Source: Tepidiformaceae bacterium
Lineage (GTDB): Bacteria > Chloroflexota > Dehalococcoidia > Tepidiformales > Tepidiformaceae
Assembly: GCA_958295975.1 (NCBI GenBank)
Contig: OY282446.1
Coordinates: forward strand, 1,465,289-1,529,288
Length of the DNA: 64,000 nt
Direction: 5' to 3'
Positions 1 through 64,000 of this stretch are shown piece by piece. Position 1 is the stretch's first letter; every line of letters begins with the position of its first letter. Both the position numbers and the translations under genes were made by a program. Under the pieces are notes generated by a model. That model made no database searches. It had not been told where the DNA came from and worked only from the letters and a program-made list of their open reading frames with translations.

Positions 1-813
1 ACCGTGCTCACGGACTCGTGGTATCCCGTCCCCTACGCCCACCACACGCCCGCCATGGTGGAGGCCGAGGACGACGTGATCGAGGAGTGGGAGTTCTTCT
101 GGGGCATCGCCCACCGCATGAACACGGAGATCAACCTGCCCGGCGGGCCGCTGCCCATGGACGCGAAGCCGACCACTGAGCAGGTGCTGGACGTGGTGGC
201 GGCGAAGTCCCGCATCCCGCTGGACCGCGTGCGCGCGGCGGACGGTGGCGGCGTCTTCGACGACGGCGAAGCCGTGCGCGTCGGCCCCAAGGCGGCGGGC
301 GTGGACGCGCGCCTGGACGCGGCCCCGCCGGACCTGGCCGAGGAGCTGCGCGAGGTGCGCGCGGAGCCGCTGGTGGAAGGCGCGGGCTACCTCCCCGGCG
401 AGGAGTTCACGCACCGCCTCATCAGCCGCCGCATGCGCGAGTTCTACAACTCCTCCGGGCGCGACATCGCCGGGCTGACGGCGCGCGACGGCGGCACCAA
501 CCCGGCCTTCATGAACCCGCGCGACGGGGCCGAGCACGGCATCGAGGACGGCGCCGTCGTCGAGATCGAGTCGAGCCGCGCCACCATCCTCGGCGTGGCC
601 GCCTTCAGCGACGACGTGCCCTCGGGCGTCATCTCCATGGCGCACTCGTGGGGCGACGTGCCCGCGCTCGACGCGGAGGTGCGCAGCATCGGCGGCAGCA
701 CCAACCGCCTCGTGAACAACGAGGAGGCGTACGACCCGATCACGGGCATGGCCCGCCAGAGCGCCATCCCCGTGAACGTCCGCCCCGCCAAAGTCCCCGT
801 GGCGGCGGGCTAG
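1..813 (+). CDS. Molybdopterin-dependent oxidoreductase, C-terminal part (5' end outside window)
   Basis: The reading frame is open at base 1, so only the last ~270 residues are visible. They resemble the C-terminal region of DMSO-reductase-type molybdopterin oxidoreductases, ending in the molybdopterin-dinucleotide-binding beta-barrel. Visible cues are the FMNPRDGAEHGIEDGAVV-type segment, typical of that domain (hydrophobic lead-in, then a GI.DGd.V turn), and a later ISMAHSWGD stretch. The substrate cannot be told from this part; the catalytic Ser/Cys/Sec ligand region and any Fe-S motif lie upstream. It stops 10 nt before a nitroreductase gene with a good Shine-Dalgarno site, suggesting one operon. 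Confidence 0.75.
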   Translation, partial: TVLTDSWYPVPYAHHTPAMVEAEDDVIEEWEFFWGIAHRMNTEINLPGGPLPMDAKPTTEQVLDVVAAKSRIPLDRVRAADGGGVFDDGEAVRVGPKAAGVDARLDAAPPDLAEELREVRAEPLVEGAGYLPGEEFTHRLISRRMREFYNSSGRDIAGLTARDGGTNPAFMNPRDGAEHGIEDGAVVEIESSRATILGVAAFSDDVPSGVISMAHSWGDVPALDAEVRSIGGSTNRLVNNEEAYDPITGMARQSAIPVNVRPAKVPVAAG

Positions 814-823
814 GAGGCGCGCG

Positions 824-1483
824 ATGACGGACGCCCGCTCCGGCACCAACGACCTCTGGGAGGCGATCTACACGCAGCGCGCCATCCGCCGCTGGCGGGA
901 CGAGCCCGTGCCCGATGCCCTCATCTGGAAGGTGATCGAGGCGGGCACGAAGGCGCCCTCCGGGAGCAACCTGCAGCCTTGGCGCTTCGTCGTCATCCGC
1001 GACGCGGAGACGCGCGAGGCCATCGCCGCCGAGCTGCGCCAGGGGCTGGAGAACCCCGGCCTGCGCCAGATGATCGACAACGCCATCAAGTCCGGCCCCA
1101 GGGGCGAGCGGCTGATGATGGCCGGGGCGAAAGGGCTCTTCGAGAACCTCGCCAGCGCGCCGGTGCTGATCGTGCCCTGCCTGTACGGGCTGCAGTCGCC
1201 CACGCAGGACCCGGCCACGCTGCTGGCGGGCAGCTCCATCTACCAGGCCGTGCAGAACATGATGCTGGCGGCGCGGGGGCTGGGGCTGGGCACGGTGATG
1301 ACGACCTTCCAGGGCGCAGTGGACGGCGTGCTGCGCGAGCGTTGCGGCATCCCCGCGGAGGCCACGCCCGCGGCCATCATCCCCATGGGCTTCCCCGACG
1401 CGAACTTCGGCCCGACCAACCGCAAGCCCGTCGAGGACGTGACCGGCTGGGAGCGCTGGGACGCGACGCGGGCGCGCGACTGA
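824..1483 (+). CDS. Nitroreductase-family FMN oxidoreductase
   Basis: A 219-residue protein of usual length for the nitroreductase family (FMN-dependent, typically dimeric, NAD(P)H-using). The N-terminal RAIRRWRDEPVPD and KAPSGSNLQPWRFVVI segments are the FMN-phosphate-binding signature, and GLGLGTVMTTF near residue 155 is the second conserved flavin-contact region. A strong AGGAGG lies just upstream of the ATG. It follows a molybdopterin oxidoreductase gene and precedes an unrecognised gene on the same strand. The true substrate (nitroaromatic, quinone, enoate or other) cannot be inferred. Confidence 0.88.
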   Translation: MTDARSGTNDLWEAIYTQRAIRRWRDEPVPDALIWKVIEAGTKAPSGSNLQPWRFVVIRDAETREAIAAELRQGLENPGLRQMIDNAIKSGPRGERLMMAGAKGLFENLASAPVLIVPCLYGLQSPTQDPATLLAGSSIYQAVQNMMLAARGLGLGTVMTTFQGAVDGVLRERCGIPAEATPAAIIPMGFPDANFGPTNRKPVEDVTGWERWDATRARD

Positions 1484-1510
1484 GGCCCGCCGCGTCCCCG
1501 ACGGGACGGC

Positions 1511-2248
1511 ATGATCGCGCTCTACCGCTTCTGGCCGGAGGCGCGCGAGGCCGTGCGCGCTTCCGTCGCGTCCGCCACCGCCACGCCCCTCCCCGCCGGG
1601 ACGGGCGCGACGCCCCTGGCGGAGGTCGTCACGACGCTGGGCGCGTACGACCTCGCCGTGCGCATGGAGACGGGGGACGGCGCGGGCGCGGACGCGACGG
1701 CGGCGCTGGCCGTGGCCCGGGCGATCCTGACTGGACGGCTGCGCCGCGTGGACGGCGGCTGGCTGGCCGCCATGACGCCGCCGCCGGTCGTCGCGCCGCC
1801 CGCCATCGACGCCTTTGCGGACCTCGCGGCGGAGACGCCCCTGTCGCTGCTGCGGGCGAAGGGCGGCTGGAACCTGGTGGCCGCCCCCGACCGCGAGACG
1901 TGGCTGACCTTCTCCATGACCTTCCTCAACCGGCGCACGTGGGAGCGCTTCGGCCCGCAGTCGGCCTGGCGCAGCCCCGACGTGAACGAGCTGGCCACGC
2001 TGGTGCTGGGCACGCACGATACGCAGGACGTGGAGGGCACCTGTCTCACCTACGGCATCCCCGGGCTGTCGCTGGCCGATGGGGGGGACGAGGCGCGGGC
2101 GGCGGAGTCCGGCGCCCCGCTGGCGGAATCGCTGCACTACGCCGCGCTCCTGCGGGGGGCCGACGCCCCGCTGCGGGAGGCGCTGGCCCCGCTCGGCTCC
2201 GACCTGTTTCTCGAGCGCCCGCATCAGGCGGGGGCCTTCCGCCCGTAG
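1511..2248 (+). CDS. Hypothetical protein, 245 aa
   Basis: I do not recognise this protein. It is soluble, rich in Ala and Leu, and has no signal peptide or membrane segment. A Trp/aromatic-rich central stretch (ETWLTFSMTFLNRRTWERFG) is the most distinctive part. It begins 27 nt after the nitroreductase stop on the same strand and its last 25 bases overlap the 3' end of the convergent radical-SAM gene. Codon use matches its neighbours, so it is probably a genuine chromosomal gene cotranscribed with the nitroreductase. Confidence 0.6.
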   Translation: MIALYRFWPEAREAVRASVASATATPLPAGTGATPLAEVVTTLGAYDLAVRMETGDGAGADATAALAVARAILTGRLRRVDGGWLAAMTPPPVVAPPAIDAFADLAAETPLSLLRAKGGWNLVAAPDRETWLTFSMTFLNRRTWERFGPQSAWRSPDVNELATLVLGTHDTQDVEGTCLTYGIPGLSLADGGDEARAAESGAPLAESLHYAALLRGADAPLREALAPLGSDLFLERPHQAGAFRP

Positions 2249-3270
2249 CAGGTGCGGCAGTAGTCGGGAACGTCGTCCTCGGCGATGGCCCGCCGCAGCT
2301 CGCGGTAGCGCTCGTTGTTCCAGATGTTGGCGAAGGGTTCCTCGAAGACGTTGCCCATCTTCACGACGCTGGAGTCGGCGATGACGCAGCAGGGCACGAC
2401 GTCGCCGTTGGCGGCCACGTAGGAGCGGTTCCAGGGCCAGGGGCAGGGCCGTTCGGACGAGTACACGGGCCCGGTCTCGACGTCGACGGCCACGCGCTTC
2501 GCGGCGCGCGCGATTTCCCCCGTCTCCAGCGGCTGCTCCCCCCGCAGGGCGAGCGGCGCCACGACGTTCGCCATGTCCTCCTTGCCCCAGTCGGTCAGCG
2601 CGGTGGTGACGGTCACCCGGTCGACGCCGAGTTCGTCCGCCAGCCGGATGATGTCGGGGACTTCGTGGGCGTTGCGGGAGGTGGCGACGGTCCGCAGCTC
2701 GATGCGCGGCTGCTCCGCGTCGCCGCGCCGCCGCACGAGGTCGGCGATGTTGGCGACGACCTTCGCGAAATTCCCGTTGACGCGAATCGCCTCGAAGGTC
2801 TCCGGCGTGGCCCCGTCGACGCTGAAGGCGACCCTCGTGTTCCCGAGGGAGGCGAGGCGGGAGGCGATGGCGTCCGTGGAGATCGAGCCGTTGGTGGTGA
2901 ACGACATGGCGATGCCGCGGCGCTCCCCCTCCTCCAGCATGGCCGGCAGGTCCCGATGCAGCAGGGGTTCGCCCATGCCCTGCAATTTGATTTCGCGCAG
3001 CATCGGGAGCGCGTCCAGCAGCCCGCGGAAGCGCGCGGGGTCCAGCGTCGTGGCCTTCCTCGACCAGTGCGTCACCTGGCAGTGGTCGCAGGCGAAGTTG
3101 CAGGCGTCGATGGGCTCGACGTCGAGCCTGACGGGCAGGAAGGGCATGGAGCGCCAGCGCAGCCGCTTGGCCAGACGCATGCCGATGAGGTGGTACGCCT
3201 TGAGCAAGCCGCGCGGCTCCCGCAGCAGGCGGCGGAGCTTCCCGATGGCCGCGGGGGCGCGGGCGGCCAT
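2224..3270 (-). CDS. Radical SAM protein with SPASM domain
   Basis: 348 residues. The radical-SAM cluster motif CNFACDHC (CxxxCxxC) is at about residues 56-63, followed by the LQGMGEPLL turn (the GGE-type SAM contact) and a normal TIM-barrel. A C-terminal SPASM-like auxiliary Fe-S region has Cys residues in CPWPW, VVPCCVIAD and CRTCYG. Such enzymes modify peptides or act in cofactor synthesis and maturation; no precursor peptide is visible nearby. It starts 1 nt after the stop of the upstream MDR gene, so it is the last gene of a Rieske/MDR/radical-SAM operon. Which substrate it modifies is unknown. Confidence 0.85.
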   Translation of the reverse strand: MAARAPAAIGKLRRLLREPRGLLKAYHLIGMRLAKRLRWRSMPFLPVRLDVEPIDACNFACDHCQVTHWSRKATTLDPARFRGLLDALPMLREIKLQGMGEPLLHRDLPAMLEEGERRGIAMSFTTNGSISTDAIASRLASLGNTRVAFSVDGATPETFEAIRVNGNFAKVVANIADLVRRRGDAEQPRIELRTVATSRNAHEVPDIIRLADELGVDRVTVTTALTDWGKEDMANVVAPLALRGEQPLETGEIARAAKRVAVDVETGPVYSSERPCPWPWNRSYVAANGDVVPCCVIADSSVVKMGNVFEEPFANIWNNERYRELRRAIAEDDVPDYCRTCYGRKAPA

Positions 3271-3271
3271 G

Positions 3272-4303
3272 TCAGCGCAGGGGCTCGATGACCATCACCG
3301 CCTGGCCCGCGATCTCGCCGTTCTCCAGCATCTGCGTGACCTCGTTCACCTGCTCGATGGTGCAGCGGTAGGCGACGATGGTCTGGAGGGGCAGCCGCCC
3401 GTCCTCCAGCCACGCGAGCAGCGTGGCGGCGTCCGCGTCGGGGTCGGGCGCGTCGGGCAGGGCGTAGCCGCTGGCGGCGGCGATGGCGGCCAGTTCCGCG
3501 CGGCGCGCCTCCGTGCCGGGGCTGGCGAGGGCGACGGCGCTCCCGCCCTCGCGCACGGGTCCGCGCCCCGGGCGCGCGTCCGCCTCGTACTCGTGGAGAC
3601 AGTCGAGCAGGCGGTCCACGCCGCCGGGGGCGAGTTCGGCGATGCGCGCGACGGCGGCGGCGGGGCCGAGGTCGAGCGCGTGCGCCGCTCCCAGGGCGCG
3701 GGCGGCGGCGAGGCGGGCGGGGTCGCGATCGACGGCGATGACGGGGTCCGCGCCCGCGGCGACGGCGGCGGCGATGGCGGCGAGGCCCATGCCCGCGCAT
3801 CCGAAGACGGCCACGCTTTCGCCCGCGGCCACGCCCACCGCGCGCACGGCGGCCAGCGCGAGCATGACCGTGTCGCCGAGCACGGCGGCGGCCTCCTTGT
3901 CGGGCAGGTCGGGGATGGGCACGAGGAAGCGCTCGTCCACGACGGCGTTCGTGGCCCACGTGCCCGTGGGCGGCGCCTCCGCCACCGTGCCGTCGTCGAA
4001 TTCGATGGCGGGCAGCTGCGGATCGCCCCCGGCGGCGGGCCACGGGGTCACGAGCACGGCGTCGCCGGGGGCCACGCGCGTCACGCCCCCGCCGACGGCG
4101 AGCACCTGCGCCGTGCCCTCCCGTCCGGGGATGACGGGGACGGGCTGGGGCTCCTCGATCTGGTGGAGCTGGGCGTGCCCGACGCCCGCGGCGTACAGCT
4201 CGACGAGCGCCTGCCGCGGGCCCGGATCGGGCAGCTCCAGCTCCTGGATGGCGCAGACGCCGTAGTCGCCCTCGAGGACGACGACGCGGGCGGGTTCGGG
4301 CAC
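3272..4303 (-). CDS. MDR-superfamily dehydrogenase/reductase lacking the usual catalytic zinc ligands
   Basis: 343 residues with the GroES-like N-domain and a Rossmann NAD(P)-binding domain (VAVFGCAGMGLAA, near residue 165). It aligns with zinc alcohol dehydrogenases, but the two best-known zinc ligands are replaced: the GVCHTDLH-type Cys reads GVGHAQLH and the GHEG His reads GREG. The four-Cys structural zinc loop is also absent. It may therefore act as a zinc-independent quinone-reductase or enoyl-reductase type enzyme. It lies between a Rieske oxygenase gene (17 nt upstream) and a radical-SAM gene (1 nt downstream), consistent with cotranscription. Confidence 0.78.
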   Translation of the reverse strand: MPEPARVVVLEGDYGVCAIQELELPDPGPRQALVELYAAGVGHAQLHQIEEPQPVPVIPGREGTAQVLAVGGGVTRVAPGDAVLVTPWPAAGGDPQLPAIEFDDGTVAEAPPTGTWATNAVVDERFLVPIPDLPDKEAAAVLGDTVMLALAAVRAVGVAAGESVAVFGCAGMGLAAIAAAVAAGADPVIAVDRDPARLAAARALGAAHALDLGPAAAVARIAELAPGGVDRLLDCLHEYEADARPGRGPVREGGSAVALASPGTEARRAELAAIAAASGYALPDAPDPDADAATLLAWLEDGRLPLQTIVAYRCTIEQVNEVTQMLENGEIAGQAVMVIEPLR

Positions 4304-4319
4304 GGACGCCTCCCGCGGG

Positions 4320-5675
4320 CTAGCGCTCGACGTAGGGGCCGAGCAGCTGGGGCACGCGCAGCTCCGCGGGGATGCGTTCGGGGCCGATCATGCGGTCCGT
4401 CTGCTCCGCGCAGTTCCAGATGCGGCGCTCCTGATAGCTCACGGGCATGCCCGTCAGCCCGGGGGAGTTGAGCGACTTCTGCATGGGGGCCATGTTGCGC
4501 GTGTCCTCCTCCATGACCATGTCGAAGCCGTCGAGGCGCATCTTCCACACCTCCGCGGAGGGGCCGGAAAGGGCGGGGGAGGGGCCGTCGCCCCAATCGA
4601 CGGCGAAGGTGATCCACTCGAAGCGCGTGGTCCCCACGTCCAGCGGCCAGGCGAGGAGGAAGGGCATGCCCGTGGCGCTCACGGGCGTGATCAGGTTGGG
4701 GAAGGCGCTGAAGGCCGTGCTCGTGCAGCGCGTCATGCCGTTCACGGTGGGGATTTCGACCATGCCCGACTGGGGCGCGCCGAAGGACTTGCGGTCGAGG
4801 TCCTGCCGCCAGTCGAGCTGGTGCTCCATGCCCGTCATCTGCGCGGCGCGCTTGGACAGGGGCGTGATCATGCGCGAGTGGCCGTTGGGCAGCACGCCCA
4901 TCGTCGCCCCCCGCTGGTCGAGCCCGGAGACGCCCGCCTTCTGATGGATGTGCTTGAAGTGGTAGACCTCCTGGAAGGCCTCGACCGTGACCTTCCAGTT
5001 GCAGGGGATGATGGTCCAGCGCTTGTCGACCATGCGCAGCGTGGCCCCCTGGAACATGGCCATCTGCTCGGGCAGGGGGTGGAGCCAGTCGAGCAGCGGC
5101 TCCGCGTCGGGGTCGCGGTTGATGAAGACCCAGCCGTCCCAGCTCTCGCAGCGCAGCTCTTCGATGGCGCGCAGCTCGTCGGGGACGCCCGCCTTGTCGC
5201 CCACGAAGCGCCCCGTGGTGAAGTCGTAGAGGTGGCCCTCCTCGGGGCAGCGCAGCACGCCGCCGGGCAGCTTGCGGCGCGGGAACTCCTGCTGGTACTG
5301 GAGGTTGGCGCCGGCGGAGTCGAACTCCTTCCAGTGAAAGAGGTCGCCGTCGTCGGGCGCGTCGAGCAGGGGGGAGCCGTGGACGCAGGCGTTGCGGAAG
5401 GCGTGGATGGCCCCGTCCTCGCCGCGCACGAGCACGACGGAGACGCCCACGTGGTCCCACATCTGGTAGCAGCCGGGCTCCGGCAGCTCCTCCTCGCGCG
5501 TCGCGTAGAGCCACGCGCGCGCCCAGAGGTGCTCCATCTCCAGGTCGAAGAACTCCCGGCTGCGGTAGCGTCCGGCGGGGATGTCGGGGAACTTGGGAAA
5601 GCCCTCCGGCGGCCCCTCGCGCGAGAACTCGTAGAGGATCTCCCGCTTCAGCTGTTCGACGAGCGCTTCGCGCAT
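4320..5675 (-). CDS. Rieske-type aromatic-ring-hydroxylating oxygenase, alpha subunit, with atypical cluster motif
   Basis: 451 residues, the normal length for ring-hydroxylating oxygenase large subunits. The N-terminal Rieske domain has NACVHG (first C-x-H pair, ~residues 95-97), but the second pair, normally CPYHGW, reads CPEEGHLYDF: the His is replaced by Glu, with a His two residues later. The gap between the two pairs is also much longer than usual (~45 residues). The catalytic domain keeps the mononuclear iron site: NWKVTVEAF followed by YHFKHIH (H-x4-H) and a distal EED acid. First gene of a minus-strand operon with the MDR and radical-SAM genes. No ferredoxin or reductase partner is adjacent. 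Confidence 0.82.
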   Translation of the reverse strand: MREALVEQLKREILYEFSREGPPEGFPKFPDIPAGRYRSREFFDLEMEHLWARAWLYATREEELPEPGCYQMWDHVGVSVVLVRGEDGAIHAFRNACVHGSPLLDAPDDGDLFHWKEFDSAGANLQYQQEFPRRKLPGGVLRCPEEGHLYDFTTGRFVGDKAGVPDELRAIEELRCESWDGWVFINRDPDAEPLLDWLHPLPEQMAMFQGATLRMVDKRWTIIPCNWKVTVEAFQEVYHFKHIHQKAGVSGLDQRGATMGVLPNGHSRMITPLSKRAAQMTGMEHQLDWRQDLDRKSFGAPQSGMVEIPTVNGMTRCTSTAFSAFPNLITPVSATGMPFLLAWPLDVGTTRFEWITFAVDWGDGPSPALSGPSAEVWKMRLDGFDMVMEEDTRNMAPMQKSLNSPGLTGMPVSYQERRIWNCAEQTDRMIGPERIPAELRVPQLLGPYVER

Positions 5676-5766
5676 GGCGTCCCCCCGCGCGATGGGCGCT
5701 GGCGCCGCCGCTCGCGCCCTGCCATTCTACCCGCCGCCGCGGGGCGCGGCGCAAGGAGGGACGCGC

Positions 5767-6108
5767 ATGATCCGCCACATCGTCGCCATCACCCTGCGGG
5801 AGGACGCGCCCGCCGCCGACATCGAGGCCTTCTTCGCGGAGCTGGGGCCGATCAGCCGCCACCCGCTGGCGATCGACTACCGCTGCGGCTGGAACTTCCA
5901 GACCATCGGGGCGCCCTGCGAGATCGCCATCTCCTGCGCCTTCGCCACGCGCGCCGATCTGGACGAGTACATGGCCTCGCCCGACCACGCGCCGCCGGGG
6001 GCGATCCTGCAGCGCATCGCCGAGCGCTACAGCGTCATCGATTACGAGGAGGGGTCGATCGAGGCGGCGGGGGCGGCCACGCGCGCGGAACGGGAGGCGC
6101 GGGCATGA
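5767..6108 (+). CDS. Dabb-domain (stress-responsive A/B barrel) protein
   Basis: 113 residues beginning MIRHIVAITLRED, the typical first strand of the dimeric alpha/beta-barrel Dabb fold, with a later HAPPGAILQRIAERYSVIDYE end-strand. I chose the ATG at 5767 because AAGGAGGG lies just before it; an upstream in-frame ATG at 5674 would give an unlikely low-complexity leader. The stop overlaps the next start (ATGA) so translation is coupled to the ThDP enzyme. Dabb proteins are small ligand-binding or cyclase/hydrolase-like proteins; the role here is probably accessory to the neighbouring catabolic enzymes. Confidence 0.8.
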   Translation: MIRHIVAITLREDAPAADIEAFFAELGPISRHPLAIDYRCGWNFQTIGAPCEIAISCAFATRADLDEYMASPDHAPPGAILQRIAERYSVIDYEEGSIEAAGAATRAEREARA

Positions 6109-7748
6109 CGGAGCTGAACGGCGGCCAGATCATCGCGCGCCAGCTGAAGGCGGCGGGCATCGACACGGCCTTCGGCGTGGTGGCCGGGCCGATGATCGAG
6201 GTCATGGCGGCCATGGAGCGCGAGGGCATCACGGTGGTGAACTGCCGCCACGAAGTGTCTGCGGGCTTCGCGGCCTCCGCCTGGGGCTGGACCACGGGCA
6301 AGCCGGGCGTGCTGGTGACGGGCTCCGGCCCCGCCCTCACGAACGCGGTCACGCCCATGTACGTGGCCACGGAGAGCGCCATGCCGCTGGTCGTGCTGGG
6401 CGGCTCCTCGCCGGGCGCCCAGCGCGGGCTCGGGGCCTTCCAGGAGGCCGACCAGACGGCCTTCGCCGCGCCCGCCTGCAAGTGGACGGCGCAGGTGGAC
6501 GGGCAGGCGCGCATCGCCGAGTACGTGCACCTGGCGCTGGGGCGCGCGCTGGGCGGGCGGCCCGGCGCGGTCTACCTCGATTTCCCCGCGGAGCTGATCC
6601 GCGCGCCCTTCGACGAGGCGGAGGTGCGCTGGCGCCAGCGTTCGCCCGACGTCGCGCGCGCGCATCCCGATCCGGCGGCGCTGGAGGCGGTGGCGGACAT
6701 GCTGGCGGAAGCGGAGCGCCCGCTCGTCATCCTGGGCAAGGGCGCGGGCTGGGCGGAGGCCTCCGGCGCGCTCGAACGGCTGGTGAACCGCGGCATCCCC
6801 TTCGTGGCCTCGCCCATGGGCCGCGGGGCCATCCCCGACGACCACCCGCTCTTCATGAACGCGGCGCGCTCGGCGGCGCTGGGCGGGGCCGACGCCGTGC
6901 TCATGGTCGGCGGGCGCTTCAACTGGGTCTTCCAGTTCGGCCAGCCGCCGCGCTTCGCCCCGGACGTCCGCATCGCCCAGATCGACGTGGTGGCGGAGGA
7001 GTTCTGGAGCGGCGCGGACGTGGAGATCGGCATCGTGGCCGATTGCGCCGTGGCGGTGGACCAGCTCGACGGCCTGCTGGTGGCGCGCGCGCTGCGCTCG
7101 GCCTCCGGCGGCTGGACGGAGACGCTGGCGGAGGCGCGCGCCCGCAACGAGGCGCGCACGGCGGAGGCCATGGCCTCCGACGAGGTGCCGATCAACCACT
7201 TCCGCCTGCTGCGCGAGGTGCGCGACCAGCTCGACCGCGACGCCGCCGTGGCCGTGGACGCGGAGCTGACGATGGGCGTGGCGCGGGCGGCCCTGCCCAG
7301 CTTCGGCGCGCGCCTGCGCTTCAACTCCGGCACCACCGGCTGCATGGGCACGGGTCTGCCCTATGCCATCGGGGCCAAGCTGGCGCGCCCCGACCGGCAG
7401 GCCGTGGCCGTGCTCGGCGACTACGCCTTCGGGGCGGCGGCCATGGAGGTGGAGACGGCGGCGCGCGTCGGCGCCAACGTGGTCATCGTCGTCTCCAACA
7501 ACGCGGGCATCGCGGGGCACTCCATCCAGGACCGCCTGTTCGCGCCCGATGCGCCCCCCATCGCGGCGCTGCTGCCCGCGGCCTACGAGAAGGCGGTGGA
7601 GATGGTCGGGGGCTGGGCGCGCCGCGTCGAGGATCCGGCGGACATCGCCCCCGCCCTGCGCGAGGCGCTGGCGGCGGACACGGTGGCCCTCCTGAACGTG
7701 ATCACGGACCCGAAGGGCAGCCGCTCCGGCTCGGCCTACCTGGGGTAG
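6105..7748 (+). CDS. Thiamine-diphosphate-dependent enzyme (2-hydroxyacyl-CoA lyase / oxalyl-CoA decarboxylase-like)
   Basis: 547 residues with the three-domain layout of the acetolactate-synthase/oxalyl-CoA-decarboxylase superfamily. The catalytic Glu sits in CRHEVSAGFAASA (~residue 48). The central domain contains the LVILGKGAGW segment. The C-terminal ThDP/metal motif starts GDYAFGAAAMEVET and ends at VVSNN, as in 2-hydroxyacyl-CoA lyases and oxalyl-CoA decarboxylases. The ATG overlaps the Dabb stop by four bases. Substrate is not certain; acetolactate synthase proper is less likely because no regulatory subunit is adjacent. Confidence 0.8.
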   Translation: MTELNGGQIIARQLKAAGIDTAFGVVAGPMIEVMAAMEREGITVVNCRHEVSAGFAASAWGWTTGKPGVLVTGSGPALTNAVTPMYVATESAMPLVVLGGSSPGAQRGLGAFQEADQTAFAAPACKWTAQVDGQARIAEYVHLALGRALGGRPGAVYLDFPAELIRAPFDEAEVRWRQRSPDVARAHPDPAALEAVADMLAEAERPLVILGKGAGWAEASGALERLVNRGIPFVASPMGRGAIPDDHPLFMNAARSAALGGADAVLMVGGRFNWVFQFGQPPRFAPDVRIAQIDVVAEEFWSGADVEIGIVADCAVAVDQLDGLLVARALRSASGGWTETLAEARARNEARTAEAMASDEVPINHFRLLREVRDQLDRDAAVAVDAELTMGVARAALPSFGARLRFNSGTTGCMGTGLPYAIGAKLARPDRQAVAVLGDYAFGAAAMEVETAARVGANVVIVVSNNAGIAGHSIQDRLFAPDAPPIAALLPAAYEKAVEMVGGWARRVEDPADIAPALREALAADTVALLNVITDPKGSRSGSAYLG

Positions 7749-7776
7749 GGACCGGGCCGCGGGGGCTTCCATCCGC

Positions 7777-7782
7777 TAGAAT
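7777..7782 (+). promoter_or_regulatory. -10 box of leaderless promoter (TAGAAT)
   Basis: TAGAAT ends 6 nt before the ATG at 7789, too close for a Shine-Dalgarno leader, so transcription probably starts at or next to the ATG. The same geometry recurs at many genes in the window. Confidence 0.5.
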
Positions 7783-7788
7783 GTCCGC

Positions 7789-8307
7789 ATGAGCGACGAG
7801 ACCGCGCCCCTCCTGCGCCTCGCGCGCGACGACGAACTGCCCGAACCGCTGCGCGCGCGCACGGATGCCGTGACGCGCGTGTTCGGGCACAACGCCCGCC
7901 TGCTGCGGGCGTGGAACGAGTGGTACCGCCCCCTCATCCGCGACGGGGCCGTGTCCGCGCGCCTCAAGGAGCTGGTGCGGCTGCGCGTGGCGCAGCTCAA
8001 CGCCTGCGAGTTCTGACAGGCCGCGCGGCTTCCCCTGTCAGGGGAAGGAGAGACGCTGGAGGAGGCCACCGTCGCCAAAATCGCGCGCTGGGGCGACGCG
8101 GACTTCACCGAGGCCGAGAAGGCCGCCTTCCACTACGCCGAGCGGCTGGTCGTGGACCACGCCAACATCGACGGGGCGCTGTTCGACGAGCTGCGCCGCT
8201 TCTACACGGAGGAGCAGATCGTGGAGCTGGGCTGGGCCGTCGTCAGCTACCTGGGCTTCGGGCGGCTGATCCATTCGTTCGGGCTGAAGCCGGAGGGGAC
8301 GCTGTGA
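7789..8307 (+). CDS. Carboxymuconolactone decarboxylase/AhpD-like selenoprotein (CxxU, in-frame UGA at 8014-8016)
   Basis: A conventional reading stops after 75 codons at NACEF-UGA. The same frame continues for 96 more sense codons (QAARLPL...) to a TGA at 8305, giving a 172-residue protein of normal CMD/AhpD size. The UGA (codon 76) stands precisely at the second Cys of the family CxxC redox motif: Cys73-Glu-Phe-[76], followed by QAAR as in C-x-x-C-x-x-x-R. A 7-bp hairpin with a UGUCA loop starts 12 nt downstream, inside the coding sequence, as bacterial SECIS elements do. I infer selenocysteine insertion and a thiol/selenol peroxidase-type or redox role. The stop overlaps the GTG of the esterase gene. 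A nonsense mutation is the alternative but would not explain position plus hairpin. Confidence 0.85.
8029..8047 (+). promoter_or_regulatory. Candidate bacterial SECIS hairpin
   Basis: CTTCCCC (8029-8035) pairs perfectly with GGGGAAG (8041-8047) around the 5-nt loop UGUCA, whose second base is G. The loop begins 19 nt after the UGA at 8014-8016, within the spacing and loop rules known for bacterial SECIS elements (short apical loop with a G in its first two bases). It lies within the coding frame of the CMD gene. Confidence 0.75.
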
Positions 8308-9266
8308 GCTTCGACGCGGGCGCCTTCCGCGAGGAGGCGGTGAGCGCGGAGACGCGCGCCTACGTGGAGGGCGCGGCGGCCATGCGCGCGGGCATGCCGC
8401 CCCTCTCCGAGTCCACCATCCCCATGCTGCGCGCGCTCATGGAGGAGGGCGGCGGGCCGTTCGCCCCCGCGCCGCCCGTGGATCGCGCCGAGGACCGCGC
8501 CGTCGCGGGGCCGCACGGCGAGGCGCGCGTGCGCCTCATCCGCCCCGAGGGCCGCGATCCGGCGGGCGTCTACCTCGACATCCACGGGGGCGGCTGGGCC
8601 GTGGGCACGGCGCGCATGAGCGACCGCGCCAACCTCGCCCTAGTCGAAAAGCTGGGCGTGGCCACGGTGAGCGTGGACTACCGCCTCGCCCCCGAGCACC
8701 CGCATCCGGCCGGGCCGGACGACTGCGAGACGGCGGCGGTCTGGCTGACGGAGAACGCCGCCGCCGAATTCGGGACCGAACGGCTGCTCATCGGCGGCGG
8801 ATCGGCGGGCGCGCACCTGGCGGTCGTGACCCTGCTGCGCCTGCGCGACCGCCACGGCTTCACCGGCTTCGCCGGGGCCAACCTGCTCTACGGCCCGTAC
8901 GACATGACCATGACGCCGAGCCAGCGGCGGGCCACGGACTCGGCGGGCGGGCTCACGCGCGCCGACATCGAGGCCTTCGGGGCCATGTTCATCCCCCCCG
9001 GCGTGGACGCGGCCGATCCGGACGTGTCGCCGCTCAACGCGGACCTGCGCGGAATGCCGCCCGCGCTCTTCACGGTGGGCACGCTCGATCCGCTGCTCGA
9101 CGATTCGCTCTTCATGCACGCGCGCTGGCTGGCGGCGGGGAACGAGTCGGAGCTGGCGGCCTACGCGGGCGGCCCGCACGGCTTCGACGCCGCGCCCATC
9201 GCCATCGCGCGCGAGGCCACGGCGCGCGTCCACGCCTTCCTCGGCGAACGGCTGGCGGCGGGCTGA
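8304..9266 (+). CDS. Alpha/beta-hydrolase, hormone-sensitive-lipase (HSL/family IV esterase) type
   Basis: 320 residues from a GTG overlapping the previous TGA. It has the HSL oxyanion motif HGGGW (~residue 94), the nucleophile elbow GGGSAGAH (GxSxG, Ser ~166), an acid in TVGTLDPLLDD and the catalytic His in GGPHGFD. YRLAPEHPHPA is also typical of this family. It should hydrolyse short-chain esters. It is translationally coupled to the CMD selenoprotein, implying a shared pathway. A 7911 start in the same frame is only an upstream extension through the CMD gene. Confidence 0.87.
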   Translation: MSFDAGAFREEAVSAETRAYVEGAAAMRAGMPPLSESTIPMLRALMEEGGGPFAPAPPVDRAEDRAVAGPHGEARVRLIRPEGRDPAGVYLDIHGGGWAVGTARMSDRANLALVEKLGVATVSVDYRLAPEHPHPAGPDDCETAAVWLTENAAAEFGTERLLIGGGSAGAHLAVVTLLRLRDRHGFTGFAGANLLYGPYDMTMTPSQRRATDSAGGLTRADIEAFGAMFIPPGVDAADPDVSPLNADLRGMPPALFTVGTLDPLLDDSLFMHARWLAAGNESELAAYAGGPHGFDAAPIAIAREATARVHAFLGERLAAG

Positions 9267-9292
9267 GGCTTGCGGCGAACGCGCGCGGGCGG

Positions 9293-9298
9293 CAGGAT
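9293..9298 (+). promoter_or_regulatory. Possible -10 box (CAGGAT) of leaderless promoter
   Basis: CAGGAT ends 6 nt upstream of the ATG at 9305. It departs from TANNNT at the first base, so it is a weaker example of the leaderless pattern. Confidence 0.3.
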
Positions 9299-9304
9299 CG
9301 AAGC

Positions 9305-9616
9305 ATGAGCGAGGAGATTTACCGCGAGATCGAACGCGCGCTGGAGCGCGAGGAGGCCGTGGCGCTGGCCACGGTGGCGCGCACGCGCGGCTCCACGCCC
9401 CGCAAGACGGGCGCGAAGATGGTGGTGCGCCGCGACGGCTCCTTCCTCGGCACCATCGGCGGCGGCTGCGGCGAGGCCGAGGTGTGGCAGGAGGCCATGG
9501 AGACGCTGGAGGACGGCGTCGCCCGCATCGTCACCGTGGACCTGACGGAACCGGTGGACGGCGAGGACAAGATCTGCGGCGGCGTCATGGACGTGCTCGT
9601 CGAGCGCCTTTCCTGA
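9305..9616 (+). CDS. XdhC/CoxI-family protein, N-terminal domain only
   Basis: 103 residues containing the XdhC/CoxI N-terminal signature: RGSTPRKTGAKMVV and TIGGGCGEAEV, then a C-terminal KICGGVMDVLVE. Full XdhC proteins (about 250-390 aa) carry a second Rossmann-like domain; here the reading frame simply ends, so this is a stand-alone first domain, as in split coxF/coxI-type proteins. XdhC proteins bind Mo-cofactor and help to sulfurate and insert it into molybdenum hydroxylases. No hydroxylase is in view, although a molybdopterin oxidoreductase lies at the window start. Confidence 0.75.
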   Translation: MSEEIYREIERALEREEAVALATVARTRGSTPRKTGAKMVVRRDGSFLGTIGGGCGEAEVWQEAMETLEDGVARIVTVDLTEPVDGEDKICGGVMDVLVERLS

Positions 9617-9734
9617 GGCCGCCCTGCGGCAGCACGGTAAAGGAATGCATCGCGTCCTCCTTCAGCGCCCTTCAACGGTATCATGTACCATGTCCGCACC
9701 GTTCTCCCCGCGGACGGGGAGCAGGAGGGCCGCC

Positions 9735-10046
9735 GTGCCGAATCTGGGGCCGCTGGAAATCGCCATCATCGCCGGGATCATCGTGCTGCTCTTCGGGGTG
9801 GGCCGCATCAGCGGGCTCGGGCGCGAGCTCGGTTCGTCCATCCGGGAGTTCCGCCGCGGCGTGAAGGAGGAGAAGGAGGAAGAGGGCGAGGCCGCCACGA
9901 CCGCGCAGGCGCAAACGCAGGCCCCGCCTCCGCCGCCCGCCGCCCAGACGCAGGCGCCGCCTCCGCCGCAGGCCGCGCCCCCGGCGGCCCCTCCGCCCAC
10001 GGAACCGGCCAGCGGCGACGGCTCCGGCTCGCGCAACGTCTTCTAG
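9735..10046 (+). CDS. tatA: Sec-independent protein translocase subunit TatA/TatE-like
   Basis: 103 residues from a GTG preceded by AGGAGG. The hydrophobic helix LEIAIIAGIIVLLFGVGRI is followed by the amphipathic helix LGRELGSSIREFRRGVKEE, the standard TatA layout with the FG hinge. The tail is low-complexity Pro/Ala/Gln. TatA forms the membrane pore for folded, often cofactor-bearing, proteins, which fits the molybdoenzymes of the region. TatC is not present in the window. A possible -10 TATCAT lies ~52 nt upstream (near 9678). Confidence 0.85.
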   Translation: MPNLGPLEIAIIAGIIVLLFGVGRISGLGRELGSSIREFRRGVKEEKEEEGEAATTAQAQTQAPPPPPAAQTQAPPPPQAAPPAAPPPTEPASGDGSGSRNVF

Positions 10047-10070
10047 CGTCCGCTCGCCCGGGCGCATGAC

Positions 10071-10098
10071 GAAGCCCCCGTCGCAGGACGGGGGCTTC
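10071..10098. terminator. Bidirectional intrinsic terminator
   Basis: A perfect 12-bp inverted repeat, GAAGCCCCCGTC / GACGGGGGCTTC, around the loop GCAG lies between the convergent tatA (+) and MoaD-like (-) genes. There is no long U-tract, as is common in high-GC genomes. It probably serves both operons. Confidence 0.75.
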
Positions 10099-10113
10099 GC
10101 GCGGGCCGCTCGG

Positions 10114-10389
10114 CTAGCCCCCCGCCACGGCGGGGACGATGCTGACCTCGTCGTTCTCGCCCACGGCGGTGGCGAGACCCTCGGCGAAACGCACGTCCTC
10201 GCCGTTGATGTAGACGTTGACGAAGCGGCGCAGCTCGCCCCCCTCGTCGAGCAGGCGCTCCCCCATGCCGGGGAAGCGCGCCTCGAGGTCGGCGAGGCAG
10301 GCGGCGAGCGAGCCGGACGCGCCCTCCACCGAGGGCTGGCCATCGGTGAGGGCGCGCAGGGGCTGGGGGATGAGGACGGTCACGGACAA
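10114..10389 (-). CDS. MoaD/ThiS-family sulfur-carrier protein
   Basis: 91 residues, ubiquitin-like beta-grasp fold, ending in SIVPAVAGG. The C-terminal Gly-Gly is the residue pair adenylated and thiocarboxylated in MoaD, ThiS and CysO. It is the last gene of a threonine synthase-NIL-MoaD operon, not next to other molybdopterin genes, so it may supply sulfur for an amino-acid pathway rather than for molybdopterin. MoaD proper remains possible. Confidence 0.85.
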   Translation of the reverse strand: MSVTVLIPQPLRALTDGQPSVEGASGSLAACLADLEARFPGMGERLLDEGGELRRFVNVYINGEDVRFAEGLATAVGENDEVSIVPAVAGG

Positions 10390-10426
10390 GGCGGTCTCTC
10401 CCTTGCGGTGGATTGACGGCGGGCGC

Positions 10427-10669
10427 TCAGCCCTCGACGACGTCGCCGGTGACGGGATCGACGCGCACGCCGCGGCTCTCGGCCCAGGCGACGCCGCGGG
10501 CGATCTCGTCCGGTTCGCCCTCGAGTTCGAGCACGACCCAGCCGGTGCGTTCGTCGACGTCGGCCATGCGGATGTTGGTGACGAGTTCGAATTGCCGCCC
10601 GATGAGGTAGATGACGGGCTCTTTGATGAGGTCCTGGGGGAAGGTGAAGCGCAGCCTGCGAACGGCCAT
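10427..10669 (-). CDS. NIL-domain protein
   Basis: 80 residues forming a single NIL domain (RRLRFTFPQDLIKEPVIYLI opening, then IRMADVDERTGWVVLELEG). NIL domains occur at the end of methionine ABC-transporter ATPases and in small proteins linked to sulfur amino-acid metabolism, where they can sense methionine. Its start overlaps the threonine synthase stop (ATGA), so the two are co-translated. Confidence 0.85.
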   Translation of the reverse strand: MAVRRLRFTFPQDLIKEPVIYLIGRQFELVTNIRMADVDERTGWVVLELEGEPDEIARGVAWAESRGVRVDPVTGDVVEG

Positions 10670-11913
10670 CAGGCGGGAACCTCCTCCGCGGGCGGGCCGT
10701 AGGCGGCCTCGAAGCTGTCCACGGTCGCATCGATTTCGAGCGCGGGGGCGAGCCCCCCGGCGACGGCCTCGGCGGTCTTGAAGCCGGCGCCGGTGATGAA
10801 GGCCACCACCAGCTCGTCGGGGTCGATTCTACCGCGCTCGGCGAGCTGTTTGACGCCCGCCACGGTGACGCCCCCCGCCGTCTCCGCGAAGACGCCCTCG
10901 GTTTCGGCCAGCAGCCTCATGCCGGCCACGATCTCCTCGTCCGTCACGGAGGCGCAGGCGCCGTCCGTGTCGCGCAGTTGCACGAGGCTGTAGAAGCCGT
11001 CGGCGGGGTTGCCGATGGCGAGCGACTTGGCGATGGTGTCCGGCCGCTGCGGGCGGAAATTCATGGAGCCCTCGGCCCAGGCCGTGGCCACCGGCGAGCA
11101 GCCCGCGGCCTGCGCGCCGCTCATGCGCGTGCGCGGCGCATCGATCAGCCCCGCGCGGGCGAACTCGTCCAGCCCCTTGCGGATTTTCACGAAGAGCGAG
11201 CCGCTGGCGATGGGCGCGACGCAGTGGTCGGGCGCGCGCCAGCCGAGCTGCTCGGCCACCTCGAAGCCCAGCGTCTTCGACCCCTCCGCGTAGTAGGGGC
11301 GCACGTTCACGTTGACGAAGGCCCAGTTGCGCGAACCGGCCAGCTCGGCGCAGAGGCGGTTCACGGCGTCGTAGTTGCCGCGCACCTTCACCAGCGTGGG
11401 GTTGTAGATGCTGGAGCCGAGCACCTTGCCCGCCTCGAGGTCGTGGGGGATGACCACCACCGCCTCCATGCCCGCGGCGGCGGCGTGGGCGCTGACGCTG
11501 TTGGCGAGGTTGCCCGTGCTGGCGCAGGCCAGCTTCTCGAAGCCCAATTCGCGCGCGCGCGAGCTGGCCACGGCCACCACGCGGTCCTTGAACGACCACG
11601 TGGGATTGGCCGTGTCGTTCTTCAGGTAGAGCCGGGGCAGGCCCAGCGCCTTGCCCAGGTTCCTGGCGTGGAGGAGGGGGGTGAAGCCCGCGCCGATGTC
11701 CACCGCCGAGTCCGCCTCGCAGGGCAGGAACTCGCGGTAGCGCCAGAGCGTGGCCGGGCGCGCGGCGATGGCCTCGCGCGAGACGGCGGCGCGGATGGCC
11801 TCGTCGTCGTAGACCGCCTCGAGCGGGCCGAAGCAGTACTCGCAGACGTGGAGGGCGGCGAGGGGGTAGTCGCGGCCGCACTCGCGGCAGCGCAGGTTTC
11901 GTGCGTAGCTCAT
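10669..11913 (-). CDS. thrC: Threonine synthase (or closely related PLP enzyme)
   Basis: 414 residues. An N-terminal Cys4 zinc ribbon (CRECGRDY ... CEYCFGPL, residues 8-33) precedes a fold-type II PLP domain with the Schiff-base Lys in NPTWSFKDR (~110) and the phosphate-binding ASTGNLANS. This is the archaeal/Chloroflexi/actinobacterial-type threonine synthase, converting O-phosphohomoserine to threonine. Genomic linkage to NIL and MoaD-like genes raises the alternative that it takes part in sulfhydrylation to homocysteine. The start is preceded by AGAGAGG. Confidence 0.87.
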   Translation of the reverse strand: MSYARNLRCRECGRDYPLAALHVCEYCFGPLEAVYDDEAIRAAVSREAIAARPATLWRYREFLPCEADSAVDIGAGFTPLLHARNLGKALGLPRLYLKNDTANPTWSFKDRVVAVASSRARELGFEKLACASTGNLANSVSAHAAAAGMEAVVVIPHDLEAGKVLGSSIYNPTLVKVRGNYDAVNRLCAELAGSRNWAFVNVNVRPYYAEGSKTLGFEVAEQLGWRAPDHCVAPIASGSLFVKIRKGLDEFARAGLIDAPRTRMSGAQAAGCSPVATAWAEGSMNFRPQRPDTIAKSLAIGNPADGFYSLVQLRDTDGACASVTDEEIVAGMRLLAETEGVFAETAGGVTVAGVKQLAERGRIDPDELVVAFITGAGFKTAEAVAGGLAPALEIDATVDSFEAAYGPPAEEVPA

Positions 11914-12138
11914 GCCTCTCTCTCGTTCATCGGGTGCGCGGCGGGCGCGGCCCGCACGGGGGCGCTCCGGCGCGGGGGGCGGAGACGGCGAGGGCGGCCC
12001 TCCTCAGAGGGCCCGGGGCATGAACATTCGGCCCGGCGGCGGTGGCATCGGCTCTCCTCGTGCACGCAGGCGCGAATCCACCGCCCACGGTACAGCCGAT
12101 CGCCGCATGGGGAAAGGGCGCGCCCCGCGCGGGGGCCG

Positions 12139-12144
12139 TAGACT
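12139..12144 (+). promoter_or_regulatory. -10 box of leaderless promoter (TAGACT)
   Basis: TAGACT ends 7 nt before the ATG at 12152, supporting that start over an upstream in-frame ATG at 11912. Confidence 0.5.
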
Positions 12145-12151
12145 CGCGGCC

Positions 12152-12520
12152 ATGGAGCGGACGCGCTTCCGCGAGCTGGTGCGCGAAGCCCTGGCCTCGC
12201 TGCCCCCGGGGCTGCTGGCGCGGGTGCGGAACGTGGAGATCCTCGTCGAGCGGCGGCCTACCGCGCACGACCGCAAGCAGGCCGGGCTGGAGGGGGGCGG
12301 CACGCTGCTGGGCCTCTACCACGGCGTGCCCCTGCCCGACCGCGGCGAGAACTACAACCTCGTGCCCCCGGACACGATCAGCATCTACCAGGAGCCCATC
12401 GAGTCCATCTGCGCGAACGAGGCGGACGTGCGGGAGCAGGTGCGCACGACGGTGCTGCACGAGCTCGGCCACTACTTCGGCATCGACGACGAGCGCCTGC
12501 ACGAGCTGGGCATGGGCTGA
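12152..12520 (+). CDS. Small zincin-like metallopeptidase
   Basis: 122 residues. The zinc site reads HELGHYFGIDDERLHELG (HExxHxxGxxD/E-like) near the C-terminus, the signature of the small 'zincin-1' family of putative Zn proteases of about 120-130 aa. No signal peptide, so it is probably cytoplasmic. It is transcribed from its own leaderless-type promoter and converges on the LRR gene 15 nt away. Confidence 0.82.
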   Translation: MERTRFRELVREALASLPPGLLARVRNVEILVERRPTAHDRKQAGLEGGGTLLGLYHGVPLPDRGENYNLVPPDTISIYQEPIESICANEADVREQVRTTVLHELGHYFGIDDERLHELGMG

Positions 12521-12535
12521 GGCCGCCGCAGCGCG

Positions 12536-15500
12536 CTACGGCATCGCCGTAGCGCAGGTGGCAAGGCCGCTCGATGCCACATCGCTCCGCAGCGTCGCTC
12601 GCGTCAGCGCCGCCGGGACGCAGCCCGTGAAGGGGTTGTTCGCCAGCCTCACCTCCGTGAGCGCCGGCAGGTTGCCCAGTTCCGCGGGGATGCTCCCGCC
12701 GAGGTCGTTCCCGGCCAGCCGCAGCGTTCGCAGCGCGCGCAGGCGCCCCAGGTCCCCCGTCATGCGCGTCAGCCGGTTCCAGGAGGCGTCCAGCTCCGTC
12801 AATGCCGTCAGGCTCCCGATTTGTGTCGGGATCAGCCCGCCCAGCAGGTTGGCGGTCAGGCGCAGCTGCGTGAGCGCCGTCAGGTTCCCCAGCTGCGTGG
12901 GGAGCGCTCCCTCCAGCCGGTTGCGCCGCAGGTCCAGGTGCGTGAGCGCCGTCAGGCTTCCCAGCTGCGTGGGGATGGCCCCCGTGAGCTGGTTGAAGCC
13001 CAGCTTCAGCGACGTCAGGCCGGACAGCCCCGGCGCGCCCGGCCCGCCGGAGACGCCCGGCCAGCGCCCCAGCTGCGTGGGAATGACGCCCGTGAGGCCC
13101 CTGCGCGTGAGGTCCAGGCTGGTGATGCGCTTCGGCGTGACCGAGGAGACGGTCACGCCGTCCCAGCCGTCCGTCCCCGGCGCGCCCGCGAGCGGCCTGT
13201 CCGCGGCCCAGTTGAGCTGGCCCGTCGGGTCCAGCTTCGACTTGATGGCGAGGAGCGTGTCGCAGTCCTTCGCCAGCTCCGTGACGGTCATGGCGGCAGT
13301 CGCCGTGCGCGCTTCGCCCAGCGTGGTCGCCGTGCAGGCGGGCGGGGTCATGTCCAGCACCGTGGCGGGCGTCCGGCAGTCGGGCAGACCCAGCTGCGCG
13401 ATATCGTTATCCCGCACGCGGGACAGCGCGCCCGGAACGCAGCCCGTGAGCGGGAGCCCCCGCATCGTCAGGATATCGAGCCTGGTCAGGTTCCCCAGCT
13501 CCGCCGGAATCGTCCCGGTCAACTGATTCCGATCCAGCCGGAGCTTGGTGAGCGCGGTCAGACTCCCTAGCTGCGCGGGAATGCTCCCAGTCAACCGGTT
13601 GTTGCCAAGCATGAACCTGGTGAGCGCGGTCAGGTTCCCCAGCTGCGTGGGGATGCTTCCCGTCAACCCGTTGCCGCCGAGATGGAGGACGACGAGACTG
13701 GTCAGGTTCCCCAGCTGCGTGGGGATGCTCCCGCTTAACTGGTTGCCTCCCAGTCTGAGACTGGTGAGTGTACTCAGGTCGCCCAGTTGCGTGGGGATGC
13801 TCCCGCTCAACTGGTTGCCGCCAAGATCTAGAACAGTGACTGTCAGGTTTCTCAACTGCGTGGGAATGCTTCCCGTCAACTGATTGCCGTTCAGGTTGAG
13901 ACTTGTGATCGTGCTCAGGTTCCCCAGCTGCGTGGGGATGCTCCCCGTCAGCTGGTTGTTCGCCAGAGAGAGGGAAGGGATCGCGGTGAGGTTCTCCAGC
14001 TGCGTGGGGATGCTCCCCGTCAACTGGTTGTTATCCAGAGAGAGGAAGGTGAGCGCGGTGAGGTTCCCCAGTTGCGTCGGGATCGGCCCCGTCAACTGGT
14101 TGTTCGACAGGGAGAGGTAGGTGAGGTTCGTCAGGTTCCCCAATTGCGTCGGGATGCTCCCGCTCAGCGTTCCGGCTCTCCACGCCCCCCTCAATTCGAG
14201 GTGCGTGAGGTTGGTCAGGTTCCCCATCTGCGTCGGAATGCTCCCGCTCAAGGTAGTCCAGGAAAGTTTGATGAAGACGAGGTTCGTCAGCTCCCCCAGC
14301 TGCGTCGGAATGCTTCCCGTGTATGGGTTAGCGCCAATGTTGAGCCTCGTGAGGTTGGCGAGGTTCCCCAGTTGCGTGGGGATGCTCCCGTTCAACTCGT
14401 TGCCCCACAAATAGAGATGGCTGAGCTCGGTTATGTCCCCCAGTTGCGTCGGAATGTCCCCCGTCAAATTGTTGACCGCCAGATAGAGATCCTTGAGCGC
14501 GGTAAGTTTCCCCAGTTGCGTTGGAATTGTCCCCGTCAATTGATTGTTGACAAGGTTAAGCCAAGTGAGCGTGGTCAGTTTCCCCAGCTGTGTTGGAATT
14601 GTCCCCGTCAACTGGTTGCTGTCCAAGCTGAGCGAAGTGAGCGCGGTCAGTTTCCCCAGCTGTGTCGGAATGTTCCCGCTTAACTGGTTGGTGCCAAGAG
14701 CAAGAGTCGTGAGCGCGGTCAGTTTCCCCAGTTGCGTTGGAATTGTCCCCGTTAACTGATTGCCGCCAAGGTTAAGCCAGGTGAGCGCGGTAAGTTTCTC
14801 CAGTTGCGTCGGAATTGTCCCCGTCAACTGGTTGTCGTTGAGGCTAAGCCAGGCGAGTGCGGTCAATTCTCCCAGCTGCGTCGGAATCTCCCCGGTCAAC
14901 TGGTTGGCGTCGAGGCTAAGCCCGCCAAGCGCAGTCAGTTTCCCCAGCTGCGTCGGAATAATGCCAGTTAACTGATTGTGGTGAAGGGCAAGCCGGGTGA
15001 GCATGGTCAATTTCCCCAGCTGTGTTGGGATCGTCCCGGTTAGCTGGTTGCCGCCAAGGTGAAGCCAGGTGAGCGCAGTCAGTTTCCCCAGCTGTGTTGG
15101 GATACTCCCCGTCAACTGGTTGTCGTTGAGGCTAAGCCAGGTGAGTGCGGTCAATTCCCCCAGCTGCGTCGGAATCGCCCCGGTCAACTGGTTGACGTCG
15201 AGGCTAAGCCAAGTGAGTGCAATTAGTTTCCCTAACTGCGTCGGAATTGTCCCTGTCAACTGGTTGCCGTCGAGCCTAAGCGAAGTGAGCGTAGTCAGTT
15301 TCCCCAATTGTGTCGGGATCGTTCCGGTCAGCTTGTTGCCGCCAAGGCGAAGCGAAGTGAGCGCGGTAAGTTCCCCCAGCTGCGTCGGAATTGTCCCGGT
15401 CAACTGGTTGACGTCGAGGCTAAGCCAAGTGAGCGCAGTCAGTTTCCCCAGTTGCGTCGGAATCGTTCCCGTCAGCTGGTTGTCGGCAAGGCCAAGCCCG

Positions 15501-31133: not shown

Positions 31134-31351
31134 GGGGCCTCCGTGCTTCCGCGCGGGAAGCGGACGGCCCAGGCGAGCGGCCATGCGTTGGATTCGTCCG
31201 GGCTCCCCCGCGGTGCTCCGCGTGCGCCAGTCGCCCGAACGGGGACAGGATAGCACGGACAAAGGCGTCGAACGCAACGCCGCCCGCGAGCGTGGACAAT
31301 GTGCGACGATCACGGGGCGTTCACATGCAACCGGAAGGGTGGGCGACGGAG

Positions 31352-32059
31352 ATGACCGCGGCCCCCGCCACCACGGCAACCATCCTCATCATCGAGGACG
31401 AGGAAGCGCTGCTCCTCGCCATGGCCCACCACCTGCGCCGCGAGGGCTACGGGGTGCTCACGGCGGCGCGCGGGGACGACGGCCTGCGGCTGGCGCGCGA
31501 ACGCGAACCCGACGCCATCGTGCTGGACCTGATGCTGCCGGGCGTGGACGGCATGGGCGTCTGCCGCGCGCTGCGCCGCGATTCGCGCGTGCCCATCATC
31601 ATGGTCACCGCGCTGGGCGGCGAGGGGGACCGCATCGTCGGGCTGGACGCCGGCGCGGACGACTACCTGCCCAAGCCCTTCGGCATGCGCGAGCTGCTGG
31701 CCCGCGTGCGCGCGCTGTTGCGGCGCGCCCCCGCGCGCACGGCGGAACCGCCCGCGGAGGACATGCTGCGCTCCGGCGATCTGGAGGTGAACGCGGCGCG
31801 GCGCGAGGTGCGGCGCGGCGGCGCGCTGGTGCGCATGAAGCCCCGCGAGTTCGAGCTGCTGCTATTCTTGCTGCGAAACCCCGGCCAGGTGCTCTCCCGC
31901 GAGCACATCCTGGAGTCGGTCTGGGAGCATGATTTCCACGGTGACGCGCGAACGGTCGACGTGCACGTGCGCTGGCTGCGCCAGAAAATCGAGGCGAACG
32001 CGGCCAGCCCCGAGCGCATCCGCACGGTGCGCGGGAGCGGCTACCTCTTCGAGGGCTAG
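31352..32059 (+). CDS. OmpR/PhoB-type response regulator
   Basis: 235 residues. Receiver domain: acidic pocket IEDEE, phosphoacceptor Asp59 in VLDLMLPGVDG, conserved Thr/Ser (MVTALGG) and Lys in DDYLPKPFG. C-terminal winged-helix DNA-binding domain ends RTVRGSGYLF. I chose ATG 31352 because GGAAGGG precedes it; ATG 31325 and 31292 are upstream alternatives. Its stop is 9 nt before the sensor kinase. Confidence 0.92.
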   Translation: MTAAPATTATILIIEDEEALLLAMAHHLRREGYGVLTAARGDDGLRLAREREPDAIVLDLMLPGVDGMGVCRALRRDSRVPIIMVTALGGEGDRIVGLDAGADDYLPKPFGMRELLARVRALLRRAPARTAEPPAEDMLRSGDLEVNAARREVRRGGALVRMKPREFELLLFLLRNPGQVLSREHILESVWEHDFHGDARTVDVHVRWLRQKIEANAASPERIRTVRGSGYLFEG

Positions 32060-32068
32060 GCGGACGCC

Positions 32069-33451
32069 GTGAGCGGGCTCGACCGTCGCGCGGCGCTCGG
32101 GGGCGCCATCGGGGCGCTGGCGGGCGCCGCGCTGGCCGCGATCGTGGCGGCGGCGGGCGGCGGCGCGCCCTGGATCGCGCTTGCGGTGCTGGCCGCCGGC
32201 GGCGCGGGCGCGCTTGCGGCCTTCCTGCCCCTGCGCGGCACGGCGCAATCCCTGCGCGAGACGTCCGCCGCGGCGCGCGCCCTGCGCGGGGCCAGCCTCT
32301 CCGTGCGCGCCGTCCGCACGACCGGCCCCACGGCGGAGCTGACGCACGAATTCAACGCCATGGCGGAGGCCATCGAGGAGTCGTCGGGGCTGATCGCGGC
32401 GGAGCGCGCCCGCCTGGAAGCGGCCATGGCGGCCGCCGCCGACGCCATCATGGCGGTGGACGGCGAGACCGTCGTGCAGTACGCCAACCCGGCGGCGCTG
32501 GCCCTGCTGGACGTGGAGGCCGCCGGCGTGACGGGCCGCACGCTCATCGAGAGCGTGCGCGACTACGAGCTGGACGCGCTGGCGCGGCTGGCGGCGGCGG
32601 GAGAGGCCCCGCCCGCGCAGGTCATCCCCTTCGGGCGCGAACGCACGCCCCTGCGCGCGCTGGCCACGCCCGTGCCCGAAGGGGGCGCGTGGGCCGCGCT
32701 GCTGGTGCTGGTCGACCTCTCCCCCGTGCACCGCGTGGACCACGTGCGGCGCGACTTCATCAGCAACGTCTCGCACGAGTTGCGCACGCCCATCGCCGCC
32801 ATCGGCGCGCTGGTGGAGACGCTGGAGCTGGGCGACCTGGACCGGCGCGAGCAGGCGGCCTTCCTGCGCCGCATCCGCGAACAGGTCGAGCGCATGGCCG
32901 CGCTCACGGTCGAGCTGCTCGACCTCTCGCGCATCGAGTCGGGGGCCATTCACCTGTCCCCGGAACGGGTGGACCTGCGCGCGGCGGTGGCGGAGGCGAT
33001 GGCCGGGCTGGCGCCCCAGCTGGAGGAGCGCGGCGTGCGCGTCGAGGGCCCCGGCGACGACGTGCCCGGGCTGGAGGCGGACCGCTCGGCCACCGTCCGC
33101 ATCGTCACCAACCTGCTCGACAACGCCCTCAAGTTCAGCCCCGCGGGCAGCGCCATCACGGTGGACGTGCGGGACGAGGACGCGCTCGTGGCGGTGGAGG
33201 TGTGCGACGACGGCCCGGGCATCGCCGAGCAGGACCTGGAGCGCGTGTTCGAGCGCTTCTACAAGGCGGAGCATTCGCGCGCGGGCGGGGGCGCGGGCCT
33301 GGGGCTGGCCATCGTCAAGCACCTCGTGCAGGCGCATGGGGGCACGGTGGCGGCGCGCAACGAGGCGGGCCGCGGCGCCGCCATGACCGTGCGCCTGCCC
33401 CGGCGCTTCACGGGCCGCGAGCCGCGCACGCCCCCCGAGGCGCTCGCGTGA
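32069..33451 (+). CDS. Membrane sensor histidine kinase
   Basis: 460 residues from GTG. Two N-terminal membrane helices (~8-50), a HAMP-like segment (ALRGASLSVRAVRTTG), a PAS-like domain (AADAIMAVDGETVVQYANPA), the phosphoacceptor His236 in FISNVSHELRTPIAAIGAL, and the ATPase boxes: N (NLLDNALKFSPAG), G1 (DDGPGIAEQDLERVFERFYK) and G2 (GAGLGLAIVKHL). It resembles PhoR-like kinases in layout; phosphate genes are not visible nearby, so the signal is unknown. Confidence 0.92.
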   Translation: MSGLDRRAALGGAIGALAGAALAAIVAAAGGGAPWIALAVLAAGGAGALAAFLPLRGTAQSLRETSAAARALRGASLSVRAVRTTGPTAELTHEFNAMAEAIEESSGLIAAERARLEAAMAAAADAIMAVDGETVVQYANPAALALLDVEAAGVTGRTLIESVRDYELDALARLAAAGEAPPAQVIPFGRERTPLRALATPVPEGGAWAALLVLVDLSPVHRVDHVRRDFISNVSHELRTPIAAIGALVETLELGDLDRREQAAFLRRIREQVERMAALTVELLDLSRIESGAIHLSPERVDLRAAVAEAMAGLAPQLEERGVRVEGPGDDVPGLEADRSATVRIVTNLLDNALKFSPAGSAITVDVRDEDALVAVEVCDDGPGIAEQDLERVFERFYKAEHSRAGGGAGLGLAIVKHLVQAHGGTVAARNEAGRGAAMTVRLPRRFTGREPRTPPEALA

Positions 33452-33534
33452 TCGAGACGCTGCTGGTCACCTTCGCCGCCGGCATCCTCGCGGGCGTGGC
33501 GCTTGCGGCCTGGTCGAAGCGCCGCAAGCGCTAG
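33448..33534 (+). CDS. 28-residue single-helix membrane peptide coupled to the kinase
   Basis: A GTG start overlaps the histidine kinase stop (GTGA). The product is one hydrophobic helix (LLVTFAAGILAGVALAAW) followed by KRRKR. The start overlap and helix-plus-basic-tail form suggest a real small membrane protein or regulator of the kinase, but length alone cannot prove it. Confidence 0.45.
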   Translation: MIETLLVTFAAGILAGVALAAWSKRRKR

Positions 33535-33550
33535 CCGCGCCGCGGAATGC

Positions 33551-33594
33551 GACGCCCCGGCCAGCGTTGTTCGCGCTCGTCTGGCCGGGGCGTC
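33551..33594. terminator. Intrinsic terminator between kinase operon and CMD gene
   Basis: A perfect 14-bp stem, GACGCCCCGGCCAG / CTGGCCGGGGCGTC, with a 16-nt loop, lies between the convergent two-component operon (+) and the CMD selenoprotein gene (-). No U-tract. Confidence 0.75.
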
Positions 33595-33609
33595 AGGGGC
33601 GGGGGAAGG

Positions 33610-34182
33610 CTAGCCGCCGCCCGCGGCCTCCGTCTCCGCCTGCGCCGTCCCGTGCGTGACGAGGTGGCGCATGTCCGCGGGCACGTCGGGCAGGCCCACG
33701 ATGAAGAGGCCCTCCGAAACGGGCGGGGGCACGTCGAAGACGTTGTTGAACTTGTGCACCGAGTCCCAGATGCCGATGCCGATGGTCAGCTCGACGACCT
33801 GCTCCTCGCTGAAGTGCTCCCGGAGGCGGTCCATGAAGGCGTCGTCCACGTTGTTGGCGTGGTTGAGGATGAAGTCCTCGGCCAGCTCGAGGGCGACCTT
33901 CGTGCGCTCGGGGAGATCGGAGTTCCGGAAATCAAGCGCCTGCTTGATCATCTCCTCGTCCATGCCTTCCTGCTGCGCCGCAGCAGAGCGGGCCGGGATT
34001 CAGTAACGGCAGCCGTTGGTGTTCGAGGAGTAGAGCCGGATGAGCTCCTTGAGCACCGGGTCGAGGGTGCTGTGGGACCACAGCAGGCCATAGTTGAACA
34101 TGAAGCCCTTGAAGAGGTCGGGGCGGTGCATGTACACCCCGCCGAACCCCTCCATGCCTCCGACTTCGCTGACGCGCGGCAT
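33610..34182 (-). CDS. Carboxymuconolactone decarboxylase/AhpD-like selenoprotein (CxxU, in-frame UGA at 34002-34000)
   Basis: Conventional reading gives two pieces: MPRVSEVGGMEG ... SSNTNGCRY-UGA and MDEEMIKQALDF to the end. They are in one frame with IPARSAAAQQEG between them, giving 190 residues, the usual CMD length. The UGA is codon 61, three after Cys58 (C-R-Y-[UGA]-I-P-A-R), matching the CxxCxxxR redox motif with selenocysteine as second residue. A 7-bp hairpin CUGCUGC-GGC-GCAGCAG begins 13 nt after the UGA. ATG 34182 has AAGGAG 6 nt upstream. A later domain carries LREHFSEEQVVELT, a CMD-family signature helix. Probably a selenol-dependent peroxidase/reductase-like redox protein. Confidence 0.85.
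33970..33986 (-). promoter_or_regulatory. Candidate bacterial SECIS hairpin
   Basis: On the minus strand CTGCTGC (33986-33980) and GCAGCAG (33976-33970) pair perfectly around the triloop GGC. The loop begins 20 nt after the UGA, almost the same spacing as in the other CMD gene, and its first base is G. Confidence 0.75.
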
Positions 34183-34276
34183 CGCCTGCTCCTTCGGCCC
34201 GCGCCTCTGGCCGGGCCTTCGCGTATCCTGCGCAGTATAGCGCCATCCGCGACGCGCGGGGGCGCGGGGAGATGCG

Positions 34277-35074
34277 ATGAAGCTGCTCGAGGGAAAAAAG
34301 GCGATCGTGCTGGGCGCGTCCAGCGGCATCGGCTGGGCCATCGCCGAGCGCTTCGCCGAGCACGGCGCGGACGTGATCGTGGCCGCACGCCGCGTCGGGA
34401 ACCTGGAGCGGCTGGCGGACGCCATCGGCGGCACGGCCATGCGCTGCGACGGGCGCGATCACGACGACCTGAAGGCGCTGGCGGACGCGGCCCTCGCCAA
34501 ATGGGGCACGCTCGACGTGGCGGTCAACTCGGCGGGCGTGGTGCGCGGGGCGCTCATCCGCGACATCACGCCCGAAGACCTGCGCGCCGTCGCCGACATC
34601 CAGTACTTCGGCTTCATCTACTTCATGAAGCACATGGGGAACGCGCTGGCGGCGAGCGGGGGCGGCTCGCTCATCAACATCACCTCGACCACCGCCATCT
34701 CCGTGCCGACCGGGCTGACGCCCTATTCGGCGGCCAAGGCGGCCATCAACTTCGCCACCAAGATCGCGGCGCGCGAGTACGGCCCCGACCAGGTGCGCGT
34801 GAACGCCGTGGCCCCCACCTTCGTGCCCACGGCCATGAACAACTACGGCGGGGGCACGCCCATCGACGACGCGCGCGTCGAGCTGGCGCCCGACAACCCC
34901 ACGGCGCAGGGCTTCATCGAGCAGACGCCGCTGGGCCGCGTCACCACCGTGGACGACTGCGCCGACGTGACGCTGGCGGTGGCCAGCGACCTCTTCGGCG
35001 ACATCACCGGGCAGGTCATCCCCGTGGACGGGGGCAACCACCTGCTGCGCCTGCCGGAGACGCGGCGGCGGTGA
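34277..35074 (+). CDS. Short-chain dehydrogenase/reductase
   Basis: 265 residues. NAD(P) motif GASSGIGWAIAERF at residues ~13-26, NSAG, catalytic Ser in TSTTAISVPTGL and YSAAK (Tyr-x3-Lys), and a C-terminal SxxITGQVIPVDGG-type end (FGDITGQVIPVDGG). ATG follows GGGGAG. It overlaps the next gene (GTGA), and faces away from the CMD selenoprotein gene, with a possible shared intergenic promoter region. Substrate unknown. Confidence 0.9.
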   Translation: MKLLEGKKAIVLGASSGIGWAIAERFAEHGADVIVAARRVGNLERLADAIGGTAMRCDGRDHDDLKALADAALAKWGTLDVAVNSAGVVRGALIRDITPEDLRAVADIQYFGFIYFMKHMGNALAASGGGSLINITSTTAISVPTGLTPYSAAKAAINFATKIAAREYGPDQVRVNAVAPTFVPTAMNNYGGGTPIDDARVELAPDNPTAQGFIEQTPLGRVTTVDDCADVTLAVASDLFGDITGQVIPVDGGNHLLRLPETRRR

Positions 35075-35472
35075 GCGCTCCGGAACTGGCGGGGCTGGCG
35101 CAGGTGGCCCAGCCGAGCCGCGACCTGGCGCGTTCGACGGCCTTCTACCGCGACGCCCTCGGGCTGCGCCACGTGGCCACCTTCGACCCGCCCGGGCTGG
35201 CCTTCTTCGACCTCGGCGGCGCGCGCCTCATGCTCGACGCCATCCCGGGCGCGATCGACCATGCGGGCTCGCCGCTCTACTTCCGCGTGGACGACGTGGC
35301 GGCGGCGGTGGCGGCGCTGCGCGGGCGGGGCGTGGAGATGGAGCAGGGGCCGGAGCTCGTCCACCGCGACGAGGCGGGCGACTTCGGCGAGCCGGGCGTG
35401 GAGGAGTGGATGGCCTTCTTCCGCGACCCCGACGGCAACGTCCTCGCCCTCGCGGAGCGCCGCGCCCCCTGA
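35071..35472 (+). CDS. VOC-family (glyoxalase/dioxygenase fold) protein
   Basis: 133 residues with the two beta-alpha-beta-beta-beta modules: DLARSTAFYRDALGLRHVATF and the closing AFFRDPDGNVLALAE. Metal ligands of the VOC fold would be His/Glu in these modules. GTG start overlaps the SDR stop, so the two probably act in one pathway. Reaction not inferable. Confidence 0.85.
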   Translation: MSAPELAGLAQVAQPSRDLARSTAFYRDALGLRHVATFDPPGLAFFDLGGARLMLDAIPGAIDHAGSPLYFRVDDVAAAVAALRGRGVEMEQGPELVHRDEAGDFGEPGVEEWMAFFRDPDGNVLALAERRAP

Positions 35473-35505
35473 CCGTCGAAGGCGGACGTGGCGAATGGCG
35501 CGCCG

Positions 35506-36708
35506 TTACGCGCCCCGCGCCAGCTCCGCCAGCGAGCCCTCGATCAGCCGCATCCCGAACTCCAGCCCCAGGGGAATGGCGCGCTCGTCGATGACGAACC
35601 CCGGGTCGTGGTGCCGCCCCGGGCCGCCCTCCCCCTCCCGCCGCGCCCCCAGCCAGAAGTAGCAGCCGGGCCGCTCGCGCAGGAAGTAGGCCATGTCCTC
35701 CGCGCCCATGCCCGGCGTGGCCCGCGGCGCGGACCCGAAGAAGCGCTCGGCCTCGGCCCGCACGAACGCCGTCACGCCCTCGTCGTTCACGAGCGGCGGG
35801 CAGCTGGTGCGGTGCTCCACCGTGGCGGTCGCGCCGAAGGCCGCGCACACGCCCGCGCACACCTCCTCGACGCGCGCCACCATGCGGTCGCGCACGCTCT
35901 CGCGGTAGGTCCGCAGCGTGCCCCGCAGCTCCGCCGACTCGGCGATCACGTTGCCGCGGAAGCCCGCCTCCAGCTTGCCGATGGTGAGCACGCCGCTCTC
36001 CAGCGGCGGCAGCGAGCGGCTGACCACCGTCTGCAGCGCCGTGATCGCGTGCGCCGCCACCACCACCGCGTCCACCGACTGGTGGGGCGAGGCCGCGTGC
36101 CCGCCCCGCCCCGCGATGACGATGCGCAGGCTGGTGGGCGAGGCGAAGAACGGCCCCGCCGCCGCGTTGATCGCCCCCACGGGCACGTCCGCGCTGATGT
36201 GCAGCCCCAGGCAGCGCTCCACGCGCGGCTCCTCGAGAATGCCCTCCTCGATGCACAGCGCGGCCCCGCCCGACGCCTCCTCGGCGGGCTGGAAGACGAA
36301 GCGCACGGCGCCCGCCAGCGAGTCGCGCGCATTCGCCGCCAGCTCCGCCAGCCCCAGCGCGATGGCCGCGTGCGCGTCGTGCCCGCAGGCGTGCATCACG
36401 CCCTCGCGTTCGGAGGCGAAGGGCAGCCCCGTCTTCTCCGGCACGGGCAGGGCGTCGATGTCCGCGCGCCAGAGCACGCACGGCCCCTCGCGCGCCCCCC
36501 GCGCCAGCGCCGTCGCCCCCGTGCGCGCCAGCGGGCGCACGTCCTCCAGCCCCAGCGCGCGCAGCCGCTCGAGGATGACGCGCTGCGTGCGCTCCTCCCG
36601 CCAGGAGAGTTCGGGATGGCGGTGCAGGTCGCGCCGCGTCGCGATTGCCGCGTCCGCGATGCGTTCGACCTCGCCCCGCACGGGCGGCGGCTCCGCTCGA
36701 CCGCTCAT
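35506..36708 (-). CDS. M20-family amidohydrolase (aminoacylase/amidase type)
   Basis: 400 residues from ATG 36708. Characteristic motifs: RRDLHRHPELSWREERT, ADIDALPVPEKTGLPF, MHACGHDAHAAIALG (metal His/Asp), QPAEEASGGA and GAEDMAYFL. This is the IAA-amino-acid hydrolase/hippurate hydrolase/AbgB-like subfamily. ORFs on the opposite strand in this area are antisense shadows. Confidence 0.92.
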   Translation of the reverse strand: MSGRAEPPPVRGEVERIADAAIATRRDLHRHPELSWREERTQRVILERLRALGLEDVRPLARTGATALARGAREGPCVLWRADIDALPVPEKTGLPFASEREGVMHACGHDAHAAIALGLAELAANARDSLAGAVRFVFQPAEEASGGAALCIEEGILEEPRVERCLGLHISADVPVGAINAAAGPFFASPTSLRIVIAGRGGHAASPHQSVDAVVVAAHAITALQTVVSRSLPPLESGVLTIGKLEAGFRGNVIAESAELRGTLRTYRESVRDRMVARVEEVCAGVCAAFGATATVEHRTSCPPLVNDEGVTAFVRAEAERFFGSAPRATPGMGAEDMAYFLRERPGCYFWLGARREGEGGPGRHHDPGFVIDERAIPLGLEFGMRLIEGSLAELARGA

Positions 36709-36716
36709 GGGCGGCG

Positions 36717-36722
36717 AGCCTA
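36717..36722 (-). promoter_or_regulatory. -10 box of leaderless promoter (TAGGCT)
   Basis: TAGGCT on the minus strand ends 8 nt before the M20 gene ATG at 36708. Confidence 0.4.
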
Positions 36723-37316
36723 CCCCTCCCGCCCGTCCGCTTCCAGCGACAGCGCGTGCGTTTCCCGCAGCAGGTCCGCCCAGTCCTCCGCCGAAAGCGG
36801 CGGCCCCGTGAACCCCGGGCATTCGCCGTGGCGCAGCAGCAGCGGCGTCGCCTCCAGCCCCGCGCGCCCCGCGATGGCGTCCTCGATCGCGCGCCGCTCC
36901 GCCGCCGCCGTCAGGCGCGCCGTGCGCCCGCGCGCGCGGTCCGCGAAGATCACCTGGTGCGGGTAGAGGCGGCAGGCGGCGGGCCGCGCCGCGTAGCGCT
37001 CGCAGGCGAGGTCCGCGTCGAGGAACACGCAGCCGTCTCCGCGCCGCGCGAGCACGAAGGGGCGCGCCAGCGGCAGCGCCAGCGGCTCGCCGTCCTCGCT
37101 TTCGAGGAAGCGGCTGGCCGGTCCCGCGCCCGCCGCCGCCAGCCGCGCCGCCTCCGCGCCGTTCACGGCCACGTGGAAGGCGCGGCAGCAGTGCGCCCCG
37201 CAGGAACGCGGCTGGCAGATGAAGCCCGCGTCGCCCGGCAGCGCCAGCCGGTGGCCCGCGTGGCGCGCGGCCACGCTCGCCCAGGCGGCCTTCTGCTCGT
37301 CGATGCGCGGGCCCAT
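36720..37316 (-). CDS. YkgJ-family zinc/iron-chelating protein
   Basis: 198 residues. Cys-rich motifs CQPRSCGAHCCRAF (~33-46), CVFLDADLACERYAARPAACRLYP (metal-binding CxxCxxxxCxxxP-like) and a later ECPGF match the YkgJ/UPF0153 putative zinc- or iron-chelating domain. Function of the family is unknown. It has its own leaderless -10 box. The end is a few bases from the M20 promoter. Confidence 0.85.
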   Translation of the reverse strand: MGPRIDEQKAAWASVAARHAGHRLALPGDAGFICQPRSCGAHCCRAFHVAVNGAEAARLAAAGAGPASRFLESEDGEPLALPLARPFVLARRGDGCVFLDADLACERYAARPAACRLYPHQVIFADRARGRTARLTAAAERRAIEDAIAGRAGLEATPLLLRHGECPGFTGPPLSAEDWADLLRETHALSLEADGREG

Positions 37317-37323
37317 CGCGCGC

Positions 37324-37329
37324 AGCCTA
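37324..37329 (-). promoter_or_regulatory. -10 box of leaderless promoter (TAGGCT)
   Basis: TAGGCT on the minus strand ends 7 nt before the ATG at 37316. Confidence 0.45.
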
Positions 37330-37559
37330 CGCGCCCCGCGCTTGCGGCTGCGCCCGCCGCGCGCGACACTGGGTCGCCATGTTCGCCCGAACCGCGATGC
37401 GAATGGAGTGCGCGCACGCCCCGGTTCCGCCGGGGCGCGGCCTCGCGTAGCCCGGATGGCCGCGGCCCCGCGCCGCCGGCCCGCGATTCCCCCGCCCCGC
37501 GGCCCCATCCGCCGGTCCCGCCCGCGTGCGCGGCCCGCCCATCCCGGAGGAACGATCCC

Positions 37560-39122
37560 ATGGCCGAGAAGATCCACATCTTCGATACCACCCTGCGCGA
37601 CGGCGAGCAGTCCGCCGGCATCGCCTTCACGCCCGAGGAGAAGCTGGAGATCGCGCGCCAGCTCGAACGCCTCGGCGTCGACGTGATCGAGGCGGGCTTC
37701 CCCTGCTCCACGCCGGGCGACCTGGAAGCCGTGCGGACCGTCGCGCGCGAGGTGCGCGGCGCCACCGTCTGCGCCCTCGCCCGCGCCGTCCCCGGCGACG
37801 TCGACACCGCCTGGGAGGCCATCCGCGAGGCCGCCGACCCGCGCATCCACGTCTTCATCAACAGCAGCGACATCCAGATGGCCCACCAGCTGCACAAGGA
37901 CCGCGAGCAGGTGCTCACGCAGGCCGAGGCCATGGTGAAGCGCGCCGCGGGCTACACCGGCAACGTCGAATTCAGCCCCATGGACGCCACCCGCTCCGAC
38001 CCGCAGTTCATCTACGCCATCGTCGAGCGCTGCATCGAGGCGGGCGCCACCGTCATCAACATCCCCGACTCCGTGGGCTACGCCATCCCCTCCGAGCTGG
38101 GCGCGCTCTTCGACCTCATCCGCGAGAACGTGCCCAACATCCACAAGGCCCGCCTCAGCTTCCACGGCCAGAACGACCTCGGCCTGTGCACGGCCAACAC
38201 GCTCACCGCCATCGAGCACGGCGCGCGCCAGGTCGAGGTCACCATCAACGGCATCGGCGAGCGCGCGGGCAACACCTCCCTCGAGGAGGTGGTCATGGCC
38301 ATCAAGACGCGCGCCGACTACCTCGGCGACGTCGACTGCGCCATCGACACGCGCGAGATCTACCGCTCCAGCAAGCTCGTCGAGCGCCTCTCCGGCATGT
38401 CCGTGCAGTGGAACAAGGCCGTCGTCGGCAAGAATGCCTTCCGCCACGGCTCCGGCATCCACCAGGACGGCATCCTCAAGCTGCGCGAGACCTGGGAAAT
38501 CATGGACCCCGTCCAGATCGGCATCCCCCAGGGCACCCAGCTGGTGCTGGGCAAGCTCTCCGGCCGCCACTACTTCAAGCAGCACATGGAGAACCTCGGC
38601 TACGAACTCGCCGAGGACGAGCTCAACCGCGCCTTCACGGCCTACAAGGAGCTCGCCGACCGCAAGATCGAGGTGGAGGACCGCGACCTGGAGGCCATCG
38701 TCAGCGACAACCTGCTGTCCCCCGCCGGGGATCTCTGGCGGCTCGAACACGTGCAGGTCTCCAGCGGCGACCACGCCACCCCCACCGCCACCGTGCGCCT
38801 GGGCTCGCCCGACGGCGACGAACTCACCGACGCCGCCACCGGCACCGGCCCCGTGGACGCCGTCTATCGCGCCATCAACCGCATCACCGGCCTCTCCCCC
38901 GCCCTCACCGAATTCAGCGTCAACGCCGTCACCGAGGGCATCGACGCGCAGGGCAACGTCACCATCCGCATCGAGGACGAGGGGCAGACCTACACGGGCC
39001 GCTCCGCCGACACCGACATCATCGTCGCCAGCGCCCGCGCCTACATGGCCGCGCTCAACCGCATGCTCGCCATCCGCGCGCGCGGCAAGGGCGCCGTCGC
39101 CGGAGACCCCGTCCATCTCTAG
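37560..39122 (+). CDS. leuA: 2-isopropylmalate synthase
   Basis: 520 residues with a strong ribosome-binding site (GGAGG). The TIM barrel starts with FDTTLRDGEQSAG; the metal motif HGQNDLGL replaces the common HxHND with a Gln at the second His, as in plant-type enzymes; GIGERAGNTSLEEVVMA is diagnostic. A C-terminal LeuA regulatory domain (DLEAIVSDNLL, YRAINRITG) binds leucine. It condenses acetyl-CoA with 2-oxoisovalerate. A homocitrate or citramalate synthase role is less likely. The next gene overlaps its 3' end. Confidence 0.92.
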   Translation: MAEKIHIFDTTLRDGEQSAGIAFTPEEKLEIARQLERLGVDVIEAGFPCSTPGDLEAVRTVAREVRGATVCALARAVPGDVDTAWEAIREAADPRIHVFINSSDIQMAHQLHKDREQVLTQAEAMVKRAAGYTGNVEFSPMDATRSDPQFIYAIVERCIEAGATVINIPDSVGYAIPSELGALFDLIRENVPNIHKARLSFHGQNDLGLCTANTLTAIEHGARQVEVTINGIGERAGNTSLEEVVMAIKTRADYLGDVDCAIDTREIYRSSKLVERLSGMSVQWNKAVVGKNAFRHGSGIHQDGILKLRETWEIMDPVQIGIPQGTQLVLGKLSGRHYFKQHMENLGYELAEDELNRAFTAYKELADRKIEVEDRDLEAIVSDNLLSPAGDLWRLEHVQVSSGDHATPTATVRLGSPDGDELTDAATGTGPVDAVYRAINRITGLSPALTEFSVNAVTEGIDAQGNVTIRIEDEGQTYTGRSADTDIIVASARAYMAALNRMLAIRARGKGAVAGDPVHL

Positions 39123-39714
39123 CGGGCGGAACGCCGCGGGGCGGCGGCGCGCCCTCGCCGCCGTCCTGCTCGCGCTCCTCGCGCTGGGCCTGCTGGCCGC
39201 CTGCACGCGTGATCGCTCGCGGCTCACCTCGCCCTCCGCCAAAGCCCTCCTCGGCGTGACCGCGCCCGCCCTGCTCGCCTTCGCCCCGCCGGGCGAGCCG
39301 CCCGCCCCCGCCTCCGCCCCCGCGGGCTGGTCCCTCTCCGTCGACCTCGCCCGCTTCGGCGAACTCGAGGACTTCACGCCCGCCCTCGCCGTCCTCCTCG
39401 ACATCGAAAGCGAACCCGGCGCCAGCATGGACCTCTGGCTCGCGCACGAGGGCGGCGTGCTCGCCCGCTGGTCCGGCGGACGCACCGACGACTACCGCGG
39501 CGACGCCTGCTTCCAGCTGCCCCTCGTGAGCGAGGACGGCGCGCGCGCCCTGCCCCTCGCGGGCACGCGCGGCCACGCCATCACCGTCGCCTTCCGCGAC
39601 GCCGGGGGCCGCGTCATCGCGTCCGTCACGCGCGGCGTCGCCGGGTTCGCCCCGCAGCTGACCGGCGAGCCGCCCGCCGCCGACGTCTTCCGCGACCTCC
39701 TCGCCTGCCCCTGA
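39112..39714 (+). CDS. Lipoprotein-like hypothetical protein, start uncertain
   Basis: Residues RNAAGRRRALAAVLLALLALGLLAAC form an N-terminal signal with lipobox LLAAC, so the mature protein should begin at Cys and be membrane-anchored. The mature part (~170 residues) is acidic and Ala/Gly-rich (DYRGDACFQLPLV, FAPQLTGEPPAADVFRDLL) and I do not recognise it. No ATG or GTG lies before the signal in the frame, so the start, and perhaps a short overlap with leuA, remains unresolved. Confidence 0.55.
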   Translation, partial: SISSGRNAAGRRRALAAVLLALLALGLLAACTRDRSRLTSPSAKALLGVTAPALLAFAPPGEPPAPASAPAGWSLSVDLARFGELEDFTPALAVLLDIESEPGASMDLWLAHEGGVLARWSGGRTDDYRGDACFQLPLVSEDGARALPLAGTRGHAITVAFRDAGGRVIASVTRGVAGFAPQLTGEPPAADVFRDLLACP

Positions 39715-39752
39715 CGCGGCGCGCGCGTAGCCTGTGCGCGAAGGGGGAGACG

Positions 39753-40013
39753 ATGGCGTTCATCACCTACGACTCCGAAGTTGACGCGGTCTTCGTTCAA
39801 ATCCGAAAGCCCGTGGGCGGCGAGCGCGGAGGCGAAAGCATCGACGAGTGGCGGCATCGCCATTACGACCACGCCGGCAACGTCTGCGCCTACGAGTTCC
39901 TGTTCGTTGATCGCGGCATCTCGCTGGACGGCATCCCCGCCGAAGACGCCGCGCTCATCCGCGAGGCCATCGAACCGGTGAAGCGGCTGGCGATCACCCG
40001 CCCCCCACCTTAG
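39753..40013 (+). CDS. DUF2283-like small protein, 86 aa
   Basis: MAFITYDSEVDAVFVQIRKP is the opening strand pattern of DUF2283 proteins (Y-D-x-x-x-D-x-x-Y/F-V/I); a RGISLDGIPAEDAAL turn follows. These are small beta-rich proteins of unknown function often found in toxin-antitoxin or island contexts. GGGGGAG precedes the ATG. It lies next to the restriction cluster. Confidence 0.7.
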   Translation: MAFITYDSEVDAVFVQIRKPVGGERGGESIDEWRHRHYDHAGNVCAYEFLFVDRGISLDGIPAEDAALIREAIEPVKRLAITRPPP

Positions 40014-40024
40014 GCGCGTTGCGG

Positions 40025-40030
40025 TATAGT
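40025..40030 (+). promoter_or_regulatory. -10 box of leaderless promoter (TATAGT)
   Basis: TATAGT ends 6 nt before the GTG at 40037, supporting that start for the methyltransferase over TTG 40019. Confidence 0.5.
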
Positions 40031-40036
40031 GCGGGC

Positions 40037-41029
40037 GTGGTTCTTCGGGACACGCGTCGTGGGCGCCAGAGGATTCGTCTCGCCAGCTTCTTCGCTGGCA
40101 TCGGCGGATTCGATCTGGGCTTCGAGCGGGCGGGCTTGGAGACTGTCTGGCAATGCGAGGTCAACCCTTTCTGTCGGGAGATTCTGGAGCAGCACTGGCC
40201 CCGTGTGATGCGGGCGTCCGATATCAGGGAGGTGGACTCTGATGGCATCCCGGAAGCCGAAGTCTGGGCGGGCGGGTTCCCGTGCCAAGACGTCAGCCTT
40301 GCCCGAATGGGCCCTCGCAGCGGGCTTCGAGGTCGAGAATCTGGGCTCTTTTTTCCGTTTGCTGACCTCATTGATGCGCGTCGCCCCCCTGTTGTCGTCC
40401 TCGAAAACGTTGCGGCTCTTCTCTCTTCCCACGAAGGAAGAGATTTCGCGCTCGTCCTACGGACGCTGGCCGACTTCGGGTATGATGTCGCGTGGCGAGT
40501 ACTTGACAGTCGATACTTCGGCGTCCCCCAAAGCCGCAACCGAGTCTTCATTGTCGGATCTGCTGGAGGAGCAGCCAGTGCCGGATCGGTACTTTTTGAG
40601 CGCGAATGCGGCGATCGGAATTCTGAGAAGAGCAGACAGAATGGGCAGAAAGCTGTTTCCCCCTTTGCGATCAGCGTTGGAAATCCTAAGCAAGGATTCG
40701 TGAAGAAGATCGCTCATTGCCTGTATGCAGAGTCTGCTCGTCATACAGGCACTGATTGGTCTCGAAACTATGTTTCGTATCCTGACGGAAGGGTCCGTCG
40801 GCTGACTCCGCTGGAAACGGAGCGGCTTCAAGGGTTTCCTGACGATTGGACGCTTCCACGGAATGCGGCGGCAATTGACATTGAGAAACTTGATAGTGCA
40901 AGGTACCATGCTTGTGGAAATGCCGTCACCGTCCCCGTGGCCGAATGGATCGCTCGACGCTTGGCTATGAACTGTGGCGCTTGGCTTCTCTCCTGTCAGG
41001 AAAATCGAGAGAAAGCAATGTCGTCATAG
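40037..41029 (+). CDS. DNA (cytosine-5) methyltransferase
   Basis: 330 residues. Motif I FFAGIGGFDLGF, motif IV GGFPCQDVS (catalytic Cys), motif VI VVLENV, motif VIII QSRNRVF, target-recognition region ~190-260, motif IX RRLTPLETERLQGF and motif X YHACGNAVTVPVAEWI are all in order, so it is an intact m5C enzyme of the M.HhaI type. It converges with the HNH nuclease and lies beside a Vsr gene, forming a restriction-modification locus. GC falls along the gene, especially in the variable region. Recognition sequence unknown. Confidence 0.93.
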   Translation: MVLRDTRRGRQRIRLASFFAGIGGFDLGFERAGLETVWQCEVNPFCREILEQHWPRVMRASDIREVDSDGIPEAEVWAGGFPCQDVSLARMGPRSGLRGRESGLFFPFADLIDARRPPVVVLENVAALLSSHEGRDFALVLRTLADFGYDVAWRVLDSRYFGVPQSRNRVFIVGSAGGAASAGSVLFERECGDRNSEKSRQNGQKAVSPFAISVGNPKQGFVKKIAHCLYAESARHTGTDWSRNYVSYPDGRVRRLTPLETERLQGFPDDWTLPRNAAAIDIEKLDSARYHACGNAVTVPVAEWIARRLAMNCGAWLLSCQENREKAMSS

Positions 41030-42159
41030 AGTTTTTGGAGATAATGTGGTGACGGCCGGTGACTCCTGCTGGCGGGGAGATTGGAATCAGGAATTTCTCC
41101 AATCACTCGGCGAATTTCTTGCTGAGTGTACTGATTATACAAACTGGTTCGAGGAGTCTCTTCAATAAAGTACACAGGATGACGGTATCGAACAGCAAGG
41201 ACAGCCTGGTCAAATGCCCAATGATGATTCTTGCACAAGCAGATACCATTATTCACGACATCCAAATCATAGTTTGACCAAGCGAGAATGTGAGCAGCAT
41301 CGACACCGGAGAGGATATTGGATTCTGCCGGGAGCCGCAGCCCACAGAAGGCACAAGTATGGTTATACAATTTCCGCACTTCTTGGGAAAATATTCTAGC
41401 ACTATGCCCTCTTGCCATAGATAGACGAAGATCCGAAGCCGAACGAAGACGGATTTCCACATCGTCTTCTTCAATTTCTTCGACGGCAGGAAGATCAAGT
41501 TGCACACTCGGAGGAATGTCAAGATACGATTCCAGCACGTCCAGCGCATCGCGAGCACTATTTCCTCGATTACTCCGGACGATGGAGTATAGATTCTCGG
41601 TTGCCTTGATAGTTGCATCACCAACAGATTCGTGATGAATGTTCCGGATATGAGAAGCAACTGCTTCTGCAAGTTCATCAGGGAGGTTCGCATACATTCG
41701 ATGCACTGTCTGTATACGATCCCACCGCTTTGCGAAGCCAATGATTTCAGATTCCGAACTATTGCGGACTTCGACATATGCAGGATTTATCTCAATTTCC
41801 CGATTATCCATATTAAACTTACTATCAATCCGAAAGCCGATCTTGTGAAGCCAGTAACCCTTTTCGGCAAGGACGGGAGTGCCGCCCGCCAAGGTGCTGG
41901 CCCTCGTCCGCACGGGGCTCGGCATCAGAAGGATCCCCGCAATCTGCCGCCCGATCTGGGGCCAGTTCCTGACGAGCGCCCTGAGCCGGGGCTTTCCGCT
42001 CAGCCCCGGGTCGATCCACAGGTTGGTTTTCAGCCTGCCGATGTGCGGGATGTTCCAGTACAGGGTCCAGCCCGGAGTGTCGGACGCATGAATGCCTCCG
42101 TGCTCTCCGACCATCTCATACTCGCCACGGCCCCCCGAGGTCCTGAAACCCACATGCAT
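40996..42159 (-). CDS. HNH-family restriction endonuclease (probable)
   Basis: 387 residues if started at ATG 42159 (in-frame codons extend further upstream without another ATG and overlap vsr antisense). The C-terminal HNH nuclease is clear: CAFCGLRLPAES (zinc knuckle), SGVDAAHILAWS and NNGICLCKNHHWAFD. An N-terminal domain of ~270 residues should recognise DNA or the partner protein. The 3' end overlaps that of the methyltransferase by 34 bp (convergent). Location and architecture indicate the cognate type II endonuclease. The central part has low GC. Confidence 0.85.
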   Translation of the reverse strand: MHVGFRTSGGRGEYEMVGEHGGIHASDTPGWTLYWNIPHIGRLKTNLWIDPGLSGKPRLRALVRNWPQIGRQIAGILLMPSPVRTRASTLAGGTPVLAEKGYWLHKIGFRIDSKFNMDNREIEINPAYVEVRNSSESEIIGFAKRWDRIQTVHRMYANLPDELAEAVASHIRNIHHESVGDATIKATENLYSIVRSNRGNSARDALDVLESYLDIPPSVQLDLPAVEEIEEDDVEIRLRSASDLRLSMARGHSARIFSQEVRKLYNHTCAFCGLRLPAESNILSGVDAAHILAWSNYDLDVVNNGICLCKNHHWAFDQAVLAVRYRHPVYFIEETPRTSLYNQYTQQEIRRVIGEIPDSNLPASRSHRPSPHYLQKLYDDIAFSRFS

Positions 42160-42234
42160 GGGGACAGCATAGAAGTGATTCCCGATGTTCGCAATCTTGG
42201 AGGCGTGGGGATTGCCAGCGGGTGCATGGCCAAT

Positions 42235-42240
42235 TAGCCT
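42235..42240 (+). promoter_or_regulatory. -10 box of leaderless promoter (TAGCCT)
   Basis: TAGCCT ends 6 nt before the vsr ATG at 42247. Confidence 0.5.
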
Positions 42241-42246
42241 CCGCGT

Positions 42247-42636
42247 ATGGATCGGAGTGAGAACATGCGCGCGATCCGGGGTCGGGATACGGGACCGGAA
42301 ATGGTCGTCCGACGGCTCACCCACGGCATGGGCTACCGGTATCGGCTGCATGATCGACGGCTCCCCGGCAAACCCGATATGGCCTTTGCCTCCCGACGCC
42401 GTGTCATCTTCGTGCACGGCTGTTTCTGGCACATGCATGACTGCCCGCGCGGAGGACGCATCCCTGGTTCCCGGCAGGAATACTGGGGCCCCAAGCTGCG
42501 GCGCAACAGGGAGCGCGACGCGGAGCACGCGGGACGCCTCGCGGAGATGGGCTGGCGCATCCTGGTGATTTGGGAGTGCGAGACCAAGGAGCGGGAAGCA
42601 CTGGCTCGCCGGATTAGGGCATTCCTGGATCCCTAG
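42247..42636 (+). CDS. vsr: Very short patch repair endonuclease
   Basis: 129 residues. MRAIRGRDTGPEMVVRRL, GYRYRLHDRRLPGKPD (catalytic Asp), then FVHGCFWHMHDCPRG (metal/catalytic His-Cys cluster) are diagnostic for Vsr. Vsr nicks T:G mismatches that arise from deamination of m5C and is normally encoded beside a C5-methyltransferase, as here. Own leaderless-type promoter. Confidence 0.95.
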   Translation: MDRSENMRAIRGRDTGPEMVVRRLTHGMGYRYRLHDRRLPGKPDMAFASRRRVIFVHGCFWHMHDCPRGGRIPGSRQEYWGPKLRRNRERDAEHAGRLAEMGWRILVIWECETKEREALARRIRAFLDP

Positions 42637-42707
42637 CCCTTTCACGCCCACGCCGACGGTAGGGATAACCGGCCAACCAGTAATTGCTCACATGGGTTCC
42701 CAGATCG

Positions 42708-42734
42708 CTCGCACTCCCCGCAGGAGAGTGCTAA
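42708..42734 (+). promoter_or_regulatory. CIRCE-like operator (HrcA-binding)
   Basis: CTCGCACTC - 9 nt - GAGTGCTAA closely matches the CIRCE consensus TTAGCACTC-N9-GAGTGCTAA: right arm 9/9, left arm 7/9. CIRCE is the operator of heat-shock repressor HrcA and normally precedes groESL or dnaK genes. None follows here: downstream are only a 28-aa ORF and the zinc-ribbon gene. Confidence 0.65.
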
Positions 42735-42735
42735 C

Positions 42736-42822
42736 ATGGCGCTCTTCCCCTGTAGGGAGTGCCAGCGGTGGGGGGATCTGCTCCGTTCGACAGGGCCCCC
42801 ACCGCCAGTAGGAGGAGGCTAG
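42736..42822 (+). CDS. Possible 28-residue peptide with CxxC, behind CIRCE
   Basis: The ATG lies one base after the CIRCE right arm. The product (MALFPCRECQRWGDLLRSTG plus a Pro/Gly tail) carries one CxxC. No ribosome-binding site is possible outside the operator, and part of the frame lies in the hairpin, so it may be a leader peptide or noncoding. Confidence 0.25.
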   Translation: MALFPCRECQRWGDLLRSTGPPPPVGGG

Positions 42823-42957
42823 CCTCAGAGAGCGCAAACAACTGGGCGTCCCCGGAAGCGTAGCCGTGCGCATGATGCTTGGCCGTAGCGGTAGATACAA
42901 GAGGGCGAAGCCGCCAGTGGCAAAACTTGTCCTTCTGATGCTTCAAGGAGAAGCGAG

Positions 42958-43116
42958 ATGGAATATCGCCGGAGGAACAACTCCGACACGTGGCACTTCT
43001 GCCGGAACTGCAGCAACTGGCCCACCAGCGATTACAAGGTGCGGCAGAGCAAGCCGACGACGGGCGAACTCGACAACGAGTGCCGCTCGAAGGAGGCCAA
43101 TGGTAACTGCCGGTAG
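42958..43116 (+). CDS. Small zinc-ribbon protein, 52 aa
   Basis: Too short for many gene finders, but convincing: AAGGAGAAGC precedes the ATG and the product MEYRRRNNSDTWHFCRNCSN, with later DNECRSKEANGNC, has two pairs of Cys fitting one zinc knuckle. I recall closely similar ~50-residue proteins in unrelated bacteria. It lies downstream of the CIRCE-like site, suggesting heat or protein-stress regulation. Function unknown. Confidence 0.7.
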   Translation: MEYRRRNNSDTWHFCRNCSNWPTSDYKVRQSKPTTGELDNECRSKEANGNCR

Positions 43117-43211
43117 GAGTGGGGGAGGGAGATGATCTCCTCCCCTGTCTCCCCCCGCCCCCGTGCGGGCGCTATCATGCGCCACGCGCGGACGCGCGCA
43201 CGGAGGGAACC

Positions 43212-44057
43212 ATGCCCCCGCTCCTCGACGGCAAATCGGCGATCGTGACCGGCGCGGCGGTCGGGATCGGCAACGCCTTCGCCCGCGCCCTGGCGGCGGA
43301 AGGCGCCGCCGTCACCGTCTGCGACGTGCGCGAGGACGTGCACGCGCTCGAAACGGAGGGCGTGGCCGCGCTCGCCTTCGTGGCCGACGTGCGCGCGCCG
43401 GACGACGTGCGGCGCGTGGTGGACGGCCACGTCGCGCGCTTCGGTGGGCTCGACGTGCTCGTCAGCAACGCGGGCGTCTGGCGCGCCACCACCGCCACCG
43501 ACGATCTGGACAAGACGCTGGACGACTACGAGGCCGTGGTCGGCGTGAACCTCAAGGGCGTCTTCCTCTTCGGTCGCGCGGCCATCCCCCACCTCATCGC
43601 GGGCGGCGGCGGCCACATCGTGAACATCAGCACGGACCACGTCTGCACCTGCGGCACGCCCGCGCTGCGCCCCCACGAGAACGCCCCCGACTGCCCGTGG
43701 ACGGGCGGGCCCCCGCGTCCGCCCGGCGGAGGCCCGGCCATGGACCTCTACGACGCGGCCAAGTGGGGCATCAACGGCCTCACCATCCCCTGGTCGAAGG
43801 CGCTCGCGGAGCACGGCGTGCGCGTCAACGCCCTCTGCATGGGGGCCACCGACTCGCACATGCTGCGAGGCTTCCACGGCGACGGCCCCCTCCCGCCCCA
43901 CACCATGCGCGCCGAAGATGTGGCCGCGCTCATGATCGCGCTGCTGGCCGAGGGGCCGCAGGGGCGCACGGGCCAGAACATCAACGTCGCCGTGGGCCAT
44001 CGCATCGATCTGCCGCCGCCCGGCTCCCCCTACATCTTCGCGGAGGCGTCGTCGTGA
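43212..44057 (+). CDS. Short-chain dehydrogenase/reductase, tandem copy 1
   Basis: 281 residues from ATG with CGGAGGG upstream. GAAVGIGNAFARAL nucleotide motif, SNAG, NISTDH and the active-site YDAAK. It has an insertion of ~25 residues (CTCGTPALRPHENAP) between the Ser and Tyr regions. About half its residues match the next gene, to which it is translationally coupled (GTGA), indicating tandem duplication and divergence. Substrate unknown. Confidence 0.88.
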   Translation: MPPLLDGKSAIVTGAAVGIGNAFARALAAEGAAVTVCDVREDVHALETEGVAALAFVADVRAPDDVRRVVDGHVARFGGLDVLVSNAGVWRATTATDDLDKTLDDYEAVVGVNLKGVFLFGRAAIPHLIAGGGGHIVNISTDHVCTCGTPALRPHENAPDCPWTGGPPRPPGGGPAMDLYDAAKWGINGLTIPWSKALAEHGVRVNALCMGATDSHMLRGFHGDGPLPPHTMRAEDVAALMIALLAEGPQGRTGQNINVAVGHRIDLPPPGSPYIFAEASS

Positions 44058-44872
44058 GCGCGGGCACGGGCTTCCTCGATGGCCAGTCCGCGCTGGTGAC
44101 GGGCGCGGCGCGGGGGCTGGGCGCGGCCTTCGCGCGGGCGCTGGCCGCGGAGGGCGCGACCGTCACGCTCTGCGACGTGCTGCCCGCCGTCGAGGACACG
44201 GCCGCCGCCATCCGCGCGGACGGCGGCGCCGCCCTCGCGCTCGTCGCCGACGTCTCCGACCGCGCCGCCGTGGAGCGCGCCGTCGCGGCGGCGGTGGACG
44301 CGGGCGGCGGGCTCGACCTGCTGGTCAACAACGCCGGGCGCTGGACGCGCAGCCCCGTCACCGACGGCTGGGAGAAGGCCCTCTCCGACTGGGACTTCAT
44401 CATGGACACGAACTTCAGGGGCGCGCTCATGCTCGGGCGCGCCTGCGTCCCCCACCTCATCGCGCGCGGCGGCGGCAACATCGTCAACGTCAGCACCTAC
44501 TACGTGCTGCCCGCCAAGAGCGCGGGTACGAACCCGCCCGGTACCGACCTCTACGCCGCCTCCAAGTGGGCCCTGAACGGCCTCACGCAGGCGTGGTCGC
44601 TGGCGCTGGCCGAACACGGCGTGCGCGTCAACGCCCTCTGCATGGGGGCCACGGACGCGCCCATGCTGCGCGGCCTCTATGAGGGCGAGCCGCCCGCCGA
44701 GGCGGTCGCCGCGTGGATGCGCCCGGAGCAGATCGCGGGCCAGCTGCTGGACCTCCTGCGCGAGGGCCCCGAAGGCCGCACGGGCGAGAACGTCGGCGCC
44801 TGGGTGGGTGAGCCGGTGGAGCTGGGCCCGCGCAAGCCCCCGCACGAGGCCATCTCCGGCGCGCGGGAGTAA
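44054..44872 (+). CDS. Short-chain dehydrogenase/reductase, tandem copy 2
   Basis: 272 residues from GTG. GAARGLGAAFARAL, NNAGRW, NVSTYYVLPAKSAG and YAASK are present. It shares its C-terminal pattern HGVRVNALCMGATD and LLREGPEGRTGEN with copy 1. The pair may form a heterodimer or handle two steps of a ring- or sterol-type pathway. Confidence 0.88.
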   Translation: MSAGTGFLDGQSALVTGAARGLGAAFARALAAEGATVTLCDVLPAVEDTAAAIRADGGAALALVADVSDRAAVERAVAAAVDAGGGLDLLVNNAGRWTRSPVTDGWEKALSDWDFIMDTNFRGALMLGRACVPHLIARGGGNIVNVSTYYVLPAKSAGTNPPGTDLYAASKWALNGLTQAWSLALAEHGVRVNALCMGATDAPMLRGLYEGEPPAEAVAAWMRPEQIAGQLLDLLREGPEGRTGENVGAWVGEPVELGPRKPPHEAISGARE

Positions 44873-44875
44873 GCG

Positions 44876-45493
44876 TCAGGCTTGGGGGCGCGGGGTCCCG
44901 ATTTTCGCGCGCAGGCAGCGGATGGCGCTGGCGAGGCTGGGCGCGGTGCTGGCGGCGGCCTCAACATCCCAGTCCGTGGCGACGAACTCGGTGAGCGCGC
45001 TCGTGTAGGCGGGGCCCTCGGTCTTTCCGCTGCCCTTGCGCGGCACGATCGTCTCCCGCCGCTCGCGCCAGCGCGACTTCCGCACGATATCGACGAGCTG
45101 CTCCTTCGGCTGCTCAGTGGCCTCCACATCGTCGGGAATGAGGCTTGTGCGGACGCCCGCCCACTTGGCGAAGCCTGTCCGGTCGGCGAGCAGCCACGCC
45201 TCGACCTCGCGCACGGCGACGCGGAAGCACATGCTGTCGGCGGGATCGGGCAGCCTCTCTGCGATCAGTTCGGGCGCGCACCCGGTCCGGTCGAGATCGA
45301 CGAGCACGAACCAGATCCAGCCATACCGAGCGGCCCTGTTGTAGCCGCCGATGTGTTTCAGCACATCGATACGGCCCCGCTTCCCGTACACCTTTCCGGG
45401 TTGGCCGCCGCAGAATGCAATCAGGCGCTGAACGACGGCCTCGTCAAGGTTTCCCTCCACCGCGCATCGCACTTCCACCGCAGGGGAGGTCAA
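44876..45493 (-). CDS. DUF4276 protein (TOPRIM-like), partner of upstream ATPase
   Basis: 205 residues from TTG 45493, which overlaps the ATPase stop (TTGA). Motifs: VEGNLDEAVVQ (acidic), FVLVDLDRTG (DxD) and REVEAWLLAD, in the order of TOPRIM-like nuclease folds assigned to DUF4276. Convergent with the SDR pair. ATPase plus DUF4276 is a recurrent accessory pair, so a defence role, like other ATPase/TOPRIM systems, is inferred. Confidence 0.75.
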   Translation of the reverse strand: MTSPAVEVRCAVEGNLDEAVVQRLIAFCGGQPGKVYGKRGRIDVLKHIGGYNRAARYGWIWFVLVDLDRTGCAPELIAERLPDPADSMCFRVAVREVEAWLLADRTGFAKWAGVRTSLIPDDVEATEQPKEQLVDIVRKSRWRERRETIVPRKGSGKTEGPAYTSALTEFVATDWDVEAAASTAPSLASAIRCLRAKIGTPRPQA

Positions 45494-46653
45494 CGGCTCC
45501 TCGCATAGAAGGGGAGTTGACTGGCGTTGGCGGGCCGCGTCTCGGGCAGCACCACATCGCCCAGCGGGATGCCGCCTTCGACCAGCACGGAAATTTCGGG
45601 GATATCGGCCGCCATGCGAACACCAGTACCCTTTTCCCCTGGCTCCAGCACCAGCACTTCGTCCAGCCCAATCCCCTCGTCGCGCAGGAGTTCGGGCGAG
45701 TGCGTGCTGATGAGCGTCTGCCGTCCCGATCGCAACTGCATTTGGGCGAGCATCTGGGGAACGTGCTCAATGATGCCGGGATGGAGCGATATCTCCGGCT
45801 CTTCGAGCAGCAGTGGCCCGCCCGGCTCGAGGAGCGACCACAGCAGACCAAGCAGCCGCAGCGTGCCGTCCGAGAAATCCTGCTCGTTTTGCCAAACGCC
45901 CCGGGCGCGCCAGTTCTCGTACTTCCCCCATAGGTGAGGTACGCCCCCCGTGTCCGTGTCCAGCTCAAGGCCGGCCAACTGCGGGACCGCCACCTTCAGC
46001 GCCTCGCGGATGCGGCTTAGTCGTGCTTTCCGCGTCTGTGCATGCGTGCTGGCGATTCGCTCGATCAAATCGGAGCCGTAGTGATCATTCGCGCGCATCG
46101 GCAGGATGCCCGTCTCCCGAATGGACTGGGGGACGACATGCAGGTAGCTCACCGAGGAGAGAAATTCAGCCAGATCCCGAAATTTGCCGTTGGCGGCGAT
46201 CTGCTCCAGGTGGGTCTGGGTCAGAAGCTCCCCGTCGCCCTTGTCTGCGGCGTTGGGGCGATTCAGGATCAGCTTCCCCTGGCGCCGGACCTGCTCCGCC
46301 TCCACGACCGGATTCTCCTTGCCGTCCTGCCCGAAACGGAGGAGGTACTCCCACTCGTTTTCATCGTCTCCAACGGCGATAAAAATCTCGACGGACGGTT
46401 TGCGGCTGGCCGCGAGGCTGCGGATGCGGGAGACGCCGCCGCGGGACCACACCGCGTGCTCGAAGCCGCCGCGGGAGGACGCCACGTCGCGCAGGAAGCG
46501 GAAGACATCGAGCAGATTCGACTTGCCCGAGGCGTTCGCGCCCACCAGGAAGGCGCGCCCCTGCAGTTCCACGTCGATCTCGACGAAGTTGCGCCAGTTC
46601 TGAAGGCGCAGTCGGCGGAAGCGCATGGCCGAGCGGGCGGAGGACGACGGCAT
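45490..46653 (-). CDS. RecF/SMC-like AAA ATPase of an ATPase-DUF4276 pair
   Basis: 387 residues. Walker A is VGANASGKSN (residues 38-47). DFSDGTLRLLGLL (signature) and LLLEEPEISLHPG (Walker B) follow. This is the AAA_21-type ATPase of overcoming-lysogenisation and defence systems. A TAGAGT -10 box ends 7 nt before ATG 46653, favouring that start over ATG 46626. Co-translated with DUF4276. Confidence 0.85.
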   Translation of the reverse strand: MPSSSARSAMRFRRLRLQNWRNFVEIDVELQGRAFLVGANASGKSNLLDVFRFLRDVASSRGGFEHAVWSRGGVSRIRSLAASRKPSVEIFIAVGDDENEWEYLLRFGQDGKENPVVEAEQVRRQGKLILNRPNAADKGDGELLTQTHLEQIAANGKFRDLAEFLSSVSYLHVVPQSIRETGILPMRANDHYGSDLIERIASTHAQTRKARLSRIREALKVAVPQLAGLELDTDTGGVPHLWGKYENWRARGVWQNEQDFSDGTLRLLGLLWSLLEPGGPLLLEEPEISLHPGIIEHVPQMLAQMQLRSGRQTLISTHSPELLRDEGIGLDEVLVLEPGEKGTGVRMAADIPEISVLVEGGIPLGDVVLPETRPANASQLPFYARSR

Positions 46654-46660
46654 CGCCTCT

Positions 46661-46666
46661 ACTCTA
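46661..46666 (-). promoter_or_regulatory. -10 box of leaderless promoter (TAGAGT)
   Basis: TAGAGT on the minus strand ends 7 nt before the ATG at 46653. Confidence 0.45.
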
Positions 46667-46681
46667 CACCCGCGCGTGCGC

Positions 46682-47497
46682 CTACTGGCCCGCGACCGCG
46701 TCGCTCACGTGCTCCGCGCCGTCCACGTGCAGCGCGACGCCCGAGATGAAGCGCGCCTCGTCCGAATGCAGGAACAGCGCCGCGTAGCCCGTGTCCCAGC
46801 CCGTGCCCATCCTGCCGCCCAGGGGGATGCGGCTGTTGCGCCTGGCCACCAGCTCGTCGCGGTCCGCGCCCGCCGCCACGCGCGGCTCGATGGCCATGGG
46901 CGTGTTCATCGCGCCCGGCAGGATCGCGTTCACGCGGATGTCGTCGCGCGCGTGCTGCGCCGCCAGCTGCTCCGTGAGCGCCAGCAGCGCCGTCTTCGTG
47001 GCCTTGTAGCCGAGGAAGGGGTAGGCGTGCCGCGCGGCCATCGAGGAGATGTTGACGATGGAGCCGCCGCCCGCCGCGCGCATCGCGGGGATGGCCTGGC
47101 GCGAGGCCAGCCACGCGCTCTTCAGGTTGAGCGCCACGATGCGGTCGAAGCCCTCTTCGCTCAGCTCCAGCGGCGGCGCGTCCCCCGCGCCCACGCTCGC
47201 GCCCACGTTGTTGTGCAGGATGTCGAGGCCGCCGTGGCGCGCCACCGTGTCCGCCACGAGCGCGGCGAGGGCGCGCTCGTCCGTGGCGTCCACCGCGAAG
47301 GCCGAGGCCTGGCCGCCCTCCTCCGCGATCAGGGCGACCGTCTCCTCCGCGGAGGCGAGGTCGCGGTCGGCGGCCACCACGGCGGCGCCCTCGCGCGCGA
47401 GCAGGATGGCGGTGGCGCGCCCGTTGCCGATGGCCGCCCCCGGCGTCTGCCCCGCGCCCACGACGATGGCGACCTTGCCCGCGACCCTTCCCGGCAT
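46682..47497 (-). CDS. Short-chain dehydrogenase/reductase
   Basis: 271 residues from ATG 47497 with GGAGGG upstream. GAGQTPGAAIGNGRATAIL is an extended nucleotide loop, then NNVG, NISSMA and YKATK. The C-terminus (FISGVALHVDGAEH) fits classical SDRs. A longer in-frame extension to 47800 is antisense to the next SDR. Function beyond redox of a hydroxyl/keto group is unknown. Confidence 0.88.
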   Translation of the reverse strand: MPGRVAGKVAIVVGAGQTPGAAIGNGRATAILLAREGAAVVAADRDLASAEETVALIAEEGGQASAFAVDATDERALAALVADTVARHGGLDILHNNVGASVGAGDAPPLELSEEGFDRIVALNLKSAWLASRQAIPAMRAAGGGSIVNISSMAARHAYPFLGYKATKTALLALTEQLAAQHARDDIRVNAILPGAMNTPMAIEPRVAAGADRDELVARRNSRIPLGGRMGTGWDTGYAALFLHSDEARFISGVALHVDGAEHVSDAVAGQ

Positions 47498-47576
47498 GGC
47501 GTCCCTCCCTCGCGCTGGACGGATGCGCGCGATGGCGTCACCCTTGCCCGGCGGAATCCATCCGCCGGAGTGTACC

Positions 47577-48485
47577 GTGCCCGTCTCCCTGCTCGAACGC
47601 ACCGCCCTCGTCACGGGCGCGGGCCGTGGCGTGGGCCGCGGCATCGCCCTCGACCTCGCCCGCCACGGCGCCAAAGTCGTCGTCAACGACCTGGGCGGTA
47701 CGCTCGACGGCGAGGGCGCGGACCTCTCCGTGGCGGAATCGGTCGCGCGCGAGATCGAGGCGGCGGGCGGCGTGGCCGCGGCCAACACCGGCGACGTCAC
47801 CGACTCCGAGGACGCCTACGCCATGGTGCGGCAGGCCATCGACCTCTGGGGGCGGCTCGACATCGTCGTCTCCAACGCGGGCATCCTGCGCGACCGCGCC
47901 CTGCACAACCTGCCCGAAGCGGACTGGGCGGCGGTGCTGGCCGTGCACCTCACCGGCGGCTACAACCTGCTCCACCACGCCTGGCCCGCCTTCCGCCAGC
48001 AGCACTACGGGCGCGTGGTGCTGACCACCTCCAACTCCGGCTTCCTCGGCAACTTCGGGCAGTCCAACTACGCCGCCGCCAAGGCGGGCCTCATCGGCCT
48101 CATGAACGTGGCCAAGCTCGAGGGCGAGAAATACAACGTGATGGTGAACTGCCTCAACCCGGGCGCCGCCACGCGCATGACCACCGCCGTGAGCGCCATG
48201 ACGCCGGAGCGGGAAGCGGCCATGCGTCCCGAGCTCGTGGCCCCCGCCGTCACCTACCTCTGCAGCGACTCCTGCCAGTCGAGCGGCATGATCATCAACT
48301 CCGGCGGCGGGGCCTTCGGGCGCGCCGCCATCGTGCAGAACGAGCGCGTGCCCATCGCCGACGCCACCGCGGACGACGTGGAGGCGCGCTGGGACGAAAT
48401 CACGAGCCTCGAAAGCGCGGAGCACTGGTGGTCCGTGCGCGAGACGCGCGCCGCCCACGAGGCGGCGAGGGAGGCGCAGGCATGA
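47577..48485 (+). CDS. Short-chain dehydrogenase (3-hydroxyacyl-CoA dehydrogenase/MFE-2 type)
   Basis: 302 residues from GTG with GGAG upstream. GAGRGVGRGIALDLARHGAK followed by VVNDLGG is the hallmark of the (3R)-hydroxyacyl-CoA dehydrogenase domain of peroxisomal-type multifunctional enzymes; SNAG, TTSNSG and YAAAK complete the active site. An additional C-terminal ~50 residues (EHWWSVRETRAAHEA) is unlike short SDRs. It is coupled to a small membrane gene (ATGA) and divergent from the other SDR. Confidence 0.85.
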   Translation: MPVSLLERTALVTGAGRGVGRGIALDLARHGAKVVVNDLGGTLDGEGADLSVAESVAREIEAAGGVAAANTGDVTDSEDAYAMVRQAIDLWGRLDIVVSNAGILRDRALHNLPEADWAAVLAVHLTGGYNLLHHAWPAFRQQHYGRVVLTTSNSGFLGNFGQSNYAAAKAGLIGLMNVAKLEGEKYNVMVNCLNPGAATRMTTAVSAMTPEREAAMRPELVAPAVTYLCSDSCQSSGMIINSGGGAFGRAAIVQNERVPIADATADDVEARWDEITSLESAEHWWSVRETRAAHEAAREAQA

Positions 48486-48601
48486 CGGACTGCTGGCTGG
48501 CCTCCATCGGCTGGTTCCTCGTGGGCGCGGGCGCCGCCGTCGCCGCCCTGGAGCTGCTCCCCGCGCGCTGGCGCTCGCGCCGCCGGGGCGAATCCCGCTA
48601 G
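48482..48601 (+). CDS. 39-residue single-helix membrane protein
   Basis: ATG overlaps the SDR stop. The product has one hydrophobic helix (IGWFLVGAGAAVAALELL) and a basic tail (RWRSRRRGESR). The coupling supports translation, but function is unknown. Confidence 0.45.
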   Translation: MTDCWLASIGWFLVGAGAAVAALELLPARWRSRRRGESR

Positions 48602-48641
48602 AATCGCCGGACGCGCCGCCCCGGCGTCGGAGGTTGTTTCG

Positions 48642-49406
48642 ATGAGGCCGTTCATCCTCATGCACGGGCCGCTGATCGGCCCCTTCACCTGGATCCACGT
48701 CGCCGCCGAACTGCGCAAGCTGGGGGCCGTGGCGGTGGTGCCCGCCCTCACCGCCCCCGCCGCGCGCGAGGGAACCTACTGGGAGCACCACTGCAAGGAG
48801 TTCGCCCTCGAATTCGCCGGCGTCACCCTCGACCTCGATCGCGCCGTGCTGGTCGGCCACGGCGGCGCCGGACCGCTCCTGCCCCAGCTGGGCCGGCGGC
48901 TGGAACGCGGCCCCGCCGCCTACCTGCTGGTCGACTCCGACCTCCCCCGCGACGGCGCCAGCCGCTTCGACCTCTTCGCCAACGAGGCGCACGTCGAGGA
49001 ATTCCGGCGGGCGGCGGTCGAACCCTCCTCCCCGCGCGGCAGGCTGGCCCCCCAGCCCGGCATCGAACCCGCCGACGGGACCGTGCGCGAATGGCCCCTC
49101 GACCTGCTGCGCGAGGCGCTCGCGAAGACGCCCGACAACATGGCGGACGTGCAGTCCACGGTCTTCGCGGGCAAGCGCCCCACGCCCATCGGCGTGCTGG
49201 AGGAGCCCCTGCCCGTGCCCGCCGACTGGCCCGAGGCGCCCGCGGGCTACCTCCACCTCTCGCCGACCTACGACGGGGCGGCGGCGGAGGCGCGCGCGCG
49301 TGGCTGGCCGGTGCGCGAGCTGCGCTCGAGCCACGTGCAGATGCTGCTGGACCCGGAGCCGTTCGCGCGCGAGCTGGCGGCCTTCGCGGAAACGCTGGCG
49401 GGGTAG
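48642..49406 (+). CDS. Alpha/beta-hydrolase-like protein lacking the nucleophile Ser
   Basis: 254 residues with a GGAGG upstream. The N-terminal MHGPLIGPFTW resembles the oxyanion-hole strand; the elbow that should read GHSxG is GHGGAG, so Ser is replaced by Gly. A late His in SSHVQML fits the catalytic His position. It could be a non-catalytic binding protein or use another mechanism. Preceded by a TAGAAT box at 48599-48604. Confidence 0.7.
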   Translation: MRPFILMHGPLIGPFTWIHVAAELRKLGAVAVVPALTAPAAREGTYWEHHCKEFALEFAGVTLDLDRAVLVGHGGAGPLLPQLGRRLERGPAAYLLVDSDLPRDGASRFDLFANEAHVEEFRRAAVEPSSPRGRLAPQPGIEPADGTVREWPLDLLREALAKTPDNMADVQSTVFAGKRPTPIGVLEEPLPVPADWPEAPAGYLHLSPTYDGAAAEARARGWPVRELRSSHVQMLLDPEPFARELAAFAETLAG

Positions 49407-49420
49407 GGGTTAGCAACACG

Positions 49421-51313
49421 ATGACTCGCTCCGTCGCCTCGCCGCTGCTTGATCGTCTGGTTGACCGGCTCCATGACAAAGAAGCTCTCGACCTTGAGTT
49501 CAAGTCCGCGCGAGGCGGCATTGGCAAGTCGATCTGGGATACTGTGAGCGCGTTCGCAAACACGAACGGCGGCTGGCTGGTCTTGGGCGTGTCCGATGAC
49601 CGCGAGTTGGTCGGTGTTGGGGACGGCGAGGAGCGCTCGAAGCAATTTCTTGACCTGCTTCGCAACCGCTCGAAGATCAGTTTCCCGGTGTGCGGTGCGA
49701 ACGATATTGAGATCAGGCATATGGACGGAAATACTCTTGTTGTGATTCGGGTTCCGGCGGCAGCACGAAGTGATCGTCCTGTGTATATCGGTGGAAATCC
49801 GTATGATGGCACGTTCGTGCGGCGTGGAGAGAGCGACTATCGCTGTACGAAGCCGGAAGTTGACCGCATGATGCGTGAAGCCTCGGATGTCGCTGCTGAT
49901 TCAACGGTGCTGCCATACCTCGGCCTTTCGGACCTCGATGAAGCGTCGCTATCCAGCTATCGGAGACGTTATCAGACTCAGAACCCCACCTCTCCGCTCT
50001 TGGGGCATGGCGACGTTAACTTTCTGCGCTCCGTTGGGGGATGGCGCCATGATCGCGAGCAAGGCACAGAGGGATTGACGGTCGCCGGGTTACTCCTTCT
50101 GGGGACTAGCGAGGCTATCCGTGAATGGCGGGGCCGTCACTTGATCGATTATCAGCTTCGTGGTGAGGACGGTACGGAAGAACGCTGGCTCCACCGCATC
50201 GTTTGGGAAGGGAATCTTCTTGGTGCATGGGACATGCTGCTGGCTAGGCTGACCGAAGACATCGACGTTCCTTTCCAGTTGTCCGGTGCGACACGCCAAG
50301 AATCAACTCCGGTGCATGCTGCCATGCGTGAAGCGCTTGCCAACCTGTTGGTTCATGCGGACTATTCCGAACCCGTTGCCTCACTAGTGCTTCAATCTCC
50401 ATCTGAATGTCTCTTCCGGAATCCTGGAAGTTCCCGAGTCCATCCCTCCGATCTATACAGGGAGAATCGATCAGATCCGCGAAATCAGACCCTCGTGCGA
50501 ATGTTCCGCCTGATCGGACTCGCCGAGGAGGCAGGAACGGGGATTCCCGCCATCCTCAGGGCGTGGCGTGAACTTGGGTACCGATTTCCGGAGTTCCAGT
50601 CGCTCACGGAGCGCTATGAGTTCACACTAACCTTGCGTTACATCCATATGATCTCCGAGGCTGACCGGAACTGGCTGGAGGCGTTGGGAGGCGGGTGGAG
50701 CGAGTCCGAGCAGCTCGCCTTGGTTATGGCCCGTCACGAGGAGACCATTGACAACGAACGGCTGCGTGGTTTGGCGGGCCTGCACCCGGCGGATGCGACC
50801 AAGGTGCTTGTGGGACTTAGGGATGCCGGGGGCTTGACCATGGAGGGTAGGCGTCGCGGGGCACGATACAGGCTGAGCGACAAGGCACTTGCTCTGATCT
50901 ACGATCCGGGCCTGGGTGATTCCGAGCCGAGGTTAGGTGATTCCGAGTCGAGGTTAGGTGATTCTGGAGCGAGGTTAGGTGATTCCGAGCCGAGCCTAGG
51001 TGATTCCGAGCCGAGCCTAGGTAATTTGCCTTCCCGCCTTAGGGGGTTCACCCCCCAGTTTACGGAGATTATCTATCCACTCCTAGGGCGAGCGAGGGTT
51101 CCCACGCCTGAGCGCGACGCAGTTGTGTTGCGACTCTGTGCAGTGACTCCCCTGTCAACCCGCGAGATTGCCACCCTGTTGGAGCGCAGCCTGGAGACCG
51201 CCCGAACCACGGTCCGCACTCTCGTCGCAGGCGGGAAGCTGAGGCAAATCCACATGGAGCCGAGTCACCCGCACCAGCGCTACCGCACCGTCAGCCCGCC
51301 GGATCAGTCGTAG
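49421..51313 (+). CDS. AlbA_2-domain ATP-binding transcriptional regulator-like protein
   Basis: 630 residues. Residues ~15-160: AlbA_2/'schlafen-like' domain (DLEFKSARGGIGK ... GGWLVLGVSDD). Residues ~230-340: HATPase-like region (REALANLLVHADYS). Then a winged-helix-like part (DNERLRGLAGLHP), a seven-residue tandem repeat linker (LGDSEPR units), and a final helix-turn-helix-like end (STREIATLLERSLETARTTV). GC is lower than average. Proteins of this layout are DNA-binding regulators in accessory regions; some Schlafen-like proteins act in phage defence. No signal for either here. Confidence 0.8.
   Translation: MTRSVASPLLDRLVDRLHDKEALDLEFKSARGGIGKSIWDTVSAFANTNGGWLVLGVSDDRELVGVGDGEERSKQFLDLLRNRSKISFPVCGANDIEIRHMDGNTLVVIRVPAAARSDRPVYIGGNPYDGTFVRRGESDYRCTKPEVDRMMREASDVAADSTVLPYLGLSDLDEASLSSYRRRYQTQNPTSPLLGHGDVNFLRSVGGWRHDREQGTEGLTVAGLLLLGTSEAIREWRGRHLIDYQLRGEDGTEERWLHRIVWEGNLLGAWDMLLARLTEDIDVPFQLSGATRQESTPVHAAMREALANLLVHADYSEPVASLVLQSPSECLFRNPGSSRVHPSDLYRENRSDPRNQTLVRMFRLIGLAEEAGTGIPAILRAWRELGYRFPEFQSLTERYEFTLTLRYIHMISEADRNWLEALGGGWSESEQLALVMARHEETIDNERLRGLAGLHPADATKVLVGLRDAGGLTMEGRRRGARYRLSDKALALIYDPGLGDSEPRLGDSESRLGDSGARLGDSEPSLGDSEPSLGNLPSRLRGFTPQFTEIIYPLLGRARVPTPERDAVVLRLCAVTPLSTREIATLLERSLETARTTVRTLVAGGKLRQIHMEPSHPHQRYRTVSPPDQS
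50912..51025 (+). repeat. 21-bp tandem repeat, 5.4 copies
   Basis: Units encode LGDSEPR, LGDSESR, LGDSGAR, LGDSEPS, LGDSEPS and LGN. The copies differ by few bases, so this is a young repeat producing a flexible acidic linker between two domains of the regulator. Confidence 0.85.
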
Positions 51314-51322
51314 CCGTAGCCC

Positions 51323-52558
51323 TCAGGCCCCGAAGTCCCAGGACATGCCGTCGCGGTAGCGCGCCAGCACCCGCTTGGCGATGACGATGCGGTGCACCTC
51401 GTCCGGACCGTCCAGGATGCGCAGCGTGCGCGCCCCACGGTACATCGCCTCCAGCGGCGTGTCCCCCGACACGCCCTTCGCCCCGTACACCTGGATGGCG
51501 CGGTCCACCACGCGCTCGAAGGCGGCGGGCACCGCGACCTTGATGGCCGAGATGTCGGCGCGCGCGTCCACGCCCGCGTCGATGCGCTCCGCGCAGTGGA
51601 TGGTCATCAGCCGCGCCGCCTGGATGTCGATGTAGGAATCGGCGATGAAGCCCTGCACGAACTGCTTGTCGCGCATCGGCCCGCCGTGCACGTCGCGCGT
51701 CATCACGCGCTTCAGCATGAGGTCGAAGGCGCGCCACATCTGGCCGATGGAGTTCATGCAGTGGAACACGCGCCCCGCGCCCAGCCGGTCCTGCGCCGCC
51801 TGGTGGCCGGAACCCGTGCGCCCCAGCTGGTTGGTGACGGGCACGCGCACGTTGTCGTAGACGATCTCGCAATGGTCGCCGTCGTGGCCCCACACGGGCA
51901 CGCTGCGCACGATGGTGAAGCCGGGCGCGTCCGTGGGCACGATGATCTGCGTCATGCGGTCGCGCGCGCCGCCCTCTCCGTCCTCCTCCTGCGTGCGGCA
52001 CATGACGATGGCAAAGGCCGCGCGGCGCGCCCCGGAGGTGAACCACTTGCGCCCGTTGATGACCCACTCGTCGCCGTCGCGCACGGCCCGCGTCTGGATG
52101 GAATACGGGTCGGAGCCCGGCTGGTCCGGCTCGGTCATGGAGTAGCAGGAGCGGATCTCGCCGCGCACGGACGGCTCCAGCCAGCGCCGCTTCTGCTCCT
52201 CCGTGCCGTACTTCACGAGGATGGTCTGGTTCCCCGAATCGGGCGCGACCACCCCGAAGAGGGGGTTGGAGAGGGGGCTCCAGGCGAGCACCTCGTTCAT
52301 GTAGGCGTGGTTGAGGAAGCCCGCGCCCATGCCCCCGTACTCGCGCGGCAGGTGGGGTGCCCACAGGCCCTCGGCCCTGGTCCGCTCGCGGATGCGCGCG
52401 CGCAGCGCCTCCGCATCGTCGTCGTCGCGCCGCAGCGCGTCCTCGTTGGGGATGATCTCCCCCGTGACGATGGCGGCCGTGCGCCGGCGGATGTCGTTGA
52501 TCCCCTCGCCGAGCGCGGGATTGTCGGCGACGGCCAGCGTGATCGCGTCCGCGTCCAT
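51323..52558 (-). CDS. Acyl-CoA dehydrogenase-family protein
   Basis: 411 residues, complete. FAD/substrate motifs YSMTEPDQPGSDP and INGRKWFTSGARRA; C-terminal bundle KFQ-type ends with VYGAKGVSGDTPLEAMYRGA (FAD-binding glycine stretch) and RILDGPDEVHR. The catalytic-base position varies in this family and I cannot fix it. Intact, unlike the copy at 16714-17874. Converges with the regulator gene. -10 TAGACT lies ~35 nt upstream (leadered). Confidence 0.9.
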   Translation of the reverse strand: MDADAITLAVADNPALGEGINDIRRRTAAIVTGEIIPNEDALRRDDDDAEALRARIRERTRAEGLWAPHLPREYGGMGAGFLNHAYMNEVLAWSPLSNPLFGVVAPDSGNQTILVKYGTEEQKRRWLEPSVRGEIRSCYSMTEPDQPGSDPYSIQTRAVRDGDEWVINGRKWFTSGARRAAFAIVMCRTQEEDGEGGARDRMTQIIVPTDAPGFTIVRSVPVWGHDGDHCEIVYDNVRVPVTNQLGRTGSGHQAAQDRLGAGRVFHCMNSIGQMWRAFDLMLKRVMTRDVHGGPMRDKQFVQGFIADSYIDIQAARLMTIHCAERIDAGVDARADISAIKVAVPAAFERVVDRAIQVYGAKGVSGDTPLEAMYRGARTLRILDGPDEVHRIVIAKRVLARYRDGMSWDFGA

Positions 52559-52611
52559 GGGCGTTCCCTCGCGGCCCCGGTGGGGGCGGAGCGCAGTCTA
52601 CGCGGAAGCAG

Positions 52612-53241
52612 TCAGGCGTGGCGCTCCACCCAGCGCCCGCGGAAGAGCAGCAGGTCGCCGGAGCGCACGGAGACGCGGGCGGGCGAGCGCGCGATCTCGT
52701 TGTGCACCCCGCGAGCGCCGAACGCGAGCGCCGCATCCCGCAGCTCCCAGCGCAGGCCGCTCGTGGTCACGCCCTCGCAGCGCCCGGCCGCCACGAGCGA
52801 GACGACCGTGCCCGGCGGACCCTCCACCACGGCCTCGCTGTCGACCAGCTCGACCGCGAAGCGCTCGTCGACCATGCGCACGCGCGCGCGCCGCCCGAAG
52901 CGCACGAGCGCGCCGGGGTTGGCGAAGGCGTGGTCGGCGCGCCCCCCGCCCGCCCCCGCGACGTCGATGGCGTCGCAGCCCGCCGCGATGCACCAGGCCA
53001 CCGCCTTCTCGAGGTCGGTCGCCTCCGGATCGGGGTCGGGGCGCAGGCGCTCGGGGGGGATGGCGTCGCGGGCCGCGCCGAGCGAATCGAGGTCGCCCAC
53101 CACCGCGTCCGGCATGGCGCCGAGCGCGAGCGCCGCCCGCGCCCCCCCGTCGGCGGCCACGAGCAGGTCCGCGCCCGCGCGCAACTCCGCGAAGAGCGCG
53201 GCGGACGGGGGATCGCCGTTGGCGAGCACGAGTGCGCGCAT
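52612..53241 (-). CDS. Thiamine pyrophosphokinase
   Basis: 209 residues from ATG 53241. The catalytic domain shows ADGGA, VGDLDS and ATDLEKAVAW, then a C-terminal thiamine-binding domain (GTVVSLVAAG, TTSGLRWEL, GVHNE). This enzyme makes ThDP from thiamine and ATP, and would serve the ThDP enzyme elsewhere in the window. The large in-frame extension to 53556 overlaps the next gene antisense and is unlikely. Confidence 0.9.
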   Translation of the reverse strand: MRALVLANGDPPSAALFAELRAGADLLVAADGGARAALALGAMPDAVVGDLDSLGAARDAIPPERLRPDPDPEATDLEKAVAWCIAAGCDAIDVAGAGGGRADHAFANPGALVRFGRRARVRMVDERFAVELVDSEAVVEGPPGTVVSLVAAGRCEGVTTSGLRWELRDAALAFGARGVHNEIARSPARVSVRSGDLLLFRGRWVERHA

Positions 53242-53301
53242 CCGCCCAAGGGGAACGGACGCGCGCGCTCGTGTCAAAGTGGCGGGCGCGCGCGGAGCGC
53301 G

Positions 53302-53307
53302 TAGAAT
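53302..53307 (+). promoter_or_regulatory. -10 box of leaderless promoter (TAGAAT)
   Basis: TAGAAT ends 6 nt before the ATG at 53314. Confidence 0.5.
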
Positions 53308-53313
53308 CGCGCC

Positions 53314-53622
53314 ATGGCCGTCACCGCCGCCGACCGCGACCGCATCCGCGCGCAGCTGGCGCTCATCCCGCGCCTGCGGGGCACGGGCCCCAACCCCTTC
53401 GAATACGACCAGTGGGACGCGCGCACGGGCGAGGTGCTGGCCGCCGCCTTCGGGGCCGAATCGGGCGTGCTGGCGCGCTACGAGCGCGAGGTGCGCACGG
53501 GCGGACGCGTGGCGGGCGTGCGCGGCAACGCCGCCAACATGACGCTCAACATCCACGGCCAGTGGGGCATCCTCGAGCGGCTGGACCGCGCCGAGGCCCT
53601 CCTGCGCGAGCTGGCGGGGTAG
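53314..53622 (+). CDS. Hypothetical protein, 102 aa
   Basis: Own leaderless promoter and host-like GC. The sequence (LIPRLRGTGPNPFEYDQWD; AANMTLNIHGQWGILERL) shows no recognised domain; the NPFxYDxW pattern may be useful for searching. It is the last core gene before the Gabija-like pair, which starts 8 nt later. Confidence 0.65.
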   Translation: MAVTAADRDRIRAQLALIPRLRGTGPNPFEYDQWDARTGEVLAAAFGAESGVLARYEREVRTGGRVAGVRGNAANMTLNIHGQWGILERLDRAEALLRELAG

Positions 53623-53630
53623 CGCTCAGG

Positions 53631-55301
53631 ATGAGGATTGTTCGCCTCTCGATCCAAAATTTCAGGGGTATCCGCTCCTTGAAGTGGGATCCGCCCCTTG
53701 GGCTGGTCTGTCTGATCGGGGCGGGTGACTCTGGCAAGACCACCATCTTGGACGCCATCACGCTTGCCCTGTTCCCCCGGAACTGGTTCCAGATTTCTGA
53801 CTCCGACTTTTATCGTGGAGTCACTGAGAGCCTGATCGAAATCGAAGTCACCGTGGCCGATCTTCCTCCTAGCCTGCTTTCCGAGAGGAAGTACGGTTTG
53901 GAGCTCCGTGGGTGGTCCCCCGATGACCAGCTCCGGGATGAACCAGAGAATAACGACACGCCAGTCCTGACAGTTCGCCTGCGGATCGATGAGTCGCTTG
54001 ATCCTGCTTGGCATGTGATTAACAACCGAAATCCCGAGGGCAGAATGATCAGTGCTGCTGATCGTGCCACTATCGGAGTGGTACGATTGAATGAGAATAC
54101 AGCACTGCAGTTGTCTTGGAGGCGAAGCTCCTCTCTGCGAAGATTTTCCGGAATTGAAGATATGGATGGAGTTCTGAACAATGCTCAGAGAATTGCGAAG
54201 AAAGCAATTGCAGCAATGGAGTTTGATGAGCTACAAAATATCGCAGAACAGGTCGGCGAATGGGGAAATATCTACGGATCGTATGCTGACTTGCCGTTGA
54301 ATGTTGGCCTCGATGTCAATATCGGTGCCGGAGACCTACACCTGAAGCAGGCAGGGGGAATAGCGGCGGAAAATCTTGGAATGGGAAGCCGTCGCCTTCT
54401 TGCCCTTGCTATCCAACGCCAAGTCAGTGAAGAATCACTGGTCACACTGGTTGATGAAATTGAAAATGGACTTGAACCTCATCGTCTCCGACACATGGTG
54501 AATCGACTTCAAAAATTACAACACCAAGCCATCTGTACTACTCATTCGACCATTACGGTTGCTGAAATCGGTGTTGAAGGGCTTGCAGTGGTTCAGAAAT
54601 GCAGTGATGGAATAGTCGAAATACACCATCCTGATAAAATCCTGCAGGGCACCGTCCGTTCTATGCCAGAAGCACTCCTCGGTCGGAAGATCATAGTGTG
54701 CGAAGGAAAGACCGAATACGGGATTGCGCGGGGTCTCGTCGAACATTGGGATGAGCTGGAGGAATCTCCCTTGGCCATGCATGGCACTATTTTGGTCGAT
54801 GGTGGAGGATCGTCGGCTCCTGGTAGGGCAGTGCATCTCAAGAAATTAGGATTCACCTGCATCTACTGGGGAGATAGCGACGTTCAAATCAATCCGTCTA
54901 TAGATGATCTTGAGTCGAAAGGTATCGATACTATTGTGTGGGATGGAGAAATGAATACAGAGCAGCGCCTTATGCAAGATGTTAGTGAGAAAATTCTAGA
55001 AAAACTTTGGAGAATAGCCGCTTCAGAAAGAGGAGAGGATGCAGTTTCGGCACACTTGGCCAATGAACTGGGAATTGACCAGAGTGGTCAGCCAAAATCG
55101 TGGAAAGAGTGGTGTGAAAATTATTCCTTGGAACAGTTGCGCAAATCGTTAGGAGATGCTGCACACAAGAAGAAATGGTACAAAAACATCACTGTCGCGA
55201 GGGATATTGGAAGGGCAATCACTGAAGATTTGGAGATGTTTGAAACTACCGATCTTGCACAAAAGATCAGGAAGCTGCGAGAACTTGCCTATGGAGACTA
55301 G
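53631..55301 (+). CDS. GajA-like OLD-family ATPase/TOPRIM endonuclease (Gabija-like)
   Basis: 556 residues (B. cereus GajA is ~578). ATPase domain: Walker A GAGDSGKTT (30-38), signature-like GMGSRRLLALA, Walker B LVTLVDEIENGLEP. TOPRIM domain: VCEGKTEYGIA (Glu), VDGGGSS and GDSDVQ (DxD). This is the OLD-type nuclease architecture of GajA, which nicks DNA when nucleotide levels fall. The next gene is a UvrD-like helicase overlapping its stop by 11 nt, matching the GajAB pair. Low GC, unlike flanks. Assignment rests on architecture and order; a different OLD system is possible. Confidence 0.82.
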   Translation: MRIVRLSIQNFRGIRSLKWDPPLGLVCLIGAGDSGKTTILDAITLALFPRNWFQISDSDFYRGVTESLIEIEVTVADLPPSLLSERKYGLELRGWSPDDQLRDEPENNDTPVLTVRLRIDESLDPAWHVINNRNPEGRMISAADRATIGVVRLNENTALQLSWRRSSSLRRFSGIEDMDGVLNNAQRIAKKAIAAMEFDELQNIAEQVGEWGNIYGSYADLPLNVGLDVNIGAGDLHLKQAGGIAAENLGMGSRRLLALAIQRQVSEESLVTLVDEIENGLEPHRLRHMVNRLQKLQHQAICTTHSTITVAEIGVEGLAVVQKCSDGIVEIHHPDKILQGTVRSMPEALLGRKIIVCEGKTEYGIARGLVEHWDELEESPLAMHGTILVDGGGSSAPGRAVHLKKLGFTCIYWGDSDVQINPSIDDLESKGIDTIVWDGEMNTEQRLMQDVSEKILEKLWRIAASERGEDAVSAHLANELGIDQSGQPKSWKEWCENYSLEQLRKSLGDAAHKKKWYKNITVARDIGRAITEDLEMFETTDLAQKIRKLRELAYGD

Positions 55302-56703
55302 TGCCGAAATGCTTGCGTCGGAGGATCGAGCCTTCGTGATCGCCCCGGCAGGCTGTGGGAAGACGGAGTTGATTGCCCATGCTGTTAACTTGACTGAAGG
55401 TCGAAGCCTCGTCCTCACCCATACGCATTCGGGCGTGAATGCCCTGAGAAATCGCATGCGTCGGCAAGGCGTTCCCCGGCATAAATATCAGATCGACACC
55501 ATCGCTGGATTTGCACTCAAATATGCTAGGTCTTTCCCGTATTTGTCTGGCCTCATCAACACCTCTCCTGTGAAAGGCGAATGGAATCAGGTCTATAGGG
55601 ATGCTATTTCCTTGTCTCGGCATCGTATCTTCGATACTATCCTTCGGAATTCCTATACGGACGTGTATGTGGATGAATATCAGGATTGCCGTACTGATCA
55701 GCATGATATCGTGATGAGAATTGCCAATATTCTTCCGTGTAAGATTCTTGGAGATCCCATGCAAGGAATTTTCGACTTCGCGGGACAAAAAACTGTTGAT
55801 TGGGAACGAGATATCCCTACGAATTTCAAACGACTACCAGCCCTCAGCATTCCGCATCGATGGAAAGATGTGAATGATGATCTTGGTCAGTGGATAACTG
55901 AAATACGTATCAGATTGGACAGAGGTGAGGCAGTGGATCTTCGTGAATCTCCGTGTGAGTGGATTTCCTCAGATCCACAGAATGCTATATTGGAGAGTGC
56001 GAGTCGCAAAAATGGAAGTATTGTTGTGATCGGAAAATGGCCCAAGGAGTGTCACAATCTTGCGAGTCTTCTGCACGGAATATTCAGTTCAATGGAAGAA
56101 TTGGAATGTAACGACCTAATGAATTTCGCTAAGAATCTGGACAGTAATGATTCCGGTTATCGGTGGGCTTCCTTGATGCTACGCTTTGCTTTCTCCTGCT
56201 TCACAAACCTCCAGACTAGGATGAAGGAATTTATAGCATACTATGATTCCGGAAATATTCCGAGCAATAATGAAGTGGGTGTGGACCAAGATGTGATCGA
56301 AGCACTTAATCAACTTGCAGAGAGCCCTGCGGTGGACACACTTATTGCCGTAGCGCATGCTTTTGATCACACTCCTGATGTCCATCTCTACCGTCGTGAA
56401 CTTTGGAGTGAAATGAAAGCCACGTTGAGCTCCTATCAAGATGAAGATACGAACCTGAAGGACGTCGCATGGCGTGTCCGGGATCGCGCCAGAATCCGTG
56501 GACGTCGACTGGAGAATCGCATCGTTTCTAGGACTCTCTTGGTGAAGGGGCTAGAGTTTGATCATGCGATCGTGGATGCGGACAAGCTCACCACCCCAAA
56601 GGAAATGTATGTCGCGATGACGCGCGGGCGACTGAGCCTGACCGTGCTGGCAGAGGATCCGATCCTGAGGATGCCCGCCGCCAACGTGCTGGCCAATCTG
56701 TAG
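55291..56703 (+). CDS. GajB-like UvrD/Rep-family helicase (Gabija-like)
   Basis: 470 residues (GajB is ~494). Motif I APAGCGKTE (18-26), motif II VYVDEYQD, GDPMQGIFDF (Q-motif/III region), LLVKGLEFDHAIV (motif V) and YVAMTRGRLSL (motif VI) all fit a short UvrD-like helicase. Start ATG 55291 lies within the GajA stop region. With GajA-like upstream it completes a Gabija-like antiphage locus. The stop is followed 5 nt later by a duplicated copy of the gyrA promoter region. Confidence 0.82.
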   Translation: METSAEMLASEDRAFVIAPAGCGKTELIAHAVNLTEGRSLVLTHTHSGVNALRNRMRRQGVPRHKYQIDTIAGFALKYARSFPYLSGLINTSPVKGEWNQVYRDAISLSRHRIFDTILRNSYTDVYVDEYQDCRTDQHDIVMRIANILPCKILGDPMQGIFDFAGQKTVDWERDIPTNFKRLPALSIPHRWKDVNDDLGQWITEIRIRLDRGEAVDLRESPCEWISSDPQNAILESASRKNGSIVVIGKWPKECHNLASLLHGIFSSMEELECNDLMNFAKNLDSNDSGYRWASLMLRFAFSCFTNLQTRMKEFIAYYDSGNIPSNNEVGVDQDVIEALNQLAESPAVDTLIAVAHAFDHTPDVHLYRRELWSEMKATLSSYQDEDTNLKDVAWRVRDRARIRGRRLENRIVSRTLLVKGLEFDHAIVDADKLTTPKEMYVAMTRGRLSLTVLAEDPILRMPAANVLANL

Positions 56704-56708
56704 CGGTT

Positions 56709-56772
56709 CGCCCCTGTGGCGCGGGAATGGTGCAATCGCCCTAGCGGTTTCGGGACGCCGCCGCTGGAGCGG
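56709..56772 (+). repeat. Duplicate of gyrA upstream region, copy 1
   Basis: 64 bp, 59 identical to 57438-57501 (five substitutions). Its -10 box reads TGCAAT instead of TACAAT. It directly follows the helicase stop and is not followed by a gyrA-like gene. Confidence 0.85.
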
Positions 56773-56779
56773 GGTAGTG

Positions 56780-57040
56780 CTAGAGAACGCGGAAGCGGTA
56801 GACCGTATCCCAGCCCTGCTGCGGTCCGCTCTTGCCCAGGAACTCCACCCGGGCTTGCTCCCGGAACTTCTGGGTGTCGAGCACTTGGCAGATGGTGATG
56901 GCATCGTCGTAGTGGTCCATGCCCAAGCCGTTGCGGATGTCGCCGACGCGGAACCGCACCTGCGTCTCGCCGTCCTCGCGGGCGATGGCGACATCCCCGC
57001 GACAGTACCGGTGAACCCTGGCCGCGTCCCCGATGGGCAC
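56780..57040 (-). CDS. Hypothetical protein, 86 aa
   Basis: GTG 57040 overlaps the stop of the previous small gene by one base (TAGTG). The product (IGDAARVHRYCRGDVAIARE, DDAITICQVLDTQKFREQ, KSGPQQGWDTVYRFRVL) is mixed alpha/beta and I do not recognise it. Located in a 665-bp cassette between two copies of the gyrA promoter repeat. Confidence 0.5.
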   Translation of the reverse strand: MPIGDAARVHRYCRGDVAIAREDGETQVRFRVGDIRNGLGMDHYDDAITICQVLDTQKFREQARVEFLGKSGPQQGWDTVYRFRVL

Positions 57041-57378
57041 TACGACTCCCCACGCGAGCGCCGCTCCACCGCCTGCTTGTATTCGACGCTGTTCTCGAAC
57101 TGGCCCACAGCCGACCACATATCCTGCCCCACCATGTACAGATCGAAGGCGAGCGCCGTGGCGTCGTCGCGAATGAACATCGGCTTGAGCGGCCTGCGGC
57201 GGCGGAGCGGAAACATACCCCGCAGGAAGCTTCCGGCGAACGAGGAACGTCCGCGCTGCTCCAGGCCGCGCATGAAACGGCGGTGCTGCTCGGCCAGCCG
57301 TTCGAGCTCGGCCAGCGTCGGCGGCTTGCGGGAGGGCGGTTCCCCCGTCAGGTCGGGGAGCTGCTTGCGAAGGGACAT
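57040..57378 (-). CDS. Hypothetical protein, 112 aa
   Basis: From ATG 57378. Basic N-terminus (PPTLAELERLAEQHRRFMRG, PLRRRRPLKPMFIRDD) with a C-terminal AFDLYMVGQDMWSAVGQFEN. No family recognised. It is co-translated with the 86-aa gene; a two-gene toxin-antitoxin-like unit is only a guess from size and coupling. Confidence 0.5.
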   Translation of the reverse strand: MSLRKQLPDLTGEPPSRKPPTLAELERLAEQHRRFMRGLEQRGRSSFAGSFLRGMFPLRRRRPLKPMFIRDDATALAFDLYMVGQDMWSAVGQFENSVEYKQAVERRSRGES

Positions 57379-57437
57379 GCGGCCTCCGTTCGCGCCCATG
57401 ATAGGGCATGGGCGCGGCGCCCGCGACGCCGTCCGCG

Positions 57438-57501
57438 CGCCCCTGCGGCGCGGGAATGGTACAATCGCCATAGCGGTTTCGGGACGTCGCCGCTGGAGTG
57501 G
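57438..57501 (+). repeat. gyrA upstream region, copy 2 (real)
   Basis: 64 bp covering the gyrA promoter and ribosome-binding site, 92% identical to 56709-56772. Confidence 0.85.
57460..57465 (+). promoter_or_regulatory. -10 box of gyrA (TACAAT)
   Basis: TACAAT lies 44 nt before the ATG at 57510, giving a leader that contains GGAG. This is the intact version of the box that is TGCAAT in the upstream copy. Confidence 0.5.
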
Positions 57502-57509
57502 ACGCGCGC

Positions 57510-60353
<2,844 letters not shown>

Positions 60354-60356
60354 CGC

Positions 60357-61136
60357 TCAGGCCAGCCCGAACAGCTCGTCCAGCCCCAGCGAGAGGCCCT
60401 CCGCCGTCAGCACCGCCTTCACCGCCGCCAGCACGCCCGGCATGAACGACTCGCGCCCCGTGCTGTCGTGGCGCAGCGAGAGCGTCTGCCCGAGGCCCCC
60501 CAGCAGCACCTCCTGGTGCGCGACCAGGCCGGGCAGGCGCACGGAGTGGATGGCCACGCCCCCCAGCTCGCCGCCGCGCGTGCCGGCCACGGTCCGCAGC
60601 TCCGCGCCCACGTGGCGGAAGGGCTCGCCGCGCGCCTCCACCATCCGTTCGGCGGTGGTCTTGGCGGTGCCGCTGGGGGCGTCCACCTTGCCCGCGTGGT
60701 GCAGCTCGATGATCTCCGCGTGGTCGAAGAAGCGCGCCGCCTGGCGGGCGAAATGCATGAGCAGCACCGCGCCGATGGCGAAGTTGGGCGCGACCACGGC
60801 GGCCAGCGCCCGCGCCTCCGTCTCCCGCCGCAGCTCCGCGATGAATTCGTCGGGCAGGCCGGTCGTGCCGATCACCAGCCGCACGCCCCGCGCGAGCGCC
60901 GCGCGCGCCAGCATGGGCGTCCACGCCGCGTTCGAGAAATCGACGATCACCGCGGGCCGGTGGGCGTCGAGGCAGGCCTCCGCCTCGCGGTAGCGGGGCA
61001 GCCCCTCGCACTGGTCCCCCCCGGCGAGGGCGTCGATGAAGGCCAGCGGCTCGACGGCCGGATCGGCGGCGGCGGCGCGCGCCACCTCGCGTCCCATGGC
61101 CCCGCTGCCGGAGATGACGATGGGGACGGCGTCCAT
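60357..61136 (-). CDS. dapB: 4-hydroxy-tetrahydrodipicolinate reductase
   Basis: 259 residues. N-terminal GSGAMGREVARAA nucleotide motif, GTTGLP, ELHHAGKVDAPSGTA (catalytic His/Lys, substrate pocket). It reduces HTPA to tetrahydrodipicolinate in lysine and peptidoglycan-precursor synthesis. Its 3' end abuts gyrA (convergent, 3 nt). Leaderless -10 box present. Confidence 0.94.
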   Translation of the reverse strand: MDAVPIVISGSGAMGREVARAAAADPAVEPLAFIDALAGGDQCEGLPRYREAEACLDAHRPAVIVDFSNAAWTPMLARAALARGVRLVIGTTGLPDEFIAELRRETEARALAAVVAPNFAIGAVLLMHFARQAARFFDHAEIIELHHAGKVDAPSGTAKTTAERMVEARGEPFRHVGAELRTVAGTRGGELGGVAIHSVRLPGLVAHQEVLLGGLGQTLSLRHDSTGRESFMPGVLAAVKAVLTAEGLSLGLDELFGLA

Positions 61137-61142
61137 GCGGCC

Positions 61143-61148
61143 ATCCTA
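61143..61148 (-). promoter_or_regulatory. -10 box of leaderless promoter (TAGGAT)
   Basis: TAGGAT on the minus strand ends 6 nt before the dapB ATG at 61136. Confidence 0.5.
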
Positions 61149-61186
61149 CGCCGCGCGGGGCGTTGCGGCTTCACGGCGCGCGGCCC

Positions 61187-61192
61187 TATTCT
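61187..61192 (+). promoter_or_regulatory. -10 box of leaderless promoter (TATTCT)
   Basis: TATTCT ends 6 nt before the ATG at 61199. With the dapB box this makes a compact divergent promoter pair. Confidence 0.5.
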
Positions 61193-61198
61193 CCCGTC

Positions 61199-62041
61199 AT
61201 GAGCGGGAACCCGCCCCGTCCCCCGGGCGACGGCGCGCAGGCCAGGCGCGCCGCGGGCGAGCGCGCCGTGAAGCTGGCCGTGGCCGGACGCTGGCGCGAG
61301 GCCGTCGCCCTCAACCGCGAACTGATCGCCCGCTTCGGCGAGGACGCCGAGATCTACAACCGCCTCGGCAAGGCGCTCACCGAACTGGGCAAGGTGCGCG
61401 AGGCCCGCACCACCTACCGCAAGGCGCTCGCGCTGGAGCCCGCCAACGCCATCGCGCGGCGCAACCTCGACCGGCTGGCCGGGGCCAAGGGCGCGGACGC
61501 CCCTCCGCCCGCCGCGCAGGTGGACAGCGGCCTCTTCATCGAGGAGGGCGGCAAGGCCGCCATCGTGCGCCTGGAGGCGGAACGCACGGCGGCCCTCAAG
61601 GCGCTCGACGCGGGCGACCCCATCCAGCTGGAGGCGCGCGGCGGCGCCGTCAACGCGCTCGCGCCCGACGGCGCCTACCTGGGCATGATCGAGCCGCGCA
61701 CGGGCCTGCGTCTGGCGCGCCTCATGGCGGGCGGCAACCGCTACTCCGCCGCGCTCGTGAGCGCCGGCGACCCGCCCCGCGTCGTCGTGCGCGAAACCTT
61801 CCAGCACCTCTCCCAGGCGGGCAAGGTGAGCTTCCCCAAATCCAGCGCCGGCGGCGTGCGCGCCTACACCCGCCGCAACTTCCTGCGCGAGGACCTCGAG
61901 GACCTCAGCGACGAGGACGGCGCCGAGGAGGAGGAGAGGGCCTTCGCCGCGGGCCGCCTGGCCGAGGCAGGCTGGTCGGAAACGCGCATCGACGGCGAAC
62001 CGGCGGTCCCCCCGGGCGGCGATGATGGCGACCTCGACTGA
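61199..62041 (+). CDS. TPR-repeat protein
   Basis: 280 residues. At ~20-95 two TPR units (WREAVALNRELIARFGEDAE, NRLGKALTELGKVREARTTY, YRKALALEPANAIARRNLDR) form a helical scaffold; the rest is a beta-rich domain (GGAVNALAPDGAYLGMI) of unknown function followed by an acidic tail (LSDEDGAEEEE). It overlaps the downstream methyltransferase start by ~20 nt. Leaderless -10 box. Confidence 0.8.
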   Translation: MSGNPPRPPGDGAQARRAAGERAVKLAVAGRWREAVALNRELIARFGEDAEIYNRLGKALTELGKVREARTTYRKALALEPANAIARRNLDRLAGAKGADAPPPAAQVDSGLFIEEGGKAAIVRLEAERTAALKALDAGDPIQLEARGGAVNALAPDGAYLGMIEPRTGLRLARLMAGGNRYSAALVSAGDPPRVVVRETFQHLSQAGKVSFPKSSAGGVRAYTRRNFLREDLEDLSDEDGAEEEERAFAAGRLAEAGWSETRIDGEPAVPPGGDDGDLD

Positions 62042-62756
62042 CCCCCGCGGCCCCATCGCGGACGCCGCCGTGCGCGCCGTGCTGGACCGGCTGCACGCCG
62101 GGGCCGAGGCCGAGATGCGCGCCTTCGCGCCGCGTCGCGGGCCGCTGGCCGGGCTGCGGCGGCGGCTGCGCGCGCGGCGCGAAGGCGACGCCCCCGCGCC
62201 CTTCGACCCCGACGCGGCGCGCGATCTCTACCGCGACAAATACATCTCCCTCGAACGGGAGCAGGGCGAGCTGCTCTACCTGCTGGCGCGGGCGCTGGGG
62301 GCGCGGCGCGCGGCCGAATTCGGCACCTCCTTCGGCGTCTCCACCATCTACCTCGCCGCCGCCATGCGCGACAACGGCGGCGGGCTGGCCATCGGCAGCG
62401 AGATCGAGCCGTCCAAGGCCGCCGTGGCGCGCGCCAACCTCGTCGCGGCGGGACTGGACGCCTTCGCCGAGGTGCGCGTCGGCGACGCGCGCGAGACGCT
62501 GGCCGACCCCGGCGGGACGCTCGACCTCGTGCTCATCGACGGCTTCCCCCACCTGAACCTGACCATGCTGCAACTGCTCGCGCCCCGCCTGTGCGCGGGC
62601 GGAATCGCGCTGGCCGACAACGTGGGCTCCTTCCCGCGCGAAATGGGCCCCTACGTCGACTGGGTGCGCGATCCCGCCAACGGCTTCGTCTCCACCACGC
62701 TGCCCCTGCGCGGCGGCACCGAGCTCTCCGTGCGCACGGCGGCGCGCGCCGATTGA
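62022..62756 (+). CDS. Class I SAM-dependent O-methyltransferase
   Basis: 244 residues (start 62022 or 62025). FREQGELLYLLARALGAR-type lead-in, motif I EFGTSFGVSTIYLA, EIEPSKAAVARANL (motif II), LVLIDGFPHLNL (metal/substrate Asp), ADNV; this is the catechol O-methyltransferase-like family 3. The substrate is unknown. Confidence 0.85.
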   Translation: MMATSTDPRGPIADAAVRAVLDRLHAGAEAEMRAFAPRRGPLAGLRRRLRARREGDAPAPFDPDAARDLYRDKYISLEREQGELLYLLARALGARRAAEFGTSFGVSTIYLAAAMRDNGGGLAIGSEIEPSKAAVARANLVAAGLDAFAEVRVGDARETLADPGGTLDLVLIDGFPHLNLTMLQLLAPRLCAGGIALADNVGSFPREMGPYVDWVRDPANGFVSTTLPLRGGTELSVRTAARAD

Positions 62757-62871
62757 ACATAGCGCCGCCGCTTCCCACGATGGAGGCGGGCGCGGCGCGA
62801 GCCGTCGCCCGTTTCGCCCCGACGATCCGGCGCACGGCCCGGCGGCGCGGGGGGCCAGAGAGGACGCCGAC

Positions 62872-63795
62872 GTGACACCCGCCCTCATCGAGGCGAGCGG
62901 CCTCGTCAAGCACTACGGCGATTTCGTCGCCGTCGATGGCATCACCTTCGCCATCCGCGAGGGGGAGTGCTTCGGCGTGCTCGGCCCCAACGGCGCGGGC
63001 AAGACCACCACCATCCGCATGATCACGGCGGGATCGCCCGTGACGCGCGGCGAGCTGCGCGTGGCGGGCCTGAGCGTGGCCGAAGCGCCGCGCAAGGTGA
63101 AGGCCCTGCTCGGCGTCGTGCCCCAGGACGACAACCTCGACCCCGACCTGCTCGTGCGCCAGAACCTCGAGGTCTACGCCCGCTACTTCGGGCTGCACCG
63201 CGAGACCGTGCGTCAGCGCATCGACGAGGCGCTCGAACTGTTCCAGCTCGACGACCGCGCCAAATCCAACGTGGACGACCTCTCCGGCGGCATGAAGCGG
63301 CGGCTCACGATCGCGCGCGCGCTGGTGAACGACCCCCGCGTGCTCATCCTCGACGAGCCCACCACGGGCCTCGACCCGCAGGCCCGCCACCTCGTCTGGC
63401 AGCAGCTGCGGCTGCTCAAGGCCCGCGGCGTCACCATGCTGCTCACCACGCACTACATGGAGGAGGCGACCCACCTCTGCGACCGCCTCGTGATCATGCA
63501 CCGCGGGCGCATCCTGCGGGAGGGGCGGCCCCACGACCTCATCGCCGAGGTGGCCGGGCCGCAGGTGCTGGAGCTGCGCCTGCCCCCCGCCGAGCGCGAC
63601 GCCCTGCTCACCGAGTTCCCCCAGCACGACGGCGTCTCCGTCGAGCAGGTGGAGGACCTCACCTACGTCTTCGGGGGCGGCCGCGCCTCCGAACTGGCCG
63701 CCGCGCGCGTGGGCGATCCCCACCGCGCCCACCTGCGCCCCGGGAACATGGAGGACGTGTTCCTGCTGCTCACGGGACGGGGGCTGCTCGATTGA
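62872..63795 (+). CDS. ABC-2 type exporter, ATP-binding subunit (DrrA/NodI-like)
   Basis: 307 residues from GTG. Walker A GPNGAGKTTT (~38), signature LSGGMKRRLTIARAL, Walker B VLILDEPTTGLDP, H-loop TTHYMEEA. The C-terminal domain (PAERDALLTEFPQHDGVSVEQ) is typical of DrrA/NodI-type exporters of antibiotics or lipo-oligosaccharides. Four-base overlap (TTGA) with a permease, so it is an exporter. Substrate unknown. Confidence 0.92.
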   Translation: MTPALIEASGLVKHYGDFVAVDGITFAIREGECFGVLGPNGAGKTTTIRMITAGSPVTRGELRVAGLSVAEAPRKVKALLGVVPQDDNLDPDLLVRQNLEVYARYFGLHRETVRQRIDEALELFQLDDRAKSNVDDLSGGMKRRLTIARALVNDPRVLILDEPTTGLDPQARHLVWQQLRLLKARGVTMLLTTHYMEEATHLCDRLVIMHRGRILREGRPHDLIAEVAGPQVLELRLPPAERDALLTEFPQHDGVSVEQVEDLTYVFGGGRASELAAARVGDPHRAHLRPGNMEDVFLLLTGRGLLD

Positions 63796-64000
63796 TCGCC
63801 GTCGCGCTCGCCCCCGACGTCTCCCGCGGCGCGTTCCGCGTGTGGCAGCGCAACCGCGACGCCACGCTGCGCAACTGGCTCACCGAGTTCCTCGGCGTCG
63901 CCATCGAGCCGTTCGCCATCATCCTCGCCCTCGGCCTGGCGCTGGGGCGCTTCGTCGAGCTGAGCAGCGGCGAGGAGTACGTGCAGTTCCTCGCGCCCGG
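63792..64000 (+). CDS. ABC-2 type permease (3' end outside window)
   Basis: The ORF begins at TTG 63792, overlapping the ATPase stop. Only ~70 residues are visible: RNRDATLRNWLTEFLGVAIE, a first membrane helix (PFAIILALGLALGRFVEL) and YVQFLAPG, the pattern of DrrB/NodJ-type ABC-2 permeases. Confidence 0.85.
   Translation, partial: MIAVALAPDVSRGAFRVWQRNRDATLRNWLTEFLGVAIEPFAIILALGLALGRFVELSSGEEYVQFLAP

Follow-up and report, generated by a model that had tools for sequence, protein, structure and literature searches.

A gene for a 190-residue protein of the CMD/AhpD-like superfamily, on the minus strand of a Tepidiformaceae (Chloroflexota) genome, is almost certainly a genuine selenoprotein gene whose single internal UGA, codon 61, would be read as selenocysteine (Sec). 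The gene lies at 33610..34182 of the contiguous 64,000-nucleotide stretch of DNA that was analysed, referred to here as the window. The case rests on conservation of the UGA codon among orthologues from two phyla and on covariation in a hairpin that follows it within the coding sequence.

Structure of the gene and its hairpin

When TGA is translated as U, the frame runs from the ATG at 34182 to a stop codon at 33612-33610 and contains one in-frame UGA, which forms the motif C58-R-Y-U61 in the context NTNGCRYUIPARSAAAQQ. A first-pass annotation of the window had described CRYU-IPAR in frame with a 190-residue CMD protein, an AAGGAG upstream of the start (34194-34189), and a 7-bp hairpin with its loop 20 nt after the UGA; each of these was recovered, and the strand, which had not been given, is minus. 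The plus-strand reading of the same interval was discarded, as its frame is unrelated to the selenoprotein. Coordinates of the features are collected in Table 1.

Table 1. Features of the selenoprotein locus, in window coordinates
Feature	Position	Strand	Basis
CMD/AhpD-like selenoprotein gene, 190 aa, U61	33610..34182	-	TGA=U translation; Pfam CMD; TIGR00778; orthologue frames open through UGA
UGA, predicted selenocysteine 61, last position of CxxU	34000..34002	-	TGA in 40/40 orthologues at >=54% identity; aligned with Cys51 of PA0269 and Cys133 of M. tuberculosis AhpD
Hairpin of bacterial SECIS type; stem of 7-8 bp, apical loop GGC at 33979-33977	33969..33987	-	Covariation in 6/8 pairs, 0/500 shuffles; published bSECIS model (PMC13188914)
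Ribosome-binding site AAGGAG, 6 nt 5' of ATG	34189..34194	-	Sequence; AAGGAG-type sites also 5' of same-genus orthologues
Cys58 codon, partner of U61 in CxxU	34009..34011	-	Invariant in 36 aligned homologues
Glu46 codon, equivalent to relay Glu36 (PA0269) and Glu118 (M. tuberculosis AhpD)	34045..34047	-	Alignment and residue roles in PMC3141380; Glu/Asp in close homologues
Arg65 codon, in place of relay His55/His137	33988..33990	-	Arg in 36/36 homologues, Cys and Asp forms included
Divergent intergenic region, 94 bp, between the selenoprotein gene and a short-chain dehydrogenase gene (34277-35074, +)	34183..34276		ORF list; same arrangement in UBA2991 locus L056

The stem-loop found by the window stem scan, CUGCUGC-GGC-GCAGCAG at 33986-33970, extends to 8 bp with an outer U-G pair, has a folding energy of -16.7 kcal/mol, and fits the published bSECIS model (PMC13188914). 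Its thermodynamic significance was nonetheless rejected as evidence, because the folding z-score against shuffles is -0.95, no better than shuffled sequence, and because a qualifying stem of at least 7 bp follows 10.7% of the 1329 TGA triplets in the window (at least 8 bp, 4.6%). A single hairpin is thus not significant in a window of 70% GC, and the claim must rest on orthologue conservation and covariation. An Rfam search of the window returned no SECIS match, and a covariance model built on the SECIS of this gene misses the other SECIS elements of the genome; the model is therefore family-specific and gives no count of the selenoproteome.

Conservation of the UGA codon and covariation of the hairpin

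A protein search for homologues covered 196 relatives and 84,980 genomes of named species, and orthologues were defined by at least 54% identity and a readable UGA position. Forty orthologues were retrieved, most of them from metagenome-assembled genomes; since the searches overlap and some genes occur twice, it is safer to count the 26 distinct sequences. They include sequences from all eight same-genus genomes, from three further genera of the family, and from Gammaproteobacteria (Halieaceae, Pseudomonadales and others), including one from a named strain, Candidatus Litorirhabdus singularis IMCC14734. TGA occupies the Sec codon in 40 of the 40 (26 distinct sequences, spanning Dehalococcoidia and Gammaproteobacteria), and all complete frames stay open past it to a normal stop.

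The hairpin is conserved with the codon. The GGC loop is found in all 40 orthologues (26/26 distinct sequences), and in an alignment of 29 distinct homologous elements the paired cells make up 95.7%, with changes on both sides in six of the eight stem pairs. The covariation score is 0.349, compared with 0.135 +/- 0.019 for shuffled alignments (0/500 reached it); sliding the partners gives no more than 0.085. In one compensatory pair, a GCT to TCT change (Ala to Ser) accompanies a CAG to AAG change (Gln to Lys). That some compensations alter amino acids is as expected if RNA pairing rules, and the SECIS within the coding sequence is thus demonstrated by covariation, at the cost of amino-acid changes.

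These data bear on three other ways of reading the UGA. It could close a 60-residue upstream peptide, with a separate 117-residue protein translated from an internal ATG at 33963; such an ORF (33963-33610) does exist, with AGGAAGG closely 5' of its ATG, and it is the one that automatic annotation would be expected to report. That arrangement is highly improbable, as the internal ATG varies among orthologues (L066 and L072 have TTA there), Cys58 and U61 fall within one AhpD domain match that spans the UGA, and the position of the hairpin is fixed relative to the UGA and not to the internal ATG. A nonsense mutation in a decaying pseudogene, for which nothing speaks except the usual role of UGA as a stop, has a negligible chance of being correct given that 40 orthologues from two phyla share this UGA and have no further stop or frameshift, that the hairpin covaries, and that pN is far below pS on the 3' side of the UGA as well as on the 5' side. 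Judged from these sequences, every orthologue has kept the region downstream of the UGA whole and under purifying selection, the opposite of the decay that the first-pass annotation had named as a refutation. Equally negligible is a change of genetic code in this lineage, with UGA standing for Trp or Gly as it does in codes 4 and 25, which would account for readthrough in this gene: TGA serves as a true stop in several orthologues and same-genus paralogues (L064, L065, L066, L048-L050), the internal UGA occurs only at the catalytic Cys position, where the aligned residue is Cys rather than Trp or Gly, and tRNA-Sec, SelA, SelB and SelD are present.

The first-pass annotation had proposed looking for Cys orthologues in close relatives. 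None at 54% identity or more was found among the 196 relatives and the 84,980 named species genomes; the nearest Cys homologue, at 47-49% identity, is L038 of genome G012, which has CKMC and no hairpin. It groups with a Sec form, L037 of genome G010 (support 93/88). The pair presents a natural Sec-to-Cys change together with loss of the hairpin, and the genome of L038 retains SelA. A second family of Sec-containing CMD proteins (L043-L051), with CDFU or CMFU, 38-45% identity to the protein described here and the same GGC-loop hairpin, occurs in all eight other same-genus genomes as well as in G018; the homologue search did not find it in the window's own genome.

Selenocysteine machinery and other selenoproteins

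Absence of the Sec machinery, the other refutation that had been named, is not the case. The genome, a single contig of 2.4 Mb, contains selA, selB, selC and selD (SelA, E 1.8e-128; SelB, 288 bits; SelD, 346.8 bits; tRNA-Sec, 69.6 bits). SelA is likewise present in 12/12 Dehalococcoidia genomes, this one included, that carry a UGA orthologue at 54% identity or more, as against 130 of the 196 relatives overall, and in all 12 of the gammaproteobacterial genomes holding the UGA gene that were tested. The core reading of a Sec-containing CMD/AhpD-like protein is thereby supported.

At least six UGA genes, a lower bound on the selenoprotein count, were found in the genome, and they encode CMD, SelD and SelW-like proteins. 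An in-frame UGA stands at the CxxU position in four of the genome's six CMD domains, and the SelD gene itself carries a UGA (CGGU). The six selenoprotein hairpins all obey the rules for loop G and spacing. Selenium use had been proposed to be directed at AhpD-like redox proteins, which holds for four of the at least six genes and leaves out SelD and the SelW-like protein, whose genes also carry an in-frame UGA. The SelW-like (Rdx) selenoprotein (L092, G000:C1:1290205-1290420) has the motif YCVPU and a SECIS-like hairpin, and another Rdx gene (L093) encodes the Cys version, CxxC.

The window holds one other selenoprotein gene, on the plus strand, with a UGA at 8014 (CEFU) and a hairpin in the region 8014-8064 whose stem has 8 bp and whose loop, GUC, starts 20 nt after the UGA. 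The two genes share the CMD superfamily, the CxxU motif, and a hairpin with a 3-nt loop and 20-nt spacing. The near-identical spacing reported in the first-pass annotation stands as common geometry, with 20 nt in place of the 19 given for the gene at 8014. Comparison of the hairpins, which had also been suggested, shows geometry to be shared but sequence to be unrelated, as the hairpin at 8014 scores 7.5 bits with the SECIS model of the gene at 33610..34182, which is background. The gene at 8014 is a distant paralogue. As paralogues of one superfamily, the two genes, which the first-pass annotation had taken as independent, are not fully independent evidence; significance comes from conservation and covariation among orthologues.

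Tandem CMD pairs were also observed, in G000 (C1:1655153-1655386, L004, and 1655695-1655934, L002) and in G039 (L039/L052), with similar pairs in same-genus genomes. One partner has CxxU; in the other the Sec position is taken by an acidic residue, giving CEAE in G000 and CAYD in G039. The pairs are possibly hetero-oligomers with one inactive subunit.

Family, fold and predicted active site

The protein passes the thresholds of Pfam CMD (PF02627; E 3.5e-11, 43.4 bits against a gathering threshold of 23) and of the AhpD core domain (TIGR00778; 37.3 bits against a cut-off of 27.8), and does not reach the curated cut-off of the peroxidase-related enzyme model TIGR01926 (43.7 bits against 81.8). 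The best full-length curated match, shared by all 36 homologues, is NF053654 (GroundWater_YciW; E 8.1e-17), a YciW-related (seleno)protein model that represents a related yet different family, as the score is 61.5 bits against a curated cut-off of 310. The AlphaFold model is all-helical (mean pLDDT 90.7), and its best solved fold match is PA0269 (TM 0.85). PA0269 (2o4d/2ijc) and Atu0492 (2gmy) are the top matches (sequence E 5.8e-10) and resemble the selenoprotein in fold (TM <=0.85), in the position of CxxC, and in the relay Glu and Tyr.

The roles of relay residues in PA0269 and M. tuberculosis AhpD have been described, and His55 is stated to be invariant in AhpD-like proteins (PMC3141380). 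On this map Glu46 corresponds to Glu36/118, Cys58 to Cys48/130, Tyr60 to Tyr50/His132 and U61 to Cys51/133, such that the CxxC redox pair is present as CxxU, with Sec replacing the second Cys. Where PA0269 and Atu0492 carry a second Cys and, four residues after it, the relay His, the selenoprotein has Sec and an Arg, Arg65, that is found in 36/36 homologues.

By analogy with established bacterial Sec insertion, SelB and Sec-tRNA-Sec would bind the GGC-loop hairpin and Sec would be inserted at UGA61. Sec61, in the place of Cys133 of AhpD and Cys51 of PA0269, could then attack as selenolate a hydroperoxide or other oxidised substrate; the resolving residue would be Cys58, by way of a selenenylsulfide that is then re-reduced by a thiol donor of the cell. 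Glu46 would be retained as the relay acid, and Arg65, in lieu of the relay His, may stabilise the selenolate. The selenoprotein would thus be a selenolate-based peroxidase or thiol oxidoreductase, probably a thiol peroxidase that works on its own or else a peroxidase adaptor. A function of the peroxidase type is reasonably likely, the chemistry being uncertain because the invariant AhpD relay His is missing.

The same replacement of His by an invariant Arg could point to a genuine selenoprotein that is no peroxidase, in which the AhpD fold supports a thiol/disulfide or reductive dehalogenase-type enzyme and Arg65 serves another chemistry. The debrominase Bmp8 (6ohi) is among both the fold and the sequence matches, by which a role in reductive dehalogenation is possible, and in other genomes the adjacent genes vary, with no peroxidase operon among them. 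This alternative is unlikely, although it deserves some weight, since the best matches are the peroxidase-type AhpD proteins PA0269 and Atu0492, and Glu46, Cys58, Tyr60 and position 61 fit the peroxidase relay. The gene stands alone, divergent within the genus from the short-chain dehydrogenase gene, and comparison of the neighbourhoods of homologues found no operon partner conserved beyond the genus. With conservation limited in this way, gene neighbourhood was dropped as a clue to the substrate.

Relation to known selenoproteins and a probable transfer between phyla

CMD domain-containing and AhpD-like selenoproteins with CxxU have been known since 2005, when they were reported from the Sargasso Sea (PMC1088965). 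AhpD-like 1 and 2 selenoproteins were described from the GOS data in 2008 (PMC2398784), and CMD/AhpD-like selenoproteins are listed in a 2026 review (PMC13188914). The marine metagenome proteins have in common with the present one PF02627, CxxU and a SECIS-type hairpin with an apical-loop G. What sets the clade described here apart is that its members belong to named genomes of Dehalococcoidia and Gammaproteobacteria, and that the searches found no Cys orthologue at 54% identity or more. A literature search found nothing specific on selenoproteins of Dehalococcoidia, SAR202 or Halieaceae. The protein meets no curated full-length selenoprotein model and arguably represents a new subfamily of the known CMD/AhpD-like CxxU selenoproteins. 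Because gene callers halt at UGA, it would be split, and probably mis-annotated, in genomes of Chloroflexota and marine Gammaproteobacteria.

In a midpoint-rooted tree, the gammaproteobacterial sequences form one clade (99/98), which falls beside the target genus within the Dehalococcoidia branches (91/86, moderate support for the nesting). The topology is most simply explained by a single inter-phylum transfer of the UGA gene with its SECIS, probably in the direction from Chloroflexota. A tentative scenario, plausible though short of probable, is that an apparently Sec-only AhpD-like family, with Arg for the relay His and a selenolate that makes the relay dispensable, originated in Dehalococcoidia and was transferred a single time, SECIS included, to marine Gammaproteobacteria, where it would depend on the Sec machinery of the recipients. 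The family thus offers a UGA-dependent gene in two phyla, alongside a relative in which Sec has changed to Cys and the hairpin has been lost.

Elsewhere in the window, a ZMP/ZTP riboswitch (RF01750, 55.8 bits) was found at 31160-31244 on the minus strand, just 5' of a minus-strand purH-like gene. The riboswitch falls within the ORF listed for that gene (29571-31379), placing the true start of the purH-like gene further downstream.
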